Assembly: GCF_008801715.1 (NCBI RefSeq)
Contig: NZ_VZPG01000001.1
Span: forward strand, 868,001 to 932,000
Reading direction: 5' to 3'
Length of the DNA: 64,000 nt
Source of the DNA: Pseudochrobactrum saccharolyticum
GTDB lineage: Bacteria; Pseudomonadota; Alphaproteobacteria; Rhizobiales; Rhizobiaceae
Position numbers and translations under genes: made by a program. Of this stretch, positions 1 through 64,000 are shown one piece after another. The first letter of the stretch is position 1; every line of letters starts with the position of its first letter. The notes under the pieces are model-generated. The model made no database searches. It saw only the letters and a list, made by a program, of their open reading frames with translations, and was not told where the DNA came from.

Positions 1-858
1 GCGCTCGCTCTGACCGAAAACCAGACCATAACCACGGGTGAATTGCGGCGGGCGGGTTGCAGAACCGGCAAACTGGTTGACCATCTGACATTCGGTGACC
101 TGTATGCTGCCCAGCGATACCAGACCGCCGAGTTCCGGCACATCCAGTTCAACTTCAACTTCACCGATGCGGATTTCACCAACAAACGGATGGGTACGGC
201 CATAACCGCGCTGTGTGGAATAGCCCAGCGCCAGCAGGAAGCCTTCATCGCCACGTGCCAAAGCCTGCAAACGCAGATCGCGTTCCATCGGGAATGTCCA
301 CGGTTCGCGAGTCAGATCGCCCGGCACATGACCTTCCGGCATTTCGCCATCCGGCTCGATCATACCATTGGCACCGAGAATATCAGTCACGCGCGGCATA
401 GCTTCATTAACAACTTCATCATCGCGCTGCACACCTTGTGCCACCGGATGATCGCCAGCCATTTCAGGATCAAGCAGGCGGTGGGTGTAATCGAAGGTCG
501 GCCCCAGAAGCTGGCCGCCCGGCAGATCTTTAAAGGTTGCAGAAATGCGGCGCTCTGCCAGCATCTGCGCTGTGTCCAGCGGCTCGGAATAACCAAAGCG
601 CGGCAAGGTTGTGCGATAGGCACGCACCAGAAAAATCGCCTCGATCAGATCACCGCGCGATTGGCGGATTGCCAGCGCTGCCAGTTCACGGTCATAAAGC
701 GCACCCTCGGCCATAGCACGATCAACGGCCAGACCCAGCTGCTCCACGATCTGCTCCAGCTGCAAAGCCGGAACTGAGCGGTCACCACGGCGGCGGTCAC
801 CCAGCAACTGATGTGCATTCTGAATAGCGGCTTCACCGCCTTTAACTGCAACATACAT
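1..858 (-). CDS. phnI: C-P lyase core complex subunit PhnI (3' end beyond left edge)
   Basis: PhnI is a core subunit of the carbon-phosphorus lyase complex. With PhnG, PhnH and PhnL it transfers the phosphonate to ATP, displacing adenine, before PhnJ breaks the C-P bond in the cytoplasm. The frame reads without a stop from the ATG at 858 to base 1, giving 286 residues of a family usually about 355-370 long, so roughly the last fifth is missing. It begins MYVAVKGGEAAI and later shows the PhnI stretches TFDYTHRLLDPE and LALGYSTQRGYGRTHPF. It starts 3 bases after the phnH stop, so it is the third gene of a tightly packed operon. The remaining phnJKLMN genes are expected to the left but are not visible. 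Confidence 0.95.
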   Translation of the reverse strand, partial: MYVAVKGGEAAIQNAHQLLGDRRRGDRSVPALQLEQIVEQLGLAVDRAMAEGALYDRELAALAIRQSRGDLIEAIFLVRAYRTTLPRFGYSEPLDTAQMLAERRISATFKDLPGGQLLGPTFDYTHRLLDPEMAGDHPVAQGVQRDDEVVNEAMPRVTDILGANGMIEPDGEMPEGHVPGDLTREPWTFPMERDLRLQALARGDEGFLLALGYSTQRGYGRTHPFVGEIRIGEVEVELDVPELGGLVSLGSIQVTECQMVNQFAGSATRPPQFTRGYGLVFGQSER

Positions 859-861
859 GGT

Positions 862-1473
862 TCAATTTCCGTTTTTTATGAGTTTGGTACTGCGCGGCAG
901 TGCGGCAACAGTTTTTGGCGCTGCAAAAACCAGATCCACACCACGCGGGAACAAGGCCGTATTGGCCGCCCATTGTTCATTGAAACGTACCGGCAAAGCA
1001 CTTGGTGCAAATTCACGGACATGCTCAATGCCAGGCCCCTGAAGCTGCAAAGTCTGCGCACCTGCAAAGCCCTCGATCGCCATAACGATAGTGGCTGAGC
1101 GATCCGGATATTCTGATGTGCCTTTGGCGAAAACATCCAGTGGCGGCATCTGAGTAACATCGCTGACCAGCGCAAAATTCGCCTCACCAATTTCAGACAC
1201 CAGCTCAAAGCCAGTCTGAAATGCGAGCCATTCACGCACAGCGCTGCTTGCAGCCAGATGACTGTCGAGCCAGACCTTGGTGTCATGGTCAAACAATGCC
1301 TGCGCAATGGCACCGAGCTCCGGCGTCAGCGGCAATGGCGGTTGCGTCTCCGCCGTCAGCGGCTGGATGGTGCCCGGATTGGCCAGCGCATCCATCAATG
1401 CACGAAAGCAGGTCTGCGCATCATAAACGGCGTCAGTGAAACCACCTTCAAAAGCCTGATTATTAAAAGCCAT
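862..1473 (-). CDS. phnH: C-P lyase subunit PhnH
   Basis: PhnH is the dimeric subunit of the phosphonate C-P lyase core (PhnGHIJ). The 203-residue length is normal for the family. It opens MAFNNQAFEGGFTDAVYDAQ and contains FRALMDALANPGTIQPL, a typical PhnH N-terminal stretch, and later LQLQGPGIEHV. It has no catalytic motif of its own and acts as part of the complex. Its ATG overlaps the phnG stop as TAATG, and phnI follows after 3 bases, which indicates translational coupling in one transcript driven from the phnF-phnG intergenic region. Confidence 0.95.
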   Translation of the reverse strand: MAFNNQAFEGGFTDAVYDAQTCFRALMDALANPGTIQPLTAETQPPLPLTPELGAIAQALFDHDTKVWLDSHLAASSAVREWLAFQTGFELVSEIGEANFALVSDVTQMPPLDVFAKGTSEYPDRSATIVMAIEGFAGAQTLQLQGPGIEHVREFAPSALPVRFNEQWAANTALFPRGVDLVFAAPKTVAALPRSTKLIKNGN

Positions 1474-1961
1474 TAGTCGTCTCCCCGAACCATGGTGAAG
1501 AAGTCCACTTTCGTTGCCGCGGCTTCACGGCGACGCTGGGTGCTACGAACATCAAGACGCTGTGCAATTTTCTGCAACAGATCACGCTCAACAGCCTCAC
1601 GGCTCTGCGGTGCCTGCCACAAAGCATCGGCAATCGCTGCCAGACGCGCTTTTTCATGATCGCGTCCCAGCGCATAGGAGTGACCGACCAAACCTTCCGA
1701 GGAAGTACCGGACGACACACGCACAGTCGCACGGGTCACTGTCGTTTCGCCCAGATTGAACGGTGCTCCGCCACCGCCGATACGGCCGCGCACCATCACC
1801 AGTCCGGTTTCAGGGCCGCGCAGCACATCAACCTGTGGCTGCTCTGCCTGATTACTCCAGAAGGAAGCCAGCTCCTTCAATTCCGCCTTTGCCAGCAAAG
1901 CGGCAACTTTGCGCCGTTCGCCTTGCAGCTTTTCGGGTAAATTCTCGGTTTTATTCTTCAT
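1473..1961 (-). CDS. phnG: C-P lyase subunit PhnG
   Basis: PhnG is the small subunit of the C-P lyase core, acting with PhnI in forming the ribose-5-triphosphate phosphonate intermediate. The protein contains the family signature ETGLVMVRGRIGGGGAPFNLGE and GHSYALGRDHEKARLAAIADAL. I chose the ATG at 1961 (MKNKTE). An in-frame GTG three codons upstream (1970) is equally possible because neither has a strong ribosome-binding site. It is the first gene of the visible phn operon, divergent from phnF, and its stop overlaps the phnH start by one base. Control by PhnF, repressing in the absence of phosphonate or under phosphate sufficiency, is inferred from the layout. Confidence 0.94.
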   Translation of the reverse strand: MKNKTENLPEKLQGERRKVAALLAKAELKELASFWSNQAEQPQVDVLRGPETGLVMVRGRIGGGGAPFNLGETTVTRATVRVSSGTSSEGLVGHSYALGRDHEKARLAAIADALWQAPQSREAVERDLLQKIAQRLDVRSTQRRREAAATKVDFFTMVRGDD

Positions 1962-1987
1962 TTGACACACCGCTCTAAATTGTCTAT

Positions 1988-1999
1988 TTATCTATACAA
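1988..1999. promoter_or_regulatory. Candidate PhnF/GntR operator in the phnG-phnF intergenic region
   Basis: Read on the minus strand this is TTGTATAGATAA, which fits the GT-N-TA-N-AC core of HutC-type GntR operators with one mismatch. It is flanked by TGTCTA at 1981-1986 and TAGACA at 2001-2006, an inverted pair around the same centre. It lies between the divergent phnG and phnF starts, where a shared operator is expected. Assignment to PhnF is inference. Confidence 0.5.
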
Positions 2000-2072
2000 C
2001 TAGACATTAATTATTGTCTTAAACGCTCTTAGTGACAAGCGCATGACAATCAGCGGGGCTGCGGCAAATTAA

Positions 2073-2831
2073 ATGGCAGAGACAACAAAAATCGCCCGAA
2101 ACAGCGGTGTGGCCGTCTGGCGGCAGATTGCCGATGAAATTCGCAGGGAAATTAAACACGGACATTTCAAGCGCGGTGAAAAGCTGCCGCCGGAAATGAC
2201 ACTGGCTGCCCGCTTCGGCGTCAACCGCCATACGGTGCGCAGTGCCATTGCGGCTTTGACACAGGAAGGCGTGTTACGGGCTGAGCAAGGGCGCGGTACA
2301 TTTATCGCCAATGCCAAACGCCTGACCTATCCCATCAGCAAGCGCACCCGCATGTCCACCAGTCTGGCCGAACAGATCACGCAGCAGGAACGCGTCATCC
2401 TCTCGCACAGGATTGAAAAGCCCTCAGCCGAGGTCGCCCATGCTTTGCAGCTTAGTGATGAAAATGCGCAGGTGCATTATTTTGAAACCCTGTCCATTGC
2501 TGATGGTCAGCCGGTTTCCATGTCCGATAGCTGGTTTGACCAACAGCGTTTTCCGCAATTTGATGAATTTTACAAGGCCAGCGGCTCAGTCACAAAAGCA
2601 CTGAAGCAATCGGGCGTTGAGGATTATTTCCGCAAATCCACACTGATTTCCGCACAGCACGCCAACGGACAGGATCTGCTGCACCTGAAACTCACACCGG
2701 GGGCGATTGTGCTCACGGCGCAGTCGGTCAATGTCGATACCAATGGCGTGCCGGTGGAATATTCAGCAACACGCTTTGCGGCTGACCGCATGGAATTTTC
2801 TATCGAGAGCATGTCGCTCAATGAAGAATAA
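2073..2831 (+). CDS. phnF: GntR/HutC-family phosphonate regulator PhnF
   Basis: A 252-residue transcription regulator with an N-terminal GntR winged helix-turn-helix (about residues 12-80, including EKLPPEMTLAARFGVNRHTVRSAI and the wing EQGRGTFI) and a C-terminal UTRA ligand domain (about 100-245), which is the HutC arrangement. PhnF proteins sit next to C-P lyase operons and respond to phosphonates or phosphate state. Here the gene diverges from phnG, with a palindromic site between them. The ATG at 2073 gives a normal family length. The phosphonate role rests mainly on the neighbouring phnGHI. Confidence 0.9.
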   Translation: MAETTKIARNSGVAVWRQIADEIRREIKHGHFKRGEKLPPEMTLAARFGVNRHTVRSAIAALTQEGVLRAEQGRGTFIANAKRLTYPISKRTRMSTSLAEQITQQERVILSHRIEKPSAEVAHALQLSDENAQVHYFETLSIADGQPVSMSDSWFDQQRFPQFDEFYKASGSVTKALKQSGVEDYFRKSTLISAQHANGQDLLHLKLTPGAIVLTAQSVNVDTNGVPVEYSATRFAADRMEFSIESMSLNEE

Positions 2832-2903
2832 AAACTATTGCCTGCATTAAGTTTCTGTCGTTAGCTGCGGCCTGTTCATAATTCCAGCCACAGGATCAGC
2901 AGC

Positions 2904-4355
2904 ATGGCATTTTATCTCGGTCTTGACCTCGGCACGTCCGGCCTCAAAGCACTGCTGATTGATGAAGAGCAGAAAATTATCGCTTCTGCCCATGCAGAGC
3001 TCCATGTCTCCCGCCCGCATCAAAGCTGGTCAGAACAACAGCCGCAAGACTGGATAAAAGCCGCAGAAGCAGCAATCACCCGGCTAAAAGCGGAACATGG
3101 CACTGCGCTTTCGAATGTGCGTGGTATCGGCCTTTCCGGTCAGATGCATGGCGCGGTTCTGCTGGATGAGCAGGATCAAGTGTTGCGCCCCGCCATTCTC
3201 TGGAATGATACACGCAGCCATACCCAAGCTGCGCAACTGGATTCTGATCCGCAATTCCGCGCGCTCACCGGCAATATTGTCTTTCCGGGCTTTACCGCAC
3301 CGAAATTGCTTTGGGTGAAGGACAATGAACCGGAGATTTTCGCCCGCATAAAAAAGATCCTGCTACCGAAAGATTATCTGCGTCTGTGGCTGACCGGCGA
3401 GCATGTCAGTGAAATGTCCGATGCTTCCGGCACATCATGGCTCGATGTGGCACAACGCAAATGGTCGGCTGACCTGCTGGCAGCAACAGAGCTTGATGAA
3501 AGCCAGATGCCGCGCCTTGTAGAAGGCACAGATGTCTCCGGCACATTGCGCGCAGAGCTGTGCCAGCAATGGGGCATGGCATCGAATGTAGCAGTTGCCG
3601 GTGGTGCCGGAGATAATGCGGCATCGGCCTGTGGTATCGGCACAGTGAAAGCCGGACAGGCCTTTGCCTCGCTCGGCACATCCGGTGTGTTATTTGCCGC
3701 CAATGACAGTTTTCTGCCGCGTCCTGATAGTGCCGTTCATGCCTTCTGCCATGCTCTGCCGCAGACATGGCACCAGATGGGCGTTATCCTCTCCGCGACC
3801 GATGCCCTGAACTGGTACAGCACCATCACCGGCCATGAAGCTGCGGCGCTGACGCAGGAGCTCGGCGATGATCTGCTGGCACCGTCAGGAGTAACTTTCC
3901 TGCCTTATCTTTCCGGCGAGCGCACCCCGCATAATGACAGCCTGATCCGCGGTAGTTTCACAGGGCTAAGCCATAGCGACAATCGTGTGGCACTCACTCA
4001 AGCCGTGCTTGAAGGCGTGGCTTTCGCCTTCCGCGACAATCTGGAAGCTCTGGCAAAAGCCGGTACACAGCTTGAAAGTGTCATGGCTATCGGCGGCGGC
4101 TCACGCTCGGCCTATTGGCTAAAAGCACTGGCAACCGCACTGAATATGCCGGTTCACTTGCCTGCCGATGGTGATTTCGGCGCGGCTTTCGGGGCAGCAC
4201 GGCTTGGACTGATTGCGGCGGAAAAGGCCGATGCGCTGGCTATTTGCACCGCTCCGCAGATTATCAAAACCATTGAGCCGGATCAAAAACTTCATGCGGC
4301 TTATGAGGCAGCCTATCAACGCTATACCGCGCTTTATCAGGCATTAAAGCCGTAA
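2904..4355 (+). CDS. xylB: Xylulokinase (FGGY carbohydrate kinase)
   Basis: Phosphorylates D-xylulose with ATP to xylulose 5-phosphate, feeding the pentose phosphate pathway. The 483-residue protein has the two FGGY domains. N-terminal features are GLDLGTSGLKALLID (about 6-20), the xylulokinase-type GLSGQMHGAVLLD (about 76-88) and the catalytic-Asp segment AGGAGDNAASACGIG (Asp near 233). C-terminal features are LSGERTPHND and AIGGGSRSAYWLKALA. No xylA, sugar transporter or regulator adjoins it, so it may serve a pathway encoded elsewhere. Its 3' end overlaps the convergent ABC ATPase gene by 12 bases. Specificity for another ketose is possible but the signature favours xylulose. Confidence 0.88.
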   Translation: MAFYLGLDLGTSGLKALLIDEEQKIIASAHAELHVSRPHQSWSEQQPQDWIKAAEAAITRLKAEHGTALSNVRGIGLSGQMHGAVLLDEQDQVLRPAILWNDTRSHTQAAQLDSDPQFRALTGNIVFPGFTAPKLLWVKDNEPEIFARIKKILLPKDYLRLWLTGEHVSEMSDASGTSWLDVAQRKWSADLLAATELDESQMPRLVEGTDVSGTLRAELCQQWGMASNVAVAGGAGDNAASACGIGTVKAGQAFASLGTSGVLFAANDSFLPRPDSAVHAFCHALPQTWHQMGVILSATDALNWYSTITGHEAAALTQELGDDLLAPSGVTFLPYLSGERTPHNDSLIRGSFTGLSHSDNRVALTQAVLEGVAFAFRDNLEALAKAGTQLESVMAIGGGSRSAYWLKALATALNMPVHLPADGDFGAAFGAARLGLIAAEKADALAICTAPQIIKTIEPDQKLHAAYEAAYQRYTALYQALKP

Positions 4356-5117
4356 AGCCTCAAAAGCGAGTTTCGGCACGGCATCAACCAGTTGCCGTGT
4401 CGGCTCGGTCAGCGGGTTTTGCAGCACTGTATCCGGCACACCCTGTTCAACAATCTCGCCCTCATGCAACACCAGCATCCGGTCACAGAAAGCCCGTACC
4501 AGTGCCAGATCATGCGATATAAACAGATAGGCAATGCCATTTTCGCGCTGTAAATCGGCCAGAAGATTAAGAATTTTCGCACGCACAGATACGTCCAAAG
4601 CCGATACCGGCTCATCCAGCACGATCAGATCAGGTTTGCACAAAATGGCACGGGCAATGGCCACACGCTGGCGCTGGCCGCCAGAGAGTTCGCGCGGGTA
4701 GCGGTCAGCCATATCCGCTGTCAGACCAACCCGTTGCAAGACTTCAGCAATTTGCTGGTTCGTATGCTGCTGACTACCATGCAAAACCAGCGGCACCTGC
4801 AAAATCCGGCTGATCGTATGGCGCGGGTTGAAAGCCGCTAAAGGGTCCTGAAACACCATCTGGAATTGAGCCCGTTTTTCCCGCAGCGCACTGCCCTGAA
4901 GGGCTGTAATATCAGTGCCGTTGAGGATGATCTTACCACTGTCCGGCTCGTTCAACCGCATAATCAATCGCGCCAAAGTGCTTTTACCAGAGCCGGAACG
5001 CCCGACCAGCGCCAGTGTCTCACCGGCATGAAGCGTGAGATTGATATTTTTCAAACCTTTTGAAGGGTCTTTGCCAAAGGCCTTGTTAAGACCGGCAATC
5101 TGCAAAACCTCGCTCAT
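4344..5117 (-). CDS. ABC transporter ATP-binding protein, DppF/OppF type
   Basis: One of two ATPases powering a peptide/nickel-class (PepT family) importer. The 257 residues carry Walker A GRSGSGKST (about 38-46), a Q-loop MVFQDP, the signature LSGGQRQR (about 144-151) and Walker B LIVLDEPVSALD with an H-loop in ISHDL. It is the last gene of the six-gene operon beginning with the aminotransferase at 10492, and its ATG overlaps the upstream ATPase stop by 4 bases. It lacks the oligopeptide/dipeptide C-terminal extension seen in many OppF proteins. The substrate is not known from sequence. Confidence 0.9.
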   Translation of the reverse strand: MSEVLQIAGLNKAFGKDPSKGLKNINLTLHAGETLALVGRSGSGKSTLARLIMRLNEPDSGKIILNGTDITALQGSALREKRAQFQMVFQDPLAAFNPRHTISRILQVPLVLHGSQQHTNQQIAEVLQRVGLTADMADRYPRELSGGQRQRVAIARAILCKPDLIVLDEPVSALDVSVRAKILNLLADLQRENGIAYLFISHDLALVRAFCDRMLVLHEGEIVEQGVPDTVLQNPLTEPTRQLVDAVPKLAFEALRL

Positions 5118-5908
5118 AGCGCACCGTCAATCTCAGGCAGACGCGGCTGCTTTTCCCAGTCCAGTCCGATATGGGTTGCCAGCAAAGCTTTGGTATAATC
5201 ATGCTGCGGTGCGGTGATCACCTGTTCAGCCGTGCCGATTTCCACCAGCTCCCCGCGATAAAGCATCGCAATTCTATCGGCCAGTTGTGAGGCCAACGCG
5301 ATATCATGGGTCACAAACAGCATTGTCAGTCCTTGCGCGCGCACCAGACCATCCAGCAATTGCGCCACATGATTTTGCACCACCGTGTCCAGCGCACTGG
5401 TCGGCTCGTCTGCGATCAGCAATTGCGGCTGTGCAGCCAAAGCTGCAGCAATGGCAATACGCTGTTTCTGCCCGCCTGAGAACTCATGCGGGTAGCTGCG
5501 TATGCGCTGCTGACTGTCCGCAATCTGCACCTGCTGCATCAGTTCTGCCGCTCTTAGACGTGCTTCAGTCCACGAGATTTTAAGATGCGTGACGATCACT
5601 TCCGCAATCTGGTCTCCCACCCGCATCATCGGATCGAGCGAGCCGTCAGGATCCTGAAACACCACGCCGATATCGCGACCGGCACGCGGCTCATGCGCTA
5701 AAGCCGGAAAGCGGATTGTACCGCCAAGTGTTGCTATGGCAGGCAAGAGACCGGCAATCGCCATAGCCAATGTGGTTTTGCCGGAACCGCTCTCACCAAT
5801 CAGCGCCAGTCTTTCACCTTGCTTTAGCTCAAAACTAACAGGGTGCAGCACAGTTTGCACACCATAGCGAACCGTCAAATCCTGTACAGCAAGAAAGACA
5901 TCAGACAT
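5114..5908 (-). CDS. ABC transporter ATP-binding protein, DppD/OppD type
   Basis: The second ATPase of the PepT-family importer, partner of the protein encoded just downstream. The 264 residues show Walker A GESGSGKTT (about 37-45), the Q-loop segment GVVFQDPDGSLDP, signature FSGGQKQR and Walker B LLIADEPTSALD, with the switch His in VTHDI. The start overlaps the DppC-like gene by 8 bases and the end overlaps the DppF-like gene by 4, so all are co-translated. The usual heterodimer of DppD and DppF at the inner face of the membrane is expected. Confidence 0.9.
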   Translation of the reverse strand: MSDVFLAVQDLTVRYGVQTVLHPVSFELKQGERLALIGESGSGKTTLAMAIAGLLPAIATLGGTIRFPALAHEPRAGRDIGVVFQDPDGSLDPMMRVGDQIAEVIVTHLKISWTEARLRAAELMQQVQIADSQQRIRSYPHEFSGGQKQRIAIAAALAAQPQLLIADEPTSALDTVVQNHVAQLLDGLVRAQGLTMLFVTHDIALASQLADRIAMLYRGELVEIGTAEQVITAPQHDYTKALLATHIGLDWEKQPRLPEIDGAL

Positions 5909-6731
5909 TGCTACGCTCCCTCTCTGATGATGGGCGACGCGTCAGCGCCTGTCCGGTGAGATGCACGGCAAGAACGGTGACCACCAAGGCCAGCCCCGGA
6001 ATGATGGAAAGATAAGGAGCAGAGCGCAGCACGCTGCGTCCTTCGGCAATCATAGTGCCCCATGTCACGCTGTTCGGATCGCCAAAGCCTAAGAAGGCCA
6101 GTGAGGCTTCAATCAGAATAGCCGCCGCGACCGAAACGGCTGCCAGCGATGTCGCGGGTCCAAAAGCATTGGGCAGGATTTCCCGAAAGGCAATAGAGAA
6201 CGGCCCCTGCCCCAGCGTGCGGGCAGCGGCGACGAAATCGCGCTCACGTAAGGACAGCACTTCAGCCCGTGTCACCCGCGCAGCCTGCGTCCAGCTGCCA
6301 ATGCTGATTGCAATAATCAATGTCGGAATGCTCGGCCCCAGCACATTGATCATCGCCAGCGCCAGCAAAAAGCCCGGCACAGTCTGAAACGCCTCAGTGA
6401 TCCGCATCAAAACATTATCGGCAAAACCGCCGAGAAAACCAGCCAATGCGCCGATCAGACTACCGGCAATCAGCGCAGCGGCTGCGGAACTCAGCGCCAC
6501 CAGCAGAGTCGTCCGTGCACCATGAAACAGTCCCGCCAGCACATCGCGCCCCAGCCGGTCTGTACCGAGCCAATGAGCGGTATTAGTGAATGGCCGGATC
6601 AGCGGTTCTCCGGCAATCGCCAGCGGATCACCGGCAAACAGTAACGGTGCAGACAGCGCCATCAGCCCTAAAAGCATAAGAAGACCAATACCGGCTTTAC
6701 CTTGTCTGTCCAAAGTCTGAAAAAACGTCAT
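5901..6731 (-). CDS. ABC transporter permease, DppC type
   Basis: An inner-membrane permease subunit of the PepT-class importer with about six membrane segments in 276 residues. Visible family features are the N-terminal LGTDRLGRDVLAGLFHGARTTL block typical of DppC/OppC and the cytoplasmic EAA loop near ARTLGQGPFSIAFREILPNA, which docks onto the ATPases. It overlaps the DppB-like gene by 4 bases and the DppD-like gene by 8. The substrate is inferred only from the operon and remains open. Confidence 0.9.
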   Translation of the reverse strand: MTFFQTLDRQGKAGIGLLMLLGLMALSAPLLFAGDPLAIAGEPLIRPFTNTAHWLGTDRLGRDVLAGLFHGARTTLLVALSSAAAALIAGSLIGALAGFLGGFADNVLMRITEAFQTVPGFLLALAMINVLGPSIPTLIIAISIGSWTQAARVTRAEVLSLRERDFVAAARTLGQGPFSIAFREILPNAFGPATSLAAVSVAAAILIEASLAFLGFGDPNSVTWGTMIAEGRSVLRSAPYLSIIPGLALVVTVLAVHLTGQALTRRPSSERERSNV

Positions 6732-7699
6732 TGGCGCTGGCTCCGCACCCGCGGATCAAGCCGCGCATAGGCCAGATCAACCAGCAGATTGGCAATGATC
6801 ACTGCAAAAGCACCAAACAAAATAACACCAAGCAGCAAGGCCGTATCACGTTTGGCAACGGCCTCTGCCGCGAGACGTCCGAAACCCGGAATAGCAAAGA
6901 CACTCTCAATCACCACACTGCCGCCAAGCATCACACCGGCTTGCAGGCCTAACATTGTCACCACCGGTAAAACCGCATTACGGGCAATGTGCCGCCAGAT
7001 GATGCGGCGCGAAGAAATACCGCGGGCTTTAAGCGCCTGCACAAACATTTCCTGATGCAGATCGGCCATGCGATCCCGCATCAGCCGCAGATAGAGCGTG
7101 AGATAGACACTGGAAAGTGCCGCAACCGGCAAGATCAAATGGCGACTGATATCTGCCGTTCTGGCCAGTCCTGTTTTGCCGGACGCAATGGTTTCCAGCC
7201 CGCCGATTGGCAGCCAGCGCAATGTTACGCCGAAGATCACGATCAGCACCAAGCCCAGCCAGAAACCCGGCACGGCATAAAGCGCCAGTGAGGTCAGCGA
7301 TAACAACCGGTCACGTTTGGAATGCGGTTTGGCACCGGCCACGATGCCAAGCAGAGAACCTGCAAAGAATGCCAGAAATGTCGATACGCCCATCAGCAAT
7401 AATGTTGCCGGAAGCCGCTCCAGAATAACATCAAGCACCGGACGCTGAAAGGCCGAAGACCAGCCAAAATCGCCGGAGAACAGCGCCATGACATAGGCAA
7501 AGCACCGCTGCAACGGCCCCTGATCTAATCCCCATGACTGGCGCAAAGCTTCAAGCTGCTGCGCATCCGCCCCGCCCATCTGCGCCACATAAGCATCCAC
7601 AGCATCGCCGGGAGCAGCCTCCAGAATAAGGAAGCTACCCACCAGAACAATACCCAGAACCGGAAGGATACTGGCAAGACGACGGAGGAGAAACGGCAC
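6728..7699 (-). CDS. ABC transporter permease, DppB type
   Basis: The second inner-membrane permease of the PepT-class importer, 323 residues. It starts with the characteristic membrane segment FLLRRLASILPVLGIVLVGSFL and carries the EAA loop ALKARGISSRRIIWRHIARNA, followed by ESVFAIPGFGRLAAEAV, all typical of DppB/OppB/GsiC. It begins 6 bases after the binding-protein stop and overlaps the DppC-like gene by 4 bases. It pairs with that protein to form the translocation channel. Confidence 0.92.
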   Translation of the reverse strand: MPFLLRRLASILPVLGIVLVGSFLILEAAPGDAVDAYVAQMGGADAQQLEALRQSWGLDQGPLQRCFAYVMALFSGDFGWSSAFQRPVLDVILERLPATLLLMGVSTFLAFFAGSLLGIVAGAKPHSKRDRLLSLTSLALYAVPGFWLGLVLIVIFGVTLRWLPIGGLETIASGKTGLARTADISRHLILPVAALSSVYLTLYLRLMRDRMADLHQEMFVQALKARGISSRRIIWRHIARNAVLPVVTMLGLQAGVMLGGSVVIESVFAIPGFGRLAAEAVAKRDTALLLGVILFGAFAVIIANLLVDLAYARLDPRVRSQRQ

Positions 7700-7705
7700 T
7701 GATAT

Positions 7706-9349
7706 TTACTCTTGCAAACCGGTATTCGCCCAGCCGGAAACCGCCCAGCGCGGATTATCCGAGACATTCTGCACGCGTTCGCTGGCAACCGTAATGAACG
7801 AGAAATCCGCGACATTGATCAGCGGCAGGTCTTCTGCCACCAGACGTTGCAAATCCTGATAGATACCTGCACGCGCCTTATCATCAAGCGTCACCGCACC
7901 TTTAGCGATCAGTGCATCGACCGCATCATTCTTATAGCCATATTGATTGGTAAATGGCGCACCGGCAGGCAAGCCGCTCTGGAACAGCACTGTCGTCGAG
8001 ATTGCCGGATCGGAGCGATAAACCGGCGTAGCCACGGCAATATCAAAATCATGATCGGTATAGACCGCTTTGAGATGCGCCGGTGAATCATTGGCGACAA
8101 TCACTGCATCAATGCCGATTTTCACTAAAGCCTGACGCAGATAATCGCCGAATTGCTTGGTTTCATTGAAGAATGGTGCAGGCAGCAGCTTCAGCTTAAA
8201 GCGGAAACCGTCAGCGCCTTTTTTATAACCAGCTTCATCCAGCAGGCTTTCAGCCTTGGCAATATCAAAAGCATATTGCTGCGTATCCGGCGCATAGAAG
8301 ACCTTGTCAAAAGCCGGTACTGGCCCTGTCGCTGGCTTGGCATAACCAAGGAAAATCGTCTTGACCACAAAATCCTTATCAATCGCATGGGCGATAGCTT
8401 GGCGCACTTTCAGGTCAGCCAGTTCTTTGCGGCGATGATTAAGTTCCACACTGAGCTGATAGGTCAGTGCCTCATAACCATTGGCATAGACTTTCAGACC
8501 CGGCACTTTGGAAATTCGTTCCAGATCAGCCAGCGGCACCGCTGAGAAAGCAGCCAGCTGGATCTGATCTGCTTCCAAAGCATTACCCGCAGATGCACGA
8601 TCCGGCAGCACCTGATAGACAATCTCATCCAGCGCAGGTGCTTGTTTGTCCCAATAATTTTCATTGCGCTTCAGCAGGTAATATTCACCCGGCTTATGGT
8701 CGCCATAGACGAATGGCCCCGTGCCCACCAGTTTTTCATTAGCAGGGTTTTTCGCAATCTCTGTGCCTTCATAAAGATGTTTCGGCAGCACTGAAGTCAC
8801 CACCGGCAAGGCATTGCGGATCAGCTGAAACGGTGTCGGTTCGGAGAAGCGGAAGACAGCTGTATGCTCATCCGGTGTCTCAACGCTTTCCAGATTTTTG
8901 AAAACCGAGCGGCCGAGATTTTGCAGTTTCTTCCAGACTTCCAGCGCCGAAAAAGCCACATCGGCAGAGGTAAACGGCTTGCCGTCATGCCATGTCACGC
9001 CTTCGCGCAATTTGAACGTGGCCGACAACCCGTCTGCCGAGCCTTCCCAGCTGGTGGCCAGCAGCGGCTTCAAACCATCCGGATGCTGAGCATCAACATA
9101 AGACTGCTCGGCCAAAGTCTCGATAACCTTGCTCGCCACATAGAAAACGCCGTTTGAGGCGACAATTGCCGGATTAAGATTGGCCGGTTCGCTATCCGCG
9201 GCCACAACCAGACGACCACCGCGCACCGGCTCAACGGAGGCCTGTTTTTCAGCCGTTTGTGCGAAAGCAAAACGCGGCAGAACAGAAAGTGCTGCAAGAC
9301 CGGCAGTTCCTGCCAACAGAGCACGTCGATTAAGCGTCAATCTTGTCAT
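7706..9349 (-). CDS. Periplasmic solute-binding protein, family 5 (peptide/nickel type)
   Basis: Captures the substrate for the importer encoded downstream. The protein begins MTRLTLNRRALLAG, whose Arg-Arg pair before a hydrophobic run ending FAFAQ looks like a Tat signal, with cleavage near residue 31. The mature part has the SBP_bac_5 fold, including LREGVTWHDGKPFTSADVAFS, the hallmark of the family. I chose the ATG at 9349, preceded by GAGGGACAGG; an in-frame ATG seven codons upstream would shift the signal inward. Despite family 5 membership the ligand need not be a peptide. The operon's lead gene is a pyridoxamine-type aminotransferase, which suggests an amine or B6-related ligand, but only as a hypothesis. 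Confidence 0.9.
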   Translation of the reverse strand: MTRLTLNRRALLAGTAGLAALSVLPRFAFAQTAEKQASVEPVRGGRLVVAADSEPANLNPAIVASNGVFYVASKVIETLAEQSYVDAQHPDGLKPLLATSWEGSADGLSATFKLREGVTWHDGKPFTSADVAFSALEVWKKLQNLGRSVFKNLESVETPDEHTAVFRFSEPTPFQLIRNALPVVTSVLPKHLYEGTEIAKNPANEKLVGTGPFVYGDHKPGEYYLLKRNENYWDKQAPALDEIVYQVLPDRASAGNALEADQIQLAAFSAVPLADLERISKVPGLKVYANGYEALTYQLSVELNHRRKELADLKVRQAIAHAIDKDFVVKTIFLGYAKPATGPVPAFDKVFYAPDTQQYAFDIAKAESLLDEAGYKKGADGFRFKLKLLPAPFFNETKQFGDYLRQALVKIGIDAVIVANDSPAHLKAVYTDHDFDIAVATPVYRSDPAISTTVLFQSGLPAGAPFTNQYGYKNDAVDALIAKGAVTLDDKARAGIYQDLQRLVAEDLPLINVADFSFITVASERVQNVSDNPRWAVSGWANTGLQE

Positions 9350-9373
9350 AATAACCTGTCCCTCTGTCACGGA

Positions 9374-10492
9374 TTAATCCGCAATAACCCCAAGCTTCTT
9401 CAATGCACCGGCCAAAGCCTCAACAGCCTTTGCCGCAAATTCCGGTTGCGCCGATGCCCCCATATGCCCGATGCGCAAAACCTTGCCAGCTGTATCCTTG
9501 CGACCCAGCGACACCAGCACATCATGGTCGCGCAGCATCAAATCACGCAAAGCCACATCGCTGATACCATCCGGCACTTTGAACACTGTCGCAGTCGGTG
9601 CCGCATTGGCTTCCTGACGCGGCCATAATTCCAGCCCCAGTGCTTTTACACCTTCACGGGCGATTTGTGCCGTTTGTGCATGACGCGCCCAGACATTTGA
9701 AGCGCCTTCCGCCAGATAAAGATCGAGCGCTGTGTTAAGAGCATAAATTTCTGTAACAGACGGCGTTACCGGAAAAGCATTGCCTGCACGCCATGCTTCT
9801 TTCCAGTCCAAAAGACTCAGGAATGATGCCCGTGGCGCATCCGGATTCCCTGCCATTTTCTGCCATGCACGATCACTCACTGCTGCGAGCGTCAGACCCG
9901 GTGTACTGCCCAGACATTTGGACGGAGAGGTAATGAAAATATCCGCATGTACAGCTTCAGGATGCACATCCATGCCGCCAAAAGATGAGACCGCATCGAC
10001 AATCAGATAAGCACCATGACGCGCGGCAATGGCACCGATCTCCGCCAGAGGGTTCAGCGTGCCCGAAGGCGTATCGTGATGGCAAACGGCAATAATACTG
10101 ATGTCAGGGCGCTGTTTAAGTGCAGCCTCTACAGCCTGCGGATCAATCACATCATCATAATCCACTGCCAGTTCAATGACTTCACGGCCGTTGCGCGCAG
10201 CCCAGGGACCAAAGCCTTTGCCATAAACACCGGAGACAAGATTAAGCACCACATCTTGTCGGGCGATCAGACCCGCAGCTGCTGCCTCAATGCCAAGAAT
10301 AGCTTCACCCTGCATAATAACCGGTTGATTGCCGGTACGCATGACCTGCGCCAGCTTCTCAATCACGCTTTGATAAAATACCTGAAATGCATCCGTATAA
10401 TCATACAAAACCGGCTGCCCTAATGCCCGAAGAACTTCCGGATAGGCCGGTACCGGACCGGTTGTGAGCATATAGGCAGGCACTTGCAGCAT
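9374..10492 (-). CDS. ppaT: Class V aminotransferase, pyridoxamine--pyruvate type
   Basis: A fold-type I PLP-family enzyme of 372 residues. Its sequence follows the Mesorhizobium loti pyridoxamine-pyruvate aminotransferase closely from memory: TTGPVPAYPEVLRALG at the start, LNLVSGVYGKGFG, VCHHDTPSGTLNP, LIVDAVSSFGGMDVHPE, the lysine in SPSKCLG (about 192), RASFLSLLDW and RIGHMGASAQPEFA at the end. That enzyme transfers the amino group from pyridoxamine to pyruvate, giving pyridoxal and alanine. It is the first gene of an operon with a PepT-class ABC importer, 24 bases before the binding-protein start. The next steps of B6 degradation are not in the window. Related alternatives are alanine-glyoxylate or serine-glyoxylate aminotransferases. 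The open frame extends upstream without a start codon to about 10567. Confidence 0.8.
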   Translation of the reverse strand: MLQVPAYMLTTGPVPAYPEVLRALGQPVLYDYTDAFQVFYQSVIEKLAQVMRTGNQPVIMQGEAILGIEAAAAGLIARQDVVLNLVSGVYGKGFGPWAARNGREVIELAVDYDDVIDPQAVEAALKQRPDISIIAVCHHDTPSGTLNPLAEIGAIAARHGAYLIVDAVSSFGGMDVHPEAVHADIFITSPSKCLGSTPGLTLAAVSDRAWQKMAGNPDAPRASFLSLLDWKEAWRAGNAFPVTPSVTEIYALNTALDLYLAEGASNVWARHAQTAQIAREGVKALGLELWPRQEANAAPTATVFKVPDGISDVALRDLMLRDHDVLVSLGRKDTAGKVLRIGHMGASAQPEFAAKAVEALAGALKKLGVIAD

Positions 10493-10836
10493 GGGATCAT
10501 TGACCAGTTTAAAAACAGCATCATAGGAGCGGTTCCCTCCATCTCCAAGAGGGATAATTTTCCACGATCAGCAATTATTGGAATTTGATTTCTTTTTACG
10601 AGCAGAGATGAAATATCCCACTGTATTCTTTTCTGCAGGCAAAGAAGATCGTGCAATCACAGAAGCTCGCTTCTGCCTGTGACAAACAGACTTGCGACAA
10701 GTTTCCGGCAGAGATTCCGGTTTCGCTCTCAAAGCAGATCGCGTACAAGACGCAAGATCAGTTTCTTTCCGGCCAGCAGGTAAAGTCTGATCAGTCATGA
10801 TCGCAACGCACCTGTCACCACGGATGAAACTGACCA
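10493..10836. other. Divergent intergenic region, no supported gene
   Basis: This 344-base stretch separates the divergent aminotransferase operon and the purine nucleoside permease gene and should hold both promoters. A 91-codon minus-strand frame (10568-10843) has a Ser/Arg/Lys-rich product with no recognisable motif and spans the probable promoters, so I do not call it. I see no clear terminator or operator. Confidence 0.6.
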
Positions 10837-11907
10837 ATGTCATATCATCGAAGGTATTCAGAATTGCGCGCTCTTCTCCTCTCTGCCTCCGCTCTTACCG
10901 CCGTTACATTTTCTGCCGCACTGACCGCTCCGGCGCTGGCGCAGGATACTGCTAAAATCGCACCGAAAGTCATGGTTATCACCATGTTCGGTCAGGAAGC
11001 CAAACCTTGGGCTGAGGGCGAGAAATTCACGCAGCAGATCAAGCTGGCCGGTCTTAATCCGGAATATCCGAATGTTGACTGCACTGACGAAGGTCTGTGC
11101 CACATGACAACCGCCATGGGTTTTGCCAATGCGGCAAGCTCGGTCTCGGCCATGGCACTCAGCGAGAAATTCGATCTCTCCAAAACCTATTTTCTGATTG
11201 CCGGTATTGCCGGTGTTGATCCGAAACACGGCACTCTCGGCTCTGCTCACTGGGCAAAATTCGCCGTTGATGCCGACCTCAACCACCGCATCGATCAGAG
11301 CGAAGTGCCGGATACATGGGAAACCGGCTCTTTCGCCCTTGGTGCCAGCAATCCGACCGAAAAAGCCAAATGGTCAGCCGGTACAGAAGTTTATGCCCTG
11401 AATGCCAAACTCACAGATTATGCTTTCAGCGTGACCAAGGATGTGGAACTGCTGGATGGTGATGGCGCGAAAGCCTATCGCAAACATTACAAGGGCGATA
11501 TTGCAACCGGCGCACCGATTGTCAGCATGTGCGATACGCTCTCCAGCGACACCTATTGGCACGGCATTAAAATGGCTCTGTTCATGGAAAAATGGGTTGA
11601 ACTGCTGACTGACGGCAAAGCCACCTATTGCACCTCGCAGATGGAAGATAATGCTACTCTGACGGCACTGAAACGTGCATCCGAAGCTGGCAAACTGGAT
11701 TTCAACCGTATTGCTCTGCTGCGTACTGCATCGAATTTTGACCGTCAGGGCGAAGATCAGACCGCTCTGGAATCGCTGAAATCAGAATCCGGCGGTTTTA
11801 AACTGGCAACCACCAATGCCTATCGCGTCGGCAAAACCTATGCACAAACCATTCTGACCGGCTGGGACAAATGGCAGGAAACGCCTCAGACTGACAGCGC
11901 AAAATAA
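10837..11907 (+). CDS. NUP-family purine nucleoside permease
   Basis: A member of the NUP family (PF06516), first described in yeasts as purine nucleoside permease and related in fold to nucleoside phosphorylases. The 356-residue protein has a signal peptide ending ALTAPALAQ (about residue 36), so the bacterial form is exported. Family stretches are KVMVITMFGQEAKPW, LNPEYPNVDCTDEGLCHMTTAMG and YFLIAGIAGVDPKHGTLGSAHWA, plus the nucleoside-phosphorylase-like MEDNATLTALKRA. It probably binds or cleaves nucleosides in the periplasm; the exact activity is uncertain. It stands alone between divergent and convergent neighbours and ends in a strong terminator. Its presence fits the nucleobase-salvage theme of the window. 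Confidence 0.85.
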   Translation: MSYHRRYSELRALLLSASALTAVTFSAALTAPALAQDTAKIAPKVMVITMFGQEAKPWAEGEKFTQQIKLAGLNPEYPNVDCTDEGLCHMTTAMGFANAASSVSAMALSEKFDLSKTYFLIAGIAGVDPKHGTLGSAHWAKFAVDADLNHRIDQSEVPDTWETGSFALGASNPTEKAKWSAGTEVYALNAKLTDYAFSVTKDVELLDGDGAKAYRKHYKGDIATGAPIVSMCDTLSSDTYWHGIKMALFMEKWVELLTDGKATYCTSQMEDNATLTALKRASEAGKLDFNRIALLRTASNFDRQGEDQTALESLKSESGGFKLATTNAYRVGKTYAQTILTGWDKWQETPQTDSAK

Positions 11908-11917
11908 CTGGATATAG

Positions 11918-11955
11918 AAAAGCCCCGCGCAGAACTTTCTGTGCGGGGCTTTTTC
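11918..11955 (+). terminator. Rho-independent terminator after the nucleoside permease gene
   Basis: Inverted repeat AAGCCCCGC / GCGGGGCTT with a 14-base spacer followed by a T run. It lies 11 bases after the 11907 stop and also faces the convergent aminotransferase gene. Confidence 0.85.
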
Positions 11956-11967
11956 ATGTCTTATAGA

Positions 11968-13299
11968 TTACGATGCGCGGTTGATCGCATCACCAAGGAT
12001 CGAGACGATCTTGCCGATCTCTTCTTTGCTGACGATCAGCGGTGGTGAAAGGGCAATCACATCACCGGTCACGCGGATCAGCAGACCTTTCCTGAAGCAA
12101 TCGGTGAACACATCATAAGCGCGTGCACCGACTGCACCGTCACGTGAAGACAGTTCAATACCGGCCACCAGTCCGAGCGTACGGATGTCGATGACATTCT
12201 TCGCGGATTTCAGCGAGTGGATTGCTTCCTGCCAGTCATCCGCCAGTTCGGCAGCGCGGGTCAACAGCCCTTCTTCCGCATAAATATCCAGCGTTGCAAT
12301 CCCTGCTGCACAAGCTGCCGGATGACCGGAATAAGTATAGCCGTGGAACAGTTCAATCGCACCTTCAGGCCCGTGCATCAGACCATCATAAATATGACGG
12401 CTGGCAAAAACGGCTCCCATCGGAATAGCACCATTGGTCAGACCTTTTGCAGTGGTGATCAGATCCGGTGTAACACCAAAATAATCTGATGCAAACGGCG
12501 AGCCAAGACGGCCGAAGCCGGTGATCACTTCATCAAAAATCAGCAGAATGCCATGTTTTTTGGCAATAGCAGCAAGGCGTTCCAGATAGCCTTTTGGCGG
12601 CACCAGCACACCGGTTGAACCGGCCAGAGGTTCAACAATCACTGCGGCAATGGTTTCCGCACCATGCAGCGCGACCATGCGCTCCAGATCATCCGCCAGT
12701 TCGGCACCATGTTCCGGCTGGCCTTTGCTGAAAGCATTTTTCTCAAGATCATGGGTATGGCGCAGATGGTCAGCCCCCGGCAGCAGCGGAAACACGCGGC
12801 GGTTATTGACCAGACCACCGACGGAAATACCGCCGAAGCCTACACCATGATAGCCGCGCTCACGCCCGATCACGCGGGTGCGTGTGCCCTGACCAATAGC
12901 GCGCTGATAGGCAATCGCGATTTTCAGAGCGGTATCAACGGATTCTGAACCGGAACCGGTGAAGAACACGCGGTCGAGAATTTTGCCGTCGCCGCGCGGT
13001 GCAATTTCACCAAGGCGGGTGGCAAAATCGAAAGCAATATTGTGCCCCATCTGGAATGTCGGTGCGAAATCCATCGTCGAAAGCTGTTTTTCGACGGCGC
13101 TGGCAATCTGCTTGCGACCATGACCGGCATTGACGCACCACAGACCCGCAGTACCGTCCAGCACGGAATTGCCGTCCACATCCGTGTAATACATGCCTTC
13201 AGCTGTAGCCAGCATACGCGGCGCAGATTTGAACTGGCGGTTTGCCGTAAACGGCATCCAGAAACTGTCAAGCTTGGGACTATTGGTTAAATCAGTCAT
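11968..13299 (-). CDS. Beta-alanine--pyruvate aminotransferase (omega-amino acid aminotransferase)
   Basis: A class III PLP aminotransferase of 443 residues that transfers the amino group of beta-alanine to pyruvate, giving malonate semialdehyde and alanine. The N-terminus LDSFWMPFTANRQFKSAPRM and the segment LDGTAGLWCVNAGHGRKQI are diagnostic for the omega-amino acid:pyruvate branch. Further features are FFTGSGSESVDTALKIA, the PLP-binding LLIFDEVITGFGRLG (Asp near 257) and the Schiff-base lysine in TTAKGLTNG (about 287). Beta-alanine is the end product of the reductive pyrimidine pathway encoded at 50-57 kb, so this enzyme probably completes it. It diverges from an XRE-cupin regulator that is the likeliest controller. 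Some relatives also accept GABA or taurine. Confidence 0.9.
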   Translation of the reverse strand: MTDLTNSPKLDSFWMPFTANRQFKSAPRMLATAEGMYYTDVDGNSVLDGTAGLWCVNAGHGRKQIASAVEKQLSTMDFAPTFQMGHNIAFDFATRLGEIAPRGDGKILDRVFFTGSGSESVDTALKIAIAYQRAIGQGTRTRVIGRERGYHGVGFGGISVGGLVNNRRVFPLLPGADHLRHTHDLEKNAFSKGQPEHGAELADDLERMVALHGAETIAAVIVEPLAGSTGVLVPPKGYLERLAAIAKKHGILLIFDEVITGFGRLGSPFASDYFGVTPDLITTAKGLTNGAIPMGAVFASRHIYDGLMHGPEGAIELFHGYTYSGHPAACAAGIATLDIYAEEGLLTRAAELADDWQEAIHSLKSAKNVIDIRTLGLVAGIELSSRDGAVGARAYDVFTDCFRKGLLIRVTGDVIALSPPLIVSKEEIGKIVSILGDAINRAS

Positions 13300-13447
13300 T
13301 GTTTCGCTCCTCGCCGGCGCAATTTTCCAAATGGAAAACCGTCCTCTCCCTTATATGTGGCTAAGAGTTGGCCATGCTTCGGAGAGCGAAACAAGTCTAT
13401 TTCTTGTACTAATTATCACCTTGATCTGTTTGGTAAAAAATATAAAA

Positions 13448-13465
13448 TGTTTAAAATATTTAACA
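13448..13465. promoter_or_regulatory. Candidate operator between aminotransferase and XRE-cupin regulator
   Basis: TGTTTAAAATATTTAACA is an imperfect inverted repeat with TGTT/AACA ends and an AT-rich centre, 25 bases before the regulator start in the divergent intergenic region. It is a plausible autoregulatory site, supported by position and symmetry only. Confidence 0.35.
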
Positions 13466-13490
13466 ACCTCAACAGCGGAAACAGATACCC

Positions 13491-14045
13491 ATGACCGGTG
13501 AGATCGATATTGGCGGCCGTTTGCGCTTCATCCGTGAAAAATCGGGGCTTTCACAACGCGAGCTGGCAAAGCGCAGCGGTGTAACCAATGCCACGATTTC
13601 GCTGATTGAGGCCAATCAGACCAATCCTTCAGTCGGCGCGTTGAAACGCATTCTCGACGGTCTGCCGATCGGCATGTCGGAGTTTTTCGCCCTGCAACCA
13701 GATATGCCGCAAAAGGCGTTTTATCAGTCCGAGGAATTTGTCGAGATCGGCAAAGGCAAAATCTCCTACCGGCAGCTGGGCGACAATCTGTTCGGGCGGG
13801 CGCTGCAAATTCTCAAAGAACGGTATGAGCCGGGTGCCGATACCGGCAAAGTACCACTGGTGCATGAAGGTGAGGAAGGCGGCATTGTTATTGCCGGTCG
13901 TCTGGAAGTGACTGTCGACAGTGAGAGGCGTATATTGGGACCGGGTGACGGTTATTATTTTGAAAGCCGGCGCCCGCACCGGTTTCGTTGTGTCGGGCCG
14001 GTGGCCTGCGACGTTATCAGCGCCTGTACACCGCCGACTTTTTAA
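13491..14045 (+). CDS. XRE-cupin transcription regulator (PuuR-like)
   Basis: A 184-residue regulator with an N-terminal XRE helix-turn-helix (about 10-65: LRFIREKSGLSQRELAKRSGVTNATISLIE) and a C-terminal cupin (about 110-180: VPLVHEGEEGGIVIAGRLEVTV, ending GPGDGYYFESRRPHRFRC). This architecture is that of PuuR and related regulators of polyamine and amine catabolism, in which the cupin senses the amine or its product. It diverges from the beta-alanine aminotransferase gene and so most likely regulates it, which is inference. A ModE-like gene follows 36 bases downstream on the same strand and may be co-transcribed. Confidence 0.88.
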   Translation: MTGEIDIGGRLRFIREKSGLSQRELAKRSGVTNATISLIEANQTNPSVGALKRILDGLPIGMSEFFALQPDMPQKAFYQSEEFVEIGKGKISYRQLGDNLFGRALQILKERYEPGADTGKVPLVHEGEEGGIVIAGRLEVTVDSERRILGPGDGYYFESRRPHRFRCVGPVACDVISACTPPTF

Positions 14046-14081
14046 GCAATTAATTTTTGAAAACAGAACGGAGAACCAATC

Positions 14082-14441
14082 ATGGCACCACAGGATATCG
14101 CTTTGCTGAAGCCGGTATTGCGGATTGATTTTCCTGAAAATGCGCGGCTGGGGCGCGGCAAGATCCAGTTGCTTGAGCATATTCGCGACACCGGCTCGAT
14201 TTCAGCGGCAGGTCGCGCCATGGATATGTCCTATCGCCGTGCATGGCAGCTGGTTGATGCCCTGAACTCCATGTTCAGCGAACCTTCCGTCACCTCTCAG
14301 CGTGGCGGCAAACAAGGCGGCGGCGCAGTCCTCACTCCCTTCGGAGAAGAACTGATCCGCCGTTTTCGTCATATGGAAGCCACTCTCGCGCAAGCTTTGG
14401 GCGATGATATTGAATGGCTGAATAAAAACCGTTCCTCGTAA
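14082..14441 (+). CDS. ModE N-terminal-type winged-helix protein without molybdate domains
   Basis: A 119-residue protein corresponding to the DNA-binding half of the molybdate regulator ModE. It has a winged helix with LGRGKIQLLEHIRDTGSISAAGRAMDMSYRRAWQLVDALN (about 27-67), the wing segment QRGGKQGGGAVLTPFGEELI and a short helical tail. The C-terminal TOBE/molbindin domains that sense molybdate in E. coli ModE are absent, as in many alphaproteobacterial stand-alone members. No molybdate transporter is adjacent, although an XdhC-like maturation factor for molybdo-enzymes lies at 38 kb. It probably shares a transcript with the XRE-cupin gene. The start has a GGAGAA site upstream. Confidence 0.85.
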   Translation: MAPQDIALLKPVLRIDFPENARLGRGKIQLLEHIRDTGSISAAGRAMDMSYRRAWQLVDALNSMFSEPSVTSQRGGKQGGGAVLTPFGEELIRRFRHMEATLAQALGDDIEWLNKNRSS

Positions 14442-14444
14442 AAA

Positions 14445-14867
14445 TTATTTACTGCGCAGGCGCGGCACAATTGCATGAAGAACTGCCACAATAATCAGCC
14501 CGCCGATAACCGACATATGTTCAACAGCCACATGCATTTTAGCAATGGCTTCTGCCCCTTCTGCCCGCCAGAAAGCGTGAGAGACCGGAATTGTCATGGC
14601 GGTGAACACACCCAGCGCACCGGCACCCAGCCAGACCAGTGAGCCACCCCGTATGATCAGAGCGGAACCGATCAGTTGCACGGCAATGGTCAGTGCCGCA
14701 AACAAGGCTGGCACCGGCAGATTATTTGCTGCCATTTCAGCCACCGCAGCCGGAAAATCAAAGAGTTTGGCAATGCCGCTCAGCCAGAATGTCATGGTCA
14801 GCAAAATACGCGCCAACAGCTGAATAACGGGCATGGATAATAGCTGATAAATCCAGTTCGGACTCAT
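14445..14867 (-). CDS. DoxX-family membrane protein
   Basis: A 140-residue protein with four predicted membrane segments, the first containing LARILLTMTFWLSGIAKLFDFPAA, the usual DoxX opening. DoxX proteins are small inner-membrane proteins of loosely defined function, some linked to quinone or thiosulfate redox and stress complexes. It is the last gene of an overlapping three-gene operon (EamA transporter, TetR regulator, DoxX), its ATG overlapping the TetR stop by 4 bases. The histidines in the C-terminal half may bind metal, but no specific role can be read from the sequence. Confidence 0.85.
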   Translation of the reverse strand: MSPNWIYQLLSMPVIQLLARILLTMTFWLSGIAKLFDFPAAVAEMAANNLPVPALFAALTIAVQLIGSALIIRGGSLVWLGAGALGVFTAMTIPVSHAFWRAEGAEAIAKMHVAVEHMSVIGGLIIVAVLHAIVPRLRSK

Positions 14868-15511
14868 AATGTTCCTCCTGTCCGGTCGTTACGCACAGTC
14901 CAGCCATGCAGTAGTGTCTGCAAAGCATCGTCTATAGTCTGGCGCTGCATTTCCACACTCACATATTGCCCCAGCAAAGCCAGACTAAGCAGATTTTCAA
15001 CAATCATATCGTGGAAATGGGTAGCCATAATACGAGGATCACCCTGTCGCAGACTGCCGTTCTCTACATGCGGGGCAATGGCCTTGGCGAAATAATGCCG
15101 CGCCATTTGCGGGCCTTTTTCAAACCATGTCCGTGCAATTGCCGGAAACCGTCCCGATTCCGCGATAACCAGCCGCTGAAACGCCACGTGATGTTCTTCC
15201 ATCAGAACAGTCAGCAATTGACGACCCAACCGTTCCAGTCCGTCTTTCAACGGCAACATGGAGACATCCAGATCTTTGATCCCGTAAGTGAAAGTCTCAC
15301 TCATTTGCGAGATAACAGCCATGAACAGGCCTTCTTTATCCCCGAAATGATTATAGAGATTGGTCTTTGAACCACCGGCCTGACGCATGATTTCATCAAC
15401 CGACACGCCCTCATAGCCATGTTCCAGAAACAAGGCACCGGCGATGGTTCTGATCTGCTCCCGCCGCTCTATACCGCGGCGGGTAATCCGGACTGGTTTT
15501 TCTGTGCTCAT
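14864..15511 (-). CDS. TetR-family transcription regulator
   Basis: A 215-residue repressor with an N-terminal TetR helix-turn-helix (about 15-62: RREQIRTIAGALFLEHGYEGVSVDEIMRQAGGSKTNLYNHFGDKEGLF) and an AcrR-type C-terminal domain. It lies between an EamA transporter and a DoxX gene, overlapping both by 4 bases, so it is co-transcribed with the genes it probably controls. A palindrome just upstream of the operon (16459-16472) is a good candidate for its binding site. The ligand is unknown; a toxic metabolite or drug exported by the EamA protein is one possibility. Confidence 0.9.
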   Translation of the reverse strand: MSTEKPVRITRRGIERREQIRTIAGALFLEHGYEGVSVDEIMRQAGGSKTNLYNHFGDKEGLFMAVISQMSETFTYGIKDLDVSMLPLKDGLERLGRQLLTVLMEEHHVAFQRLVIAESGRFPAIARTWFEKGPQMARHYFAKAIAPHVENGSLRQGDPRIMATHFHDMIVENLLSLALLGQYVSVEMQRQTIDDALQTLLHGWTVRNDRTGGTL

Positions 15512-16422
15512 TCAGCCGCCTCCGGTTGTTTTGCTGCCTGTTTCTCAGCATCGGTAATCTTATGATGGTGCCGTGCCGGTCTGAATGATCTGCGATCAAC
15601 CAGCTGACCATAGAGCAAGCTTCCCAGCACCAGAACAATACCGCCAAGTTGCAGCCAGCTTGGCACCATATCATTAAAAACAGCATCCATAATAAAAGCT
15701 GTCACCGGAGCGAGCAGGAAGAACGGAGCAACTGCGGATGGTCCTGCACCCTCAATACCGCGAAACCACAAAGCGAAAGCCAGCGCCGTCAGGAAGAGTG
15801 CAAGAATGACAAAACCGGCAATGTTCACGAGCGTAACAGAAGACGGAATGTCCTGAAAGATCACAGCAAGGATTGCCAGTTCAACGCCACCGACAACCAG
15901 CTGCCAGCCAGTGAATGCAAGCAAAGAACACGGGCGACCCCATTTATGGACATAGATACCACCCAGTGCCACGGATAAGGCCGCGCCTAAGCCTGCCAGC
16001 ACACCGATCATATCCATTTGCACACCACCGCGCAGCACAACAAGGCTGACACCAACGGCACCCAGCAAGACGCTGAAAATCTTATGACCGGTCGGAATAA
16101 CCTGCATCAGCGGCCATGCGAGCAGAATAGTGAAGAGCGGCCCCAAAGCCTGAATGGTTGCCGCCACACCGCCCGGAAGGCGCAAAGCAGCAACAAAAAT
16201 CAGGCCGAAAAACAAACCGGCATTGAGCGTGCCGAGCACAAGAATTTTCCACCACCATTCACGCGGCAGCATTGTGCGGGCAAACAGCAACAGAGGAATA
16301 CCGCCACCTAAAGCGCGGATTGCACCGATAAAAACCGGATTATGCGGCAGCATGTTGGATGAAACAATATAGGTGAAGCCCCATAGAATGGTGGCCAGTG
16401 CGGCTGCAAGTTTAGGATTCAT
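15508..16422 (-). CDS. EamA/DMT-superfamily transporter (RhaT/YdcZ-like)
   Basis: An inner-membrane transporter of 304 residues with ten predicted membrane segments formed by two EamA repeats. It starts LAAALATILWGFTYIVSSNMLP, the typical EamA opening, and has GVSLVVLRGG at the end of the first repeat and a charged His/Lys-rich cytoplasmic tail. The family exports amino acids, metabolites or drugs; substrate specificity cannot be read. It is the first gene of the TetR-DoxX operon, and the promoter region carries a TetR-type palindrome 37 bases before the start. Confidence 0.88.
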   Translation of the reverse strand: MNPKLAAALATILWGFTYIVSSNMLPHNPVFIGAIRALGGGIPLLLFARTMLPREWWWKILVLGTLNAGLFFGLIFVAALRLPGGVAATIQALGPLFTILLAWPLMQVIPTGHKIFSVLLGAVGVSLVVLRGGVQMDMIGVLAGLGAALSVALGGIYVHKWGRPCSLLAFTGWQLVVGGVELAILAVIFQDIPSSVTLVNIAGFVILALFLTALAFALWFRGIEGAGPSAVAPFFLLAPVTAFIMDAVFNDMVPSWLQLGGIVLVLGSLLYGQLVDRRSFRPARHHHKITDAEKQAAKQPEAAE

Positions 16423-16458
16423 AATCTGTCCTGTCCTTCAATTTGCAGTATCAATATC

Positions 16459-16472
16459 ATACCATACGGTAT
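16459..16472. promoter_or_regulatory. Candidate TetR operator before the EamA-TetR-DoxX operon
   Basis: ATACC-ATAC-GGTAT is an inverted repeat embedded in a longer, degenerate ATAC-rich symmetric region (about 16455-16478). It lies directly upstream of the operon that contains the TetR gene, which suggests autoregulation. Only symmetry and position support it. Confidence 0.5.
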
Positions 16473-16541
16473 CGTATCAATTAGTCGAATTGATGGACAC
16501 TGCGTTCACAATTAACAGACAGAGCTGGCCTGCATGCCCGA

Positions 16542-16650
16542 CTAGAGCATTTCACAGTCAAGTTGGATCAACTTGACGCCCGTGATAATGCGGCAAATTA
16601 AAGAATCTAGAGCGTGCACTGTGATCCAGTCAGGACTTAAACCGCTCTAG
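16542..16650. repeat. Dispersed palindromic repeat, full-length copy
   Basis: Begins CTAGAGC and ends GCTCTAG, so the ends are inverted. Inside is a hairpin, GTCAAGTT / AACTTGAC. The first 49 bases (16542-16590) recur with two differences at 45202-45250, and the AGAGCATTTC opening also starts a different element at 48966. This resembles the short interspersed palindromes common in Hyphomicrobiales genomes. It lies between the EamA promoter and the end of the ABC exporter gene. Confidence 0.8.
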
Positions 16651-16697
16651 GGCACAATTACACAAGCATTATCTGCAGGGTGCAGAAAGCGGAGATC

Positions 16698-18434
16698 CTA
16701 AACCTCGGCCGCACGGTTCTGCGCTTCAAGCAATTGGCGGTAGAGACCTGATTTTGCTTCCAGCAATTGCTGATGACTGCCCTCTTCCGCCACACTGCCG
16801 TCCTGCACAACAACAATGCGATCAGCATTGGTGATCGTTGCCAGACGATGTGCGATCACCAAAGTAGTGCGCCCGACCGACAATTCCGACAGGGATTGCT
16901 GAATGGCACGCTCTGTCTCTGTATCAAGAGCGGAAGTTGCCTCATCCAGAATAAGGATCGGCGGGTTTTTCAGGAAGATACGGGCAATCGCCAGACGCTG
17001 TTTCTGCCCGCCGGAAAGCTTGACACCGCGCTCACCGATAATCGTATCCAGCCCCGCTGGCAGACCGGCCACGACATCGCCCAGACGCGCGCGTTGCACA
17101 GCATCCATAATCTCGGTATCACTCGCATCAAGGCGGCCATAGGCGATATTCTCACGGATCGTGCCTGCAAACAGGAACACATCCTGACTGACAATGCCGA
17201 TATTGCTGCGCAGAGATTTCAGCGTCATATCGCGGATATCAATTCCGTCAATGCTGATAGCACCGCCGGTCACTTCATAAAAACGCGGCAACAAAGAACA
17301 GATCGTAGTTTTTCCCGCACCGGAGGGCCCGACAAATGCAATGGTCTCGCCAGCCTGAATATCGAGGTTCAGATTATGCACGATCGGACGATTATCCTGA
17401 TAACCGAAGGAAACCTGATCGTAACGGATATTGCCCTCTAATTTGCCTGCATCGCGGGCATTGGCGCGGTCAGCAATATCCGGACGCGTATTCAGGAACT
17501 CCAGATAGCGTTGGAAACCGGCAATACCTTTCGGATAGCTTTCAATCACCGAATTGATCTTATCAATCGGCCGGAAAAATACCCCGACCAGCAGCAGGAA
17601 ACCGACAAAACCACCGGCACTCAGGTCGCCGCGAATGACAAAATATGCCCCACACAACATCACCACCACCTGAATGAAACGCATCGACAAATAGCTCAGC
17701 GATGTGGAGGCCGCCATGACTTTATAAGCTTCAAGCTTGGTGCTGCGATAATTCTGATTATCCTCGGCAAACAACGCGCGTTCATGGTCTTCATTAGTGA
17801 AAGCCTGCACCACACGAATACCGCCGACATTTTCCTCAATACGCGCATTGAATGCCGCCACACGGCCATAAAGTGCGCGCCACGTCGTGGTCATACGGCC
17901 GCCATAGCGCAATGTCACCCATGCAGTGACCGGCACAATCAGCGCTGTAATAACAGCCAGTGTCGAATGTTCCCAGAACATCAGGATGAAAGCGCCGATC
18001 AGCGTCATGATCGCGATGAACAGATCTTCGGGACCGTGATGGGCGACCTCGCCGATCTCTTCGAGATCTTTAGTCATACGCGCCACAAGATGGCCGGTCT
18101 TCTGATTATCGAAATAGCCGAAGGAGAGTTTCTGCAAATGATCAAAGGCTTTGCGGCGCATCTCGGTTTCAATATTGATCCCGAGCATATGCCCCCAATA
18201 GGTCACCACCACTTGCAAACCGGCATTGAAAACATAAACGCAGAGCAAACCGGCGGCCGCGAGAGCAATCAGCCCCCATTCATTGGTCGGCAGCAACCGG
18301 TCGATGAATAATGTAACAGCCACCGGAAAAGCCAGCTCCAGTAAACCGGACAATACCGCACTGCAAAAATCGACAGCGAACAGAAGCTTATGCGGACGAT
18401 AATAGGCAAAAAACCGTTTTACGATATCCGGCAT
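16698..18434 (-). CDS. ABC exporter, fused membrane and ATPase domains (MsbA/multidrug type)
   Basis: A type IV ABC half-exporter of about 578 residues that works as a homodimer. The N-terminal membrane domain has six segments (about 10-310). The nucleotide-binding domain (about 335-575) has Walker A GPSGAGKTT, signature LSGGQKQR, Walker B ILILDEATSALD and a switch His in IAHRL. The substrate may be a lipid or drug. I prefer the ATG at 18434 (MPDIVKRFF), preceded by GGGAGAG at good spacing; the open frame extends 15 codons further to 18479. It stands alone and its 3' side adjoins a dispersed repeat. Confidence 0.9.
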   Translation of the reverse strand: MPDIVKRFFAYYRPHKLLFAVDFCSAVLSGLLELAFPVAVTLFIDRLLPTNEWGLIALAAAGLLCVYVFNAGLQVVVTYWGHMLGINIETEMRRKAFDHLQKLSFGYFDNQKTGHLVARMTKDLEEIGEVAHHGPEDLFIAIMTLIGAFILMFWEHSTLAVITALIVPVTAWVTLRYGGRMTTTWRALYGRVAAFNARIEENVGGIRVVQAFTNEDHERALFAEDNQNYRSTKLEAYKVMAASTSLSYLSMRFIQVVVMLCGAYFVIRGDLSAGGFVGFLLLVGVFFRPIDKINSVIESYPKGIAGFQRYLEFLNTRPDIADRANARDAGKLEGNIRYDQVSFGYQDNRPIVHNLNLDIQAGETIAFVGPSGAGKTTICSLLPRFYEVTGGAISIDGIDIRDMTLKSLRSNIGIVSQDVFLFAGTIRENIAYGRLDASDTEIMDAVQRARLGDVVAGLPAGLDTIIGERGVKLSGGQKQRLAIARIFLKNPPILILDEATSALDTETERAIQQSLSELSVGRTTLVIAHRLATITNADRIVVVQDGSVAEEGSHQQLLEAKSGLYRQLLEAQNRAAEV

Positions 18435-18602
18435 TACAATCTCTCCCGTCGTCCCGCCTGCAAAATCTGACATTATCATTCAAGTTACTGGCGGTTGTAG
18501 CCAAAAACCTTCAGTTTGCAACAAGATAAGTGCCTGATTGCCAGTAAATCGGCCGGAATGATCTATCAAAAACCGGCAATAACGATAACCGGCCAGAATA
18601 TT

Positions 18603-20003
18603 TTACGAAGTAGCAGAAAACCGGATGGCCGCGAGAAGACCTTTGCTCTGCGTTGCTTTTTGCAGGATCAGATGCCCCCCATGCAAAGCCGCAATTTCCT
18701 CGACAATCGACAGACCAAGACCACTGCCTTGCGGTGAATGCCCTGTGTTTTTTGCAATAGAGCCGCGGTCAAAGCGGTTGCGGATCAGGGAAAGCTGCTC
18801 TTCAGGCACGCCCTTGCCATTATCCTCAACCTCAAGGAAAACTAATGCACCCTGCCTGCGCACACGCACAGTCACGACGGCCTCTGTACCGGCATAAAGC
18901 AGCGCATTGCTGATCAGGTTTTTCAAAGCCTCTTCCAGCAGCAGCCGGTCGCCCTGCACGGTCAGACTGGCCTCCCCTTCATAGCCCAGATCAATATCTC
19001 CCCGCGCTGCCTCACGCACGTAATCACCGGTGATCTGCCGCGCCATTTCAGCAAGATCAACAGATCCGAGCACTTGCACAGTCTGGTCACCGGATGCATC
19101 AATTTTAGCCAGCAACAGCAACTGCGCCAGAATTCGCTCGGCATGCGCCACGGCCTGATCGGCCTGCGTGACCGCTTCCAACATGGATTGGCGATCCTGA
19201 CTACGCTGGGCAAGAGCAAGCTGTGTCCGCACCACTGCCAAAGGTGTGCGCAACTGATGGCTGGCATTGCCGGTGAAATGGCGCAGTGCATCCAGCGCCG
19301 ATTGCAACCGCACCATGAAAGAATTGACCGTTTCCACCAGCCCCTGCACTTCATTGGGCACATGCTCGCTGATCGGGTGCAAATCCTGCGGATTACGCTC
19401 GGCAATCGCATCACTGAGGCGGTAAAGCGGACGCAATGCATAGGTCACGGCAATCCAGACCACCAATGCGGTGCCGACAATCATAAACAGCAACCGCAGT
19501 GCAGAACGCAGCAAAAGCGTATGCGTGAGCTGCCGACGCGCCATAGTTGTCTCGGCAACAGTCACTGTAAAGGGCACGGAATTCACACCGGTCGAAGCGG
19601 AACGGCGCAGCAAAGCCAGCCGGATCGGCTCACCGCGATAGGTTCCGTCGCCAAATTCAACATCCTTATTTTCCGGATTTTTCAGCAGCGGCAGTGTTTC
19701 ATAACCGGTAATAAACTGGCCGGGCGGGCCGTCCACCCGATAAAACACCCGATCCTGCGCGGCAGAAGTGAGCATTTCCAAGGCGACATAGGGAATATCC
19801 ACTTCCAGATCACCATGCTCGGACACCACAACACGCTCGGCAATCGCCAGCGCCGAACCACTCAGCACACGATCCGCCACCTTATTGGCCGTGCTGACAG
19901 CTTCCTGATACGTATCCGCCAGCGCAATCAACCCGATCAGCATAGTTGAAACCAGCAACCAGCCAAGCAAACGTCTGCGCAGGGAATAGCTGTTTTTCCT
20001 CAT
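18603..20003 (-). CDS. tctE: Sensor histidine kinase TctE
   Basis: A membrane sensor kinase, 466 residues, that would phosphorylate TctD in response to extracellular carboxylates. There is a membrane segment at the N-terminus (about 10-30), a periplasmic domain of about 140 residues and a second membrane segment near 175. These are followed by HAMP, the phospho-acceptor His in GNASHQLRTPLAVVRTQ (about 250) and an HATPase domain with NLISNAL, EDNGKGVPEEQ and GSGLGLSIVEEIA. Its start overlaps the tctD stop by 4 bases. The tricarboxylate assignment rests on neighbouring tctCBA. The kinase may be assisted by the orphan binding protein encoded divergently. Confidence 0.88.
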   Translation of the reverse strand: MRKNSYSLRRRLLGWLLVSTMLIGLIALADTYQEAVSTANKVADRVLSGSALAIAERVVVSEHGDLEVDIPYVALEMLTSAAQDRVFYRVDGPPGQFITGYETLPLLKNPENKDVEFGDGTYRGEPIRLALLRRSASTGVNSVPFTVTVAETTMARRQLTHTLLLRSALRLLFMIVGTALVVWIAVTYALRPLYRLSDAIAERNPQDLHPISEHVPNEVQGLVETVNSFMVRLQSALDALRHFTGNASHQLRTPLAVVRTQLALAQRSQDRQSMLEAVTQADQAVAHAERILAQLLLLAKIDASGDQTVQVLGSVDLAEMARQITGDYVREAARGDIDLGYEGEASLTVQGDRLLLEEALKNLISNALLYAGTEAVVTVRVRRQGALVFLEVEDNGKGVPEEQLSLIRNRFDRGSIAKNTGHSPQGSGLGLSIVEEIAALHGGHLILQKATQSKGLLAAIRFSATS

Positions 20004-20725
20004 TGTGTATCCGCGGGCAAATCCACAGTTTCATCCGCAGCAATAACCGGCTGGGTGCCGGACAGACGATCCAGATAATATCCAAGCCCCCGCGCTGTCC
20101 TGACCGTCAACCCGTAAGGCGCAAGCCTTTTGCGCAAACGGCTGACATATTGCTCAATGGCATTAGAACTCAGATCATGGTCAAAGCCGCTGAGAGACTG
20201 CACAATCGCTTCTTTGGCAACGACCTTACCGCCGCGCACAAAAAGCAGTTCCAGCAAGCCAAGCTCCCGCGCCGGAATATCAATCGATTGTCCGGCAGAG
20301 CTGAAAGTGCGTGTATTCAGATCCAGTGTGACCGCACCGAAATGCACCAGCGCATGACGCAATCCTGCCTGACGCCGCAACAGCACACGCACCCGCGCCT
20401 CAAACTCGCTGATATCGAACGGCTTAATCATATAATCATCCGCGCCGAGATCCAGTCCGCGCACGCGCTCTTCCGGTGTACCGCGCGCGGTCAGAATGAG
20501 CACAGCTGCCTGATTATGCCGCGCACGCATGGCACGCAGCACATCCAGCCCGTCCATCTCAGGCAGGTTGAGATCAAGAATCACCAGATCAAAATTCTCA
20601 GCCGCAGCGGCGGCATGGGCAGACGCACCGTCTTCAACAATATCAACCGCATAGCCGCTACCGCGCAACAAAGCGCCCAGCCCTTCCGACAGCGCCTTAT
20701 TATCTTCAACCAGCAAAATCCGCAC
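20000..20725 (-). CDS. tctD: OmpR-family response regulator TctD
   Basis: A 241-residue two-component response regulator. The receiver domain (about 1-115) has the acidic pocket in LLVEDNKAL, the phospho-acceptor Asp in LVILDLNLPEMDG (about 51), the conserved Thr in LTARGT and Lys in MIKPF. A trans_reg_C winged helix follows (about 130-225). I chose the GTG at 20725 because AGGGAGA lies 8 bases before it and the receiver starts immediately after; the longer frame from 20785 adds an unrelated 20 residues. It probably activates tctCBA through the repeated sites at 22047-22113. Confidence 0.88.
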   Translation of the reverse strand: MRILLVEDNKALSEGLGALLRGSGYAVDIVEDGASAHAAAAAENFDLVILDLNLPEMDGLDVLRAMRARHNQAAVLILTARGTPEERVRGLDLGADDYMIKPFDISEFEARVRVLLRRQAGLRHALVHFGAVTLDLNTRTFSSAGQSIDIPARELGLLELLFVRGGKVVAKEAIVQSLSGFDHDLSSNAIEQYVSRLRKRLAPYGLTVRTARGLGYYLDRLSGTQPVIAADETVDLPADTQ

Positions 20726-20876
20726 GCTGACAACATCTCCCTGCTGCCCTGTTGCAGCCCGTATTGTTTCTCCCCGACACAGCATATAATGATTACAAGG
20801 GCAATGTCAGCGGATACAAAGAAATAATCCTGCATTGTCAGTAATGTTTGGGCCAGCGAGTTTGGGAGGACTGGAC

Positions 20877-21965
20877 GTGCGCCGTTTCTGGCTGAGTGCG
20901 GTTTTAAGTTTATTGCCGGTGTGGAATAGCGCTGTGGCAGCAACGCCCATGATGTTTCCGGCACTCAGCGGCGACAAGAATGCGCCGGTGCTGGTTGTCT
21001 ATTCTTCTCTCGACGAGCCGCTTGCACGGCCGATGATTGAAGGGTTTCAGAAAAACAACCCTGACATCACCGTGCGCTATGAGGATATGCTGACCACGGA
21101 AATTTATGAGCGCATTGTGCGGGAAACTGATGACGGCTTGAAAACTGCCGATTTCGCTTTTTCCTCAGCCATGGATTTGCAGGTCAAACTTACCAATGAC
21201 GGCTATGCGCAAGCCAGCATTTTGCCGATGAGCGAGCGCTGGCCAAGCTGGGCGAACTGGCGCAACACCGCCTATGCGCTGACATTTGAGCCAGCAGTTT
21301 TTGTCTATCACAAGCCGGAATTTAAAGACCGCAAACCGCCGTCCACCCGCGCGGAGCTGGTTGCCTATCTCAAAGAACAGGGTGAAAGCGTTTTCGGCCG
21401 TATCGGGACTTATGATATTGAACGCTCCGGCGTCGGCTTTCTGTTCATGGCACGTGATCAGGAGCAGTTTGACGATATCTGGACAGTCATTCAGGCCATG
21501 GGATCAGCGGGGGTCAAACTCTATTCCACCAGTCAGGCGATTGTAGAACGCGTTGCCGACGGGCGCTTTGTGCTCGGTTATAATATTCTCGGCTCCTATG
21601 CCGCAGACTGGGCATCGCGCAATCCCGATGTGGGGATTATTCTGCCTAAAGATTATACTGTGGTGATGTCCCGTATCGGGCTGGTACCGGAAGCCGCTGC
21701 ATCGCCGGAACTGGGGCGGCGCTATCTTGAGTTCTTCATGTCGAAAGAAGGCCAAACCATCCTCGCCCGCCAGTTGCAAATACCGGCTGTCAGCCCTGAA
21801 GTGGCCGGAGACAATACCGCTCTGACCATGCAGGAAATCTACGGCAACAAGCTGAAACCGGTGCCTGTCAGCCCCGGCCTGATGGTCTATCTCGATCAGG
21901 TTAAACGCAGCCGCCTGATTGCCAAATGGAATGATGTACTGCGCCAGCAGAAAAAATATTATTGA
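20877..21965 (+). CDS. Orphan periplasmic binding protein divergent from TctDE
   Basis: A family 1-type extracellular solute-binding protein of 362 residues with a signal peptide (MRRFWLSAVLSLLPVWNSAVAA). The mature protein begins with the binding-protein motif VLVVYSSLDEPLARPMIEGFQKNNPDITVRYEDM. I chose the GTG at 20877, preceded by GGGAGGA; the open frame reaches back to a TTG at 20835. No ABC permease or ATPase genes adjoin it. It lies between the TctD/TctE operon (divergent) and tctCBA, a position also seen for binding proteins that present ligand to a sensor kinase (PgtC-like). A sensing role with TctE is inferred. Confidence 0.82.
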   Translation: MRRFWLSAVLSLLPVWNSAVAATPMMFPALSGDKNAPVLVVYSSLDEPLARPMIEGFQKNNPDITVRYEDMLTTEIYERIVRETDDGLKTADFAFSSAMDLQVKLTNDGYAQASILPMSERWPSWANWRNTAYALTFEPAVFVYHKPEFKDRKPPSTRAELVAYLKEQGESVFGRIGTYDIERSGVGFLFMARDQEQFDDIWTVIQAMGSAGVKLYSTSQAIVERVADGRFVLGYNILGSYAADWASRNPDVGIILPKDYTVVMSRIGLVPEAAASPELGRRYLEFFMSKEGQTILARQLQIPAVSPEVAGDNTALTMQEIYGNKLKPVPVSPGLMVYLDQVKRSRLIAKWNDVLRQQKKYY

Positions 21966-22296
21966 TTTTCACAGGAACAGGCTCACAATCTTCAAAAGAC
22001 ATATGAACAAGAGCCGTTCCTGAAAACAGCACAAGTCTCAATAATTGTGCGTAAAGCACCCTTTTAACATTTGTGTGCAAAGCACACGGCCATAAAATTT
22101 ATACGCAAAGCGCAGGGTGCGTCAGGTTCGCGTCAGCTTCATATGATCGATTAGCGAGACTGTTGTCCGTGGAGGCGGTTAAACAGTACCGGGGAGGAAC
22201 ACTGTATATGGTCGGGGGCACCACATGCCTGATCCTTCCCGTGCGTTTTCTAAAAACCACAGCCTGCGTTGAAACGCAGCATCAGGAGGATCAGAC
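21966..22296. other. Regulatory region upstream of tctC
   Basis: A 331-base stretch without a supported gene. It contains the three AAAGC-centred repeats at 22047-22113, a small hairpin CTGCGT-TGAA-ACGCAG at 22264-22279 and the strong AGGAGGA ribosome-binding site of tctC. The long leader between the repeats and the start suggests post-initiation control is possible. Confidence 0.6.
22047..22113. promoter_or_regulatory. Three repeated operator-like sites before tctCBA
   Basis: Three related sites share the core CAAAGC or TAAAGC with flanking GTG/CAC symmetry. The cores AAAGC are at 22053, 22079 and 22107. The middle copy, GTGTGCAAAGCACAC, is a perfect palindrome around AAA. Spacing is 26 and 28 bases, about two and a half helical turns. 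Response regulators often bind such repeats upstream of their target, so TctD is the natural candidate. Confidence 0.55.
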
Positions 22297-23241
22297 TTGA
22301 AAAAACTTCTACTCGCTTCCCTCTTTGCAGGCGCATTGGCGCTGCCTGCCTATGCAGCAGATTACACCATCATTGCACCGGCCAATCCGGGCGGCGGCTG
22401 GGATCAGACAGCCCGTTCCCTGCAGACTGTTCTGCAGCAGGAAGGTATCTCCGGTAAAGTACAGGTACAAAACGTACCGGGCGCCGGCGGCACGATCGGC
22501 CTTGCACAATTCGCCAGCCAGCAAAAAGGTAAAGGCGATGCTCTGATCGTCGGCGGTTATGTTATGGTCGGCGCTATTCTGACCAACAAATCACCGGTAA
22601 CCCTGAAAGATGTTACGCCAATCGCACGTCTGACCGGCGAATATGAAGCAATTGTTGTACCTGCTTCTTCTCCTTTCCAGACAATGGGCGACCTGATTGA
22701 AGCGCTGAAAAAAGATCCGGGCGCAGTATCATGGGGCGGTGGCTCCGCAGGTGGTACTGACCATATCGCTGTAGGTCTGATTGCCAAGGCTGCAGGCGTT
22801 GATCCTAAGAAAATCAACTATATTGCCTATTCCGGTGGTGGTGAAGCACTGGCCGCAATTCTCGGCAGTCAGGTTTCTGCCGGTATTTCCGGTTACGGCG
22901 AATTTGAATCACAGGTCAAATCCGGCACATTGCGTCTGCTGGCTGTCTCCAGCGCCGAGCGTATTGAAGGCATTGATGCACCGACCCTGAAAGAATCCGG
23001 CCTTGATGTTGTTGTAGAAAACTGGCGCATGCTGGCTGCAGCCCCTGGCATTTCCGCCGAGCAGAAAGCCGCTATCAATGCGGATATTGAAAAGCTGGCA
23101 AAATCCAAATCCTGGCAGGAAACTCTGAAGACCAAAGGTTGGGCTGACACCTATCTGGCAGGCGACGCTTTTGACGCACAGCTCGATAAGGATATTCAGG
23201 CAACTGAAGGTGTTCTGAAAGACATCGGTCTTGTTCAATGA
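22297..23241 (+). CDS. tctC: Tripartite tricarboxylate transporter binding protein TctC
   Basis: The periplasmic receptor of a tripartite tricarboxylate transporter, 314 residues. The signal peptide MKKLLLASLFAGALALPAYA is followed by the family motif IIAPANPGGGWDQTARSLQ, then VQNVPGAGGTIGLAQFA and WGGGSAGGTDHIAVGL. It starts with TTG, with an AGGAGGA site 7 bases before it, so the rare start is well supported. The stop overlaps the tctB start by 4 bases. Substrates in the family include citrate and other di- and tricarboxylates; the exact one here is not determined. Confidence 0.93.
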   Translation: MKKLLLASLFAGALALPAYAADYTIIAPANPGGGWDQTARSLQTVLQQEGISGKVQVQNVPGAGGTIGLAQFASQQKGKGDALIVGGYVMVGAILTNKSPVTLKDVTPIARLTGEYEAIVVPASSPFQTMGDLIEALKKDPGAVSWGGGSAGGTDHIAVGLIAKAAGVDPKKINYIAYSGGGEALAAILGSQVSAGISGYGEFESQVKSGTLRLLAVSSAERIEGIDAPTLKESGLDVVVENWRMLAAAPGISAEQKAAINADIEKLAKSKSWQETLKTKGWADTYLAGDAFDAQLDKDIQATEGVLKDIGLVQ

Positions 23242-23723
23242 GTGAACTGAAACCTGTAACAGCGCGTCGCCCCGATCGGGCGGCGCTTTGTATCGCGGCC
23301 ATCCTGCTTGTCATTTCCGGCGTGATGTTCTGGGATATGGCACGTCTTTCCGAGGCTGCCGGTTATTCACAGGTCGGCCCTGCGACTGTGCCTAAAGCCA
23401 TTGCCTTCGGCCTTGCAGGATTGGCGATCTGGACAATTATTGCTGCTTTCCGCCATGATTTTCCCGAGCGTGAGCCGCAGGAAGTCAAACCGGTATTGTG
23501 GATTGTCGGCGGTCTGACCGCGCAGATGCTGCTGCTCAACACAGCAGGCTTCTCCATTGCCACGGGCATCATGTTCGCCCTGACAGCCTATGGTTTCGGC
23601 AAGCGCAAATTATGGTTCTCGATCCCTGTCGGAATTGCCGCCTGTTATGTGATCTGGCTGGTTTTTGCCAAATTGCTGCAATTGTCACTGCCTGCGGGGC
23701 CGCTAGAGCGGTTGTTCTTTTAA
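23238..23723 (+). CDS. tctB: Tripartite tricarboxylate transporter small membrane subunit TctB
   Basis: The four-segment small membrane subunit of the TctCBA system, 161 residues. Hydrophobic segments lie near residues 15-32, 48-68, 82-102 and 120-150. The sequence is poorly conserved, as is usual for TctB, and assignment rests on size, topology and position between tctC (4-base overlap) and tctA (77 bases downstream). It is needed for transport with TctA. Confidence 0.9.
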   Translation: MSELKPVTARRPDRAALCIAAILLVISGVMFWDMARLSEAAGYSQVGPATVPKAIAFGLAGLAIWTIIAAFRHDFPEREPQEVKPVLWIVGGLTAQMLLLNTAGFSIATGIMFALTAYGFGKRKLWFSIPVGIAACYVIWLVFAKLLQLSLPAGPLERLFF

Positions 23724-23800
23724 AAAGCCACCGGCTGTCTCCTCGTTGCCGCAGCGCCTTACCCTCTGCGTAAAGCGGCTCAACACGGGAACAATGATTA

Positions 23801-25318
23801 ATGTCTACATTTGAATTTCTCATGCAGGGGATTGTGGTTGCGATGCAGCCGATGAACCTGCTCTATGCGCTGATCGGCGTGACACTCGGCACCGCTGTCG
23901 GCGTGCTTCCGGGCATCGGCCCCGCACTGACTGTCGCCCTGTTGCTGCCTGTTACCTATCAGCTCGATGCTGCGGGTTCCCTGATTATGTTTGCCGGTAT
24001 TTATTACGGCGGCATGTATGGCGGTTCCACTACGTCTATTCTGCTGAATACACCGGGTGAAAGCGCCTCGATTGTTACCGCTCTGGAAGGTAACAAAATG
24101 GCGCGTAAAGGGCGCGGCGGCCCTGCATTGGCAACCGCTGCTATCGGCTCTTTTGTTGCCGGCCTGATTGCAACCATCGGCCTCGCTTTCATCGCGCCTT
24201 ATATTGTTAAGCTTGCACTGGTTTTCGGCCCCCGCGAATATTTTGCACTGATGGTGCTGGCTTTTGTCACCGTGTCATCAGCTTTCGGTGACAGCGCATT
24301 GCGCGGGCTGACATCCTTGTTTATCGGCCTTGCGCTTGCCACTATCGGTATTGACCAGCTGACCGGTCAGGCGCGCCTGTCTTTCGGTGTGCCGGATTTG
24401 CTGGACGGTATTGAAGTCACCACACTGGCCGTTGCTATGTTCGCGATTGGTGAAACGCTCTTTATCGCCGCTCAGGGTGCGCGTGCACCGGATAAAGTGG
24501 AAGCCGTTAAAGGCTCGCTGTGGATGTCTGCCTCAGACTGGGCACGGTCATGGAAACCATGGCTGCGCGGTACATTTATCGGCTTTCCGATTGGTGCCAT
24601 GCCTGCGGGCGGTGCGGAAATCGGTACATTCCTCTCCTATGCAACCGAGCGCAAACTCACCAAACATCCGGAAGAATTCGGCAATGGTGCGATTGAAGGC
24701 GTTGCAGGTCCTGAAGCTGCCAATAATGCGTCTGCTGCCGGTACGCTCGTGCCATTGCTGACTCTCGGTCTGCCGACAACAGCAACCGCTGCAATCATGC
24801 TGGCCGGTTTCCAGCAATATGGTCTGCAACCGGGCCCGCTGCTGTTTGCAACCAATCCACAGCTGGTCTGGGGTCTGATTGCCAGCTTGCTCATCGCCAA
24901 TTTCATGCTGCTGGTGTTGAACCTGCCGCTGATCGGTCTGTGGGTCAAATTGCTGACCATCCCTAAACCATGGCTCTATGCCGGTATTCTGATGTTCGCC
25001 ACGCTTGGTACAATCGGTGCCAATCCGTCGGTCTTTGAACTTGGTATGCTGCTGGCTTTCGGCCTGATGGGTTATGGTATGCGTGTCTTCGGTTATCCGA
25101 TTGCACCGGCCGTCGTTGGTTTGATCCTCGGCCCGCTGGCTGAACAGCAATTGCGCCGCGCTTTGTCGATCAGTCAGGGTGATGTGACTGTCCTGTTCAC
25201 CTCCCCTATTGCAGCTGTGCTGCTGACAATTGCAGCACTGGCACTGATCGTACCGCTGATTATGCGTGCCCGTGGCCGCGGTCAGGTTCTGTCGCAGCTT
25301 GCGGCGAATGAGGACTAA
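23801..25318 (+). CDS. tctA: Tripartite tricarboxylate transporter large membrane subunit TctA
   Basis: The large permease of the proton- or sodium-coupled TctCBA transporter, 505 residues with about twelve membrane segments. The TctA signatures are [27 protein letters not shown] (about 20-47), [23 protein letters not shown] (about 66-88) and PGPLLF in the second half. It ends in a charged tail, followed 25 bases later by a strong terminator that closes the tct operon. Confidence 0.95.
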
Positions 25319-25343
25319 ACCCTTATACCCCCGAAAATGATGA

Positions 25344-25373
25344 GCCCGCCGGTTATGCCGGCGGGCTTTTTCT
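25344..25373 (+). terminator. Rho-independent terminator of tctCBA
   Basis: Perfect inverted repeat AGCCCGCCGG / CCGGCGGGCT around a short loop, followed by TTTTTC, 25 bases after the tctA stop. Confidence 0.9.
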
Positions 25374-25523
25374 TTGCTTATCATCATTATTTAACCGGCC
25401 ATGCGATTCATGCATGGCAGCTCTGTCATTCTGTCAGTTGTGAAAACGGCTTGATGATCCCATCTTTGGAGTATCAGATTACGGCTTTGCAAAAAGACAA
25501 AGCCCCAAACACGGAGAAGCAAG

Positions 25524-25679
25524 ATGACAGAACGTACAAAGCATTCCCGTAATTTCATCAGCCGCGCACTGGCTGTTTTCGGTGCCGCAGCTTCCGCTGC
25601 TGCTGCTGTTGAAGGCCGTCGTCGTCCGCATGAAAAAGACCTGCGCACTCTCGGCATTAATCCGGCCGACTTCAGCTAA
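25524..25679 (+). CDS. Small DUF1127-like protein
   Basis: A 51-residue protein with a good ribosome-binding site (GGAGAAGC) before the ATG and its own terminator 32 bases after the stop. It starts MTERTKHSRNF, has an Ala-rich middle (FGAAASAAAAVEGRRR) and ends KDLRTLGINPADFS. The end resembles the R-x-L-x-D-(I/L)-G-(L/I) tail of DUF1127 proteins, small Arg-rich alphaproteobacterial proteins tied to stress and RNA-linked phosphate or carbon control. It stands alone between tctA and dppA. The DUF1127 link is from pattern only; coding status is supported by the signals on both sides. Confidence 0.7.
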   Translation: MTERTKHSRNFISRALAVFGAAASAAAAVEGRRRPHEKDLRTLGINPADFS

Positions 25680-25710
25680 TCTGCTCTATCTATAAGATTT
25701 TAAGTCCTTC

Positions 25711-25748
25711 AGGCCCCGCGCTTCGGTTGAAGCTGCGGGGCTTTTTTG
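25711..25748 (+). terminator. Rho-independent terminator after the small DUF1127-like gene
   Basis: GCCCCGC and GCGGGGC arms with an inner CTTCgguTGAAG-like pairing, then seven T residues. It supports the preceding 51-codon gene as a real transcription unit. Confidence 0.85.
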
Positions 25749-25799
25749 TCAAGGTAGCCTCGGAATTACGGAATCAATCATGATTACCGGAGGGGAAAT

Positions 25800-26621
25800 A
25801 TGAGAGTCTATATTTGTGCGGATATTGAAGGTGTGGCCGGTGTTGTAACATCCCAGCAAGGTCAGCCAGGCAATCCGGAATATGAACGTGCGCGCCGCCT
25901 GATGACAGAGGAAGTCAACGCCGCCATTGAAGGCGCATTGGCAGGCGGAGCAGATTATATTCTGGTCAATGACTCCCACGGTCCGATGGTCAATATTATT
26001 CCGGAAATGCTACATCCGGCAGCAGAGTTGATCCTTGGCCGTCCTAAAAAGTTCAATATGGCTGCCGGTCTGGATGAAAGTTTTGACCTGTTGTTCTTCA
26101 CCGGCCATCATGCCAGTGCCGCGCAATATGGCGTACTTGCTCATACCACCAACGGCTTTGCCTTCCGCACCATTAAACTCAATGGTCAGATTGTCGGCGA
26201 ACCCGGTTTTTACGGTGCCTATGCCGGTGAACTCGGTGTGCCGGTGGCACTGATCAGCGGTGATGATCAGACCAAACAGGAAAACCGCCCGTTCTTCCCT
26301 GAGGCTGAATTTGCCACCGTCAAAACAGCCCTGGGCAACCGTGCAGCGCGTCAGATCTCCGTACAGAATGCCCGCGCCATGATCCGTGATCTGGCGAAAA
26401 AAGCCGTTGAGCGTAAAAACGAACTGAAAGTCTGGAAACCGTTTACCGGCCGTATCCATGCAGAGTTCATCATGAACTCCCCGCTGCTGGCCGATCAGAT
26501 GGCGATCATCCCTTGTGCCAAGCGCACGGACGCCACCACCATCAACTTTGATTGTGCAAATGTTGCGGAAGCTGTCGGCTGGATGGGTGTTCTTTCCGGT
26601 CTTGCCGCCAATGTGAAATAA
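25800..26621 (+). CDS. dppA: D-aminopeptidase, M55 family (DppA type)
   Basis: A zinc D-aminopeptidase of 273 residues related to Bacillus DppA, a self-compartmentalising decamer that cleaves D-amino-acid peptides from cell-wall turnover. Metal-site features are the N-terminal ICADIEGVAGV (Asp-x-Glu), LVNDSHGPMVN (His) and LLFFTGHHASA (double His). The catalytic region is in FYGAYAGELGVPVALISGDDQ. The ATG at 25800 follows GGAGGGG. It forms a single-gene unit ended by a shared terminator. No peptide transporter is adjacent, although a PepT-class importer lies at 4-9 kb. Confidence 0.9.
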   Translation: MRVYICADIEGVAGVVTSQQGQPGNPEYERARRLMTEEVNAAIEGALAGGADYILVNDSHGPMVNIIPEMLHPAAELILGRPKKFNMAAGLDESFDLLFFTGHHASAAQYGVLAHTTNGFAFRTIKLNGQIVGEPGFYGAYAGELGVPVALISGDDQTKQENRPFFPEAEFATVKTALGNRAARQISVQNARAMIRDLAKKAVERKNELKVWKPFTGRIHAEFIMNSPLLADQMAIIPCAKRTDATTINFDCANVAEAVGWMGVLSGLAANVK

Positions 26622-26626
26622 CAACA

Positions 26627-26650
26627 AAAAAGCCGGCATTGCCGGCTTTT
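26627..26650. terminator. Bidirectional terminator between dppA and the MATE gene
   Basis: AAAAGCCGGC / GCCGGCTTTT hairpin with T-rich flanks on both strands, located in the gap between two convergent genes. Confidence 0.85.
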
Positions 26651-26658
26651 CTATTTTT

Positions 26659-28053
26659 CTAAATCAACTTCACGATCTGCCGCTTACTGAAGATGAAATA
26701 ATAATAGCCCGATTGCAGGCACAGCATCGTGGCGAAGGTCAGCGAATAAGCCCACCAAATTCCGTCAATGCCGATCCATTGATTGAACAAATAAGCTGCC
26801 GGAATTTCCACCAGCAAAATAGCGCTCATGGTCAGAACTGTCGGTGCATAAATCGCCCCGCTTGCCCGCATTGAGCTCATAAACACACTGCTCATGCCAA
26901 ATAATACAATCGTCCAAAGCACAATATGCAGCAAATGCGCGGCCAGATCAGCCACAGCCTGCTCGGTCAGAAATGCACTGGTAATATAGCCGGACAGCAA
27001 ATAGGCCAGCGCCACACAGGAGCCGGTAACCAGCCAGTTCAGCTGCAGTCCGGCAATCACAATCTTATGCACTTGCTCATTACGCCCTGCCCCGACCGCC
27101 TGTGCGGCCAGAATTGAGGCGGTAATACCGATAGAGATGGCCGGAAACTGCACCCAGCCCAATGTCTGCACAATCGCACCATAGGCGGCTGTCGCCTGTG
27201 TGCCATGACCATTGACCAGTCCCAGCAGCACGATCTCGGCAAAAGCAATGGTCAGCATCTGCAAGGCTGTCGGCAGGCCAACGCGCAAAATGGTTTTACA
27301 ATAGGTGCTGTTAAAGCGGATCAGAGCCAGAAAACTGCGTGTAAATGCCATAGGATGATTGCGCCGGTTCCAGTGCCAGATCAGCCAGACCAGTGCCACA
27401 GCGGAAGCAATCACCGTGGAAACGGCTGCACTCATCACCCCAAGCTGCGGAAAACCCAGCCAGCCTTCAATGAAGAGCGGTGTCAGCACCATGGCTACAG
27501 ATGTTGCAACCACAAGCGCCCAGAGCGGACTGACCGCATCACCCACGCCACGGCTCATATTGCTCATCAGCCAGAGCAGGAAAATCACAGGCATGCCCAT
27601 CATCATGATACGGGCATAATGAGCAGATTCGTTCAGAACGGCCTGTGGCGTGCCAAGAAATGACATCAGCTGCGTGGCAAATAATCCGCCCATTATTGCA
27701 ACGGTAACAGACACAGTCATCACCATTGCCACCGCACTGCCCGCAATGCCATGTAGCTTGACCATATCCCGCGCGCCCCATGCCTGACCGATCAGCACGG
27801 TGGCACCGGCACCAAGACCGATAATCAGCCCGAGAAACAAAAAGAACACCGGAGCAAAGGCGGACATTGCCGCCAGCGCATCAACACCCATCATGCGACC
27901 GACAAAAATACCGTTCAGCGTACCGGAAGCCGCCTGCAAAATATTGGACAGCAGCATAGGCAGAAAAATCAGCATATAGGAGCGCCACAGACCATGCTGT
28001 ACCGGCGGCTTAACAGCATCAATGCTCACAGAAACAGCTTGTTTATCACTCAT
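26659..28053 (-). CDS. MATE-family efflux transporter
   Basis: A multidrug and toxic compound extrusion family antiporter with twelve predicted membrane segments in about 464 residues. Typical features are the opening SYMLIFLPMLLSNILQAASGTLNGIFVGRMMGVDALAAMSA, GLGAGATVLIGQAWGARD and the mirrored second half with GITASILAAQAVGAG. I chose the ATG at 28053, with AGGCGG seven bases upstream; the frame continues upstream to 28143 with other possible ATGs, which would add a hydrophilic tail. It is monocistronic. The substrate is unknown; cationic drugs and dyes are usual. Confidence 0.88.
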   Translation of the reverse strand: MSDKQAVSVSIDAVKPPVQHGLWRSYMLIFLPMLLSNILQAASGTLNGIFVGRMMGVDALAAMSAFAPVFFLFLGLIIGLGAGATVLIGQAWGARDMVKLHGIAGSAVAMVMTVSVTVAIMGGLFATQLMSFLGTPQAVLNESAHYARIMMMGMPVIFLLWLMSNMSRGVGDAVSPLWALVVATSVAMVLTPLFIEGWLGFPQLGVMSAAVSTVIASAVALVWLIWHWNRRNHPMAFTRSFLALIRFNSTYCKTILRVGLPTALQMLTIAFAEIVLLGLVNGHGTQATAAYGAIVQTLGWVQFPAISIGITASILAAQAVGAGRNEQVHKIVIAGLQLNWLVTGSCVALAYLLSGYITSAFLTEQAVADLAAHLLHIVLWTIVLFGMSSVFMSSMRASGAIYAPTVLTMSAILLVEIPAAYLFNQWIGIDGIWWAYSLTFATMLCLQSGYYYFIFSKRQIVKLI

Positions 28054-28149
28054 ATTCTGTCCGCCTGTTTCCATTGCCGTCTTCCGCTCTTGCTGTCCGT
28101 GCATGCTGCTTCTCATCAATGAGCAATAATCGCAGCTTTGCAATCATGC

Positions 28150-28184
28150 AAAATAATAAAGCCGCCGGAGTGATCCGGCGGCTC
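28150..28184 (-). terminator. Terminator of the DUF475 gene
   Basis: On the minus strand, GCCGCCGG / CCGGCGGC with a 6-base loop is followed by TTTATTATTTT, 28 bases after the 28212 stop. Confidence 0.85.
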
Positions 28185-28211
28185 ATAATTGCGTGAAGGT
28201 AATGAAGCAGC

Positions 28212-29300
28212 TTATTCGGCTGCTACAGCTTCAGCTTTTGCTTCTGCATGTTCTTCGCGGCGGTTATGACGAACCGATGCCCAGAACGCGATACCGATCA
28301 GCACCGCACCGCCAAGACCGGTAATCACTTCCGGAATATGCACGAGTGTCTGGAAATACATCACCACCGACAGGATCAGGATCGCATAGAATGCACCATG
28401 TTCCAGATAGCGGTATTCGCTCAATGTGCCTTTTTCGACCAGCATAATGGTCATGGAACGCACATACATCGCACCGATACCCAGACCGATCGCAATCACG
28501 AACAGGTTCTGCGACAGTGCGAAAGCACCGATCACACCGTCGAAGGAGAAACTGGCATCCAGCACTTCGAGGTAAAGGAAGGCACCAAAACCGCCCTGTG
28601 CCGCAGCGTTCAGCGTTTTCTGCGAAGCATCAAGAATACCGCCAACCACTTCCACAGCAAGGAAGGTCAGGAGACCATAAATGCCGGAATAGAGGAAAGT
28701 TGTACCTTCAACTTCACCAAGAATTGACGAGAAGGTCAGAAGCAGGATCAGAACGATTGCAACTTCAACCCCTTTGATTTCAGCCAGACGCGCCATCGGA
28801 CGCTCAAGCGGGCCGAACCAATGCACATCCTTGTCAGAATTGAAGAAATAGGTCAGTCCCACCATCAACAGGAAGGTACCGCCGAAAGCGGCAATCGGCA
28901 GATGCGCATCAGTCATGATACGCGCATATTCTTCAGGTTTCGCAGCAGCCAGAACGATCGCTTCAATCGGACCGATACCGGCAGCAATCACCACAACCAG
29001 CAGCGGGAAAACAATACGCATACCGAAAACGGCAATGATGATACCCCAGGTCAGAAAGCGATGCTGCCATTCCGGCGTCATGTCTTTCAGCTTATTGGCA
29101 TTCACCACCGCATTATCAAAGGACAGCGAGATTTCCAGCACGGCCAGAACCGTACAGATAAAAAAGATCGAGGCCATACCACCGATTGTGCCGGTGGACT
29201 GCCAGCCGAGCCATGCACCCAGCGCCAGACCGACGACGGTGACAATAAATGCCCAGGTAAAATAGCTGAGAACAGTTTTCTGAGATGCAGGCGTGCTCAT
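28212..29300 (-). CDS. DUF475 / TerC-like integral membrane protein
   Basis: A 362-residue membrane protein of the DUF475 family (PF04332), relatives of TerC/Alx proteins tied to metal export or resistance. It has about nine membrane segments. Acidic residues sit within them as in TerC: LEISLSFDNAVVNANKL (about 56-72) and YLEVLDASFSFDGVIGAFALS (about 242-262). These paired S-F-D-N/S-F-D-G motifs are the family hallmark. The C-terminus is a charged Glu/Ala/Lys tail. The gene follows an unusually long, structured leader, which suggests RNA-level control as known for many TerC relatives that respond to manganese. It is monocistronic with its own terminator. Confidence 0.88.
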   Translation of the reverse strand: MSTPASQKTVLSYFTWAFIVTVVGLALGAWLGWQSTGTIGGMASIFFICTVLAVLEISLSFDNAVVNANKLKDMTPEWQHRFLTWGIIIAVFGMRIVFPLLVVVIAAGIGPIEAIVLAAAKPEEYARIMTDAHLPIAAFGGTFLLMVGLTYFFNSDKDVHWFGPLERPMARLAEIKGVEVAIVLILLLTFSSILGEVEGTTFLYSGIYGLLTFLAVEVVGGILDASQKTLNAAAQGGFGAFLYLEVLDASFSFDGVIGAFALSQNLFVIAIGLGIGAMYVRSMTIMLVEKGTLSEYRYLEHGAFYAILILSVVMYFQTLVHIPEVITGLGGAVLIGIAFWASVRHNRREEHAEAKAEAVAAE

Positions 29301-29600
29301 TTCACGATCTCCTTAGTGGCCGGAGACCGGTCTGTACGATACGCATTATCAATATAAGAACAAAAGTTAAAAGCGGAATCGGTCTGATGACCTTCCGCAG
29401 AAAACATGAAAGAATTTTTCATGATCACATGTCCGCCGGCTATATTTGCGGCAGTACCGACATCACGAGAGCGCCGTAAACTCTCGCCAGAGGGGCCCGG
29501 TACCGTGTTAGCTCCGTAATGATTGACCCAGCTGTATAAAACAGTTGCAAGGCGGATGCCGGTGCCTCTCACCAGCCGAATTTCCCGCAGCCTTCATACT
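29301..29600 (-). promoter_or_regulatory. Structured leader upstream of the DUF475 gene
   Basis: The 418 bases between the DUF475 start and the next gene hold no supported gene but several stem-forming segments. An outer stem pairs GTACCG (29454-29459) with CGGTAC (29498-29503) around an inner hairpin CGAGAG/CTCTCG (29466-29471 with 29481-29486). A further GGTG/CACC hairpin lies near 29560. TerC-family genes are frequent targets of the yybP-ykoY manganese riboswitch, but I cannot match its conserved loop sequences here, so the class is open. The boundaries are approximate. Confidence 0.4.
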
Positions 29601-29718
29601 ACAGATGCATTCTAATTAATCATTGTTACGATTGCTTCAAGGGGGGAATCCGATTTTCAGCCGAAAAAAGGCATATTTTGAACATGATTGCTTTTTCAAA
29701 AGTGGATTTCAGCACTCG

Positions 29719-30279
29719 TTATTCATAAAGGGAGATCGGCGTACCATTCGGCACCAGCGACCAGATCTCCTGCATTTCGCTGTTTGTCACCGCCACACAG
29801 CCATCTGTCCAGTCCCAGAGATGATGGATCGCTCCGAGAGCACTCCAGCCATTCGGCAGACCATGGATCATAATATTGCCGCCCGGAGATACATTCGCCT
29901 CTTTGGCTTTGGCTGCATCCTGCTCATTGGGATAGGAAATATGCAGACTGAGATGTGCCATGGAACGCGGATTGCGCCAGTCGATCACATAATCGCCGAC
30001 CGGCGTTTTCTGATCGCCTTCCTGTAATTTATGCCCTACCGGTGCGCCTCCCAATGCAATGCGATAGATGCGTAAGATTTCATCACCGCGCAGCAATTGC
30101 AGTTCACGATCACCTTTGCGCACGATGATTTTATCCGCCTGCTGCTCAACGGCAGCCATGGCCGGTGCAGTGCCGGAGCCGACACGCCCCAGCACTTTCG
30201 TATAGCCATAGGCTGATGCCGGTAAAGCTATGGCCACCAGCAATAGTGCAATCAGATATTTTCTACGTTTTGAGCTCAT
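29719..30279 (-). CDS. L,D-transpeptidase (YkuD domain)
   Basis: An exported cell-wall cross-linking enzyme that forms 3-3 meso-diaminopimelate links or anchors proteins to peptidoglycan. The 186 residues start with a signal/membrane segment (KYLIALLLVAIALPASAYGY). The YkuD domain (about 52-185) opens with DKIIVRKGDRELQLLRG and contains the catalytic pair: His in GGNIMIHGLPNG and Cys in WDWTDGCVAVTNSEM, where the usual S-x-G-C-I-R-M is changed to T-D-G-C-V-A-V. It follows the YdiJ-like gene by 24 bases and is probably co-transcribed with it. The ATG at 30279 (MSSKRR) is preferred over one five codons upstream. Confidence 0.88.
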   Translation of the reverse strand: MSSKRRKYLIALLLVAIALPASAYGYTKVLGRVGSGTAPAMAAVEQQADKIIVRKGDRELQLLRGDEILRIYRIALGGAPVGHKLQEGDQKTPVGDYVIDWRNPRSMAHLSLHISYPNEQDAAKAKEANVSPGGNIMIHGLPNGWSALGAIHHLWDWTDGCVAVTNSEMQEIWSLVPNGTPISLYE

Positions 30280-30303
30280 AACACCCGTTTGCAAGCTTTA
30301 AGA

Positions 30304-33300
30304 TCAGGAAGCGATTAACTGCTTCAGAACCTGCAAAGGATGCTGAATTTGCGTCTTTTCCATGATCTCAACCTGTGAACGACAGGAAAAACCTGTGGCC
30401 ATAACAATTTGTTCGCGCCCATGGGTCTGCATTTTCTGTCGCCAGCTCAAATCATAGATGTTTTCTGACAGTGCGCGATTGCGCAATTCATGGCCGAAAG
30501 TACCGGCCATACCGCAACAACCGCTTTCGCCAATCACCATATTGATGCCGAAATGTTTGAAGATCGCTGCCCATGCCGCAATTGTCGGCGTGGCATTGGT
30601 CTTCTCAGTACAATGCGGCAGCAGCATATAGTTCTGTGCGGCACGCTCGAGCGACGGCTTAGTATCGGATGCAATCTGCCCCAGATGCTGCGCCAGCCAT
30701 TCCTGCGGCAGCTTCACATCCGGCACGGTTTCATTCGGCAGCGCCGAGCGATATTCACTGCGATAGGTCAGCGTCATCGACGGATCAAGCCCGACCAGCG
30801 GCACACCGCTTTTGGCAAGGCTGTTGAGATACAGACTGGTATTGCGTGCCGTGCGGGTGAAAGACTTCAGATAGCCATGCACATGCTGCGCTTTACCATT
30901 TGGCTTCAGCTCAGCCAGATAAGGTGTGAAGCCAAGCGCCTTCAGCAAATCCAGCACATCCAGCAGCAATTTTGTATCGAAGAAGCTCGTGAAACTGTCC
31001 TGCACCAGAATAACCGCTTTGGCTTTCTGCTCTGCGCTCAGATTGTTCAGCACATTTGCATCCGCCATCTGAATATTGCGGGCACGCAGTTCTTTAGTCA
31101 GGCTCACATCACTCAATGACGGCAAGGCTGTGAGGCCGACCTGTTTCATGCCCCAGCGGCCAAGACCACTACCCATCACACCATTATAAAGCCTGCCGGT
31201 TTTGGCAACCAGCGGCATCATATGTTCGATTGAGGCAATCAGCGGATCTTTCAGCGGACGCAGATAGCGGCTGTAATAAAGCTCAAGGAATTTGGAGCGG
31301 AAGGCCGGAACATTGACCTTGACCGGACATTGCCCTGCACAGGCCTTACAGGCAAGGCAGGTATCCATCGCATCGCGCACCTGATGGGAAAAGTCATCAC
31401 GGTTTTTCGAGCCAAGACTATTGCCGATGCGGCCAAGCAAACCGCTCCACAGCGGTTTATTCCGCAGCGCCTGTGCCGAGCGGCGCGGATCAATGCCCTT
31501 TTCGCTCAGCAGGCGCAGCCACTCACGGATCAGCGAAGCACGACCTTTCGGAGAATAGCGCCGGTCGCCGCTGCCTTTGAAAGACGGGCACATCGCGGAA
31601 TCTGTATTGAAATCAAAACAAGCGCCGTTACCGTTGCAATAAGGCGCATTGTCATAAGCATTGCGCACATCCGCAGGGATGATACGATCTTTCTGGCCGC
31701 GGAAGGCCAGCTCGTCAATCTTGGTCAGCGGCTGATCATCGGGCGTGGCAATCTTACCGGCATTGAGCTGATTATATGGATCGAAAGCCGCTTTGATACG
31801 TTGCAATTGCGGATAAAGCGGGCCGAAAAACTCCGGCACATATTCTGAGCGCACGCCTTTGCCGTGCTCACCCCACAACACACCGCCATATTTGAGCGTC
31901 AGCGCCACCACCGCATCGGAGATACGGCGGATCATAACTTCTTGTGTAGGATCGGACAGATCAAGCGCGGGACGCACATGCAGCACACCGGCATCGACAT
32001 GGCCGAACATGCCGTAATCCAGCCCTTCACCATCGAGAAGCGCACGAAATTCAAGGATATAATCGGCCAGATTTTCCGGCGGCACCGCCGTATCTTCCAC
32101 AAATGCCACCGGACGGCGTGCGCCTTCAACATTGCCGAGCAGACCAACGGCGCGTTTGCGCATTGTCCAAATGGCTTCAATATCATCCGGCTTTTCTGTG
32201 GTGGTAAAACCGTGACGGCCGCTTTGCGGAGAATCCGCCAGAGACTGGCTGACAAAACGGATTTTCTCTGCCAGTTCCTCGGCGCTGTCGGCCAGCACTT
32301 CGGCAATGTTGATACCGTCAGTGCGCTTGCCATCCTCTGACGGAAAATAATCCGCAATCCGGTTCCAGATAATATCGCCGCGCGCCAGCGACAGTACTTT
32401 AGCGTCCACTGTCTCAACCGATGCTACCTGCAATCCGGTGAGGAAACGGGCATCGCGCAGTGCGGTGTTGAAATCGTCATAACGGATATTGATCAGCGCT
32501 GCGAAACGCGGGATCGGCAGCAGATTGAGATCAGCCTCGGCGATCAGTGCCAATGTTCCTTCCGCGCCACACAGCAGAGAATTGAGATTAAGCCCGCCGT
32601 CATCCTCGCGTAAATGCGCCAGATCATAACCGGTCAGAAAGCGGTTGAGCTTTGGGAAGGTCTGATCGATCAGATCGCGATTGTCGCGCTCGATCTCATC
32701 AATCAGCCGATAGATTGCACCGCTGCGATTATCCGGTTTCTGTAAGTCTTGTAACTCGGCTTTTGAAACCGGTCTGGTGTTCAGCTCACTGCCATCCATC
32801 AAAACGGCACGTAAGCCCAAAACATGATTGGAGGTTTTGCCATAAAGGCACGAGCCCTGCCCGCAGGCATCGGTATTGATCATACCGCCGATGGTGGCGC
32901 GGTTAGATGTAGAAAGCTCCGGCGCGAAGAACAGACCATAGGGTTTCAGCGCTTTGTTGAGCTGATCTTTGACCACTCCACTCTGCACACGGGCAATGCG
33001 TTTTTCCGGATCGATCGAGAGAATACGGTTCATATAACGTGAGGTATCGACCACAACCCCGTCGGTCAGCGATTGGCCATTGGTGCCGGTGCCGCCGCCG
33101 CGCATAGCCATTTTTAGATGCCGGAATTCTTGCCTTTGGAGAAGTCGCGCAATTTGCTGCAAATCTTCAAACCCGCGCGGATAGATCACGCCTATTGGGC
33201 GCACCTGATACACAGAATTGTCGGTTGCATAAACGGTGGTCGTGGCCGCGCTGAATTCAATATCACCGCCAAAGCTGCTCAGCCGCAACGCATCATAGAA

Positions 33301-33351
33301 ATCCAACGGCTCCGGTTTTGCCAGAACGTCTGCCTGTAGGAATGGTATCAC
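30304..33351 (-). CDS. ydiJ: YdiJ-type FAD-linked dehydrogenase with Fe-S domain (D-2-hydroxyglutarate/D-lactate type)
   Basis: A large flavin oxidoreductase of about 1015 residues, collinear with E. coli YdiJ, which oxidises D-2-hydroxyglutarate. Domains in order are an FAD PCMH domain (about 30-270, with MAMRGGGTGTNGQSLTDGVVVD and PELSTSNRATIGGMINTDACGQGS), an FAD-oxidase C-terminal domain with GMFGHVDAGVLHVRPALD, then Fe-S and CCG domains. The last include CNGNGACFDFNTDSAMCPS (near 570), CLACKACAGQCPVKV (near 665) and ESGCCGMAGTFGHE (near 945). I chose the GTG at 33351, preceded by GGAGAG, because homologues start just there; the frame extends 19 codons upstream. It precedes the L,D-transpeptidase gene. 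Confidence 0.9.
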   Translation of the reverse strand: MIPFLQADVLAKPEPLDFYDALRLSSFGGDIEFSAATTTVYATDNSVYQVRPIGVIYPRGFEDLQQIARLLQRQEFRHLKMAMRGGGTGTNGQSLTDGVVVDTSRYMNRILSIDPEKRIARVQSGVVKDQLNKALKPYGLFFAPELSTSNRATIGGMINTDACGQGSCLYGKTSNHVLGLRAVLMDGSELNTRPVSKAELQDLQKPDNRSGAIYRLIDEIERDNRDLIDQTFPKLNRFLTGYDLAHLREDDGGLNLNSLLCGAEGTLALIAEADLNLLPIPRFAALINIRYDDFNTALRDARFLTGLQVASVETVDAKVLSLARGDIIWNRIADYFPSEDGKRTDGINIAEVLADSAEELAEKIRFVSQSLADSPQSGRHGFTTTEKPDDIEAIWTMRKRAVGLLGNVEGARRPVAFVEDTAVPPENLADYILEFRALLDGEGLDYGMFGHVDAGVLHVRPALDLSDPTQEVMIRRISDAVVALTLKYGGVLWGEHGKGVRSEYVPEFFGPLYPQLQRIKAAFDPYNQLNAGKIATPDDQPLTKIDELAFRGQKDRIIPADVRNAYDNAPYCNGNGACFDFNTDSAMCPSFKGSGDRRYSPKGRASLIREWLRLLSEKGIDPRRSAQALRNKPLWSGLLGRIGNSLGSKNRDDFSHQVRDAMDTCLACKACAGQCPVKVNVPAFRSKFLELYYSRYLRPLKDPLIASIEHMMPLVAKTGRLYNGVMGSGLGRWGMKQVGLTALPSLSDVSLTKELRARNIQMADANVLNNLSAEQKAKAVILVQDSFTSFFDTKLLLDVLDLLKALGFTPYLAELKPNGKAQHVHGYLKSFTRTARNTSLYLNSLAKSGVPLVGLDPSMTLTYRSEYRSALPNETVPDVKLPQEWLAQHLGQIASDTKPSLERAAQNYMLLPHCTEKTNATPTIAAWAAIFKHFGINMVIGESGCCGMAGTFGHELRNRALSENIYDLSWRQKMQTHGREQIVMATGFSCRSQVEIMEKTQIQHPLQVLKQLIAS

Positions 33352-33595
33352 GCAATTCTCTCCGCATTTGCCGGTTGCATCGCGCCGCAAGCAACCCGTC
33401 TTTCGCAAATGTCATAGCGTTTTCAGCCGCTCTTTCCAATCATGCGCAGCCGTCTACTTTGTCACGCATTGGCATGAAGTCATGCGAATTATCTTATATA
33501 GCTTTATTCTGCGGCATTGAGCTGGCCGTTAAACGGGACAAACAGGGCAGAATCTGCAAGAAAGCCTGTTCCAAACTCTCATAACCGGTGCTCCT

Positions 33596-33991
33596 ATGGC
33601 AAAAAACATCCATTCCATGATCCGCGTGCTTGATGAAGCCCGCTCCCTTGCATTCTACAAAACCGCCTTTGGCTTGGAGATTGCAGACCGTCTTGATTTT
33701 CAGGCTTTCACGCTTGTTTACCTGAGCAATGCGGAAAGCGAGTTTGAACTTGAACTGACGATCAACAAAGACCGCACTGAACCTTACAATCTGGGTGACG
33801 GCTACGGCCATCTGGCGGTATCCGTCTCTGACCTTGATGCGGAACATGCCCGTCTTGAACAAGCCGGTCTCAATCCGGGCAAGCTGATTGAATTCAAACC
33901 GGATGGTGTGCTGGTCGGCCGTTTCTTCTTCATTACCGATCCGGACGGTTACAAGATCGAGGTTTTGCAGCGCGGCGGCCGTTTCAAATAA
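33596..33991 (+). CDS. gloA: Glyoxalase I (lactoylglutathione lyase family)
   Basis: A small metalloenzyme that isomerises the hemithioacetal of methylglyoxal and glutathione to lactoylglutathione. The 131-residue VOC-fold protein has two beta-alpha-beta-beta-beta repeats. Metal ligands expected for the family are His in NIHSMIRV (about 5), Glu in FELELT, His in GYGHLAVSV and Glu in GYKIEVLQ (about 124). It diverges from ydiJ, whose family also handles 2-hydroxy acids, though no direct link is shown. Other VOC-family dioxygenases or resistance proteins are less likely given the length and ligands. Confidence 0.88.
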   Translation: MAKNIHSMIRVLDEARSLAFYKTAFGLEIADRLDFQAFTLVYLSNAESEFELELTINKDRTEPYNLGDGYGHLAVSVSDLDAEHARLEQAGLNPGKLIEFKPDGVLVGRFFFITDPDGYKIEVLQRGGRFK

Positions 33992-34115
33992 ATATGAAAC
34001 GCTTGGCATGAGCCTACCTGTATAGCTTTGTCGCAGCGACGCTAACACCAGCCTTGCTGCGGCAAAATTCAGCTAAAATCCAGCGCAGATACAATGATTT
34101 AATCAAGGTGTAATT

Positions 34116-34511
34116 ATGCGCATGTCTGCCAAAATGATTATTGGTCTCTCTCTTCTCTCAGGCCTCGCTGTAACCTATCCGGCATTTGCGGAAGGTGACG
34201 CTGATAAAGGCAAAAAAGTTTTTGCAAAATGCATGGCCTGTCACACAATTGAAGAAGAGAAAAACCGCGTCGGCCCGCATCTGGTGAATATTCTTGACCG
34301 TAAAACCGCAACGGTTGAAGGGTTTAAATATTCTCCGGCCATGATCAAAGCCGGTGAAGAAGGCATGGTCTGGGATGAAGCCACGTTGACTTCTTATCTG
34401 ACCGCGCCGAAACAATTTATTCCCGGCAACAAAATGATCTTTGTCGGTCTGAAAAAGCCGGAAGATATCAGCAATCTGATTGCCTATATCCGCTCCAAAT
34501 CAGCGCAATAA
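34116..34511 (+). CDS. Periplasmic cytochrome c (c2/c550 type)
   Basis: A small electron carrier of 131 residues with a signal peptide ending TYPAFAEG. The mature protein of about 107 residues has one haem site, CMACH (about 39-43, in KKVFAKCMACHTIEEE). The axial methionine sits in FIPGNKMIFVGLKKPEDI. The pattern VGPHLVNILDRK after the haem site is typical of class I cytochromes c2. It has its own upstream region and shares a terminator hairpin with the convergent fusion gene. Which oxidase or dehydrogenase it serves cannot be told from here. Confidence 0.93.
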   Translation: MRMSAKMIIGLSLLSGLAVTYPAFAEGDADKGKKVFAKCMACHTIEEEKNRVGPHLVNILDRKTATVEGFKYSPAMIKAGEEGMVWDEATLTSYLTAPKQFIPGNKMIFVGLKKPEDISNLIAYIRSKSAQ

Positions 34512-34517
34512 AACAAA

Positions 34518-34541
34518 AGGCCGGTGAATTTCACCGGCCTT
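34518..34541. terminator. Bidirectional terminator between cytochrome c and the fusion gene
   Basis: AAGGCCGGTGAA / TTCACCGGCCTT hairpin with T-rich sequence on both sides (TTTTGTTTT on the minus strand), between convergent genes. Nearly the same hairpin recurs at 45265-45290. Confidence 0.85.
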
Positions 34542-34550
34542 CTATTTAAC

Positions 34551-37500
34551 TTATTTTTTTGTCACTTCTGCGAAAGCCTCGTCCAGAACATTCAGCAGAT
34601 GATCGGCATTGGCCTTGCTGAAGATCATTGGCGGACGCATTTTCAGCACATTATCAAACGGACCTTCTGTCCCCATCAGAATCCCGCGACGGCGGGCGAC
34701 ATTGCACACGGCGCGCGCAATATTGGTTGCCGGTTCTTTGGTATAACGGTCATTGACCAGTTCAATACCAAGGAACAAGCCAAGGCCGCGCACATCGCCG
34801 ATCACTTCATAACGGTTCTGCATTTCACGGAATGAATCCATCAGATAATTGCCGATTGTCAGCGCATTACCGCGCAGGTTCTGGCTCTCGATCACATCCA
34901 AAACGGCAAGGCCAACGGCACAGGACACCGGATTACCACCGAATGTGTTGAAATATTCCATGCCATTATTGAAGCTGTCTGCGATTTCACGGGTGGTGAC
35001 CATCGCTGCCATCGGATGACCGTCACCGATCGGCTTGCCCATGGTCACGATATCCGGTGTCACATCCTGCGTTTCAAATGCCCACCAATGGCTGCCGACA
35101 CGGCCGAAACCGACCTGCACTTCATCAGCGATACAGATACCACCGGCATCGCGGATCATCTTGTAGACTTCTTTAAGGTAGCCATCAGGCATGAAGACCT
35201 GACCGGCCACACTCGGAATGGATTCCGCAATGAAGAAGCCCGGGCCTTCGCCTTTTGCCTGCATAAGCGCAATCTGCTCGGCCACGCTTTCCGCATAGAG
35301 CTTGGCGTGATCTTCAGGCGCCCAGTCTTTTGGTGCGCGATAGCTGTCCGGCACTTTTGCCACATAAACATGAGGCTTGGCACCTTTGCCGCCCTTGCGG
35401 TTGAACTTATACGGGCTGATATCAATCAGCTCCTGCGTCGTGCCATGATAAGACCAATCGAGTACAACCGCATTTTCACGTCCCGTATGCACACCCATCA
35501 TGCGCAGTGCCAGACTGTTGGCTTCCGAACCGCTATTGGTGAAACCGGCAACTGTGAGATTATCCGGCAAAGTGGCGGTCAGGCGCTCTGCATAGGCAAC
35601 AATATTATCATGCAGATAGCGGGTATTGGTGTTGAGCGTTGAGGCCTGTTTGGCCATCGCTTCCACCACTGCCGGATGGGCATGACCGATATGGCAGACA
35701 TTGTTGAAGCAATCGAGATAGGCGCGGCCTTTATGGTCAATCAGCCAGACGCCGTCGCCGCGCACAAATTTGATCGGGTCCTCATAGGAGATCGACAGGT
35801 TCGGCAGCAGCATCTCGCGGCGCATGGCCACGATTTCTTCCTTGCTGCGGCCGGACTGCTGATAGAATTCCTCGGCCATACCGGCAAAATTGCGGGCATC
35901 AGGGAACAGCTCTGCCCAGATATCGAGATAAGCTTCTTCGCCCACGCCGATAATATCCATCGCTGTCAGACGGATATCGGTACAAATCTGCAAATGCAGA
36001 TGCGGTGCCCAATGGCCGTTTTCGGTTTCATCGCCCATGTAAGCGACAAGATCACCCGCTTTCAGAACATCACCTGCTTTGAGACGATTGCCTGCCTCAT
36101 GCGCCAGATGCCCCCAGAGCGAGATGAATGGGGCGCAGCCTTCAGGACGGTGCTCCAGAGTAATCAGGCAGCCATAGCCGAGCGGATCCGGCTCAATATC
36201 CACGCTGCGGACAATCGCATCAAGCGGTGTATAAAGCGGTGTGCCGGAAGCCATGAACAGATCAAGCCCCAGATGATAGGTGCGGCGCTTGCCCTTAACC
36301 AGCTTGGATTCAAACATCGTACCGGCATAGACCGTGCGCTCTTCACCCCACGGGCCGATACCGACTTCCGTGCCGGTAACAGCGCAATGTTCTTCCCACA
36401 TTGCCTGCGCAATGACCGGCTGTTCTTCTGCCGATTTGATCGTCATCGGATGGGTAGGATCACCGTAAGGTACCAGTTCTGCCGGATAGGCAGCCACCGG
36501 CTTATCCAGCAATGGCAGCAGTTTTGAACGGTTGTTTTTCAGCCAGCTGACCGTTGCAGATGCACCGGAAACCGCATCAAAGCCGCAGGCCTTGCGCAGA
36601 ATTGCCGTTGCAAACAGCGGTTCCATCCGGTCGAGCTTGCGCAGGAAATCCCATGCCGGTTTTTCACTGATAGCCAGATACGGATTGTCTTCGGCCTCAG
36701 CGTGACGCGAGGCGGAAATCGTGACCGAGGTAACCAGACGCATAGCGATTAAATCATAGAGCAGGTTCAGCTCTTCTTCACGCAGCGGGTAATATTTGTG
36801 GAAGCCTTTAGCGATAGCGGCAGCGGCACTGATCGGTGCATCATGATCCAGACCGGCATAAGCAGCAGCAATCGCGACTTCTGCAATCACCGGCGTATAA
36901 AGTGCATCACCGAAATCAATCAGACCGGCAATCACATCATGATTGTCATTGCCGACAAGCACATTCCAGTCATTAGCATCATTATGAATTACGCCGGAGC
37001 GTAAGGTGCCGAGCTTTGGTGCGACAAGTGTTTCAAAACGGGCAATGAAACGTTCCAGCAAGGCGCGGTCATCGGCATTTTTCACAAAATGCAACCGGTC
37101 TTTCGAGCGGCCTGCATTTGTCATGTCCCAGTCGAGATCACGCAAAGCACCGGCATGCATGAAGCCCTGTAAGGCCGCATCGAACTGGCCGAGCAATTCA
37201 CCTAAGCCCTCCAGCGCCTGCAATGAGCGGGCGGATTCTGCCAGTGGCAGACCATCAACCCAACCGACTAAGCGGATATTATGCACATCGCCATTGGCGG
37301 AAAGCGTGTCCGCAAGACTGTCGCCTTTGAGCGTCGGCACGATATGCGGCACCGGCAGGTGACCGGCATGGTCACGGATGTGGTTGAGCAATGCCGTCTG
37401 AAAACGGCTTTCCACCACCGGCTCGGACGCATTTATAATCTTCAGAATGAAGATTTTACCGTCTGCTGTCACGACCTTATAATTCTGGTCGCGCTCGCTG

Positions 37501-37592
37501 TTGAGCGGCGACAGATCACCACTCAGACCATAATGGGTCTTGAGCAGAGAAGCGGCATCGGTGAGTGAATATTGCGGCGCGGTATCAAGCAT
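34551..37592 (-). CDS. Trifunctional fusion: APH-type kinase, M23 peptidase domain, class III aminotransferase/phospho-lyase
   Basis: A single 1013-residue frame with three domains. The N-terminal aminoglycoside phosphotransferase-like kinase (about 20-330) has the catalytic loop SGVIHNDANDWNVLV (near 200) and IDFGDAL. A peptidase M23 domain follows (about 410-560), with zinc motifs in YHLGLDLF (H-x3-D, near 438) and HLHLQI (H-x-H, near 527). A C-terminal class III PLP enzyme (about 590-1013) has GFTNSGSEANSLALRM, IADEVQVGFGRVG and the lysine in MGKPIGDGHP (near 849). The kinase resembles hydroxylysine kinase and the PLP domain resembles ethanolamine-phosphate or phosphohydroxylysine phospho-lyases, so phosphorylation followed by phosphate elimination is a reasonable pathway. 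No signal peptide is present, so the M23 domain would be cytoplasmic. An Lrp-type regulator diverges from it. Confidence 0.88.
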   Translation of the reverse strand: MLDTAPQYSLTDAASLLKTHYGLSGDLSPLNSERDQNYKVVTADGKIFILKIINASEPVVESRFQTALLNHIRDHAGHLPVPHIVPTLKGDSLADTLSANGDVHNIRLVGWVDGLPLAESARSLQALEGLGELLGQFDAALQGFMHAGALRDLDWDMTNAGRSKDRLHFVKNADDRALLERFIARFETLVAPKLGTLRSGVIHNDANDWNVLVGNDNHDVIAGLIDFGDALYTPVIAEVAIAAAYAGLDHDAPISAAAAIAKGFHKYYPLREEELNLLYDLIAMRLVTSVTISASRHAEAEDNPYLAISEKPAWDFLRKLDRMEPLFATAILRKACGFDAVSGASATVSWLKNNRSKLLPLLDKPVAAYPAELVPYGDPTHPMTIKSAEEQPVIAQAMWEEHCAVTGTEVGIGPWGEERTVYAGTMFESKLVKGKRRTYHLGLDLFMASGTPLYTPLDAIVRSVDIEPDPLGYGCLITLEHRPEGCAPFISLWGHLAHEAGNRLKAGDVLKAGDLVAYMGDETENGHWAPHLHLQICTDIRLTAMDIIGVGEEAYLDIWAELFPDARNFAGMAEEFYQQSGRSKEEIVAMRREMLLPNLSISYEDPIKFVRGDGVWLIDHKGRAYLDCFNNVCHIGHAHPAVVEAMAKQASTLNTNTRYLHDNIVAYAERLTATLPDNLTVAGFTNSGSEANSLALRMMGVHTGRENAVVLDWSYHGTTQELIDISPYKFNRKGGKGAKPHVYVAKVPDSYRAPKDWAPEDHAKLYAESVAEQIALMQAKGEGPGFFIAESIPSVAGQVFMPDGYLKEVYKMIRDAGGICIADEVQVGFGRVGSHWWAFETQDVTPDIVTMGKPIGDGHPMAAMVTTREIADSFNNGMEYFNTFGGNPVSCAVGLAVLDVIESQNLRGNALTIGNYLMDSFREMQNRYEVIGDVRGLGLFLGIELVNDRYTKEPATNIARAVCNVARRRGILMGTEGPFDNVLKMRPPMIFSKANADHLLNVLDEAFAEVTKK

Positions 37593-37667
37593 GACTGTTC
37601 CGTTTTATGAGCCTGTCCCTGAGACAGGCATTGCATCTTATGCGGACAGATTTGCACAACATAGAAA

Positions 37668-37707
37668 GATGCGCATCAGACAAAGTGCCGGTTGCACCGG
37701 CACTTTG
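37668..37707. promoter_or_regulatory. Palindromes between the fusion gene and its Lrp-type neighbour
   Basis: The divergent intergenic region holds the perfect 10-base palindrome GATGCGCATC (37668-37677). Next is a perfect 12-base-arm inverted repeat, CAAAGTGCCGGT / ACCGGCACTTTG, with a 3-base loop at 37681-37707. The second could be a terminator-like stem in the leader of the regulator gene or an operator. Both sit where an Lrp-type protein would act on two divergent promoters. Confidence 0.45.
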
Positions 37708-37774
37708 TTTCAAGTAACCGTCACTTTGCCGGTGAGGTTTTTCATCGTAAAAACCATGCAGTTTCAGAGGGGAA

Positions 37775-38215
37775 ATGATGCAGGATATTGACGCAACGGA
37801 TCAGAAAATTCTGACCATTCTGTCTCAGGAAGCCCGCATTCCGATGAAAACGCTTGCAGGGCGCGTCGGACTATCCCGAAGTGCCACCAGCGAGCGCGTG
37901 GTTCGTCTTGAAAAGAATGGCGTAATCCGCGGTTACCGCGCCGATATCGGCCTGCTCGATGATGCGGCCTTACAGGCTTTTCTGATGATTACGCTGAAAC
38001 GCACGCCGAGCATTTCCATTCTCGATATTCTCGCCGGATTACCGGCCGTGCGCAAAGTCTCGTCGGTCAGCGGCCAGCTTGATCTGGTGGTGGAAGTGGA
38101 AGTAGCATCCATCAATGCCCTGAACGAAATCCGTAATAAAATTGCTGAAATCGAGAATGTGGAAGACCTGACCACCAGTATCGTGCTGCGCCGCGAAATC
38201 CTGCGCGATAAATAA
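37775..38215 (+). CDS. Lrp/AsnC-family transcription regulator
   Basis: A 146-residue feast/famine regulator. The AsnC-type helix-turn-helix is at the N-terminus (about 5-60: IDATDQKILTILSQEARIPMKTLAGRVGLSRSATSERVVRLEKNGVIRGY) and the RAM ligand domain follows (about 65-140, with SVSGQLDLVVEVEV). Such proteins form octamers that bind an amino acid. Being divergent from the trifunctional fusion, it most likely regulates that gene in response to the amino compound it degrades. AGAGGGG lies before two adjacent ATG codons, either of which may start translation. XdhC follows 40 bases downstream. Confidence 0.9.
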   Translation: MMQDIDATDQKILTILSQEARIPMKTLAGRVGLSRSATSERVVRLEKNGVIRGYRADIGLLDDAALQAFLMITLKRTPSISILDILAGLPAVRKVSSVSGQLDLVVEVEVASINALNEIRNKIAEIENVEDLTTSIVLRREILRDK

Positions 38216-38255
38216 CGTTTCTGCCCAAAATGATCCTGACAGGAGGATACTCTCC

Positions 38256-39203
38256 ATGGAAAAACGCAACACCAATCCGCTGCATATTGCGCAAAACTGG
38301 TTTGAACAGGGGCGCAAGCTGGCTCTGGTTACCGTGCTTTCTGTCTGGGGTTCTGCACCGCGCCCTGCGGGCAGTCATCTGATCTGCGATGATCAGGGTA
38401 ATTTTGAAGGCTCGGTCTCCGGCGGCTGCATTGAGGCGGAAGTGATTGCACAAGCCTTAGACGTACTGGTAACCGGACAAGCCCGTGATCTGTCTTTTGG
38501 TATCAGCGATGAAACGGCATGGTCTGCGGGATTATCCTGCGGCGGCACGATCCGTCTGCTGATTGCGCCCTATGATGCAGCCATGCATGACGTGGTAACA
38601 CAGATTGTACAGGCGCAGACGAAGCGTCAGTGTATTACCAGCCGCACTGAGCTTGCAACCGGACAGATCACACTGATCCCGGCACCGGATAATGCCAAGA
38701 TCACACAACTCGATGAAACCGGCTTTATTCAGACATACCGCCCGCAACCGCATATTGTGGTGACCGGTGCGGTACATATAGCGCAAGCGCTGGCACAAAT
38801 GGCGCAAATTACCGGCTATGGACTGAGCATCATTGATCCGCGCAGTGGTTTTGCCACAGCGGAACGCTTCCCGTCTGTACAGCTACATGAAACATGGCCG
38901 GAAGAATTTTTCAAAACCAATCAACCGGATAGCTTTACGGCGCTTGTTGCGCTCAGCCACATTCCGCATCTCGATGATCCGGCACTCACTGCCGCCCTGA
39001 AAAGCGATTGCTTCTATATAGGCGCTCTCGGCAGTCGAAAAACCCATGCCAAACGGCTGGAGCGTTTAACAGCAGCAGGGTTTGAAGCGACAAATTTAGA
39101 GCGTATCCATGCGCCGATCGGATTAGCGATCAGCGCACAGGAACCGGCAGAGATTGCCGTGGCCATTCTGGCAGAGATTATTCAGGCCTATCGCAAGGCC
39201 TGA
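38256..39203 (+). CDS. XdhC/CoxI-family molybdo-enzyme maturation factor
   Basis: A 315-residue XdhC-type protein with an N-terminal XdhC/CoxI domain and a C-terminal Rossmann domain (XdhC_C). In the first domain, VLSVWGSAPRPAGSHLICDDQGNFEGSVSGGCIEAEV is the family signature. In the second, HIVVTGAVHIAQALAQMAQITGYGLSIIDPR and IGALGSRKTHAKR are characteristic. XdhC binds and sulfurates the molybdenum cofactor for xanthine dehydrogenase and related enzymes. No xdhAB or coxLMS genes lie in the window, so its partner is elsewhere. A strong AGGAGG site precedes the ATG. It may share a transcript with the Lrp-type gene. Confidence 0.9.
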   Translation: MEKRNTNPLHIAQNWFEQGRKLALVTVLSVWGSAPRPAGSHLICDDQGNFEGSVSGGCIEAEVIAQALDVLVTGQARDLSFGISDETAWSAGLSCGGTIRLLIAPYDAAMHDVVTQIVQAQTKRQCITSRTELATGQITLIPAPDNAKITQLDETGFIQTYRPQPHIVVTGAVHIAQALAQMAQITGYGLSIIDPRSGFATAERFPSVQLHETWPEEFFKTNQPDSFTALVALSHIPHLDDPALTAALKSDCFYIGALGSRKTHAKRLERLTAAGFEATNLERIHAPIGLAISAQEPAEIAVAILAEIIQAYRKA

Positions 39204-39214
39204 ATTGTAAACAC

Positions 39215-39886
39215 TTAGCCGACACTCAGGCGCAAACGTCCGTCGCCGTCCTGCATGATGCCTAAATTGATAAAGTCGCGGAACTCAACATTGCCGCCTG
39301 TCACCACGTGACTATGGGTTTCGCTGATCACCACAACATCAGAATCCGCAGCTTTACCCGCAGCAATACCGGCCGGTGCATCTTCAAAAACCAGACAATC
39401 GGCAGCATCAAAGCCAAGACGCTGCGCACCAAGACGATAACCGGACGGATCAGGCTTGCCAGCACTCACATCTTCCGCCACGACGATGGTTTCCGGCATC
39501 GGCAAACCAGCCGCAGCCAGACGGGCTTCCGCCAGTTCACGCGGCGCGGAGGTGACAATCGTCCAGCGGTCAGCAGGCAGACTGGCGATAAAATCTTTTG
39601 CACCGGCAATAGCGCGAATACCGGCAAAGTCCTGCATTTCTTCAGCCAGAAAAGCGGCTGCAATCGCTGCCGGATCAAGATGAGGCATATTCAGCATTTT
39701 GATAACGTCAACAACGCGGATGCCATGTACTTTTTTGAGCAGTTCCGGCCCGTCTACCCCGTGTTCCGCAGCCCATTCCAGCCAGATCCGCTCTACAACA
39801 GGAATGGAATTGACCAATGTTCCGTCCATATCAAACAGGAAACCGGAATAGGAATTCAGAAATACAGAATTATCGCGCTGCTTCAC
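39215..39886 (-). CDS. HAD-family sugar-phosphatase-like hydrolase
   Basis: A HAD subfamily IA phosphatase of about 223 residues. Motif I is FLFDMDGTLVNS with both aspartates, motif II lies in WTIVTSAPRELAEARL, and motifs III/IV are in SAGKPDPSGYRLGAQRLG and CLVFEDAPAGIAAGKAA. The cap after motif I contains KVHGIRVVDVI. The pattern resembles YfbT/GPP-like sugar or glycerol phosphatases. I prefer the GTG at 39886, which follows AAAGGACC; the open frame runs 18 codons further to 39940 with a Cys/Val/Pro-rich stretch unlike the family. Convergent with xdhC and separated by 11 bases. Confidence 0.85.
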   Translation of the reverse strand: MKQRDNSVFLNSYSGFLFDMDGTLVNSIPVVERIWLEWAAEHGVDGPELLKKVHGIRVVDVIKMLNMPHLDPAAIAAAFLAEEMQDFAGIRAIAGAKDFIASLPADRWTIVTSAPRELAEARLAAAGLPMPETIVVAEDVSAGKPDPSGYRLGAQRLGFDAADCLVFEDAPAGIAAGKAADSDVVVISETHSHVVTGGNVEFRDFINLGIMQDGDGRLRLSVG

Positions 39887-40119
39887 TTTCAGGTCCTTTT
39901 TAGCCAAGGGATAAACGGGGCAAACAAACAGACAAAGCACATAGAACTCCAGCCCTCTACAAATATCATGCTTTGCAGGAGCAGGTAGCGCACTATTACA
40001 CCATATTGTTACAAAACAAACATTTATAATGTTTTGATCGCAACAAAATAACGAATAGTGATTTCGCGCCGAGGATATAGCCCGAACGTTGAATACGGAA
40101 ATGAATTTAATCGATTTGG

Positions 40120-40237
40120 GAAAAGAAAAAGGCCGCGCGGGGGAGGAGATGCGCGGCCTGATTATGGATGCGGTTGGGAGGAGGAGTACCGCATTCCGTC
40201 ATCGGGTCCAATTGGGAGGAGGAGAACGAACCCGATA
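40120..40237 (-). ncRNA. Three-hairpin anti-Shine-Dalgarno small RNA (alpha-r14 type)
   Basis: On the minus strand this segment folds into three successive hairpins, each with a pyrimidine loop complementary to a ribosome-binding site. Hairpin 1 pairs CGGGT (40230-40234) with ACCCG (40203-40207) around CTCCTCCTCCCA. Hairpin 2 pairs TGCGGT (40188-40193) with ACCGCA (40169-40174) around CTCCTCCTCCCA. Hairpin 3 pairs AGGCCGCGC with GCGCGGCCT (40130-40159) around CTCCTCCCC and is followed by TTTTTCTTTTC, a terminator. A promoter with TTGTCG, 17 bases, TATAAG lies just upstream. The roughly 118-base size, three stems and CCTCCTCCC loops match the rhizobial alpha-r14 small-RNA family. No protein-coding signal is present on either strand. 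Confidence 0.82.
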
Positions 40238-40243
40238 GGCAGA

Positions 40244-40272
40244 CTTATAACGGCAGGAGAAAAAACCGACAA
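40244..40272 (-). promoter_or_regulatory. Promoter of the anti-Shine-Dalgarno small RNA
   Basis: Minus-strand -35 box TTGTCG (40272-40267) and -10 box TATAAG (40249-40244) separated by 17 bases. Transcription would begin near 40236, at the base of the first hairpin. Confidence 0.65.
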
Positions 40273-40738
40273 TAAACAATAATGCATAACAGTCATGCAG
40301 CATTGCAAGGCAGAGTGAAACCGTTATGCGCAGCACGCACGAAAGAACTGCAGCAGCGACAACATTCTGTGGCGGCGCGATGAAAACCAGTGTCGGTTAA
40401 CCCGACTCAGTTTGCAGTGATTTTGTCCGGCTTCACGGGATTATTGAGGCTACAAATCGTACTGAAATCTCATATTTATCGAAACATTCAGCAATTATTG
40501 AAATTACAGATACTTCAAAAAATACAGTATAAAAGTAAAATTTATAAAAATCATAGAGTTAAAATCAATATTTATAAAATTACATGTCGAGAAATATCAG
40601 ATTTTTAAAACCAGCAGTAACAGAAAACAGCTAATACCATCATTTTCGTGCAATTCAAATCTTTTTATATTCAGTATTGCAGTATTTCTCATTCAGATCA
40701 TAATAAATCCATTAAGAAGATATCGGAGGAGACCCGCA
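40273..40738. other. AT-rich intergenic region without a supported gene
   Basis: Between the small RNA promoter and the 55-residue gene the sequence becomes very AT-rich, especially 40440-40620 and 40640-40720. A 72-codon frame at 40390-40608 gives a Lys/Ile-rich product that simply follows the base composition and lacks a ribosome-binding site. The region probably contains the promoter of the small membrane-protein gene. Confidence 0.6.
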
Positions 40739-40906
40739 ATGTATGATGGTGTACCCGCTCAATGGCAAAAGCCTGCCGATCAGATGAGAAACCGCACCGA
40801 TGATGCGGCCTATGTATTTCTGGGAATTTTTCTAGCCGGTCTGGCTGTCCCGGCTGCATTTCTTATCTGGGCAATTGCGACAAGCCTGACATCAGTCTTC
40901 GGCTGA
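40739..40906 (+). CDS. Small single-pass membrane protein, unknown function
   Basis: A 55-residue frame with a strong site, CGGAGGAG, 9 bases before the ATG. The product starts MYDGVPAQWQKPADQMRNR. It then has a single hydrophobic segment (about 25-50: YVFLGIFLAGLAVPAAFLIW followed by AIATSLTS), so it would sit in the inner membrane with a short cytoplasmic N-terminus. I do not recognise the family. A terminator-like hairpin lies 160 bases downstream. Amphiregulatory subunits of transporters or small stress proteins look like this, but no role can be assigned. Confidence 0.6.
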   Translation: MYDGVPAQWQKPADQMRNRTDDAAYVFLGIFLAGLAVPAAFLIWAIATSLTSVFG

Positions 40907-41065
40907 AACAGCAGAAAAGGAGCCCTCCGGCACCCGAAATCCGATCCTGCATTTTCCGGCAGTCATATCTGTATAAGAACAGCTAAAAAAGATGCGCTTT
41001 GTGCCCCTTGCCTCAACCGATGCAATTGTGCGGCATTGAAAGCCGAAGCTGACCGGAAAAGACTG

Positions 41066-41105
41066 AAACGGCCATATGCACCTTGCAGCATATGGCCGTT
41101 TTTTT
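41066..41105 (+). terminator. Terminator hairpin before the cystathionine beta-synthase 3' end
   Basis: AACGGCCATATG / CATATGGCCGTT with an 11-base loop, followed on the plus strand by seven T residues. It would end the transcript of the 55-residue gene. Its last bases touch the 3' end of the convergent gene. Confidence 0.8.
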
Positions 41106-42507
41106 ATGCATCACGCGTATTTTTACCGGCATAGCGTAAATGATTAATCAGATCGATACGGGTGATAAGCCCGATAAAATCCGCACCATTCACAATCAGC
41201 GCCACTTCATCACGGTCAAAGAAACTCTGCAATGCACTCAATGGTGAGTCCACCTGTAAGACACGCGGTTGCGGGGTCATTGCCGATGAAACCTGAGCCG
41301 CAAAGCGCGACCAGCGCCCTTCCGACGGGCCCTCTACGGCCTTCAGGATGTCGCTTTCGTCAATAATTCCGACAAGCCTGCCACCATCCAGCACAGGTAA
41401 TTGCGAGACAGCATTGCGCCGCATCCGCCCATAGGCCTCAAGCAGACTTTCATCCGGTGCGGTTACTTCCACCGCACCATCCTGATGGCGCCGCGAGATC
41501 AGATCCTCCAGATTGCCCTGCACTGCGCGCTCACTCAGATGCCGCTCGCGCAGCCAGTTATCATCAAACATTTTTGACAAGTATTTGGAGCCGCTGTCAC
41601 AAATCAGCGTCACCACATTTTTAGGCTCCGTCTGCTCGCGGCAATATTGCAGAGCTGCAGCCAACAAAGTACCGGACGATGCTCCGGCCAGAATACCCTC
41701 GCGTAAAAGCAGATCACGGGCGGCCTGAACAGATTGCCGGTCGGATATTGTATAAGCACGGCTGACAAGAGAGAGATCGGCATTATCGGGAATGTAGTCC
41801 TGCCCTATCCCCTCCACCGACCATTGACCGGCTTGTGCCAACTGCCTTGTCGCGATGAATGGTGCCAGAACCGAACCTTCAGGATCAGCAAGTATGATTT
41901 GCGTCTGCGGAGAAACCGAGCGGAAATAACGCCCAAGCCCCGTCAGCGTACCGCCGGAGCCTACCCCGACGATTACCGCATCAATCTTATGACCGGTTTG
42001 CTCCCAGATTTCCGGCCCTGTTGCAGTTTCATGCGCCCGCGGATTAGCAGGATTGGAAAACTGATCGGCAAAAAATGCATCCGGAGTTTCCTCTGCGATA
42101 CGCCGCGCCAGATTTTGATAATGTTCCGGATGGTTCTTATCCACATCTGAACGTGTCAGCCGGACATCTGCCCCTAAAGCACGCAAATGGCGGATTTTTT
42201 CCTTGGACATTTTATCCGGAATAGCCAGAATCAACCGGTAGCCGCGCAGTGCCGCAACCTGCGCCAGACCAAGCCCTGTATTACCGGCTGTTGCTTCAAC
42301 AATTGTACCGCCTGCACGCAACTGACCTGATTGTTCTGCCGCGGAAATAATGCTCAGAGCAACCCTGTCCTTGATAGAACCGGAAGGGTTCTGGCTCTCC
42401 AGTTTCGCAAATAAGCGGCATGGCTCGGTGTCAAATCCGCTGAGTTCGACAAGCGGTGTCCGGCCGATCAATTGTAAAACTGACGGGAATACACTTGCAA
42501 ATCGCAT
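41104..42507 (-). CDS. Cystathionine beta-synthase (PLP domain plus CBS pair)
   Basis: Condenses serine (or acetylserine) with homocysteine to cystathionine in reverse transsulfuration. The 467-residue protein has the PLP fold-type II core (about 5-330) with the Schiff-base lysine in NPSGSIKDRVA (about 46), the Asn-binding loop VEATAGNTGLGLA and the phosphate-binding GVGSGGTLTGLG. A C-terminal pair of CBS domains follows (about 345-460: DESLLEAYGRMRRNAVSQLPVL and GRLVGIIDESD). The CBS pair distinguishes it from CysK and would bind adenosyl ligands. It lacks the N-terminal haem motif of animal enzymes. No cystathionine gamma-lyase gene is adjacent. Confidence 0.9.
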   Translation of the reverse strand: MRFASVFPSVLQLIGRTPLVELSGFDTEPCRLFAKLESQNPSGSIKDRVALSIISAAEQSGQLRAGGTIVEATAGNTGLGLAQVAALRGYRLILAIPDKMSKEKIRHLRALGADVRLTRSDVDKNHPEHYQNLARRIAEETPDAFFADQFSNPANPRAHETATGPEIWEQTGHKIDAVIVGVGSGGTLTGLGRYFRSVSPQTQIILADPEGSVLAPFIATRQLAQAGQWSVEGIGQDYIPDNADLSLVSRAYTISDRQSVQAARDLLLREGILAGASSGTLLAAALQYCREQTEPKNVVTLICDSGSKYLSKMFDDNWLRERHLSERAVQGNLEDLISRRHQDGAVEVTAPDESLLEAYGRMRRNAVSQLPVLDGGRLVGIIDESDILKAVEGPSEGRWSRFAAQVSSAMTPQPRVLQVDSPLSALQSFFDRDEVALIVNGADFIGLITRIDLINHLRYAGKNTRDA

Positions 42508-42979
42508 TGCGATGGGCTCCTTTACAGCTCATAATGCTGTGTAAGACCCGATATATCTGCGGATTTATCAAGTCGGCCTATGTCATTGAAACTTTAAAGA
42601 GCATAGTGCTTCACCAGCACATCAGAAGACATATTATTTTATCTTACCGTCATTAAGCTAAGATTTTTTACTTATATAAGAGGCTTACAGGTTTGTTGTT
42701 TCGCACAATGTCAAAGACAGAAAAATTATTGCATAAAGAAGACGATGCCCGCAGTGCCGGTTATCCCATGACTGGTCTTGTATTTCATACAGCCAAATCA
42801 ATCAGACATATTGCCTGATAAAGAATTTACGTTTACGTCAATGGAAAGATCATGTCTGATATTGATATCGGCATAATCTTGGTTAAGTTGTTGGCAGACG
42901 GGTTTTAGCGAGGAAGACCCGATACACCGGAAACTTTCCGGAAGCATATGCCGGCACAACAGGAATTCTGGGAGGCAGA
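42508..42979. other. Divergent intergenic region
   Basis: A 472-base gap between the cystathionine beta-synthase and acyl-CoA ligase genes, which must carry both promoters. The middle (42640-42680) is AT-rich with TTATATAAG. A 36-codon frame at 42708-42818 (MSKTEKLLHKEDDARSAG) has no convincing ribosome-binding site and is not called. I see no repeat or RNA structure. Confidence 0.55.
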
Positions 42980-45205
42980 ATGACACGTTCGAGTGATGGG
43001 AATGCCAAGGCCGGTGCAACAAAAAGCGCCGCAAAGAAAACCGGAACCACGGCGGCCAAAACAGCCGCAACAAAGCCGGTCAAAGAATCCGCTCCGAAAA
43101 GCACAGCAGCGAAAGCTAAGACCGCAACAGCCACCAAGGCCGAACCGGCAAAGACTGCAGTAAAAACATCTGCGGCACCGAAAAAATCTCCGGCAAAAAA
43201 AGCTGCCACACCGGGGACAACAAACATTGCGGCTCCGACTGTTGCAGAGGCCAAAAAGCCTGCCAAAACGACTGCAGCAAAGCCTGCAACCAATACCACG
43301 GCGACAAAGCCTGCAACTAACACCACGGCAGGAAAGCCTGCCGGCAAAACAAAAACTGCTGCGGTAAAACCGGCAGCAAAAGCAGCGGAAACCAAAACCG
43401 CCCCGAAAGCTGGCACCACGAAGCCTGCTGCTAAAGCCGCTACCAAAGTTGCAAAAGCCGAACCAGAAGTAAAAATTGCTGACAAAGCACCGGAACCAGT
43501 GGTGACACCAGTTGCCAAACCGGTAAAAACAGCCAGCCCCTATGATGCCAAGCCATGGCTCAGCAATTATCCGCAAGGGGTAGCGCACGCGCTTGACCCG
43601 TCCGCTTATCAGTCGATCACCGATCTGATCCTCACATCCTGCAAGAAATATGGCGACCGCCCTGCTTTCACCTGCATGGACAAATCTCTGTCCTATAAAG
43701 AGCTGGATGAAAAATCGGCCGCTCTGGCAGCATGGCTGCAATCACGCGGACTGGTCAAAGGCGACCGCGTGGCCGTGATGATGCCGAATGTGCTGCAATA
43801 TCCGGTTGCGATTACCGCTATTTTGCGCGCAGGGCTGGTGGTTGTGAATGTCAATCCGCTCTACACGCCGCGCGAGCTGGAACATCAGCTCAATGATGCC
43901 GGTGCCAAAGCAATTATTATTCTCGAAAACTTTGCCCATACTCTGGAAAAAGTCCTGCCAAATTCATCGGTCAAGCATGTGGTTGTCGCCTCTATGGGCG
44001 ACATGCACGGGCTTAAAGGTGCGATTATCAATTTCGTCGTGCGCCGTGTTAAGAAAATGGTGCCTGCATGGAATATTCCGGCGCATAACAGCTTTAAGTC
44101 TGTCCTCGCCAGCGGTGCAAAACTGACATTCAAACCGGTGGTGATTGCACCGGATGATCTGGCTTTTCTGCAATATACAGGCGGCACAACCGGCATTTCC
44201 AAAGGTGCCATGCTCATGCACAGCAATATTCTTGCCAATGTGGAGCAGATGCGCCTGTGGCTGGACGTGGCTTTCCAGCATAAAGGCCGGCCGGAGCATA
44301 TCAATTATATCTGCGCATTGCCGCTCTATCATATTTTTGCCCTGACCGTGAATGCGATGATGGGTATTCAGCAGGGTGCCCGTAATCTGCTTATCCCAAA
44401 TCCGCGGGATATTCCGGCTTTTGTGAAAGAGTTGCAAAAAGCACCGTTTCATATTTTCCCGGGGCTCAACACTTTGTTCAATGCCCTGATGGAAAATGCA
44501 GATTTCCGCAGACTGGATTTCAAGCCGCTTATCCTGACCCTTGGCGGCGGTATGGCAGTTCAGCGTCCTGTTGCCGAGCGCTGGGAGAAGATGACGGGCT
44601 GCCTGATTACTGAAGGTTACGGCCTTTCGGAAACCTCGCCTGTTGCCACGGCCAATGTGCTCAATGCAACGGAGTTTTCCGGCACTATCGGCCTGCCGGT
44701 ACCGGGTTCTGATGTGGCGATCCGTGACGATGACGGCAATGATGTGCCGCTTGGTGAAGTAGGCGAAGTCTGTGTGCGTGGTCCGCAGGTCATGAAAGGC
44801 TATTGGAACCGGCCTGAGGAAACAGCCAAGGCTATTTTCCCTGACGGTTTCTTCCGCACCGGTGATATGGGCTTCATGAATGAAGGCGGTTTCACCAAAA
44901 TTGTGGATCGCAAGAAGGATATGATCCTTGTCTCCGGCTTCAATGTCTATCCGAATGAGATTGAAGAAGTTGCAGCGGAACATCCGGGCGTTGTCGAGGC
45001 TGCTGCAATCGGTATTGCCAATGAACATTCCGGCGAAGTGGTAAAGCTGTTTGTGGTACGCCGTGATCCGGAGCTGACCGAAGAGGTGCTGAAAGCTTTC
45101 TGTGCCGAGCGGCTGACCAATTATAAGCGTCCGCGTATAATTGAATTCCGCGACAGTCTGCCGAAAAGCAATGTCGGTAAAATTCTGCGCCGCGAATTGC
45201 GCTAG
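42980..45205 (+). CDS. fadD: Long-chain fatty acyl-CoA ligase with Lys/Ala-rich N-terminal extension
   Basis: The C-terminal about 555 residues are a FadD-type AMP-forming acyl-CoA ligase. It opens SPYDAKPWLSNYPQGVAH (186-203) and has the P-loop LQYTGGTTGISKGAML (near 398), EGYGLSETSPVA (near 547), DRKKDMILVSGFNVYPNEIE (near 643) and the catalytic Lys in KSNVGKILRREL (735). The first about 185 residues are a low-complexity Lys/Ala/Thr/Pro segment resembling histone H1 or AlgP/PhaF tails, with an internal KPATNTTA duplication. Normal FadD proteins of about 560 residues lack it. GGGAGG precedes the ATG at 42980 and no likely internal start is visible, so the extension appears real. The TAG stop lies inside a dispersed repeat. 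Confidence 0.9.
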   Translation: MTRSSDGNAKAGATKSAAKKTGTTAAKTAATKPVKESAPKSTAAKAKTATATKAEPAKTAVKTSAAPKKSPAKKAATPGTTNIAAPTVAEAKKPAKTTAAKPATNTTATKPATNTTAGKPAGKTKTAAVKPAAKAAETKTAPKAGTTKPAAKAATKVAKAEPEVKIADKAPEPVVTPVAKPVKTASPYDAKPWLSNYPQGVAHALDPSAYQSITDLILTSCKKYGDRPAFTCMDKSLSYKELDEKSAALAAWLQSRGLVKGDRVAVMMPNVLQYPVAITAILRAGLVVVNVNPLYTPRELEHQLNDAGAKAIIILENFAHTLEKVLPNSSVKHVVVASMGDMHGLKGAIINFVVRRVKKMVPAWNIPAHNSFKSVLASGAKLTFKPVVIAPDDLAFLQYTGGTTGISKGAMLMHSNILANVEQMRLWLDVAFQHKGRPEHINYICALPLYHIFALTVNAMMGIQQGARNLLIPNPRDIPAFVKELQKAPFHIFPGLNTLFNALMENADFRRLDFKPLILTLGGGMAVQRPVAERWEKMTGCLITEGYGLSETSPVATANVLNATEFSGTIGLPVPGSDVAIRDDDGNDVPLGEVGEVCVRGPQVMKGYWNRPEETAKAIFPDGFFRTGDMGFMNEGGFTKIVDRKKDMILVSGFNVYPNEIEEVAAEHPGVVEAAAIGIANEHSGEVVKLFVVRRDPELTEEVLKAFCAERLTNYKRPRIIEFRDSLPKSNVGKILRRELR

Positions 45206-45250
45206 AGCATTTCACAGTCAAGTTAGATCAACTTGATGCCCGTGATAATG
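45202..45250. repeat. Dispersed palindromic repeat, half copy overlapping the ligase stop
   Basis: Identical to the first 49 bases of the 16542-16650 element except for two substitutions, both within the inner GTCAAGTT hairpin region. The CTAG at its start supplies the TAG stop codon of the acyl-CoA ligase. The second half of the long copy is absent. Confidence 0.85.
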
Positions 45251-45264
45251 AGACTAAACAGAAA

Positions 45265-45290
45265 AAAGGCCGGTGAAATCACCGGCCTTT
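45265..45290. terminator. Bidirectional terminator between fadD and the HAD gene
   Basis: AAAGGCCGGTGA / TCACCGGCCTTT hairpin with TTTTTT on the minus strand and TTTAATGTT on the plus strand, between convergent genes. Its stem is nearly identical to that at 34518-34541. Confidence 0.85.
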
Positions 45291-45311
45291 AATGTTAAAT
45301 ATCAGCAGACA

Positions 45312-46052
45312 TTACTTTCCGGCCAGATAGTCCGGCAAATCCGCAATAGACGGCAGCACAATATCAGCCAGCGGTTCAAGCACTTCACGCGGACTGTTGC
45401 CCGTCAGCACACCAACCGCCAGACCGGCTTTGGCAGCTCTGGCACATTCCATATCATGCGGATTGTCGCCAACCATCGCCACCTGCTCCGGTGCCACGCC
45501 GACTTCTGCCGCAAAATGCAGCAGCGGATCAGCATAAGGCTTGGCACGCGCTGCTGTGTCATAGCCGATAAAGCCGGAAAACAGATCACTGATACCGAGT
45601 GCAGCAGCTGTTGCCCGTGCACCGGCCTCAGAATCATTGGTCGCAATGCCTAAGATAAAACCGGCCGCTTTCAAGGTTTGCAGGGTCTGGCTCAATGCTT
45701 CAACAGCCACAGCCTGTTTGGCACCTTCCTCAACCCCGTAAACATCATATTCAGCGACGCGTGCACGGCGTTGCTCGTCTGTATCCTGCGGATGCCAGAG
45801 CGCAACAATATCCTCAACCGTTCCGGCGGCAATTGCAGAATTGGCGCGGAATTTCTCCGCCTGCCAGTCATAGCCACCGGCATCCAGCAGTGATTTCGCC
45901 AAAGCATCATCACCGGCAGCAGAGCGTCTGGCCAGTTCACAGGAGATGGAAAACCACGTCCTGTTAAAATCAACCAGCGTGCCGTCCTTGTCGAAAAGTA
46001 TGGCACGGATGGTTTTTTCAGAGCCGGACGGCACTGCTACAGTTGCTGACAT
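45312..46052 (-). CDS. HAD-family phosphatase (phosphoglycolate phosphatase-like)
   Basis: A HAD subfamily IA hydrolase of 246 residues. Motif I is AILFDKDGTLVDFNRTW (about 17-33), the threonine of motif II lies in LGIATNDSEAGARAT, motif III is the Lys in YDTAARAKPYADPLLHFA, and motif IV is MVGDNPHDMECARAAKAG. The cap resembles Gph-type phosphatases. It is translationally coupled to the AstE-like gene upstream: TAATG joins the two. The pairing suggests a shared metabolic role, but the substrate is unknown. Confidence 0.87.
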   Translation of the reverse strand: MSATVAVPSGSEKTIRAILFDKDGTLVDFNRTWFSISCELARRSAAGDDALAKSLLDAGGYDWQAEKFRANSAIAAGTVEDIVALWHPQDTDEQRRARVAEYDVYGVEEGAKQAVAVEALSQTLQTLKAAGFILGIATNDSEAGARATAAALGISDLFSGFIGYDTAARAKPYADPLLHFAAEVGVAPEQVAMVGDNPHDMECARAAKAGLAVGVLTGNSPREVLEPLADIVLPSIADLPDYLAGK

Positions 46053-47113
46053 TATGCCTCCAGTGAACCGGCAGGTTTGCTTTGTGCCGATGGTTCATCG
46101 CCAATCAGCTTCATCACATCATCGCCGCGGCGCAGATAGCGCAGGCTGCGATAGGTTAAAACGCGACCGGCCTGCGGTGCGCAGAGCTTGATATCATGCT
46201 CCGGTTCACCCGGCACGGTGACAATCGTTGCCAGCAGATCGCCTTTTTTGACGATATCACCCAGCGCCACATGATATAGCACCATGCCGCCCTGCGGTGC
46301 GCGGATCATTTCCACACGGGAGAAAGGCGCGATCGGGCCGTTAAATGCCTCGCCGAGCTGGCTGGATGCATCTTCCACCACGCCGCGATGCACGAGGAAG
46401 CGATAGAGCCCTTCCGCATCGGCCAGACCGGTTGCCGGATCAACATCATTCAGACCACGAAACTCAACGGTTGTTACCGCACGGCGACGCATATCGCGCT
46501 CTTCTGCTTTCATATGCAGCAGCGGATTAACACAGGCCTCTTCAAAAGCCGCGCTAACGGTTGAATCACCGGCAAGAATTGCGGTCGAGCGCAGTGCTGT
46601 TGCCAGATCACGCAGATCTTCCGCATAATTTTCATGCACATAGAGATAGTTTTCGCTCTCATCATCGCAATGCAGATCGAGCACTATCTCATGCTTCAGC
46701 GCCATGCGAACCAGCATCGCCTTGATGCGCTTATCGATGGAAACCGGCGCATCAGGTTGCGGCAGTGCAGAAGTGTCGAAATCTTCCAGCAACGGGAAAT
46801 TACGGTTGAAATTCACACCGGAGAAGAAATCAAAACGACCGAGATGCTGATGGCTCTGCCACTGATTGGAGGCCACAGGATTAGCCTGCGGGACAATCGT
46901 GATATCGCCTTTGATCCGGCCTTCCTCTTCCGCTTTACGCAGCATCGGAATCAGGAAATGCAGCGCAGCCTGCCCCGGCAATTCAGCACCATGCAATGAT
47001 GACTGCAAATAAGCCGTCGGCGCGCTTGTATCTGTGCCTTCAAAACGCAGCACACGCATTTCCACCTGAATGCCCGGCACATCACCGGCAAACTGTATAT
47101 GATCCGTTTTCAT
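46052..47113 (-). CDS. Succinylglutamate desuccinylase/aspartoacylase-family protein
   Basis: A zinc carboxypeptidase-fold (M14-like) deacylase of 353 residues. Zinc ligands are in SSLHGAELPGQAALH (His and Glu, about 40-44) and VLDLHCDDESENYLY (His near 147), and the substrate Arg/Asn segment is NFNRNFP (near 100). The catalytic Glu is likely in TTVEFRGLNDVD. A C-terminal barrel-sandwich segment (about 265-335) follows, ending DVMKLIG. Family members deacylate N-succinylglutamate, N-acetylaspartate or ectoine derivatives; the substrate here cannot be fixed. It shares TAATG with the downstream HAD phosphatase gene. Confidence 0.87.
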   Translation of the reverse strand: MKTDHIQFAGDVPGIQVEMRVLRFEGTDTSAPTAYLQSSLHGAELPGQAALHFLIPMLRKAEEEGRIKGDITIVPQANPVASNQWQSHQHLGRFDFFSGVNFNRNFPLLEDFDTSALPQPDAPVSIDKRIKAMLVRMALKHEIVLDLHCDDESENYLYVHENYAEDLRDLATALRSTAILAGDSTVSAAFEEACVNPLLHMKAEERDMRRRAVTTVEFRGLNDVDPATGLADAEGLYRFLVHRGVVEDASSQLGEAFNGPIAPFSRVEMIRAPQGGMVLYHVALGDIVKKGDLLATIVTVPGEPEHDIKLCAPQAGRVLTYRSLRYLRRGDDVMKLIGDEPSAQSKPAGSLEA

Positions 47114-47258
47114 AAATGTCTTCCACCCATTGACCGCCGGACAGGTTTTCCAATCACCTCATTCCGGCGCTTACTCCATAAACCATTATCAACAAACACG
47201 AAAAACAGATGCTTGTCACGTATCGGCAAGCAGTTTTCAGTGTATGAGGATCAGGTTT

Positions 47259-48911
47259 TTACACCTGCGATGCCTGGTGCAGATGTGCAATCAGACCCTG
47301 TGTGGAGGCATCGCGGCCACCGGCATTTTGTTTTCCTGTAACGACATCCAGCAATTCTGTTGCCAGTTCTTTGCCAAGCTCCACACCCCATTGGTCAAAT
47401 GCATTGATACCAAAGAGCTGCGCTTCCACAAAAACACGGTGTTCATAAAACGCGATCAGACGCCCAAGCGCAAAAGGTGTCAGCTTGTCATAGAGAATAG
47501 TGATCGACGGGCGATTGCCGGAGAAAACACGATGCGGGGCAATGCGCTCCACTTCCGCTTCCGGCAATTTACGCGCGCGCAACTGTGCCTGCGCCTCTTC
47601 CAGCGTACGGCCCTTCATCAGTGCCTCGCTCTGGGCAAAACAATTGGCGAGCAACATCTGATGCTGTTCCAGCAGTTCCGGCTCATGCGTATGCACTGCG
47701 ATCATAAATTCCAGCGGAATTGTATCGGTTCCCTGATGCAAAAGCTGGAAGAAAGCATGCTGCCCGTTGGTGCCGGGTTCACCCCAGACCACAGGGCCGG
47801 TGACGCCGGAAACCGGTGTGCCGTCACGCTTCACGCTCTTGCCGTTGGATTCCATATCCAGCTGCTGCAAATAGGCCGGTAAACGCGCCAGATGCTGATC
47901 GTAAGGGATAATCGCGCGACTACCAAAACTGCAGATTTCACGATGCCAATAGCCGATCACACCCAGCATCATCGGCAGATTCTGCTCGAATGGCGCGGTA
48001 CGGAAATGCTCATCCATTACATGGGCACCGGCGAGAAACTCTTTAAACCTATGCGCGCCGATCGCCAGCATGACCGGCAATCCGATGGACGACCACACGG
48101 AATAGCGCCCGCCAACCCAATCCCAGAAACCAAACACCCGCTCCGGCTGGATGCCGAAAGCGGCAACCTTATCCAGCGCCGTCGAAACAGCCACGAAATG
48201 CGCACCGACAGCCTCTTCCCCCAGAGCATCGGCCACCCATTTGCGGGCGGTTTTCGCATTGGTCATAGTTTCAATCGTGGTGAAGGTTTTGGACGCGATG
48301 ATAATCAGCGTGGTTTCGGGGTCAAGATCGCGCAGCGTATCGGCAATATGCGCCGGATCAATATTGGAAACGAAATGGGTATTCGGCCCGTCATGATACG
48401 GTGTCAGCGCGAGTGTTGCCATCACCGGTCCAAGGTCTGAACCACCGATACCGATATTCACCACATCGGTGATGGTGCGCCCTGTGGCACCCGCCAGATC
48501 ACCGGCACGGATTGCCTCACTGAAAAGGCTCATACGGTGCAGCACATCCTGCACCTGCGGCACGACATTTTCACCGTCTGTGACAATCACATCATCCGGT
48601 TTTGCCCGCAGGGCTACATGGAGAACGGCACGGTTCTCGGTGCTGTTGATCGGCTCGCCGGCAAACATGGCATCGCGCTGGCCTTCGACATTACAGGCCA
48701 CGGCCAGATCTTTGAGCAATGCCATTGTCTCGTCATTGACACGGCATTTTGACCAGTCAAGCAGCAAATCATCCAGTTTGAGGGAGTAGCGCTCAAAACG
48801 CTGCGGATCTGCGGTAAAGGCCTCACGCATATTCTGCTTTTGCGCAACTGTCTGCCAATGTGCTTTCAAGGCTGTCACACCTGCCGCAATTGCCGCTTCA
48901 TTCCATGCCAT
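47259..48911 (-). CDS. pgi: Glucose-6-phosphate isomerase
   Basis: Interconverts glucose 6-phosphate and fructose 6-phosphate in central sugar metabolism. The 550-residue length is usual. Signatures are [19 protein letters not shown] (about 150), [17 protein letters not shown], the family pattern [20 protein letters not shown] (about 262-281) and the catalytic region [41 protein letters not shown]-terminal [13 protein letters not shown] completes the active site. I chose the ATG at 48911 because GGGAG lies 8 bases upstream; a GTG three codons further is less likely. Monocistronic. Confidence 0.97.
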
Positions 48912-48965
48912 GCCAACCACTCCCGGGTAAAGAATAACTGCTTCTCAATACAACCTATAACACTT

Positions 48966-49068
48966 TAGAGCATTTCCGCTTTAAGCTTCATTATCAGAAA
49001 TGCTCTATCCTCAGCTGTACGCATTAACCTACGCAAAACCGGTTCCCGCTTTTGCTGGTAATGCTTTA
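48966..49068. repeat. Dispersed palindromic element with 11-base perfect inverted ends
   Basis: TAGAGCATTTC (48966-48976) pairs exactly with GAAATGCTCTA (48997-49007). This is followed by a segment containing CGCAAAACCGGTTCCCGC and ending GCTTTAGA, a form common in Hyphomicrobiales intergenic palindromes. It shares only the AGAGCATTTC opening with the repeats at 16542 and 45202. Confidence 0.7.
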
Positions 49069-49210
49069 GATATGAACCGATTGAAGTGTTTTAAGGGCAT
49101 GATAAATAAAAACAAAATTCAGACGTTGTTTTCTTGTGATTGAAACCGATATCATTAACAAGATAGCGGGTTAAAAATATTCTGCACTACATAAATTTAA
49201 AAGGATAGAT

Positions 49211-49675
49211 ATGGATCTGACCGGCGAAGAACGCATTCAGGCACCAAGACAGGCTGTTTGGGATGCGATGAATGATGTGGACGTTCTCAAGCCCTGTATT
49301 CCGGGTTGCGAGACCTTGGAGCGGCTCTCGGAAACTGACATTCAGGCGGCTATTCTTGTTAATCTCAGCCTCATCAAAATCCGCTTTCACGGCTTGCTGA
49401 TCCTCTCCAATCTCAACCCGCCATTTTCCTATACGATCAGCGGCGAAGGTCAGGGTTCGATTGCCGGTTTCGCGGCAGGAAGTGCTGATGTGGAACTGAT
49501 CGAAGAAAGCCCTGATGTGACCATTCTGCGCTATACGATCAATGGTGATGCAGGCGGTAAAATTGCCCAGCTCGGCACCAAACTGCTCGGCAATACGGCA
49601 CGCAAAATAGCTGACCGGTTTTTCGCCAATATCGGCGAAGCCGCAGCACAGAATATACGCCAAGGCAGTGCATAA
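49211..49675 (+). CDS. CoxG-family protein (SRPBCC fold)
   Basis: A 154-residue carbon monoxide dehydrogenase subunit G-like protein. It begins MDLTGEERIQAPRQAVWDAMNDVDVLKPCIPGCETLER, the family signature, and contains GEGQGSIAGFAAGSADVEL and the GGKIAQLGTKLLGNTARKIADRFF motif near the C-terminus. CoxG proteins have an SRPBCC ligand pocket and help to place or mature molybdenum hydroxylases at the membrane. No coxLMS or xdhAB genes lie nearby; an XdhC-type factor is at 38 kb. It precedes the pyrimidine genes on the same strand, but 356 bases with a probable promoter separate them. Confidence 0.9.
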   Translation: MDLTGEERIQAPRQAVWDAMNDVDVLKPCIPGCETLERLSETDIQAAILVNLSLIKIRFHGLLILSNLNPPFSYTISGEGQGSIAGFAAGSADVELIEESPDVTILRYTINGDAGGKIAQLGTKLLGNTARKIADRFFANIGEAAAQNIRQGSA

Positions 49676-50031
49676 CTCAGGTGTATTTTATGAGTATATT
49701 TGTCATATTTTGACCATCTGATAAAAAATTTGACCTTCCGCAAAAATCTGTCATGCTGAGTCTACAGAAGCCAAAAGCACACAAAGCAAAAAAGTGCTCT
49801 GCTCTGACAGATTGCGGAACCGGCGTATAATAAGGGAACCACGCCGCTTCCCCACCATGCAGCAATGAACCAATGCGGGACGCGCATCAACATGCGTTCT
49901 GAGACAGTATTTGCATAACCGGATTTTGCTTGGCGCAACTGCGCGAACAGCCGTCCGGCACCTCTGACATTGATTTTAAGCACCAGATCGCTTGTCTTAA
50001 CTGCGACTGTGCCGGGAGGAGTGACAGGAGC
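49676..50031. other. Promoter region of preTA
   Basis: A 356-base stretch with no supported gene. It holds the RutR-like site at 49710-49725, a second weaker TTTGACCTTCC half-site at about 49729-49739 and, just before preT, GGGAGGAGTGACAGGAG with two possible ribosome-binding sequences. The longer open frame from 49930 has no good start signal. Confidence 0.55.
49710..49725. promoter_or_regulatory. RutR-like operator before preT
   Basis: TTGACCATCTGATAAA. The E. coli RutR consensus is TTGACCA-N2-TGGTCAA. The left half matches 7 of 7 and the right half 5 of 7. It lies about 310 bases before preT, and a TetR protein of RutR type is encoded beyond preA. Known RutR sites respond to uracil and thymine; the same logic here is inference. 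Confidence 0.6.
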
Positions 50032-51522
50032 ATGAGTGACCAGCATTCGCATGACAGGCACAATAATACAGCAGCGGATATCCGGCCGAACCGCCTTGAT
50101 AATTATCAGGATGTGTTTGCTGATCTGCATCCGCCGCTCGACAAACATGAAGCACTGGTAGAAGCAGACCGCTGCTATTTCTGCTATGATGCGCCATGTA
50201 TGACGGCCTGCCCGACCCATATTGATATTCCGCAATTCATTCGCCAGATCGCAGGCGGCAATCCGCAGGGCGCCGCGCGCACGATTTTGAGTGAAAATAT
50301 TCTCGGCGGCATGTGCGCCCGTGTCTGCCCGACGGAAACCCTGTGCGAAGAAGCCTGCGTGCGTGAAGCCGCAGAAGGCAAGCCCGTACGTATCGGTCTA
50401 TTGCAGCGTCATGCCACCGACCATCTGATGGAAAGCGGGGTTCACCCCTTCACCCGTGCGCCGGTTACCGGTAAAAGCGTGGCGGTTGTCGGCGCGGGTC
50501 CTGCCGGTCTTGCCTGCGCCCATGCACTGGCACGCGAAGGCCATACGGTGACGATTTTTGAAGCCCGCCCGAAAGGCGGCGGCCTCAACGAATATGGTAT
50601 CGCCTCTTATAAGAGCGTCGATAATTTTGCTGCCCGTGAGTTGGAATTCATTCTGAAAATCGGTGGCATCACTATTGAAACCGGCAAAGCGCTCGGCAAA
50701 GATATTCAGCTGGATGCCTTACGCTCCGGCTATGATGCGGTGTTTCTGGGGCTTGGCCTTGGCGGCACAAACCGACTGCATATTGCCGGTGAAGATGCCG
50801 AGAATGTGCTGGATGCCGTGCGCACCATTGCAGAGTTACGTCAAAGCTCTGACCTTTCCCGCCTGAATATCGGCAAAAATATAGTCGTCATCGGTGGTGG
50901 TATGACAGCCATTGATATTGCTATTCAGATCAAACGACTGGGCGCAGAGAATGTGACGCTGGCCTATCGCCGTGACCGCGAACATATGAATGCCAGCCTC
51001 TATGAACAGCAACTGGCGCAGACCGAAGGTGTGGTGATCCGTGATTGCCTGCAACCGGAGGAAATTCTGCTCAACGATCAGGGGCAGGCAATTGCGATCC
51101 GCTTTGCCCAGACCGAGCAGCGCGAAGGCAAACTGGTTGCCACCGGTGCTACACTCACCTTAGCCGCCGATCAGATTTACAAAGCCATCGGCCAAAAACT
51201 CGACGGCCAGGGCCTTGGTGCCAGTGGCATGGAAATGAGTGGCGGGCGGATTAAAGTCGACACTGAAAACCGTACCAGTGTGAAAGGCATCTGGGCTGGC
51301 GGCGATTGTGTGGCAGGCGGTCAGGATCTGACTGTTGCCTCGGTGCAAGACGGCAAGATCGCCGCGCAATCCATCCATCAGCATCTGATGCAATTGCCGG
51401 AAGCCGTGAGCGGCTTTGCCGAGGCCGTGCTGGCAGCCAATCGCAAAGATCTGCCGAGCCTCCATCCGCACGCACCATCGGTGCACAACCACACGACCTC
51501 ATCTTCGGCAAAGGATCACTGA
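50032..51522 (+). CDS. preT: NAD-dependent dihydropyrimidine dehydrogenase subunit PreT
   Basis: The electron-input subunit of the uracil/thymine-reducing dehydrogenase. The 496 residues have an N-terminal Fe-S domain (CYFCYDAPCMTACPTHIDIPQF, CARVCPTETLCEEAC), then an FAD/NAD(P)-binding glutamate-synthase-small-subunit-like fold. FAD binds at VVGAGPAGLACAHALAREG (near 153) and NAD(P)H at VVIGGGMTAIDIAIQ (near 286). GIWAGGDCVAGGQDLTVASVQDGK ends the FAD domain. The ATG at 50032 follows GACAGGAG. PreA starts 1 base after its stop, giving translational coupling. It works with PreA to make dihydrouracil. Confidence 0.92.
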   Translation: MSDQHSHDRHNNTAADIRPNRLDNYQDVFADLHPPLDKHEALVEADRCYFCYDAPCMTACPTHIDIPQFIRQIAGGNPQGAARTILSENILGGMCARVCPTETLCEEACVREAAEGKPVRIGLLQRHATDHLMESGVHPFTRAPVTGKSVAVVGAGPAGLACAHALAREGHTVTIFEARPKGGGLNEYGIASYKSVDNFAARELEFILKIGGITIETGKALGKDIQLDALRSGYDAVFLGLGLGGTNRLHIAGEDAENVLDAVRTIAELRQSSDLSRLNIGKNIVVIGGGMTAIDIAIQIKRLGAENVTLAYRRDREHMNASLYEQQLAQTEGVVIRDCLQPEEILLNDQGQAIAIRFAQTEQREGKLVATGATLTLAADQIYKAIGQKLDGQGLGASGMEMSGGRIKVDTENRTSVKGIWAGGDCVAGGQDLTVASVQDGKIAAQSIHQHLMQLPEAVSGFAEAVLAANRKDLPSLHPHAPSVHNHTTSSSAKDH

Positions 51523-51523
51523 C

Positions 51524-52837
51524 ATGGCTGATCTGACCACGAATTTTCTCGGTATCCGTTCACCCAATCCGTTCTGGCTGGCTTCTGCCCCGCCAACCGA
51601 CAAAGCCTATAATGTGGAACGTGCTTTCAAAGCCGGTTGGGGTGGCGTTGTCTGGAAGACGCTGGGTGCGGAAGGCCCGCCGGTCGTCAATGTCAACGGC
51701 CCCCGCTATGGTGCCATCTGGGGTGCCGACCGCCGATTGCTCGGTTTCAACAATATTGAGCTGATTACCGACCGCTCTCTGGAAATCAATTTGCGCGAGA
51801 TGAAAGAGGTGAAAAGCCGCTGGCCTGACCGCGCTCTGATCGCCTCCATCATGGTGCCCTGCGAAGAGGAAGCATGGAAGGCCATTCTGCCACGGGTGGA
51901 AGAAACCGGTGCCGACGGCATTGAGCTGAATTTCGGTTGTCCGCACGGTATGAGCGAACGCGGCATGGGTGCTGCTGTCGGTCAGGTGCCGGAATATGTG
52001 GCCATGGTGGTGAAATGGTGCAAACAATATAGCCGCATGCCGGTGATTACCAAACTTACCCCGAATATCAGCGATATCCGTATGCCTGCACGTGCTGCTA
52101 AAAATGCCGGAACCGATGCGGTATCGCTCATCAATACCATCAATTCCATTGTTTCCATTGATCTCGACAATTTTGCCCCGCAACCAAGCATTGACGGACG
52201 CGGCTCCCATGGCGGCTATTGCGGCCCTGCGGTCAAACCGATTGCGCTCAATATGGTGGCGGAAATTGCCCGCGATCCGGAAACTCGCGGAATGCCGATT
52301 TCCGGCATTGGCGGCATCACCACATGGCGCGATGCGGCGGAATATATCTCGCTCGGTTGCGGTACGGTTCAGGTCTGCACGGCGGCCATGACCTATGGTT
52401 TCAAAGTTGTGCAGGAAATGATCGACGGTCTGTCCGACTGGATGGACAGCAAAGGCTATCAGTCGCTCGATGATTTCCGTGGCCGCGCAACCCCGCAGGT
52501 TACCGACTGGCAATATCTCAACCTCAATTACACCACCAAAGCGCGGATTGATCAGGATGCCTGCATCAAATGCGGCCGCTGTCACATTGCCTGCGAGGAT
52601 ACCTCCCATCAGGCAATTACTTCCATGATGGACGGCGTGCGCCATTTCGAGGTGATTGATGAGGAATGTGTCGGCTGTAATCTCTGCGTGAGCGTCTGTC
52701 CTGTGCAGGATTGTATCACCATGGAGCAGGTTTCCGGCATTGATCCGCGCAACAAAGAACCGATCAGCCCTGATTATGCCAACTGGACAACCCATCCGAA
52801 CAATCCGATGGCAAAACACAAACAGGCGGCAGAATAG
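51524..52837 (+). CDS. preA: NAD-dependent dihydropyrimidine dehydrogenase subunit PreA
   Basis: The catalytic subunit that reduces uracil or thymine to the 5,6-dihydro form, first step of reductive pyrimidine breakdown. The 437 residues have an FMN TIM-barrel related to class 1B dihydroorotate dehydrogenase (WLASAPPTDKAYNVERAFKAGWGGVVWKTLG, ELNFGCPHGMSERGMGAAVGQ, TKLTPNISDI). A C-terminal ferredoxin domain follows with two 4Fe-4S sites, CIKCGRCHIACEDTSHQAI and CVGCNLCVSVCPVQDC. The ATG at 51524 follows AAAGGA. The pathway genes pydC and pydB follow on the same strand beyond a convergent TetR gene. Confidence 0.95.
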   Translation: MADLTTNFLGIRSPNPFWLASAPPTDKAYNVERAFKAGWGGVVWKTLGAEGPPVVNVNGPRYGAIWGADRRLLGFNNIELITDRSLEINLREMKEVKSRWPDRALIASIMVPCEEEAWKAILPRVEETGADGIELNFGCPHGMSERGMGAAVGQVPEYVAMVVKWCKQYSRMPVITKLTPNISDIRMPARAAKNAGTDAVSLINTINSIVSIDLDNFAPQPSIDGRGSHGGYCGPAVKPIALNMVAEIARDPETRGMPISGIGGITTWRDAAEYISLGCGTVQVCTAAMTYGFKVVQEMIDGLSDWMDSKGYQSLDDFRGRATPQVTDWQYLNLNYTTKARIDQDACIKCGRCHIACEDTSHQAITSMMDGVRHFEVIDEECVGCNLCVSVCPVQDCITMEQVSGIDPRNKEPISPDYANWTTHPNNPMAKHKQAAE

Positions 52838-52924
52838 GAGCGGTAAACGGTGACAGGACAGGCAGTCATCACAACCCGTAAAACAGAGAGCGGCAGAGAA
52901 TTTTCTGCCGTGTCTCTTCCCTGC

Positions 52925-53593
52925 TTAACGGGGCCGGATACCATTAAGCAGAATGGCGCTGACCGCCTGTACCGTTTTCTCACAGCAATCCGGCGCATCA
53001 AATTTTTCACCGAGCACTGCGCGCAACTGCGTTTCAAAATCGGAATAATGCTGGGTCGTCGCCCAGATCGTGAAAATCAGATGATGCGGGTCGGTCTTTG
53101 CCAGCCTGCCCTCTTCCATCCATTGCCCGATCATGGCCGCTTTTTCATCCACCAGTTCGCGCATATCCTCTTGCAGGAAAGTGCCGATTGCCGGTGCACC
53201 ATGCATAATCTCATTGGCGAACAGGCGCGAAGCCGCAGGATTGCGGAACGCCATTTCAATCTTATTGCGGATGTAAGAGCCAAGCTCTTCCAGCGGTTCG
53301 CCCTGCGGATCAATAGACTGCAGCGAGGCCAGCCATTCTTCCATCGTCTGCTGCAAAACGGTGTTGTAAATATCTTCCTTACGGCGGAAATAATACAGAA
53401 GATTAGGCTTCGACATACCGGATTTCAGTGCGATCTGGTCGATGGTGGAACCACGAAAACCATAGGTCGAGAACACATCCAGCGCGGCTTCGAGAATGAG
53501 CTTGCGGTTCATTTCCTGAATACGCGACAGGCTTTCAGGTTGTTCCTGCTGCATCACGGAAATGTCTTTAGCCGATTTAGATTTCCGTACCAT
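52925..53593 (-). CDS. TetR-family regulator, RutR-like
   Basis: A 222-residue TetR repressor. The helix-turn-helix is at about 24-72 (RKLILEAALDVFSTYGFRGSTIDQIALKSGMSKPNLLYYFRRKEDIY), followed by a YcdC-type C-terminal domain with SYIRNKIEMAFRNPAASRLFANEIMHGAP, typical of RutR. RutR senses uracil and thymine and controls pyrimidine degradation. Here the gene sits between preTA and pydCB, and a RutR-like site precedes preT. I chose the ATG at 53593 (MVRKSK), preceded by GGGGAAGAG, over 53647. It is convergent with preA and divergent from pydC. Confidence 0.87.
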   Translation of the reverse strand: MVRKSKSAKDISVMQQEQPESLSRIQEMNRKLILEAALDVFSTYGFRGSTIDQIALKSGMSKPNLLYYFRRKEDIYNTVLQQTMEEWLASLQSIDPQGEPLEELGSYIRNKIEMAFRNPAASRLFANEIMHGAPAIGTFLQEDMRELVDEKAAMIGQWMEEGRLAKTDPHHLIFTIWATTQHYSDFETQLRAVLGEKFDAPDCCEKTVQAVSAILLNGIRPR

Positions 53594-53947
53594 GCTGCTC
53601 TTCCCCGCATTTTCATACTGCCTGCAAATATAATGCGTTACAGGCAAATTCGGCCACCGATATTCTCTTGTCCTGAACGGATTTTAGTGGATGATACAGC
53701 AGCCGGTTTCCAGCAACGGAAGCAAGCCGGTTTCATAAAATACTCCGCAACAGAACGGAGCAGTAATCAACGTGTTTTTGGGGAAACAATCAAGGCTCTT
53801 TTTATGCGGCCTCTGACAAGGCTGCGCATATTACGCCAAAACGCATCATCTTTCACGATGCGCTGAATGAGGAGGAAATCCACATGCCGTCTCCCCGCGC
53901 CTTTATGAACTTATCATGATTAATACAGACCGCATACGGAAACAGAC
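53594..53947. other. Divergent control region between the TetR gene and ureidopropionase gene
   Basis: A 354-base region that should contain both promoters. Near its right end CGCATC / GATGCG (53842-53862) forms a hairpin, followed by a strong GAGGAGGAA site and an 11-codon frame (53884-53919, MPSPRAFMNLS). No perfect RutR-type site is visible. Confidence 0.5.
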
Positions 53948-55198
53948 ATGAACACGCATCTGAACAGCAATCTCAAAACCAATGCTGACCGCCTCTGGGA
54001 CAGCCTGATGGATATGGCCAAAATCGGCCCTGGCATTTCAACGGGGAATAACCGTCAGACCCTGACCGATGAAGACCGCGAAGGCCGGCTGCTTTTTCAG
54101 AAATGGTGCGAAGATGCCGGTATGACCATGGGCGTCGATACAATGGGCAATATGTTCGCCCGCCGCGAAGGCAGTGATCCGTCGCTGCCACCGGTGATGC
54201 TCGGCAGCCATCTCGACACCCAGCCGACCGGTGGTAAATTCGACGGCGTGCTCGGTGTGCTCGGCGGACTGGAAGTGGTGCGCACCCTCAATGATCTCGG
54301 CATCAAAACCCGTCATCCGATTGAAGTGGTCAACTGGACCAATGAAGAAGGCGCCCGTTTTGCTCCCGCCATGCTGGCTTCCGGTGTTTTCGCCGGTCTC
54401 TTTGATGAAGCATGGGCGAAATCCCGCACGGATGCGGACGGTAAAACCGTTGGCGACGAGCTGAAACGCATCGGCTTTGAAGGTTCAATCCCGACCGCCA
54501 AGCGCCCGATCAAAGCCTATTACGAGCTGCATATTGAACAAGGGCCTATTCTGGAAGATGAAGGTCTGGATATCGGTATTGTCACCCATGGTCAGGGGCT
54601 GAAATGGTTGCAGATCACCCTCACCGGCAAAGAAGCCCATACCGGTTCAACACCGATGCGCAAACGCGTGAATGCAGGGCTTGGTATGGCACGTATCACC
54701 GAGCGGGTGGATGAGATTGCATGGGAGCACGCACCGAATGGCGTGGGTGCCGTGGGCTATGCCCATATCAGCCCGAATTCCCGCAATATCATTCCGGGTA
54801 CTGCTGTTTTTGTCGCCGACTTCCGTCATCCGGATAAAGCAGAACTCGCCAAAATGGTGCAGAAACTGGAGAAATCCGTAGCGGAAATCTGTGAGAAAAT
54901 CGGCCTGACCTATCAGATTGAAGAAGTCGGCGCGTTTGATCCGGTTTCCTTTGACGAGACCTGCCTCTCGACCATCCGTCAGGCAACCGAGCGTCTCGGT
55001 CTGTCACACCGCAATATTATATCCGGTGCCGGCCATGATGCCTGCTGGATCAATCAGGTTGCACCGTCAGCCATGATTATGTGCCCTTGCGTTGATGGTC
55101 TGAGCCATAATGAGGCCGAGGACATCACCAAAGAATGGGCTGGCAACGGCGCTGATGTGCTGTTGCATGCAGCATTGGAGACCGCTGAAATCGTATAA
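53948..55198 (+). CDS. pydC: Beta-ureidopropionase / N-carbamoyl amino acid hydrolase (M20 family)
   Basis: Hydrolyses N-carbamoyl-beta-alanine to beta-alanine, CO2 and ammonia, the third step of reductive pyrimidine breakdown. The 416-residue M20-type zinc amidase has metal and catalytic motifs MLGSHLDTQPTGGKFDGVLG (about 83-102), NWTNEEGARFAPAMLASG, YELHIEQGPILED and KEAHTGSTPMRKR in the dimerisation domain, then GAGHDACW (metal His) and GLSHNEAED. The beta-amino or L-carbamoyl preference cannot be separated by motifs, but preTA upstream and dihydropyrimidinase downstream make ureidopropionase the best assignment. pydB starts 94 bases later. Confidence 0.9.
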   Translation: MNTHLNSNLKTNADRLWDSLMDMAKIGPGISTGNNRQTLTDEDREGRLLFQKWCEDAGMTMGVDTMGNMFARREGSDPSLPPVMLGSHLDTQPTGGKFDGVLGVLGGLEVVRTLNDLGIKTRHPIEVVNWTNEEGARFAPAMLASGVFAGLFDEAWAKSRTDADGKTVGDELKRIGFEGSIPTAKRPIKAYYELHIEQGPILEDEGLDIGIVTHGQGLKWLQITLTGKEAHTGSTPMRKRVNAGLGMARITERVDEIAWEHAPNGVGAVGYAHISPNSRNIIPGTAVFVADFRHPDKAELAKMVQKLEKSVAEICEKIGLTYQIEEVGAFDPVSFDETCLSTIRQATERLGLSHRNIISGAGHDACWINQVAPSAMIMCPCVDGLSHNEAEDITKEWAGNGADVLLHAALETAEIV

Positions 55199-55292
55199 AT
55201 ACCTGCTCCGGCATGAGATATTTGTGCCGGAGCTCTTAACCTTTTCGATCAATCAGCATCTGTTCGCAAAAAACCATAAGGGGAAACGAACA

Positions 55293-56789
55293 ATGTCATA
55301 TTCCGGATCGCATACCAAGTCACAGGCAGATAGTAAAACAACACTGATTAAAGGCGGTAAAATCGTTACCGCAGACCGCTCTTACGATGCGGATATTCTG
55401 ATTGCAGACGGCAAAATTGCCGCTATCGGCCATGATTTGCAGGGCGATACCACAATTGATGCGCATGGCTGCCTGATTATGCCGGGGGGCATTGATCCCC
55501 ACACCCATCTGGAAATGCCGTTTATGGGCACCCACAGTTCCGATGATTTTGACAGCGGCACCGCTGCGGCACTGGCAGGCGGAACCACAATGGTGGTCGA
55601 TTTTGTGCTACCCTCACCGGAAGGCAATTTGCTGGAAGCCTTGCAGGACTGGTTTCAGAAAGCAGGCAAAGCGCGCACCGACTATTCCTTCCACATGGCT
55701 GTCACCGGCTGGAGCGAGCGCTGCTATAATGAAATGCCGGAAGTGGTGGCACGCGGCGTCAATACATTCAAACATTTCATGGCCTATAAAGGCGCATTGA
55801 TGGTCAATGATGACGAGATGTTTGCCTCTTTCCGCCGCTGTGCTGAAATCGGCGCCATGCCGCTGGTGCATGCCGAAAACGGCGATATTGTCGCGCAATT
55901 ACAGCAAAATCTGCTGGCAGCAGGCAATACAGGGCCAGAAGCGCACAGCTATTCCCGCCCGCCGGAAGTGGAAGGCGAAGCCACCAACCGCGCCATCATG
56001 ATTGCCGATCAGGCAGGCGTGCCGCTCTATGTCGTGCATGTTTCCTGCGAACAGGCGCATGAAGCCATCCGCCGTGCGCGCCAGAAAGGCATGCGCGTTT
56101 ATGGCGAACCGCTGATCCAGCATCTGACACTGGATGAGAGCGAGTATCAGAATAAAAACTGGGACTATGCGGCACGGCGGGTGATGTCACCGCCATTTCG
56201 CGACAAGATCAATCAGGACAGTCTATGGGCGGGTTTAAGCGCAGGTAGCCTGCAATGTGTAGCCACTGACCATTGCGCTTTCACCACCGAACAAAAGCGC
56301 CACGGCGTTGGTAATTTCACCAAAATCCCGAACGGTACCGCAGGGCTGGAAGAACGTCTGCCGGTGCTATGGACAACAGGTGTGCGCACCGGTCGTCTGA
56401 CCGAGAATGAATTTGTCGCTGTTACCTCAACCAATGCAGCGAAAATTCTCAATATCTATCCGCGCAAAGGTGCGGTGCTGGAAGGATCAGATGCAGATCT
56501 CATCATCTGGGATCCGAATGCAACCAAGACAATCTCGGCGAAGCATCAGCATTCGGCGATTGATTACAATGTGTTTGAAGGCATGAAAGTGACCGGCCTG
56601 CCACGCATGACTATCAGCGGCGGGCGTGTTGCCTATGCGCAGGGTAAAATTCTGGCAGAGCCCGGTGACGGACGCTTTATTGAGCGTGCGCCGAATACAC
56701 CGCAACAGCAGGCTTTGTCGGTTTGGAAAGAAGTCGTCGCACCACGCAAAGTAGAACGTGATCCGGCTCTGATGCCGATTGGTGTGTGA
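55293..56789 (+). CDS. pydB: Dihydropyrimidinase (hydantoinase family)
   Basis: Opens dihydrouracil to N-carbamoyl-beta-alanine. The 498-residue amidohydrolase has the metal motif IDPHTHLEMPF (near 74), the carboxylated lysine in NTFKHFMAYKGAL (near 166), His in LVHAENGD and VVHVSCEQAH, and the final Asp in CVATDHCAF (near 330). The ATG at 55293 follows AAGGGGAAA; a longer open frame reaches back into pydC and is not used. It ends the pyrimidine cluster, followed by a bidirectional terminator. Confidence 0.95.
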   Translation: MSYSGSHTKSQADSKTTLIKGGKIVTADRSYDADILIADGKIAAIGHDLQGDTTIDAHGCLIMPGGIDPHTHLEMPFMGTHSSDDFDSGTAAALAGGTTMVVDFVLPSPEGNLLEALQDWFQKAGKARTDYSFHMAVTGWSERCYNEMPEVVARGVNTFKHFMAYKGALMVNDDEMFASFRRCAEIGAMPLVHAENGDIVAQLQQNLLAAGNTGPEAHSYSRPPEVEGEATNRAIMIADQAGVPLYVVHVSCEQAHEAIRRARQKGMRVYGEPLIQHLTLDESEYQNKNWDYAARRVMSPPFRDKINQDSLWAGLSAGSLQCVATDHCAFTTEQKRHGVGNFTKIPNGTAGLEERLPVLWTTGVRTGRLTENEFVAVTSTNAAKILNIYPRKGAVLEGSDADLIIWDPNATKTISAKHQHSAIDYNVFEGMKVTGLPRMTISGGRVAYAQGKILAEPGDGRFIERAPNTPQQQALSVWKEVVAPRKVERDPALMPIGV

Positions 56790-56808
56790 AATAAAGTATC
56801 CATCAACT

Positions 56809-56839
56809 AAAAAACGGCGGGAGCACCCGCCGTTTTTTT
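56809..56839. terminator. Bidirectional terminator between pydB and the RND pump
   Basis: AAAACGGCGGG / CCCGCCGTTTT hairpin with AGCA loop and T runs on both strands, between convergent genes. Confidence 0.9.
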
Positions 56840-56865
56840 ATATCCAGATGAGGTTCTGACCGGCT

Positions 56866-59800
56866 TTATTCCGGTTTCATCTCCAGCGTGGCCGCATGAG
56901 CCAGCTCGCGATCCAGACGTTTTTCTTCATCGCTTTTCGGCTTGGTGAAACGGCCAAGCAGCAGATAGGCAACCGGTGTCACATAGAGCGTGGCAATGGT
57001 TGCCAGTCCAAGACCGCCGACGATAATCCAGCCCAGCGCAATACGGGCTTCCGCACCGGCACCGGAAGCGATGACCAGCGGAATACCGCCAAGCACCGCA
57101 CAGATCATCGTCATACAAACCGGACGCAGGCGGATATTCGATGCTTCTTCCACCGCCTCCCGCAAAGACAGGCCACGGTCGCGCAACTGATCGGCAAACT
57201 CCACGATCAGAATACCGTTCTTCGCCATAATCCCGACCAGCAGCACCAGCCCGATCTGGCTATACACATTAAGACTCGTGCCGGTGAGGATCAGCGCCAC
57301 AATAGCACAGCCGAGCCCCAGCGGCACGGTCGCCATTACGATCAGCGCACTGACAAAGCTCTCAAATTGTGCGGCCAGAACCAGCAGAATGATCACCACC
57401 GCAAAGCCAAATACCAGAAACAGACCGGTCGAGGTTTCGCCCAGCGTTGCCGCTTCTGCCAGCGGCACCATTTGCACACCGGCAGGCAGCAATGGCGCGG
57501 CCAGTTCCTGTACGGTTTTATAAGCATCGCCCAGAGCAAAATCACTGCTCAGACCTGAAGTAATCGCAATGGAGCGCAGGCGCTGTTCACGCGCCAGCTG
57601 CGGCGGCACTGCAATTTCCCGCACCGTGGCAATGGTTGCCATCGAGACATAACGACCGTCACCGGTACGCATGAAGACATTTTCCAGATCCGTCGGATCA
57701 TTGATCGGATTGGACGTCGCCATCATCTTCACATCATAAGAACGGTCACCGATATAGACAGCGCCGATCCTGCGGCCATCGAGCACCGACTGCACCGCAT
57801 TGGCGAGACCGGTAATATCGATACCGAGATCCGATGCCCGCTCGCGGTCAATCTGTACCGAGAGCTGCGGCTGCGTTGCGTCCACCGACAGGCGTGGCTG
57901 CTGGAAGCGCGGATCTTTCTCCATCTCAGCCAGCAAAGCACGGGTGACCGGCTGGATCGTTGCATAATCATTGCCAACCAGCGTGAATTGCAGACCATTG
58001 CCGGCACCGCGAATACCGAGACTGTTTGGCTGCAGAGTAAATGCACGCACGCCGGTAATCGGACGCAGACGCTTGTTAATATCGGCAACAATATCCTGCT
58101 GCTTACGGTCGCGCTCTGCCCAGTCGGCCAGTGTCAGCACCATAAAACCGTTATTGGACGCACCACCGGAACCGGCAATAGCATAGGAGTTTACAATCTC
58201 GCCATTATCGCGCAGCGGTTTGAGCGCCACGTCAATCTGCTCAAGCTGTGAGCGCAGGAAATCAATACTGATGCCCTGCGGGCCGGAAATACGCAGCATA
58301 ACCGCAGAACGATCCTCATTCGGTGTCAGTTCCTGACGCAAAGTCGTATAGGCACTTAATGAGAAGAAGGCGAAAACCAGAGCTGCGGCAACCACAATCC
58401 ACGGCGCATTAAGGCACCAATGCAGACTGCGGCGATAGAATTGTGCCAGACCGGTACTGACACGATAGACAAGCCCGCGCGGCTTATCTGCACCGGTTTC
58501 ATGGGCGATGCTTTCGGCGGTCAGAAACCGCGAAGCCAGCATCGGACACAGTGTGAGCGCCACCACGGAGGACAGCAGAACAGCAATTGCCAGCACAAAA
58601 CCGAATTCGCGGAACAAGCCGCCGGCCTGTCCGGGCAAGAAGGAAATCGGCACGAACACCGCAACCAGTGTCAGTGTTGTGGCGATAACCGCGAAGAACA
58701 CTTCTTTCGTGCCAAGCACCGCAGCCGCACGCGGCCCCAGCCCCATCGACCGGCGCCGGACAATATTTTCCAGCACCACAATCGCGTCATCCACCACCAG
58801 ACCGGTTGCCAGAACCAGCGCCAGAAGGGTCAGAATATTGATCGAAAATCCTGCCAGATAAATCGCCGCCACAGTACCGACCAGCGCCACCGGAATGGAA
58901 ACAGTCGGGATCAGTGTCGCGCGGATATCGCGCAGGAACATATAGATGACAGCAATAACAATGAGGATCGCTGCAGTCAGCGCGATTTCCACCTCATGCA
59001 TCGCACCACGGATGAAGTTCGCATCATCACTGGTCACCCGCATTGTCATGCCTTCCGGCAATGTCTTATTCAGGCGCTCGACTTCCGCACGAATACCGTC
59101 CGAAATATCCAAAGTGTTGGACTGAGCCTGACGGATAATGCCAAGGCCGATACTGTTACGGCCATTATTGAGCACTGCCGAGCTTTCAATATCCGGCCCC
59201 AGCGTGACATTGGCGACATCGCGGATACGGGTCTGCCCTTTGATAATGATATTCTCGAAATCCTGCGGCGAGGAAACCGATGCTGTGGCGCGCACCACAA
59301 TCGCCTGAGAAGCACTGCGCAGCGATCCGGCAGGTTGATCCAAAGCCATAGAAGCCAGTGCTGAACTGACATCAGCAAAAGTCAGGCCATAACTGGCCAG
59401 ACGTTTATGGTCGATATCAATACGGAAAATCTTGTCACGGTCACCATAGGTTTCCACATCGGCCACACCGGGCACGGCGGAAAGCACATCGACAATCTGA
59501 TCCTCGACAATCACCGTCATATCATCAACGCTGAGCGTTTCAGACGCAATTGCCAGACGCATGACCGCATCAGCATTGGAATCCGCCTTGATGATACGCG
59601 ATGCATCGGCTTCTTCCGGCATCTGGTTGGCCACGCGCGAGATCGAGTCACGCATATCAGCGGCGGCGACATTGATGTCCACGCCGTCATTGAATTCAAC
59701 CGTCACACGGCTGCGGCCGAATGATGAGGTTGAAGAAATATTCTTCACACCGGAAACACGGGCAACTTCATTTTCCAGAACCTGCGTGACCTCACGGTCA

Positions 59801-60075
59801 ACCGTTTCTGCAGATGCACCGTCAAAAGTTGTACTGATCGAAATAACCGGACGGTCAACATCCGGCAATTCGCGGATATCCACGCCACTCAGAGCCGCAA
59901 GGCCTGCCACAACAATCAGCACATTGAGCACGAAAGCAAAAACCGGACGGCGAATAAACAATGCCGTAAAACCGCCGGTCTGCGGATTATGCCCGCCGCC
60001 TTTTTCTTCAGCGCCGGTTACATCCTCAGTTATTGTGTTTGTTTCAGCGGATGATTTGTCAGAATTCATCATCAT
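56866..60075 (-). CDS. RND efflux pump inner-membrane transporter (HAE1 family)
   Basis: A proton-driven exporter of 1069 residues with the twelve-segment RND fold. N-terminal features are FTALFIRRPVFAFVLNVLIVVAGLAAL. The proton-relay Asp pair is in LVLATGLVVDDAIVVLENIVRRR (near 425), and the second half carries GLVLLVGIMAKNGILIVEFADQLRDRGLSLREAVEEAS. It begins where the fusion protein gene ends (4-base overlap). No outer-membrane channel is encoded here, so an unlinked TolC-type protein must complete the pump. Substrates may be drugs or metabolites. The N-terminus contains a hydrophilic extension of about 40 residues before the first membrane segment. Confidence 0.93.
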   Translation of the reverse strand: MMMNSDKSSAETNTITEDVTGAEEKGGGHNPQTGGFTALFIRRPVFAFVLNVLIVVAGLAALSGVDIRELPDVDRPVISISTTFDGASAETVDREVTQVLENEVARVSGVKNISSTSSFGRSRVTVEFNDGVDINVAAADMRDSISRVANQMPEEADASRIIKADSNADAVMRLAIASETLSVDDMTVIVEDQIVDVLSAVPGVADVETYGDRDKIFRIDIDHKRLASYGLTFADVSSALASMALDQPAGSLRSASQAIVVRATASVSSPQDFENIIIKGQTRIRDVANVTLGPDIESSAVLNNGRNSIGLGIIRQAQSNTLDISDGIRAEVERLNKTLPEGMTMRVTSDDANFIRGAMHEVEIALTAAILIVIAVIYMFLRDIRATLIPTVSIPVALVGTVAAIYLAGFSINILTLLALVLATGLVVDDAIVVLENIVRRRSMGLGPRAAAVLGTKEVFFAVIATTLTLVAVFVPISFLPGQAGGLFREFGFVLAIAVLLSSVVALTLCPMLASRFLTAESIAHETGADKPRGLVYRVSTGLAQFYRRSLHWCLNAPWIVVAAALVFAFFSLSAYTTLRQELTPNEDRSAVMLRISGPQGISIDFLRSQLEQIDVALKPLRDNGEIVNSYAIAGSGGASNNGFMVLTLADWAERDRKQQDIVADINKRLRPITGVRAFTLQPNSLGIRGAGNGLQFTLVGNDYATIQPVTRALLAEMEKDPRFQQPRLSVDATQPQLSVQIDRERASDLGIDITGLANAVQSVLDGRRIGAVYIGDRSYDVKMMATSNPINDPTDLENVFMRTGDGRYVSMATIATVREIAVPPQLAREQRLRSIAITSGLSSDFALGDAYKTVQELAAPLLPAGVQMVPLAEAATLGETSTGLFLVFGFAVVIILLVLAAQFESFVSALIVMATVPLGLGCAIVALILTGTSLNVYSQIGLVLLVGIMAKNGILIVEFADQLRDRGLSLREAVEEASNIRLRPVCMTMICAVLGGIPLVIASGAGAEARIALGWIIVGGLGLATIATLYVTPVAYLLLGRFTKPKSDEEKRLDRELAHAATLEMKPE

Positions 60076-61211
60076 CCTGCCTGTTTACTGTTTGCCTGCG
60101 CTGTGGCCGGTTCTTTCGGGCTGGCGGTGTTGCCCGCGCCCTTAATCGTCACATTGCCGCCTTCACGCACATTCTGCACGCCTTCGGTGACAATCGTATC
60201 ACCCTCAGCCAGTGCACCATCAACCAGCACTGCATTGGCATTGCGCTGGATAATCCGTGCAGCAACACGCTCGGCCTTGCCATCTTTGGTAATGCGCCAG
60301 ACATAAGAACCATCGCCGTCCCACTGCACAGACAGCGGGTCAACCGCCAGATATTGATCGCCGGGGAAAAGGATAGTCACGGTAAAAGACATACCGGCAC
60401 GCAGCACATCGCTCGGATTGGTAATTTCCGCACGCACCCGCAAAGTCCGGCTGGCCGCGTCAATCATATTATCCATAGCACTGACCTGCCCCTGAAAGCT
60501 TTTGCCTGGCAGAGCCGTCGGCATTGCTGTCACGGCCTGCCCCAACCGCAATTGCGGTGCAAACCGCTCCGGTACCCAGATATCAATCAGCAGCTTTGAG
60601 CGGTCATCAATCGTAGCAATCGTGGTGGAGGATGTGACATAATTCCCTGCGTCCACCGGCAGAATACCGACAATACCGGCAATCGGTGCTGTAACCGAAC
60701 GGCGGCTGAGCGCCAGTTCCGCATCCTTCACAGCCAGTTTTGCATTGGCCAGAGCAAGCTCTGCCGCAACAACCTGTACCTGTGTCGCCGTGTTGGAAGC
60801 CCGCAAAGTTGCCATACGCTGTTGTGTGATTTCCGCGTCTTTCAGCAGCACCTGTGCTTTCTCAACGGCAATCTGTTCTGTTTCCGCATCCAGTTCGGCA
60901 ATGACCTGATCTTTATGGACGGTGGTGCCTGCACTCACCAGAAACCGGCGAATAGTTCCGCTTGAATAAGGCGAAACCGCAACCGTATTGAGCGCAACAC
61001 CGCTGCCGATAGCACTCAGCTTGTCATTGACGACCTGTTTCTGGGCTGGCTTTACAACCACCAAAGGCGCGTTGCGCGCGCCACTCTGCCCTGCTGCCGG
61101 TGCGCCGCCGGTGGCCTGTGTCGCGGAACGTTCAGTATTATACCAGCTCCAGCCCCCGAAGGCGGCGGCAGCCACGACCAAACAAACCGTAATTTGTTTC
61201 CAGTTTTTCAT
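60072..61211 (-). CDS. RND efflux pump membrane fusion protein
   Basis: The periplasmic adaptor that links the RND transporter with an outer-membrane channel. The protein of about 379 residues has an N-terminal anchor (MKNWKQITVCLVVAAAAFGGWSWY), a split lipoyl domain around a coiled-coil hairpin (about 100-200, with TAPIAGIVGILPVDAGNYV after it), a beta-barrel and a Pro-rich tail. I chose the ATG at 61211, preceded by GGAAG; a start seven codons upstream is possible. It is coupled to the transporter gene by a 4-base overlap. No regulator of the pair lies adjacent. Confidence 0.9.
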   Translation of the reverse strand: MKNWKQITVCLVVAAAAFGGWSWYNTERSATQATGGAPAAGQSGARNAPLVVVKPAQKQVVNDKLSAIGSGVALNTVAVSPYSSGTIRRFLVSAGTTVHKDQVIAELDAETEQIAVEKAQVLLKDAEITQQRMATLRASNTATQVQVVAAELALANAKLAVKDAELALSRRSVTAPIAGIVGILPVDAGNYVTSSTTIATIDDRSKLLIDIWVPERFAPQLRLGQAVTAMPTALPGKSFQGQVSAMDNMIDAASRTLRVRAEITNPSDVLRAGMSFTVTILFPGDQYLAVDPLSVQWDGDGSYVWRITKDGKAERVAARIIQRNANAVLVDGALAEGDTIVTEGVQNVREGGNVTIKGAGNTASPKEPATAQANSKQAG

Positions 61212-61453
61212 TATCTTCCGATCTTGCCGCAACCTGAGTTAATTGCCTGCACAGACAGGCTCGCTGCATTCTGCTCTTAAAATGCGTAATCTGCGGTCTC
61301 AGGTCTAATTAAATTTCTGTAATCCTGTTGCGGCAAAGTGCCGGAAAGCCCGTAAAACCGGTATCCGGCCCTGTTTAAACCACGTCTCATGCCCTGAGAT
61401 GAGCCGATATGATTAATAAGACCTTACCATGAGATGGGTCTGACAAAACAAAA

Positions 61454-61480
61454 CGGGCGGAAACACGCTGTTTCCGCCCG
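61454..61480 (-). terminator. Terminator of psuK-psuG
   Basis: CGGGCGGAAACA / TGTTTCCGCCCG hairpin with a short loop. On the minus strand it is followed by TTTTGTTTTG, 24 bases after the psuG stop. The 61212-61453 stretch beside it holds only the promoter region of the efflux genes. Confidence 0.85.
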
Positions 61481-61504
61481 CTGAACTCAATAGGATACTG
61501 TCTT

Positions 61505-62422
61505 TTATACGATGGCTTTATAAGCAACGGCCATACGGGCTGCCAGTTTGGCATTGTTCAGCACCAGCGCAATATTGGCTTTCAGGCTGCGGCCTTCCGA
61601 CAATTCATTGATGCGCGCCAGCAGGAACGGTGTCACATCTTTACCGCCAACGCCCTGATCAGCAGCTTCCTTAACAGCGGCTTCAATCGTGCCGTTAATG
61701 AATTCCGGTGTCAGTGCATCTTCTTCAGGGATCGGATTGGCAATCAGAATACCGGTGCCGGAACCAAGCGCATGATGCAGAGCCATCGCTTTCGCAATTT
61801 CTTCCGCGCTGTTCAGACGGTGGTCGGCTTTACAACCGCTTGAACGGGTGAAGAATGCCGGAAAATCATCGCTGCCATGCGCAATAATCGGCACGCGCTG
61901 GGTTTCCAGATATTCAAGCGTTTTCGGAATATCGAGAATGGATTTCACACCCGCGCAAACCACAGTGGTGTTGGTCATGCCCAGTTCGTTCAGGTCGGCG
62001 GAAATATCGAAACTGTCTTCCGCACCGCGATGCACGCCGCCAACACCGCCGGTGGCGAAAATTTCAATACCGGCCAGCGCAGCAATACGCATGGTTGCCG
62101 AAACAGTAGTACCGGCAGTCAGTCCCTGCACCATATCTGCGGCCAGATCACGGCTCGATGTTTTCACCGCATCGGTGGTCTGTGCAAGCTGTTCCAGCTG
62201 GGCATCACCGAGGCCGACATGGATTTCACCTTTGAGCACAGCAATAGTTGCCGGTGTCGCACCGTTTTCACGGATAACAGCTTCAACCTTACGCGCCATT
62301 TCCAAATTCTGCGGGAAAGGCATGCCATGGGTGATGATCGTGGATTCAAGAGCAACAACAGGCGCGCCTTTATCGAGAGCGGCGCGGACTTCATCGCTGA
62401 AATGCATAGTCAAACGGGTCAT
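61505..62422 (-). CDS. psuG: Pseudouridine-5'-phosphate glycosidase
   Basis: Breaks the C-C bond of pseudouridine 5'-phosphate to give uracil and ribose 5-phosphate. The protein of about 305 residues contains ALESTIITHGMPFPQNLE (catalytic region), GEIHVGLGDAQLEQLA, TSSRDLAADMVQGLTAGTTVSATM and FATGGVGGVHRGAEDSFDISADL, all characteristic of PsuG. I chose the ATG at 62422 (MTRLTMHF), as the longer frame to 62524 overlaps psuK and is unlike the family. The gene follows psuK by 40 bases. The released uracil would enter the preTA/pydBC pathway encoded 6-12 kb away. Confidence 0.93.
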   Translation of the reverse strand: MTRLTMHFSDEVRAALDKGAPVVALESTIITHGMPFPQNLEMARKVEAVIRENGATPATIAVLKGEIHVGLGDAQLEQLAQTTDAVKTSSRDLAADMVQGLTAGTTVSATMRIAALAGIEIFATGGVGGVHRGAEDSFDISADLNELGMTNTTVVCAGVKSILDIPKTLEYLETQRVPIIAHGSDDFPAFFTRSSGCKADHRLNSAEEIAKAMALHHALGSGTGILIANPIPEEDALTPEFINGTIEAAVKEAADQGVGGKDVTPFLLARINELSEGRSLKANIALVLNNAKLAARMAVAYKAIV

Positions 62423-62462
62423 AGCTGGAGCAGTCTTTCTGAGGGAGTTTAATGGAGATAAA

Positions 62463-63644
62463 TCAGTCGCGAATACGATGAAGGTTCGCTTCGAGAAAAT
62501 GTGCAGACAAGTCCGGATGGACACTTGCGTCGCTTTCGGTTGTCAGCGTGGCCAGCAAAGTACCGGTGCGCACTGCATCGGGCAGTTCCTTCCGGTCAAG
62601 CAGACAATAAAGCGTACCGGAAATCAGCGCATCGCCCGCGCCGGTAATATCCACCGGCTGCGCAGGCACACTGGCAATATGCCGGATGCCGCTTTCATCG
62701 CCGATATGAACACCGCCAGCACCCATGGTCATGACGATTTTGGCAACGCCACGCGCATGTAAGGCATTGATGGCCTGCTCTGCTGTCAGGCGCGGTGTGC
62801 CCGCAGGGTGACGCAACAGGCTATGCGCCTCATCCAGATTGAGGAACAGCAGATCAACACCACTAAGATCCTGAGGCAAACGCAGTGCTTTCGGTGCGGA
62901 AACCGTATCAACAGCCAAACGGAAACGGCTGCCGGTTTTCTTCGCCAGCAAGGTTTCCAATGTTGCCTGCGGCAGATTGCAATCGGCAAAAACCCAGTCA
63001 GCCGAAGCCAGATGCGGCCACACGGTTTCCAGCGTTTCAGGCTTGAACAGGTCGAAAATGCCCATATCGGCAATGCCGAGTGCCAGCTCATTATCCGGCC
63101 CCAGAATGGCAGCATATTCAGCAGTCGGCGCTTCATTGGTCACAATCGCACGGCTGACATCGACACCAAGCAAGCGCAGATGATCAAGAATAGCGCGCCC
63201 GGTTTCATCATCGCCAAGAATAGAAACAAAGCCGATATTCACGCCGAGCCGCGCCAGATTTTCCGTGACATTACGGGCAACACCGCCATGGCTGCGATAA
63301 CCGCTGACCGGATTGGAGGTCTCGCTGATAAGAGGAGCATGGGCATGATATTTACGATCAAAGACCGCGCCGCCAATACAGACGATGCGCTTGTTCTCCG
63401 GCAGATAATAGCCACGCCCGAGAACAAAACCCTTCTGGGTCAGCTGCACAATATGAGCAGCAACAGTAGAACGCGCCAGTTTCAGCGCATCAGCAATCTG
63501 CTGCTGACCGACAAACGGATTAGCGACAATCATCTCCAGAACAGCACGTTCCTGCGCGGAGAGATCCTGCAGATTTTGCGCACCGGCTTTTGCTGACTGG
63601 TTCACATCCTGATCGCCCTGCACCATTGCCATTCTCCGTTTCAA
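62463..63644 (-). CDS. psuK: Pseudouridine kinase with N-terminal winged helix
   Basis: Phosphorylates pseudouridine at the 5' position before PsuG acts. The 393-residue protein has an N-terminal winged helix-turn-helix (about 28-75: LSAQERAVLEMIVANPFVGQQQIADALKLARSTVAAHIVQL). A PfkB ribokinase-type domain follows (about 85-385), with GGVARNVTENLARLG, GIADMGIFDLF and the catalytic PVDITGAGDALISGTL. The helix-turn-helix fusion is known in several bacterial PsuK proteins and suggests the kinase also regulates transcription, perhaps of its own operon. An AAACAAA...TTTGTTT inverted pair lies at 63688-63717 in the promoter. Confidence 0.9.
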   Translation of the reverse strand: MKRRMAMVQGDQDVNQSAKAGAQNLQDLSAQERAVLEMIVANPFVGQQQIADALKLARSTVAAHIVQLTQKGFVLGRGYYLPENKRIVCIGGAVFDRKYHAHAPLISETSNPVSGYRSHGGVARNVTENLARLGVNIGFVSILGDDETGRAILDHLRLLGVDVSRAIVTNEAPTAEYAAILGPDNELALGIADMGIFDLFKPETLETVWPHLASADWVFADCNLPQATLETLLAKKTGSRFRLAVDTVSAPKALRLPQDLSGVDLLFLNLDEAHSLLRHPAGTPRLTAEQAINALHARGVAKIVMTMGAGGVHIGDESGIRHIASVPAQPVDITGAGDALISGTLYCLLDRKELPDAVRTGTLLATLTTESDASVHPDLSAHFLEANLHRIRD

Positions 63645-63959
63645 TCGTCCTGATGGGAGCCATATAGCAGAGCAATTTCAGATAATCAAACAAATGTTAA
63701 AATAAAAACTTTTGTTTTAAATTTTTCTAAGGCAAAACTCCTCATCACCGCACGATAAATAAACAGCACACGAAAATTTGAAATTTTGGCTTAAAGCGCC
63801 TATATTACAAACTTGCAGGATTTTAGCCTTGGTGGGGACAGGCTTGCGGTCAGGCATATTTATGCAACTGTACAATCCGTGACCCGGGCGATCGCCTGTT
63901 TTGGTCCGTGGGTGGAGACGGGGGACAGGAACAACCTGTCAGCCTGACGGATGGGTGAA
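63645..63959 (+). promoter_or_regulatory. psuK promoter region and structured leader of the right-edge gene
   Basis: The left half is AT-rich and contains AAACAAA (63688-63694) and TTTGTTT (63711-63717), an inverted pair that could bind the PsuK helix-turn-helix. The right half (about 63830-63955) is GC-rich and can fold. GACAGG pairs with CCTGTC (63924-63940), GACAGGC (63837-63843) with GCCTGTT (63894-63900), and ATCCGT (63875-63880) with ACGGAT (63947-63952). The last would cover the likely GGATGGG ribosome-binding region before the ATG at 63960. TCAGGC (63850-63855) competes for GCCTGA (63942-63947). I cannot assign a known riboswitch class. Confidence 0.4.
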
Positions 63960-64000
63960 ATGACCTTTATGAAAAGCAAGGATTTTCAAAGGCCTGCTGA
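63960..64000 (+). CDS. Start of an unidentified gene cut by the right edge
   Basis: Thirteen complete codons from the ATG at 63960 read MTFMKSKDFQRPA without a stop. A second ATG at 63969 is also possible. GGATGGG lies 4-9 bases before the first ATG and may be the ribosome-binding site, partly covered by the leader structure. Too short to recognise. Confidence 0.35.
   Translation, partial: MTFMKSKDFQRPA

Follow-up and report, generated by a model that had tools for sequence, protein, structure and literature searches.

Does the array of C-rich hairpins on the minus strand of this locus constitute a regulatory RNA of its own and, if so, what would switch it on and which messengers would it silence? 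The window (the whole stretch of Pseudochrobactrum saccharolyticum DNA analysed, 64,000 nucleotides) had been annotated, from its letters, as carrying here a member of the rhizobial alpha-r14 family that acts as a broad translation repressor. The best explanation, and a highly probable one, is that of a stand-alone, trans-acting ar14 RNA of the NfeR1 type, with its own promoter, activation by an LsrB-like regulator and loops that block start sites, the mechanism being taken by analogy from NfeR1. This explanation is founded on the sequence, the family membership, the predicted structure and the conservation of the RNA, its promoter and an upstream element; that the RNA is transcribed here, what activates it and which messengers it targets are inferred.

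The RNA, its promoter and its upstream element

In a covariance-model search, the RNA matches the full RF02344 model (positions 1-123 of 123) above the curated cut-off (Table 1), which supports the membership claimed in the initial annotation; the comparison of constant loops with variable stems and the genus-wide conservation (see below) agree with it. The extent annotated from the letters, 40237-40120, is close to that of the Rfam match. The predicted fold consists of the anticipated minus-strand hairpins, which are 38, 32 and 30 bases long and expose C-rich loops, at an energy of -44.4 kcal/mol compared with a shuffle mean of -25.2 (sd 3.0; z -6.5; none of 200 shuffles as good). The motif CCUCCUCCC is unpaired in all three loops of this fold, with one base different in the third. 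The 11-mer CTCCTCCTCCC has two exact copies in the whole window, both inside the ar14 RNA, compared with a mean of 0.01 in shuffles, none of which (0/100) reached two. Hence, the notion of one motif in three copies stands for the first two loops, which are exact, and gives way at the third, a variant. The third hairpin is an intrinsic terminator by its stem and the U-run directly after it, the T tract of the annotation; a generic terminator scan of the window, restricted to loops of 3-8, did not list it. An antisense ORF of 74 aa, 40058-40282(+), overlaps the RNA, has no Pfam match and is taken as chance. Elsewhere, the window holds a terC RNA (RF03067) at 29448-29508(-), with 62.0 bits for a cut-off of 39.9.

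Table 1. Features of the window RNA and of three copies in phage-type surroundings
Feature	Position	Strand	Evidence and remarks
ar14 small RNA (Rfam RF02344)	40125..40240	minus	76.5 bits, cut-off 58.8, E 5e-12; predicted 5' end near 40237
Hairpin 1	40200..40237	minus	Predicted fold; loop CTCCTCCTCCC at 40224-40214
Hairpin 2	40166..40197	minus	Predicted fold; loop CTCCTCCTCCC at 40186-40176
Hairpin 3, terminator stem	40130..40159	minus	Predicted fold; variant loop CTCCTCCC at 40148-40141
U-run of intrinsic terminator	40126..40129	minus	Sequence and Rfam match; after third stem
-35-like TTGTCG	40267..40272	minus	Read from sequence; inside conserved block
-10-like TATAAG	40244..40249	minus	Read from sequence; TATATG in 3/7 genus genomes
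TGCA-N5-GCAT	40295..40307	minus	About -70 to -58 from predicted start; in 7/7 genus genomes
27-base element ATGCTGCATGACTGTTATGCATTATTG	40277..40303	minus	Contains palindrome TGCATgactgttATGCA and T-N11-A box
Phage ar14 copy beside helicase	L170:3846-3966	minus	
Phage ar14 copy beside helicase	L161:1528-1647	plus	
G496 prophage ar14 copy	L364 around 8280		

Just upstream, the TTGTCG-17-TATAAG promoter lies exactly where it had been annotated, with 6 bases between the -10-like hexamer and 40237. The site escaped a consensus promoter scan in which the -10 hexamer must end in T. In addition, a conserved upstream element, 40307-40277, that had gone unnoticed in the initial annotation was recognized, in which TGCA-N5-GCAT runs into the palindrome TGCATgactgttATGCA, with the T-N11-A box in the palindrome, just downstream. 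In Sinorhizobium meliloti, the NfeR1 promoter is bound and activated by LsrB and repressed by NtrC (PMC10746234; PMC7143759), the LsrB box being TGCA-N6-GCAT / T-N11-A at about -72 to -60 (PMC10746234). The exact published operator is not present at the window copy, where the spacer is one base shorter and the box stands 83 bases before the first loop. The window RNA has a sigma-70-type promoter of its own and a conserved upstream stretch, as in the NfeR1-type promoter, with different hexamer letters.

Conservation follows these boundaries. ar14 is found over the cut-off in all seven genomes of the genus Pseudochrobactrum, and with distances counted from 40240 and gaps scored as differences, identity to the window across them is 95% in the RNA and 94% in the -40 to 0 block, reaching 99% from -60 to -40 in the six genus relatives. 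In the flanks, from -200 to -60 and from 118 to 320, it drops to 49-69%; at greater distance (-300 to -200 and beyond 320), there are patches of 85-88%. Seven positions of the conserved stretch vary within the genus; at the hairpin-2 pair 40188/40174, U-A in the window and C-G in 4/7 genomes, both positions change together.

Comparison of 28 members, drawn from phages and a variety of genomes, revealed near-invariant loops and changeable stems. When arms were swapped between members, pairing with the own arm averaged -17.9, -18.3 and -27.0 kcal/mol for hairpins 1, 2 and 3, compared with -8.6, -8.5 and -16.3 for arms of other members, and the own arm was the best partner in 19, 21 and 20 of 26 members, counts that are not independent since related sequences are included (two of the 28 were dropped, the regex not finding exactly three loop clusters in them). 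Loop bases are predicted to be unpaired at 0.85-1.00 in these 26 members. The conservation in relatives on which the annotation had staked its reading was thus found: near-invariant loops, co-fitting arms and a paired U-A/C-G change, pointing to stems that are variable in letters and conserved in pairing.

Stand-alone and DUF1127-linked copies

The family is widespread in the order, where a sample of 199 genomes, searched under a stricter filter at the cost of weak matches, gave ar14 in 81 at E<=0.01 and over the cut-off in 29 (0/14 in controls). In a second genus of the family (g116), all 35 genomes have it over the cut-off. With the window RNA as query, blastn returned 13 Rhizobium plasmid records, 72-84% identical over at most 50% of its length. 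In the open-access literature, no paper joining Brucella, sRNA and ar14 was found. The window's own genome gives seven ar14 matches at E<=1, two of them over the cut-off; the weaker ones may be chance, because 3/14 control genomes also match at E<=1, none over the cut-off. Tandem weak ar14-like matches (35.9 and 31.2 bits, below the cut-off) lie at G000:C2:110481-110688 (L003, L004). Of the related loci, three have runs of anti-Shine-Dalgarno loops that exceed the family's three: L024 (nine, ~1500-1850(-)), L033 (eight, ~1500-1850(-)) and L034 (four, ~1466-1610(+)).

The second copy over the cut-off, L002:1501-1622(-) (G000:C3:67827-67948), does not figure in the initial annotation. It sits 3' of a gene for a 51-residue DUF1127 protein (PF06568, 54.5 bits). 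Such a neighbourhood is familiar from the CcsR RNAs of Rhodobacter sphaeroides, which carry CCUCCUCCC loops and are processed from the 3'-UTR of a DUF1127-type mRNA; CcaF1 of Rhodobacter is itself a DUF1127 protein. It could be asked, then, whether the window RNA is also a processed 3'-UTR fragment of the CcsR kind rather than an autonomous gene, the more so as a rough regex places a DUF1127-like frame upstream of 17/31 ar14 loci (the genome's own two and 29 of the order sample) and of 16/30 in g116. However, the window copy and its six genus orthologues have no DUF1127-like frame and have the upstream element and promoter instead; furthermore, the nearest upstream gene on the same strand ends at 41104, ~860 bases off, with a terminator-like hairpin directly after it. 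Among 73 loci (31 + 6 + 6 + 30) surveyed by regexes, 39 have a DUF1127-like frame, 18 have the palindrome and none has both, five loci without the regex triple being counted as neither context. Pfam confirmed DUF1127 for the frame of L002, the other frames being assigned by regex, and at L037 the palindrome is present in the alignment and was missed by the regex. Processing from such a messenger is therefore very unlikely for the window copy, which is of the palindrome kind.

A cis-acting role is the least probable of the alternatives, and very improbable. On this reading, the RNA would serve the HAD hydrolase gene downstream (39940-39215) as its leader or attenuator. That gene is on the same strand, with its longest frame ~185 bases beyond the RNA, but a strong predicted terminator lies between the two, and of the nearest look-alikes in g116, 70-72% identical over RNA and promoter, the one read, L349, adjoins different frames. 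Relatives of this HAD hydrolase, 86-99% identical, occur in six records: three of Pseudochrobactrum, an unclassified Rhizobiales isolate (99%), a Brucellaceae MAG and one titled Bacillus subtilis. The last (L066, JAHREI010000001.1) has a Pseudochrobactrum-like locus and is probably mislabelled. By these relatives, the genome belongs to Pseudochrobactrum or stands very close to it.

The stand-alone reading is thus retained for the window copy, which adds a genus-wide, promoter-bearing member to the ar14 family. Such genomes hold two kinds of ar14 RNA, the stand-alone and the DUF1127-linked, probably under different control.

Copies on viral contigs

The search pattern, two long loops plus a third, occurs in 46 viral contigs. 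By eye, 42 of these matches look like ar14, and cmscan of 16 of the 46 loci placed 13 over the ar14 cut-off and three below. L150, L164 and L178 were rejected as ar14, since they look by eye like repetitive coding sequence, as was L185, with two hairpins. Two phage groups have the RNA immediately beyond a helicase gene (phrog_16), with which it converges, and before an exonuclease gene (phrog_10477), in a replication module that comprises a clamp and, in the two loci scanned, either a Cas4-type exonuclease or a Sak4-like protein. Relatives of either helicase were collected at 122 viral loci (for the second helicase, the best 80 of 91), 116 of which extend at least 250 bases beyond the helicase. 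Exactly three opposite-strand motifs lie within 700 bases in 40 of these, one motif in a single locus and none in 75; in the RNA-less relatives that were read, other sequence fills the slot, as with phage cargo genes. In one bacterial genome, G496, the RNA sits on a contig of 1.9 Mb, surrounded by frames that share 67-98% identity with phage proteins (helicase 98%), and this RNA is identical by eye to the copy of L163.

Other scans were negative: one phage copy had no blastn match in 50,697 phage records, cmscan of the helicase region found ar14 in 0/5 named phages and 0/3 prophage loci, and in 297 genomes of the family, a regex found three loops near 0/19 relatives of the helicase. Given these negative results for named phages, prophages and family genomes, only some clades have the cargo, and a general phage role of ar14 is disfavoured. 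No mention of phage-carried ar14 was found in the open-access literature, outside which most subscription papers fall and where the term 'phage' misses 'bacteriophage'.

The ribosome site CACGAGGAG, complementary to ar14 loops, recurs at several phage genes. A best loop match of 6 bases occurs at the starts of 3/7 frames in L170, 4/16 in L364 and 3/11 in L161, and of 0/7 in L143, read on one strand. Judging from complementarity, the phage itself could be a target of the copy that it carries.

The 27-base element of the window was sought in 31 distinct viral upstream sequences: six, of one clade, match it at 21-22 positions, two at 18 and 15 at 16-17, all 23 within 2 bases of the window's distance and each reached by at most 2/500 shuffles. 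The remaining eight, without a match, are L160 (an ar14 copy, 12 positions), both copies of L154, L168, L150, L164, L178 and L185. The shuffle test is lenient: 16-18 of 27 positions are matched by 4/45 bacterial upstream sequences as well, and 15 by two sequences overlapping a DUF1127-like frame (4 and 7 of 500 shuffles). Scores of 16-17 would by themselves prove little, and those of 21-22 appear convincing.

The LsrB box constitutes stronger evidence than the element. In its exact form, TGCA-N6-GCAT, it is present in 10/30 distinct viral upstream sequences (shuffle rate 0.15%), 82 bases before the first loop in nine and 88 in L154. In g116, it stands near that distance in 1/28 distinct upstream sequences (L351, 81 bases), and the single occurrence among 26 upstream sequences of the order sample is at another place. 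In the phage group without the box, several members share GCATATCAGCTATGC with the g116 copies L354, L357 and L358; the flanks of L358 are, by look, an acetyltransferase-like frame and an insertion-sequence ATPase-like frame, not phage genes. Being interrelated, the viral upstream sequences represent few events.

Over ~195 bases of promoter and RNA, the closest bacterial copies of L161 (82% identical), L149 (78%) and L163 (74%) are in g116. The window is 60-63% identical to the helicase-linked phage copies (58% to L149), and L154 and L168, on other viral contigs, are 62-65% identical to any bacterial copy compared. These resemblances make it fairly probable that temperate phages of the same family captured the RNA together with the host promoter and operator and kept it as cargo by the helicase, so that a prophage would add a translation repressor with a loop array under the host's LsrB-like activator. 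Should phage and host RNAs of this kind indeed share an operator, a cell that becomes lysogenic would contain an altered amount of a broad post-transcriptional regulator. While the finding in the window is correct and ordinary, the family being already described, the phage copies with their switch are less expected and are the part deserving specialist attention.

Start-site pairing and comparison with known systems

Pairing with a loop at -10 kcal/mol or better was found for the start regions of 13/39 long ORFs of the window compared with 1/39 internal-start controls, the start codon being the best of several in both groups. Exact loop complements of at least 6 bases occur at 6/39 start regions versus 0/39 in controls. 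Candidate start sites for pairing in the window are those at 50032, 20877, 25800 and 13299. This enrichment represents weak consistency with the proposed action, because any anti-Shine-Dalgarno loop complements Shine-Dalgarno sites; complementarity makes a wide target range possible for the window RNA and does not imply that the cell uses it. By analogy with what is published for NfeR1, broad translation repression, as annotated, is plausible. ntrB, a published target of NfeR1 (PMC10746234), was rejected as a target here: its start region, CCCTGAAGGATGCTGCCTGATG, has a best duplex of -4.2 kcal/mol, whereas the median over 39 genes of the window is -8.1. Complementarity to ntrB concerns a single target and is no family-defining trait.

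The course of events would be as follows. Leftward transcription would proceed from the sigma-70-type promoter, with the upstream element probably bound by an LsrB-like activator of the LysR type, and would end at the third hairpin. Each of the three C-rich loops is similar to the anti-Shine-Dalgarno end of 16S rRNA; on part of the mRNAs, they would then base-pair with G-rich ribosome-binding sites and thereby deny ribosomes access. Here, the mechanism of NfeR1 is carried over to the window RNA and its targets are not. In NfeR1, three redundant anti-Shine-Dalgarno loops silence mRNAs at translation initiation regions (PMC10746234; review PMC7143759), and the RNA is reported as Hfq-independent (PMC10746234; PMC7143759). 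What the annotation deemed an unusual design is the published, defining architecture of the family (PMC10746234). Alternatively, the three loops might mainly sequester an RNA-binding protein or another RNA. Loops far better conserved than stems are compatible with a protein site too, and CcaF1 is presented, in the title of a paper, as a small RNA-binding protein; against this, a translational fusion is no longer repressed once all three NfeR1 loops are altered (PMC10746234), leaving sequestration very improbable and the blocking of start sites as the preferred role of the loops.

Among known systems, the closest is alpha-r14 / NfeR1 (SmelC397, Smr14C2) of S. meliloti, also RF02344, with the same three hairpins, CCUCCUCCC-type loops and variable stems, a sigma-70-type promoter of its own and a TGCA...GCAT box at a similar place. 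The two differ in the box spacer (5 in the window copy versus 6), in the promoter letters (CTTAGAC-N17-CTATAT as published for NfeR1) and in the ntrB start site, not complementary in the window organism; moreover, six copies are reported in S. meliloti (PMC7143759) versus the two over the cut-off here. The CcsR RNAs resemble the second copy, L002, in their DUF1127 association and differ from the window copy, which lacks a DUF1127 gene and has its own promoter. SmelA075 and SmelA099, of the 'cuckoo RNA' superset, have the same CCUCCUCCC loops on three or four hairpins with diverged stems (PMC3927594) and belong to other loci than the window copy. Finally, AbcR1 and AbcR2 share anti-Shine-Dalgarno motifs and, in S. 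meliloti, LsrB activation (PMC10746234), but are of another family and, according to the same paper, not Hfq-independent like NfeR1 (PMC10746234), and the window RNA matches ar14 only.
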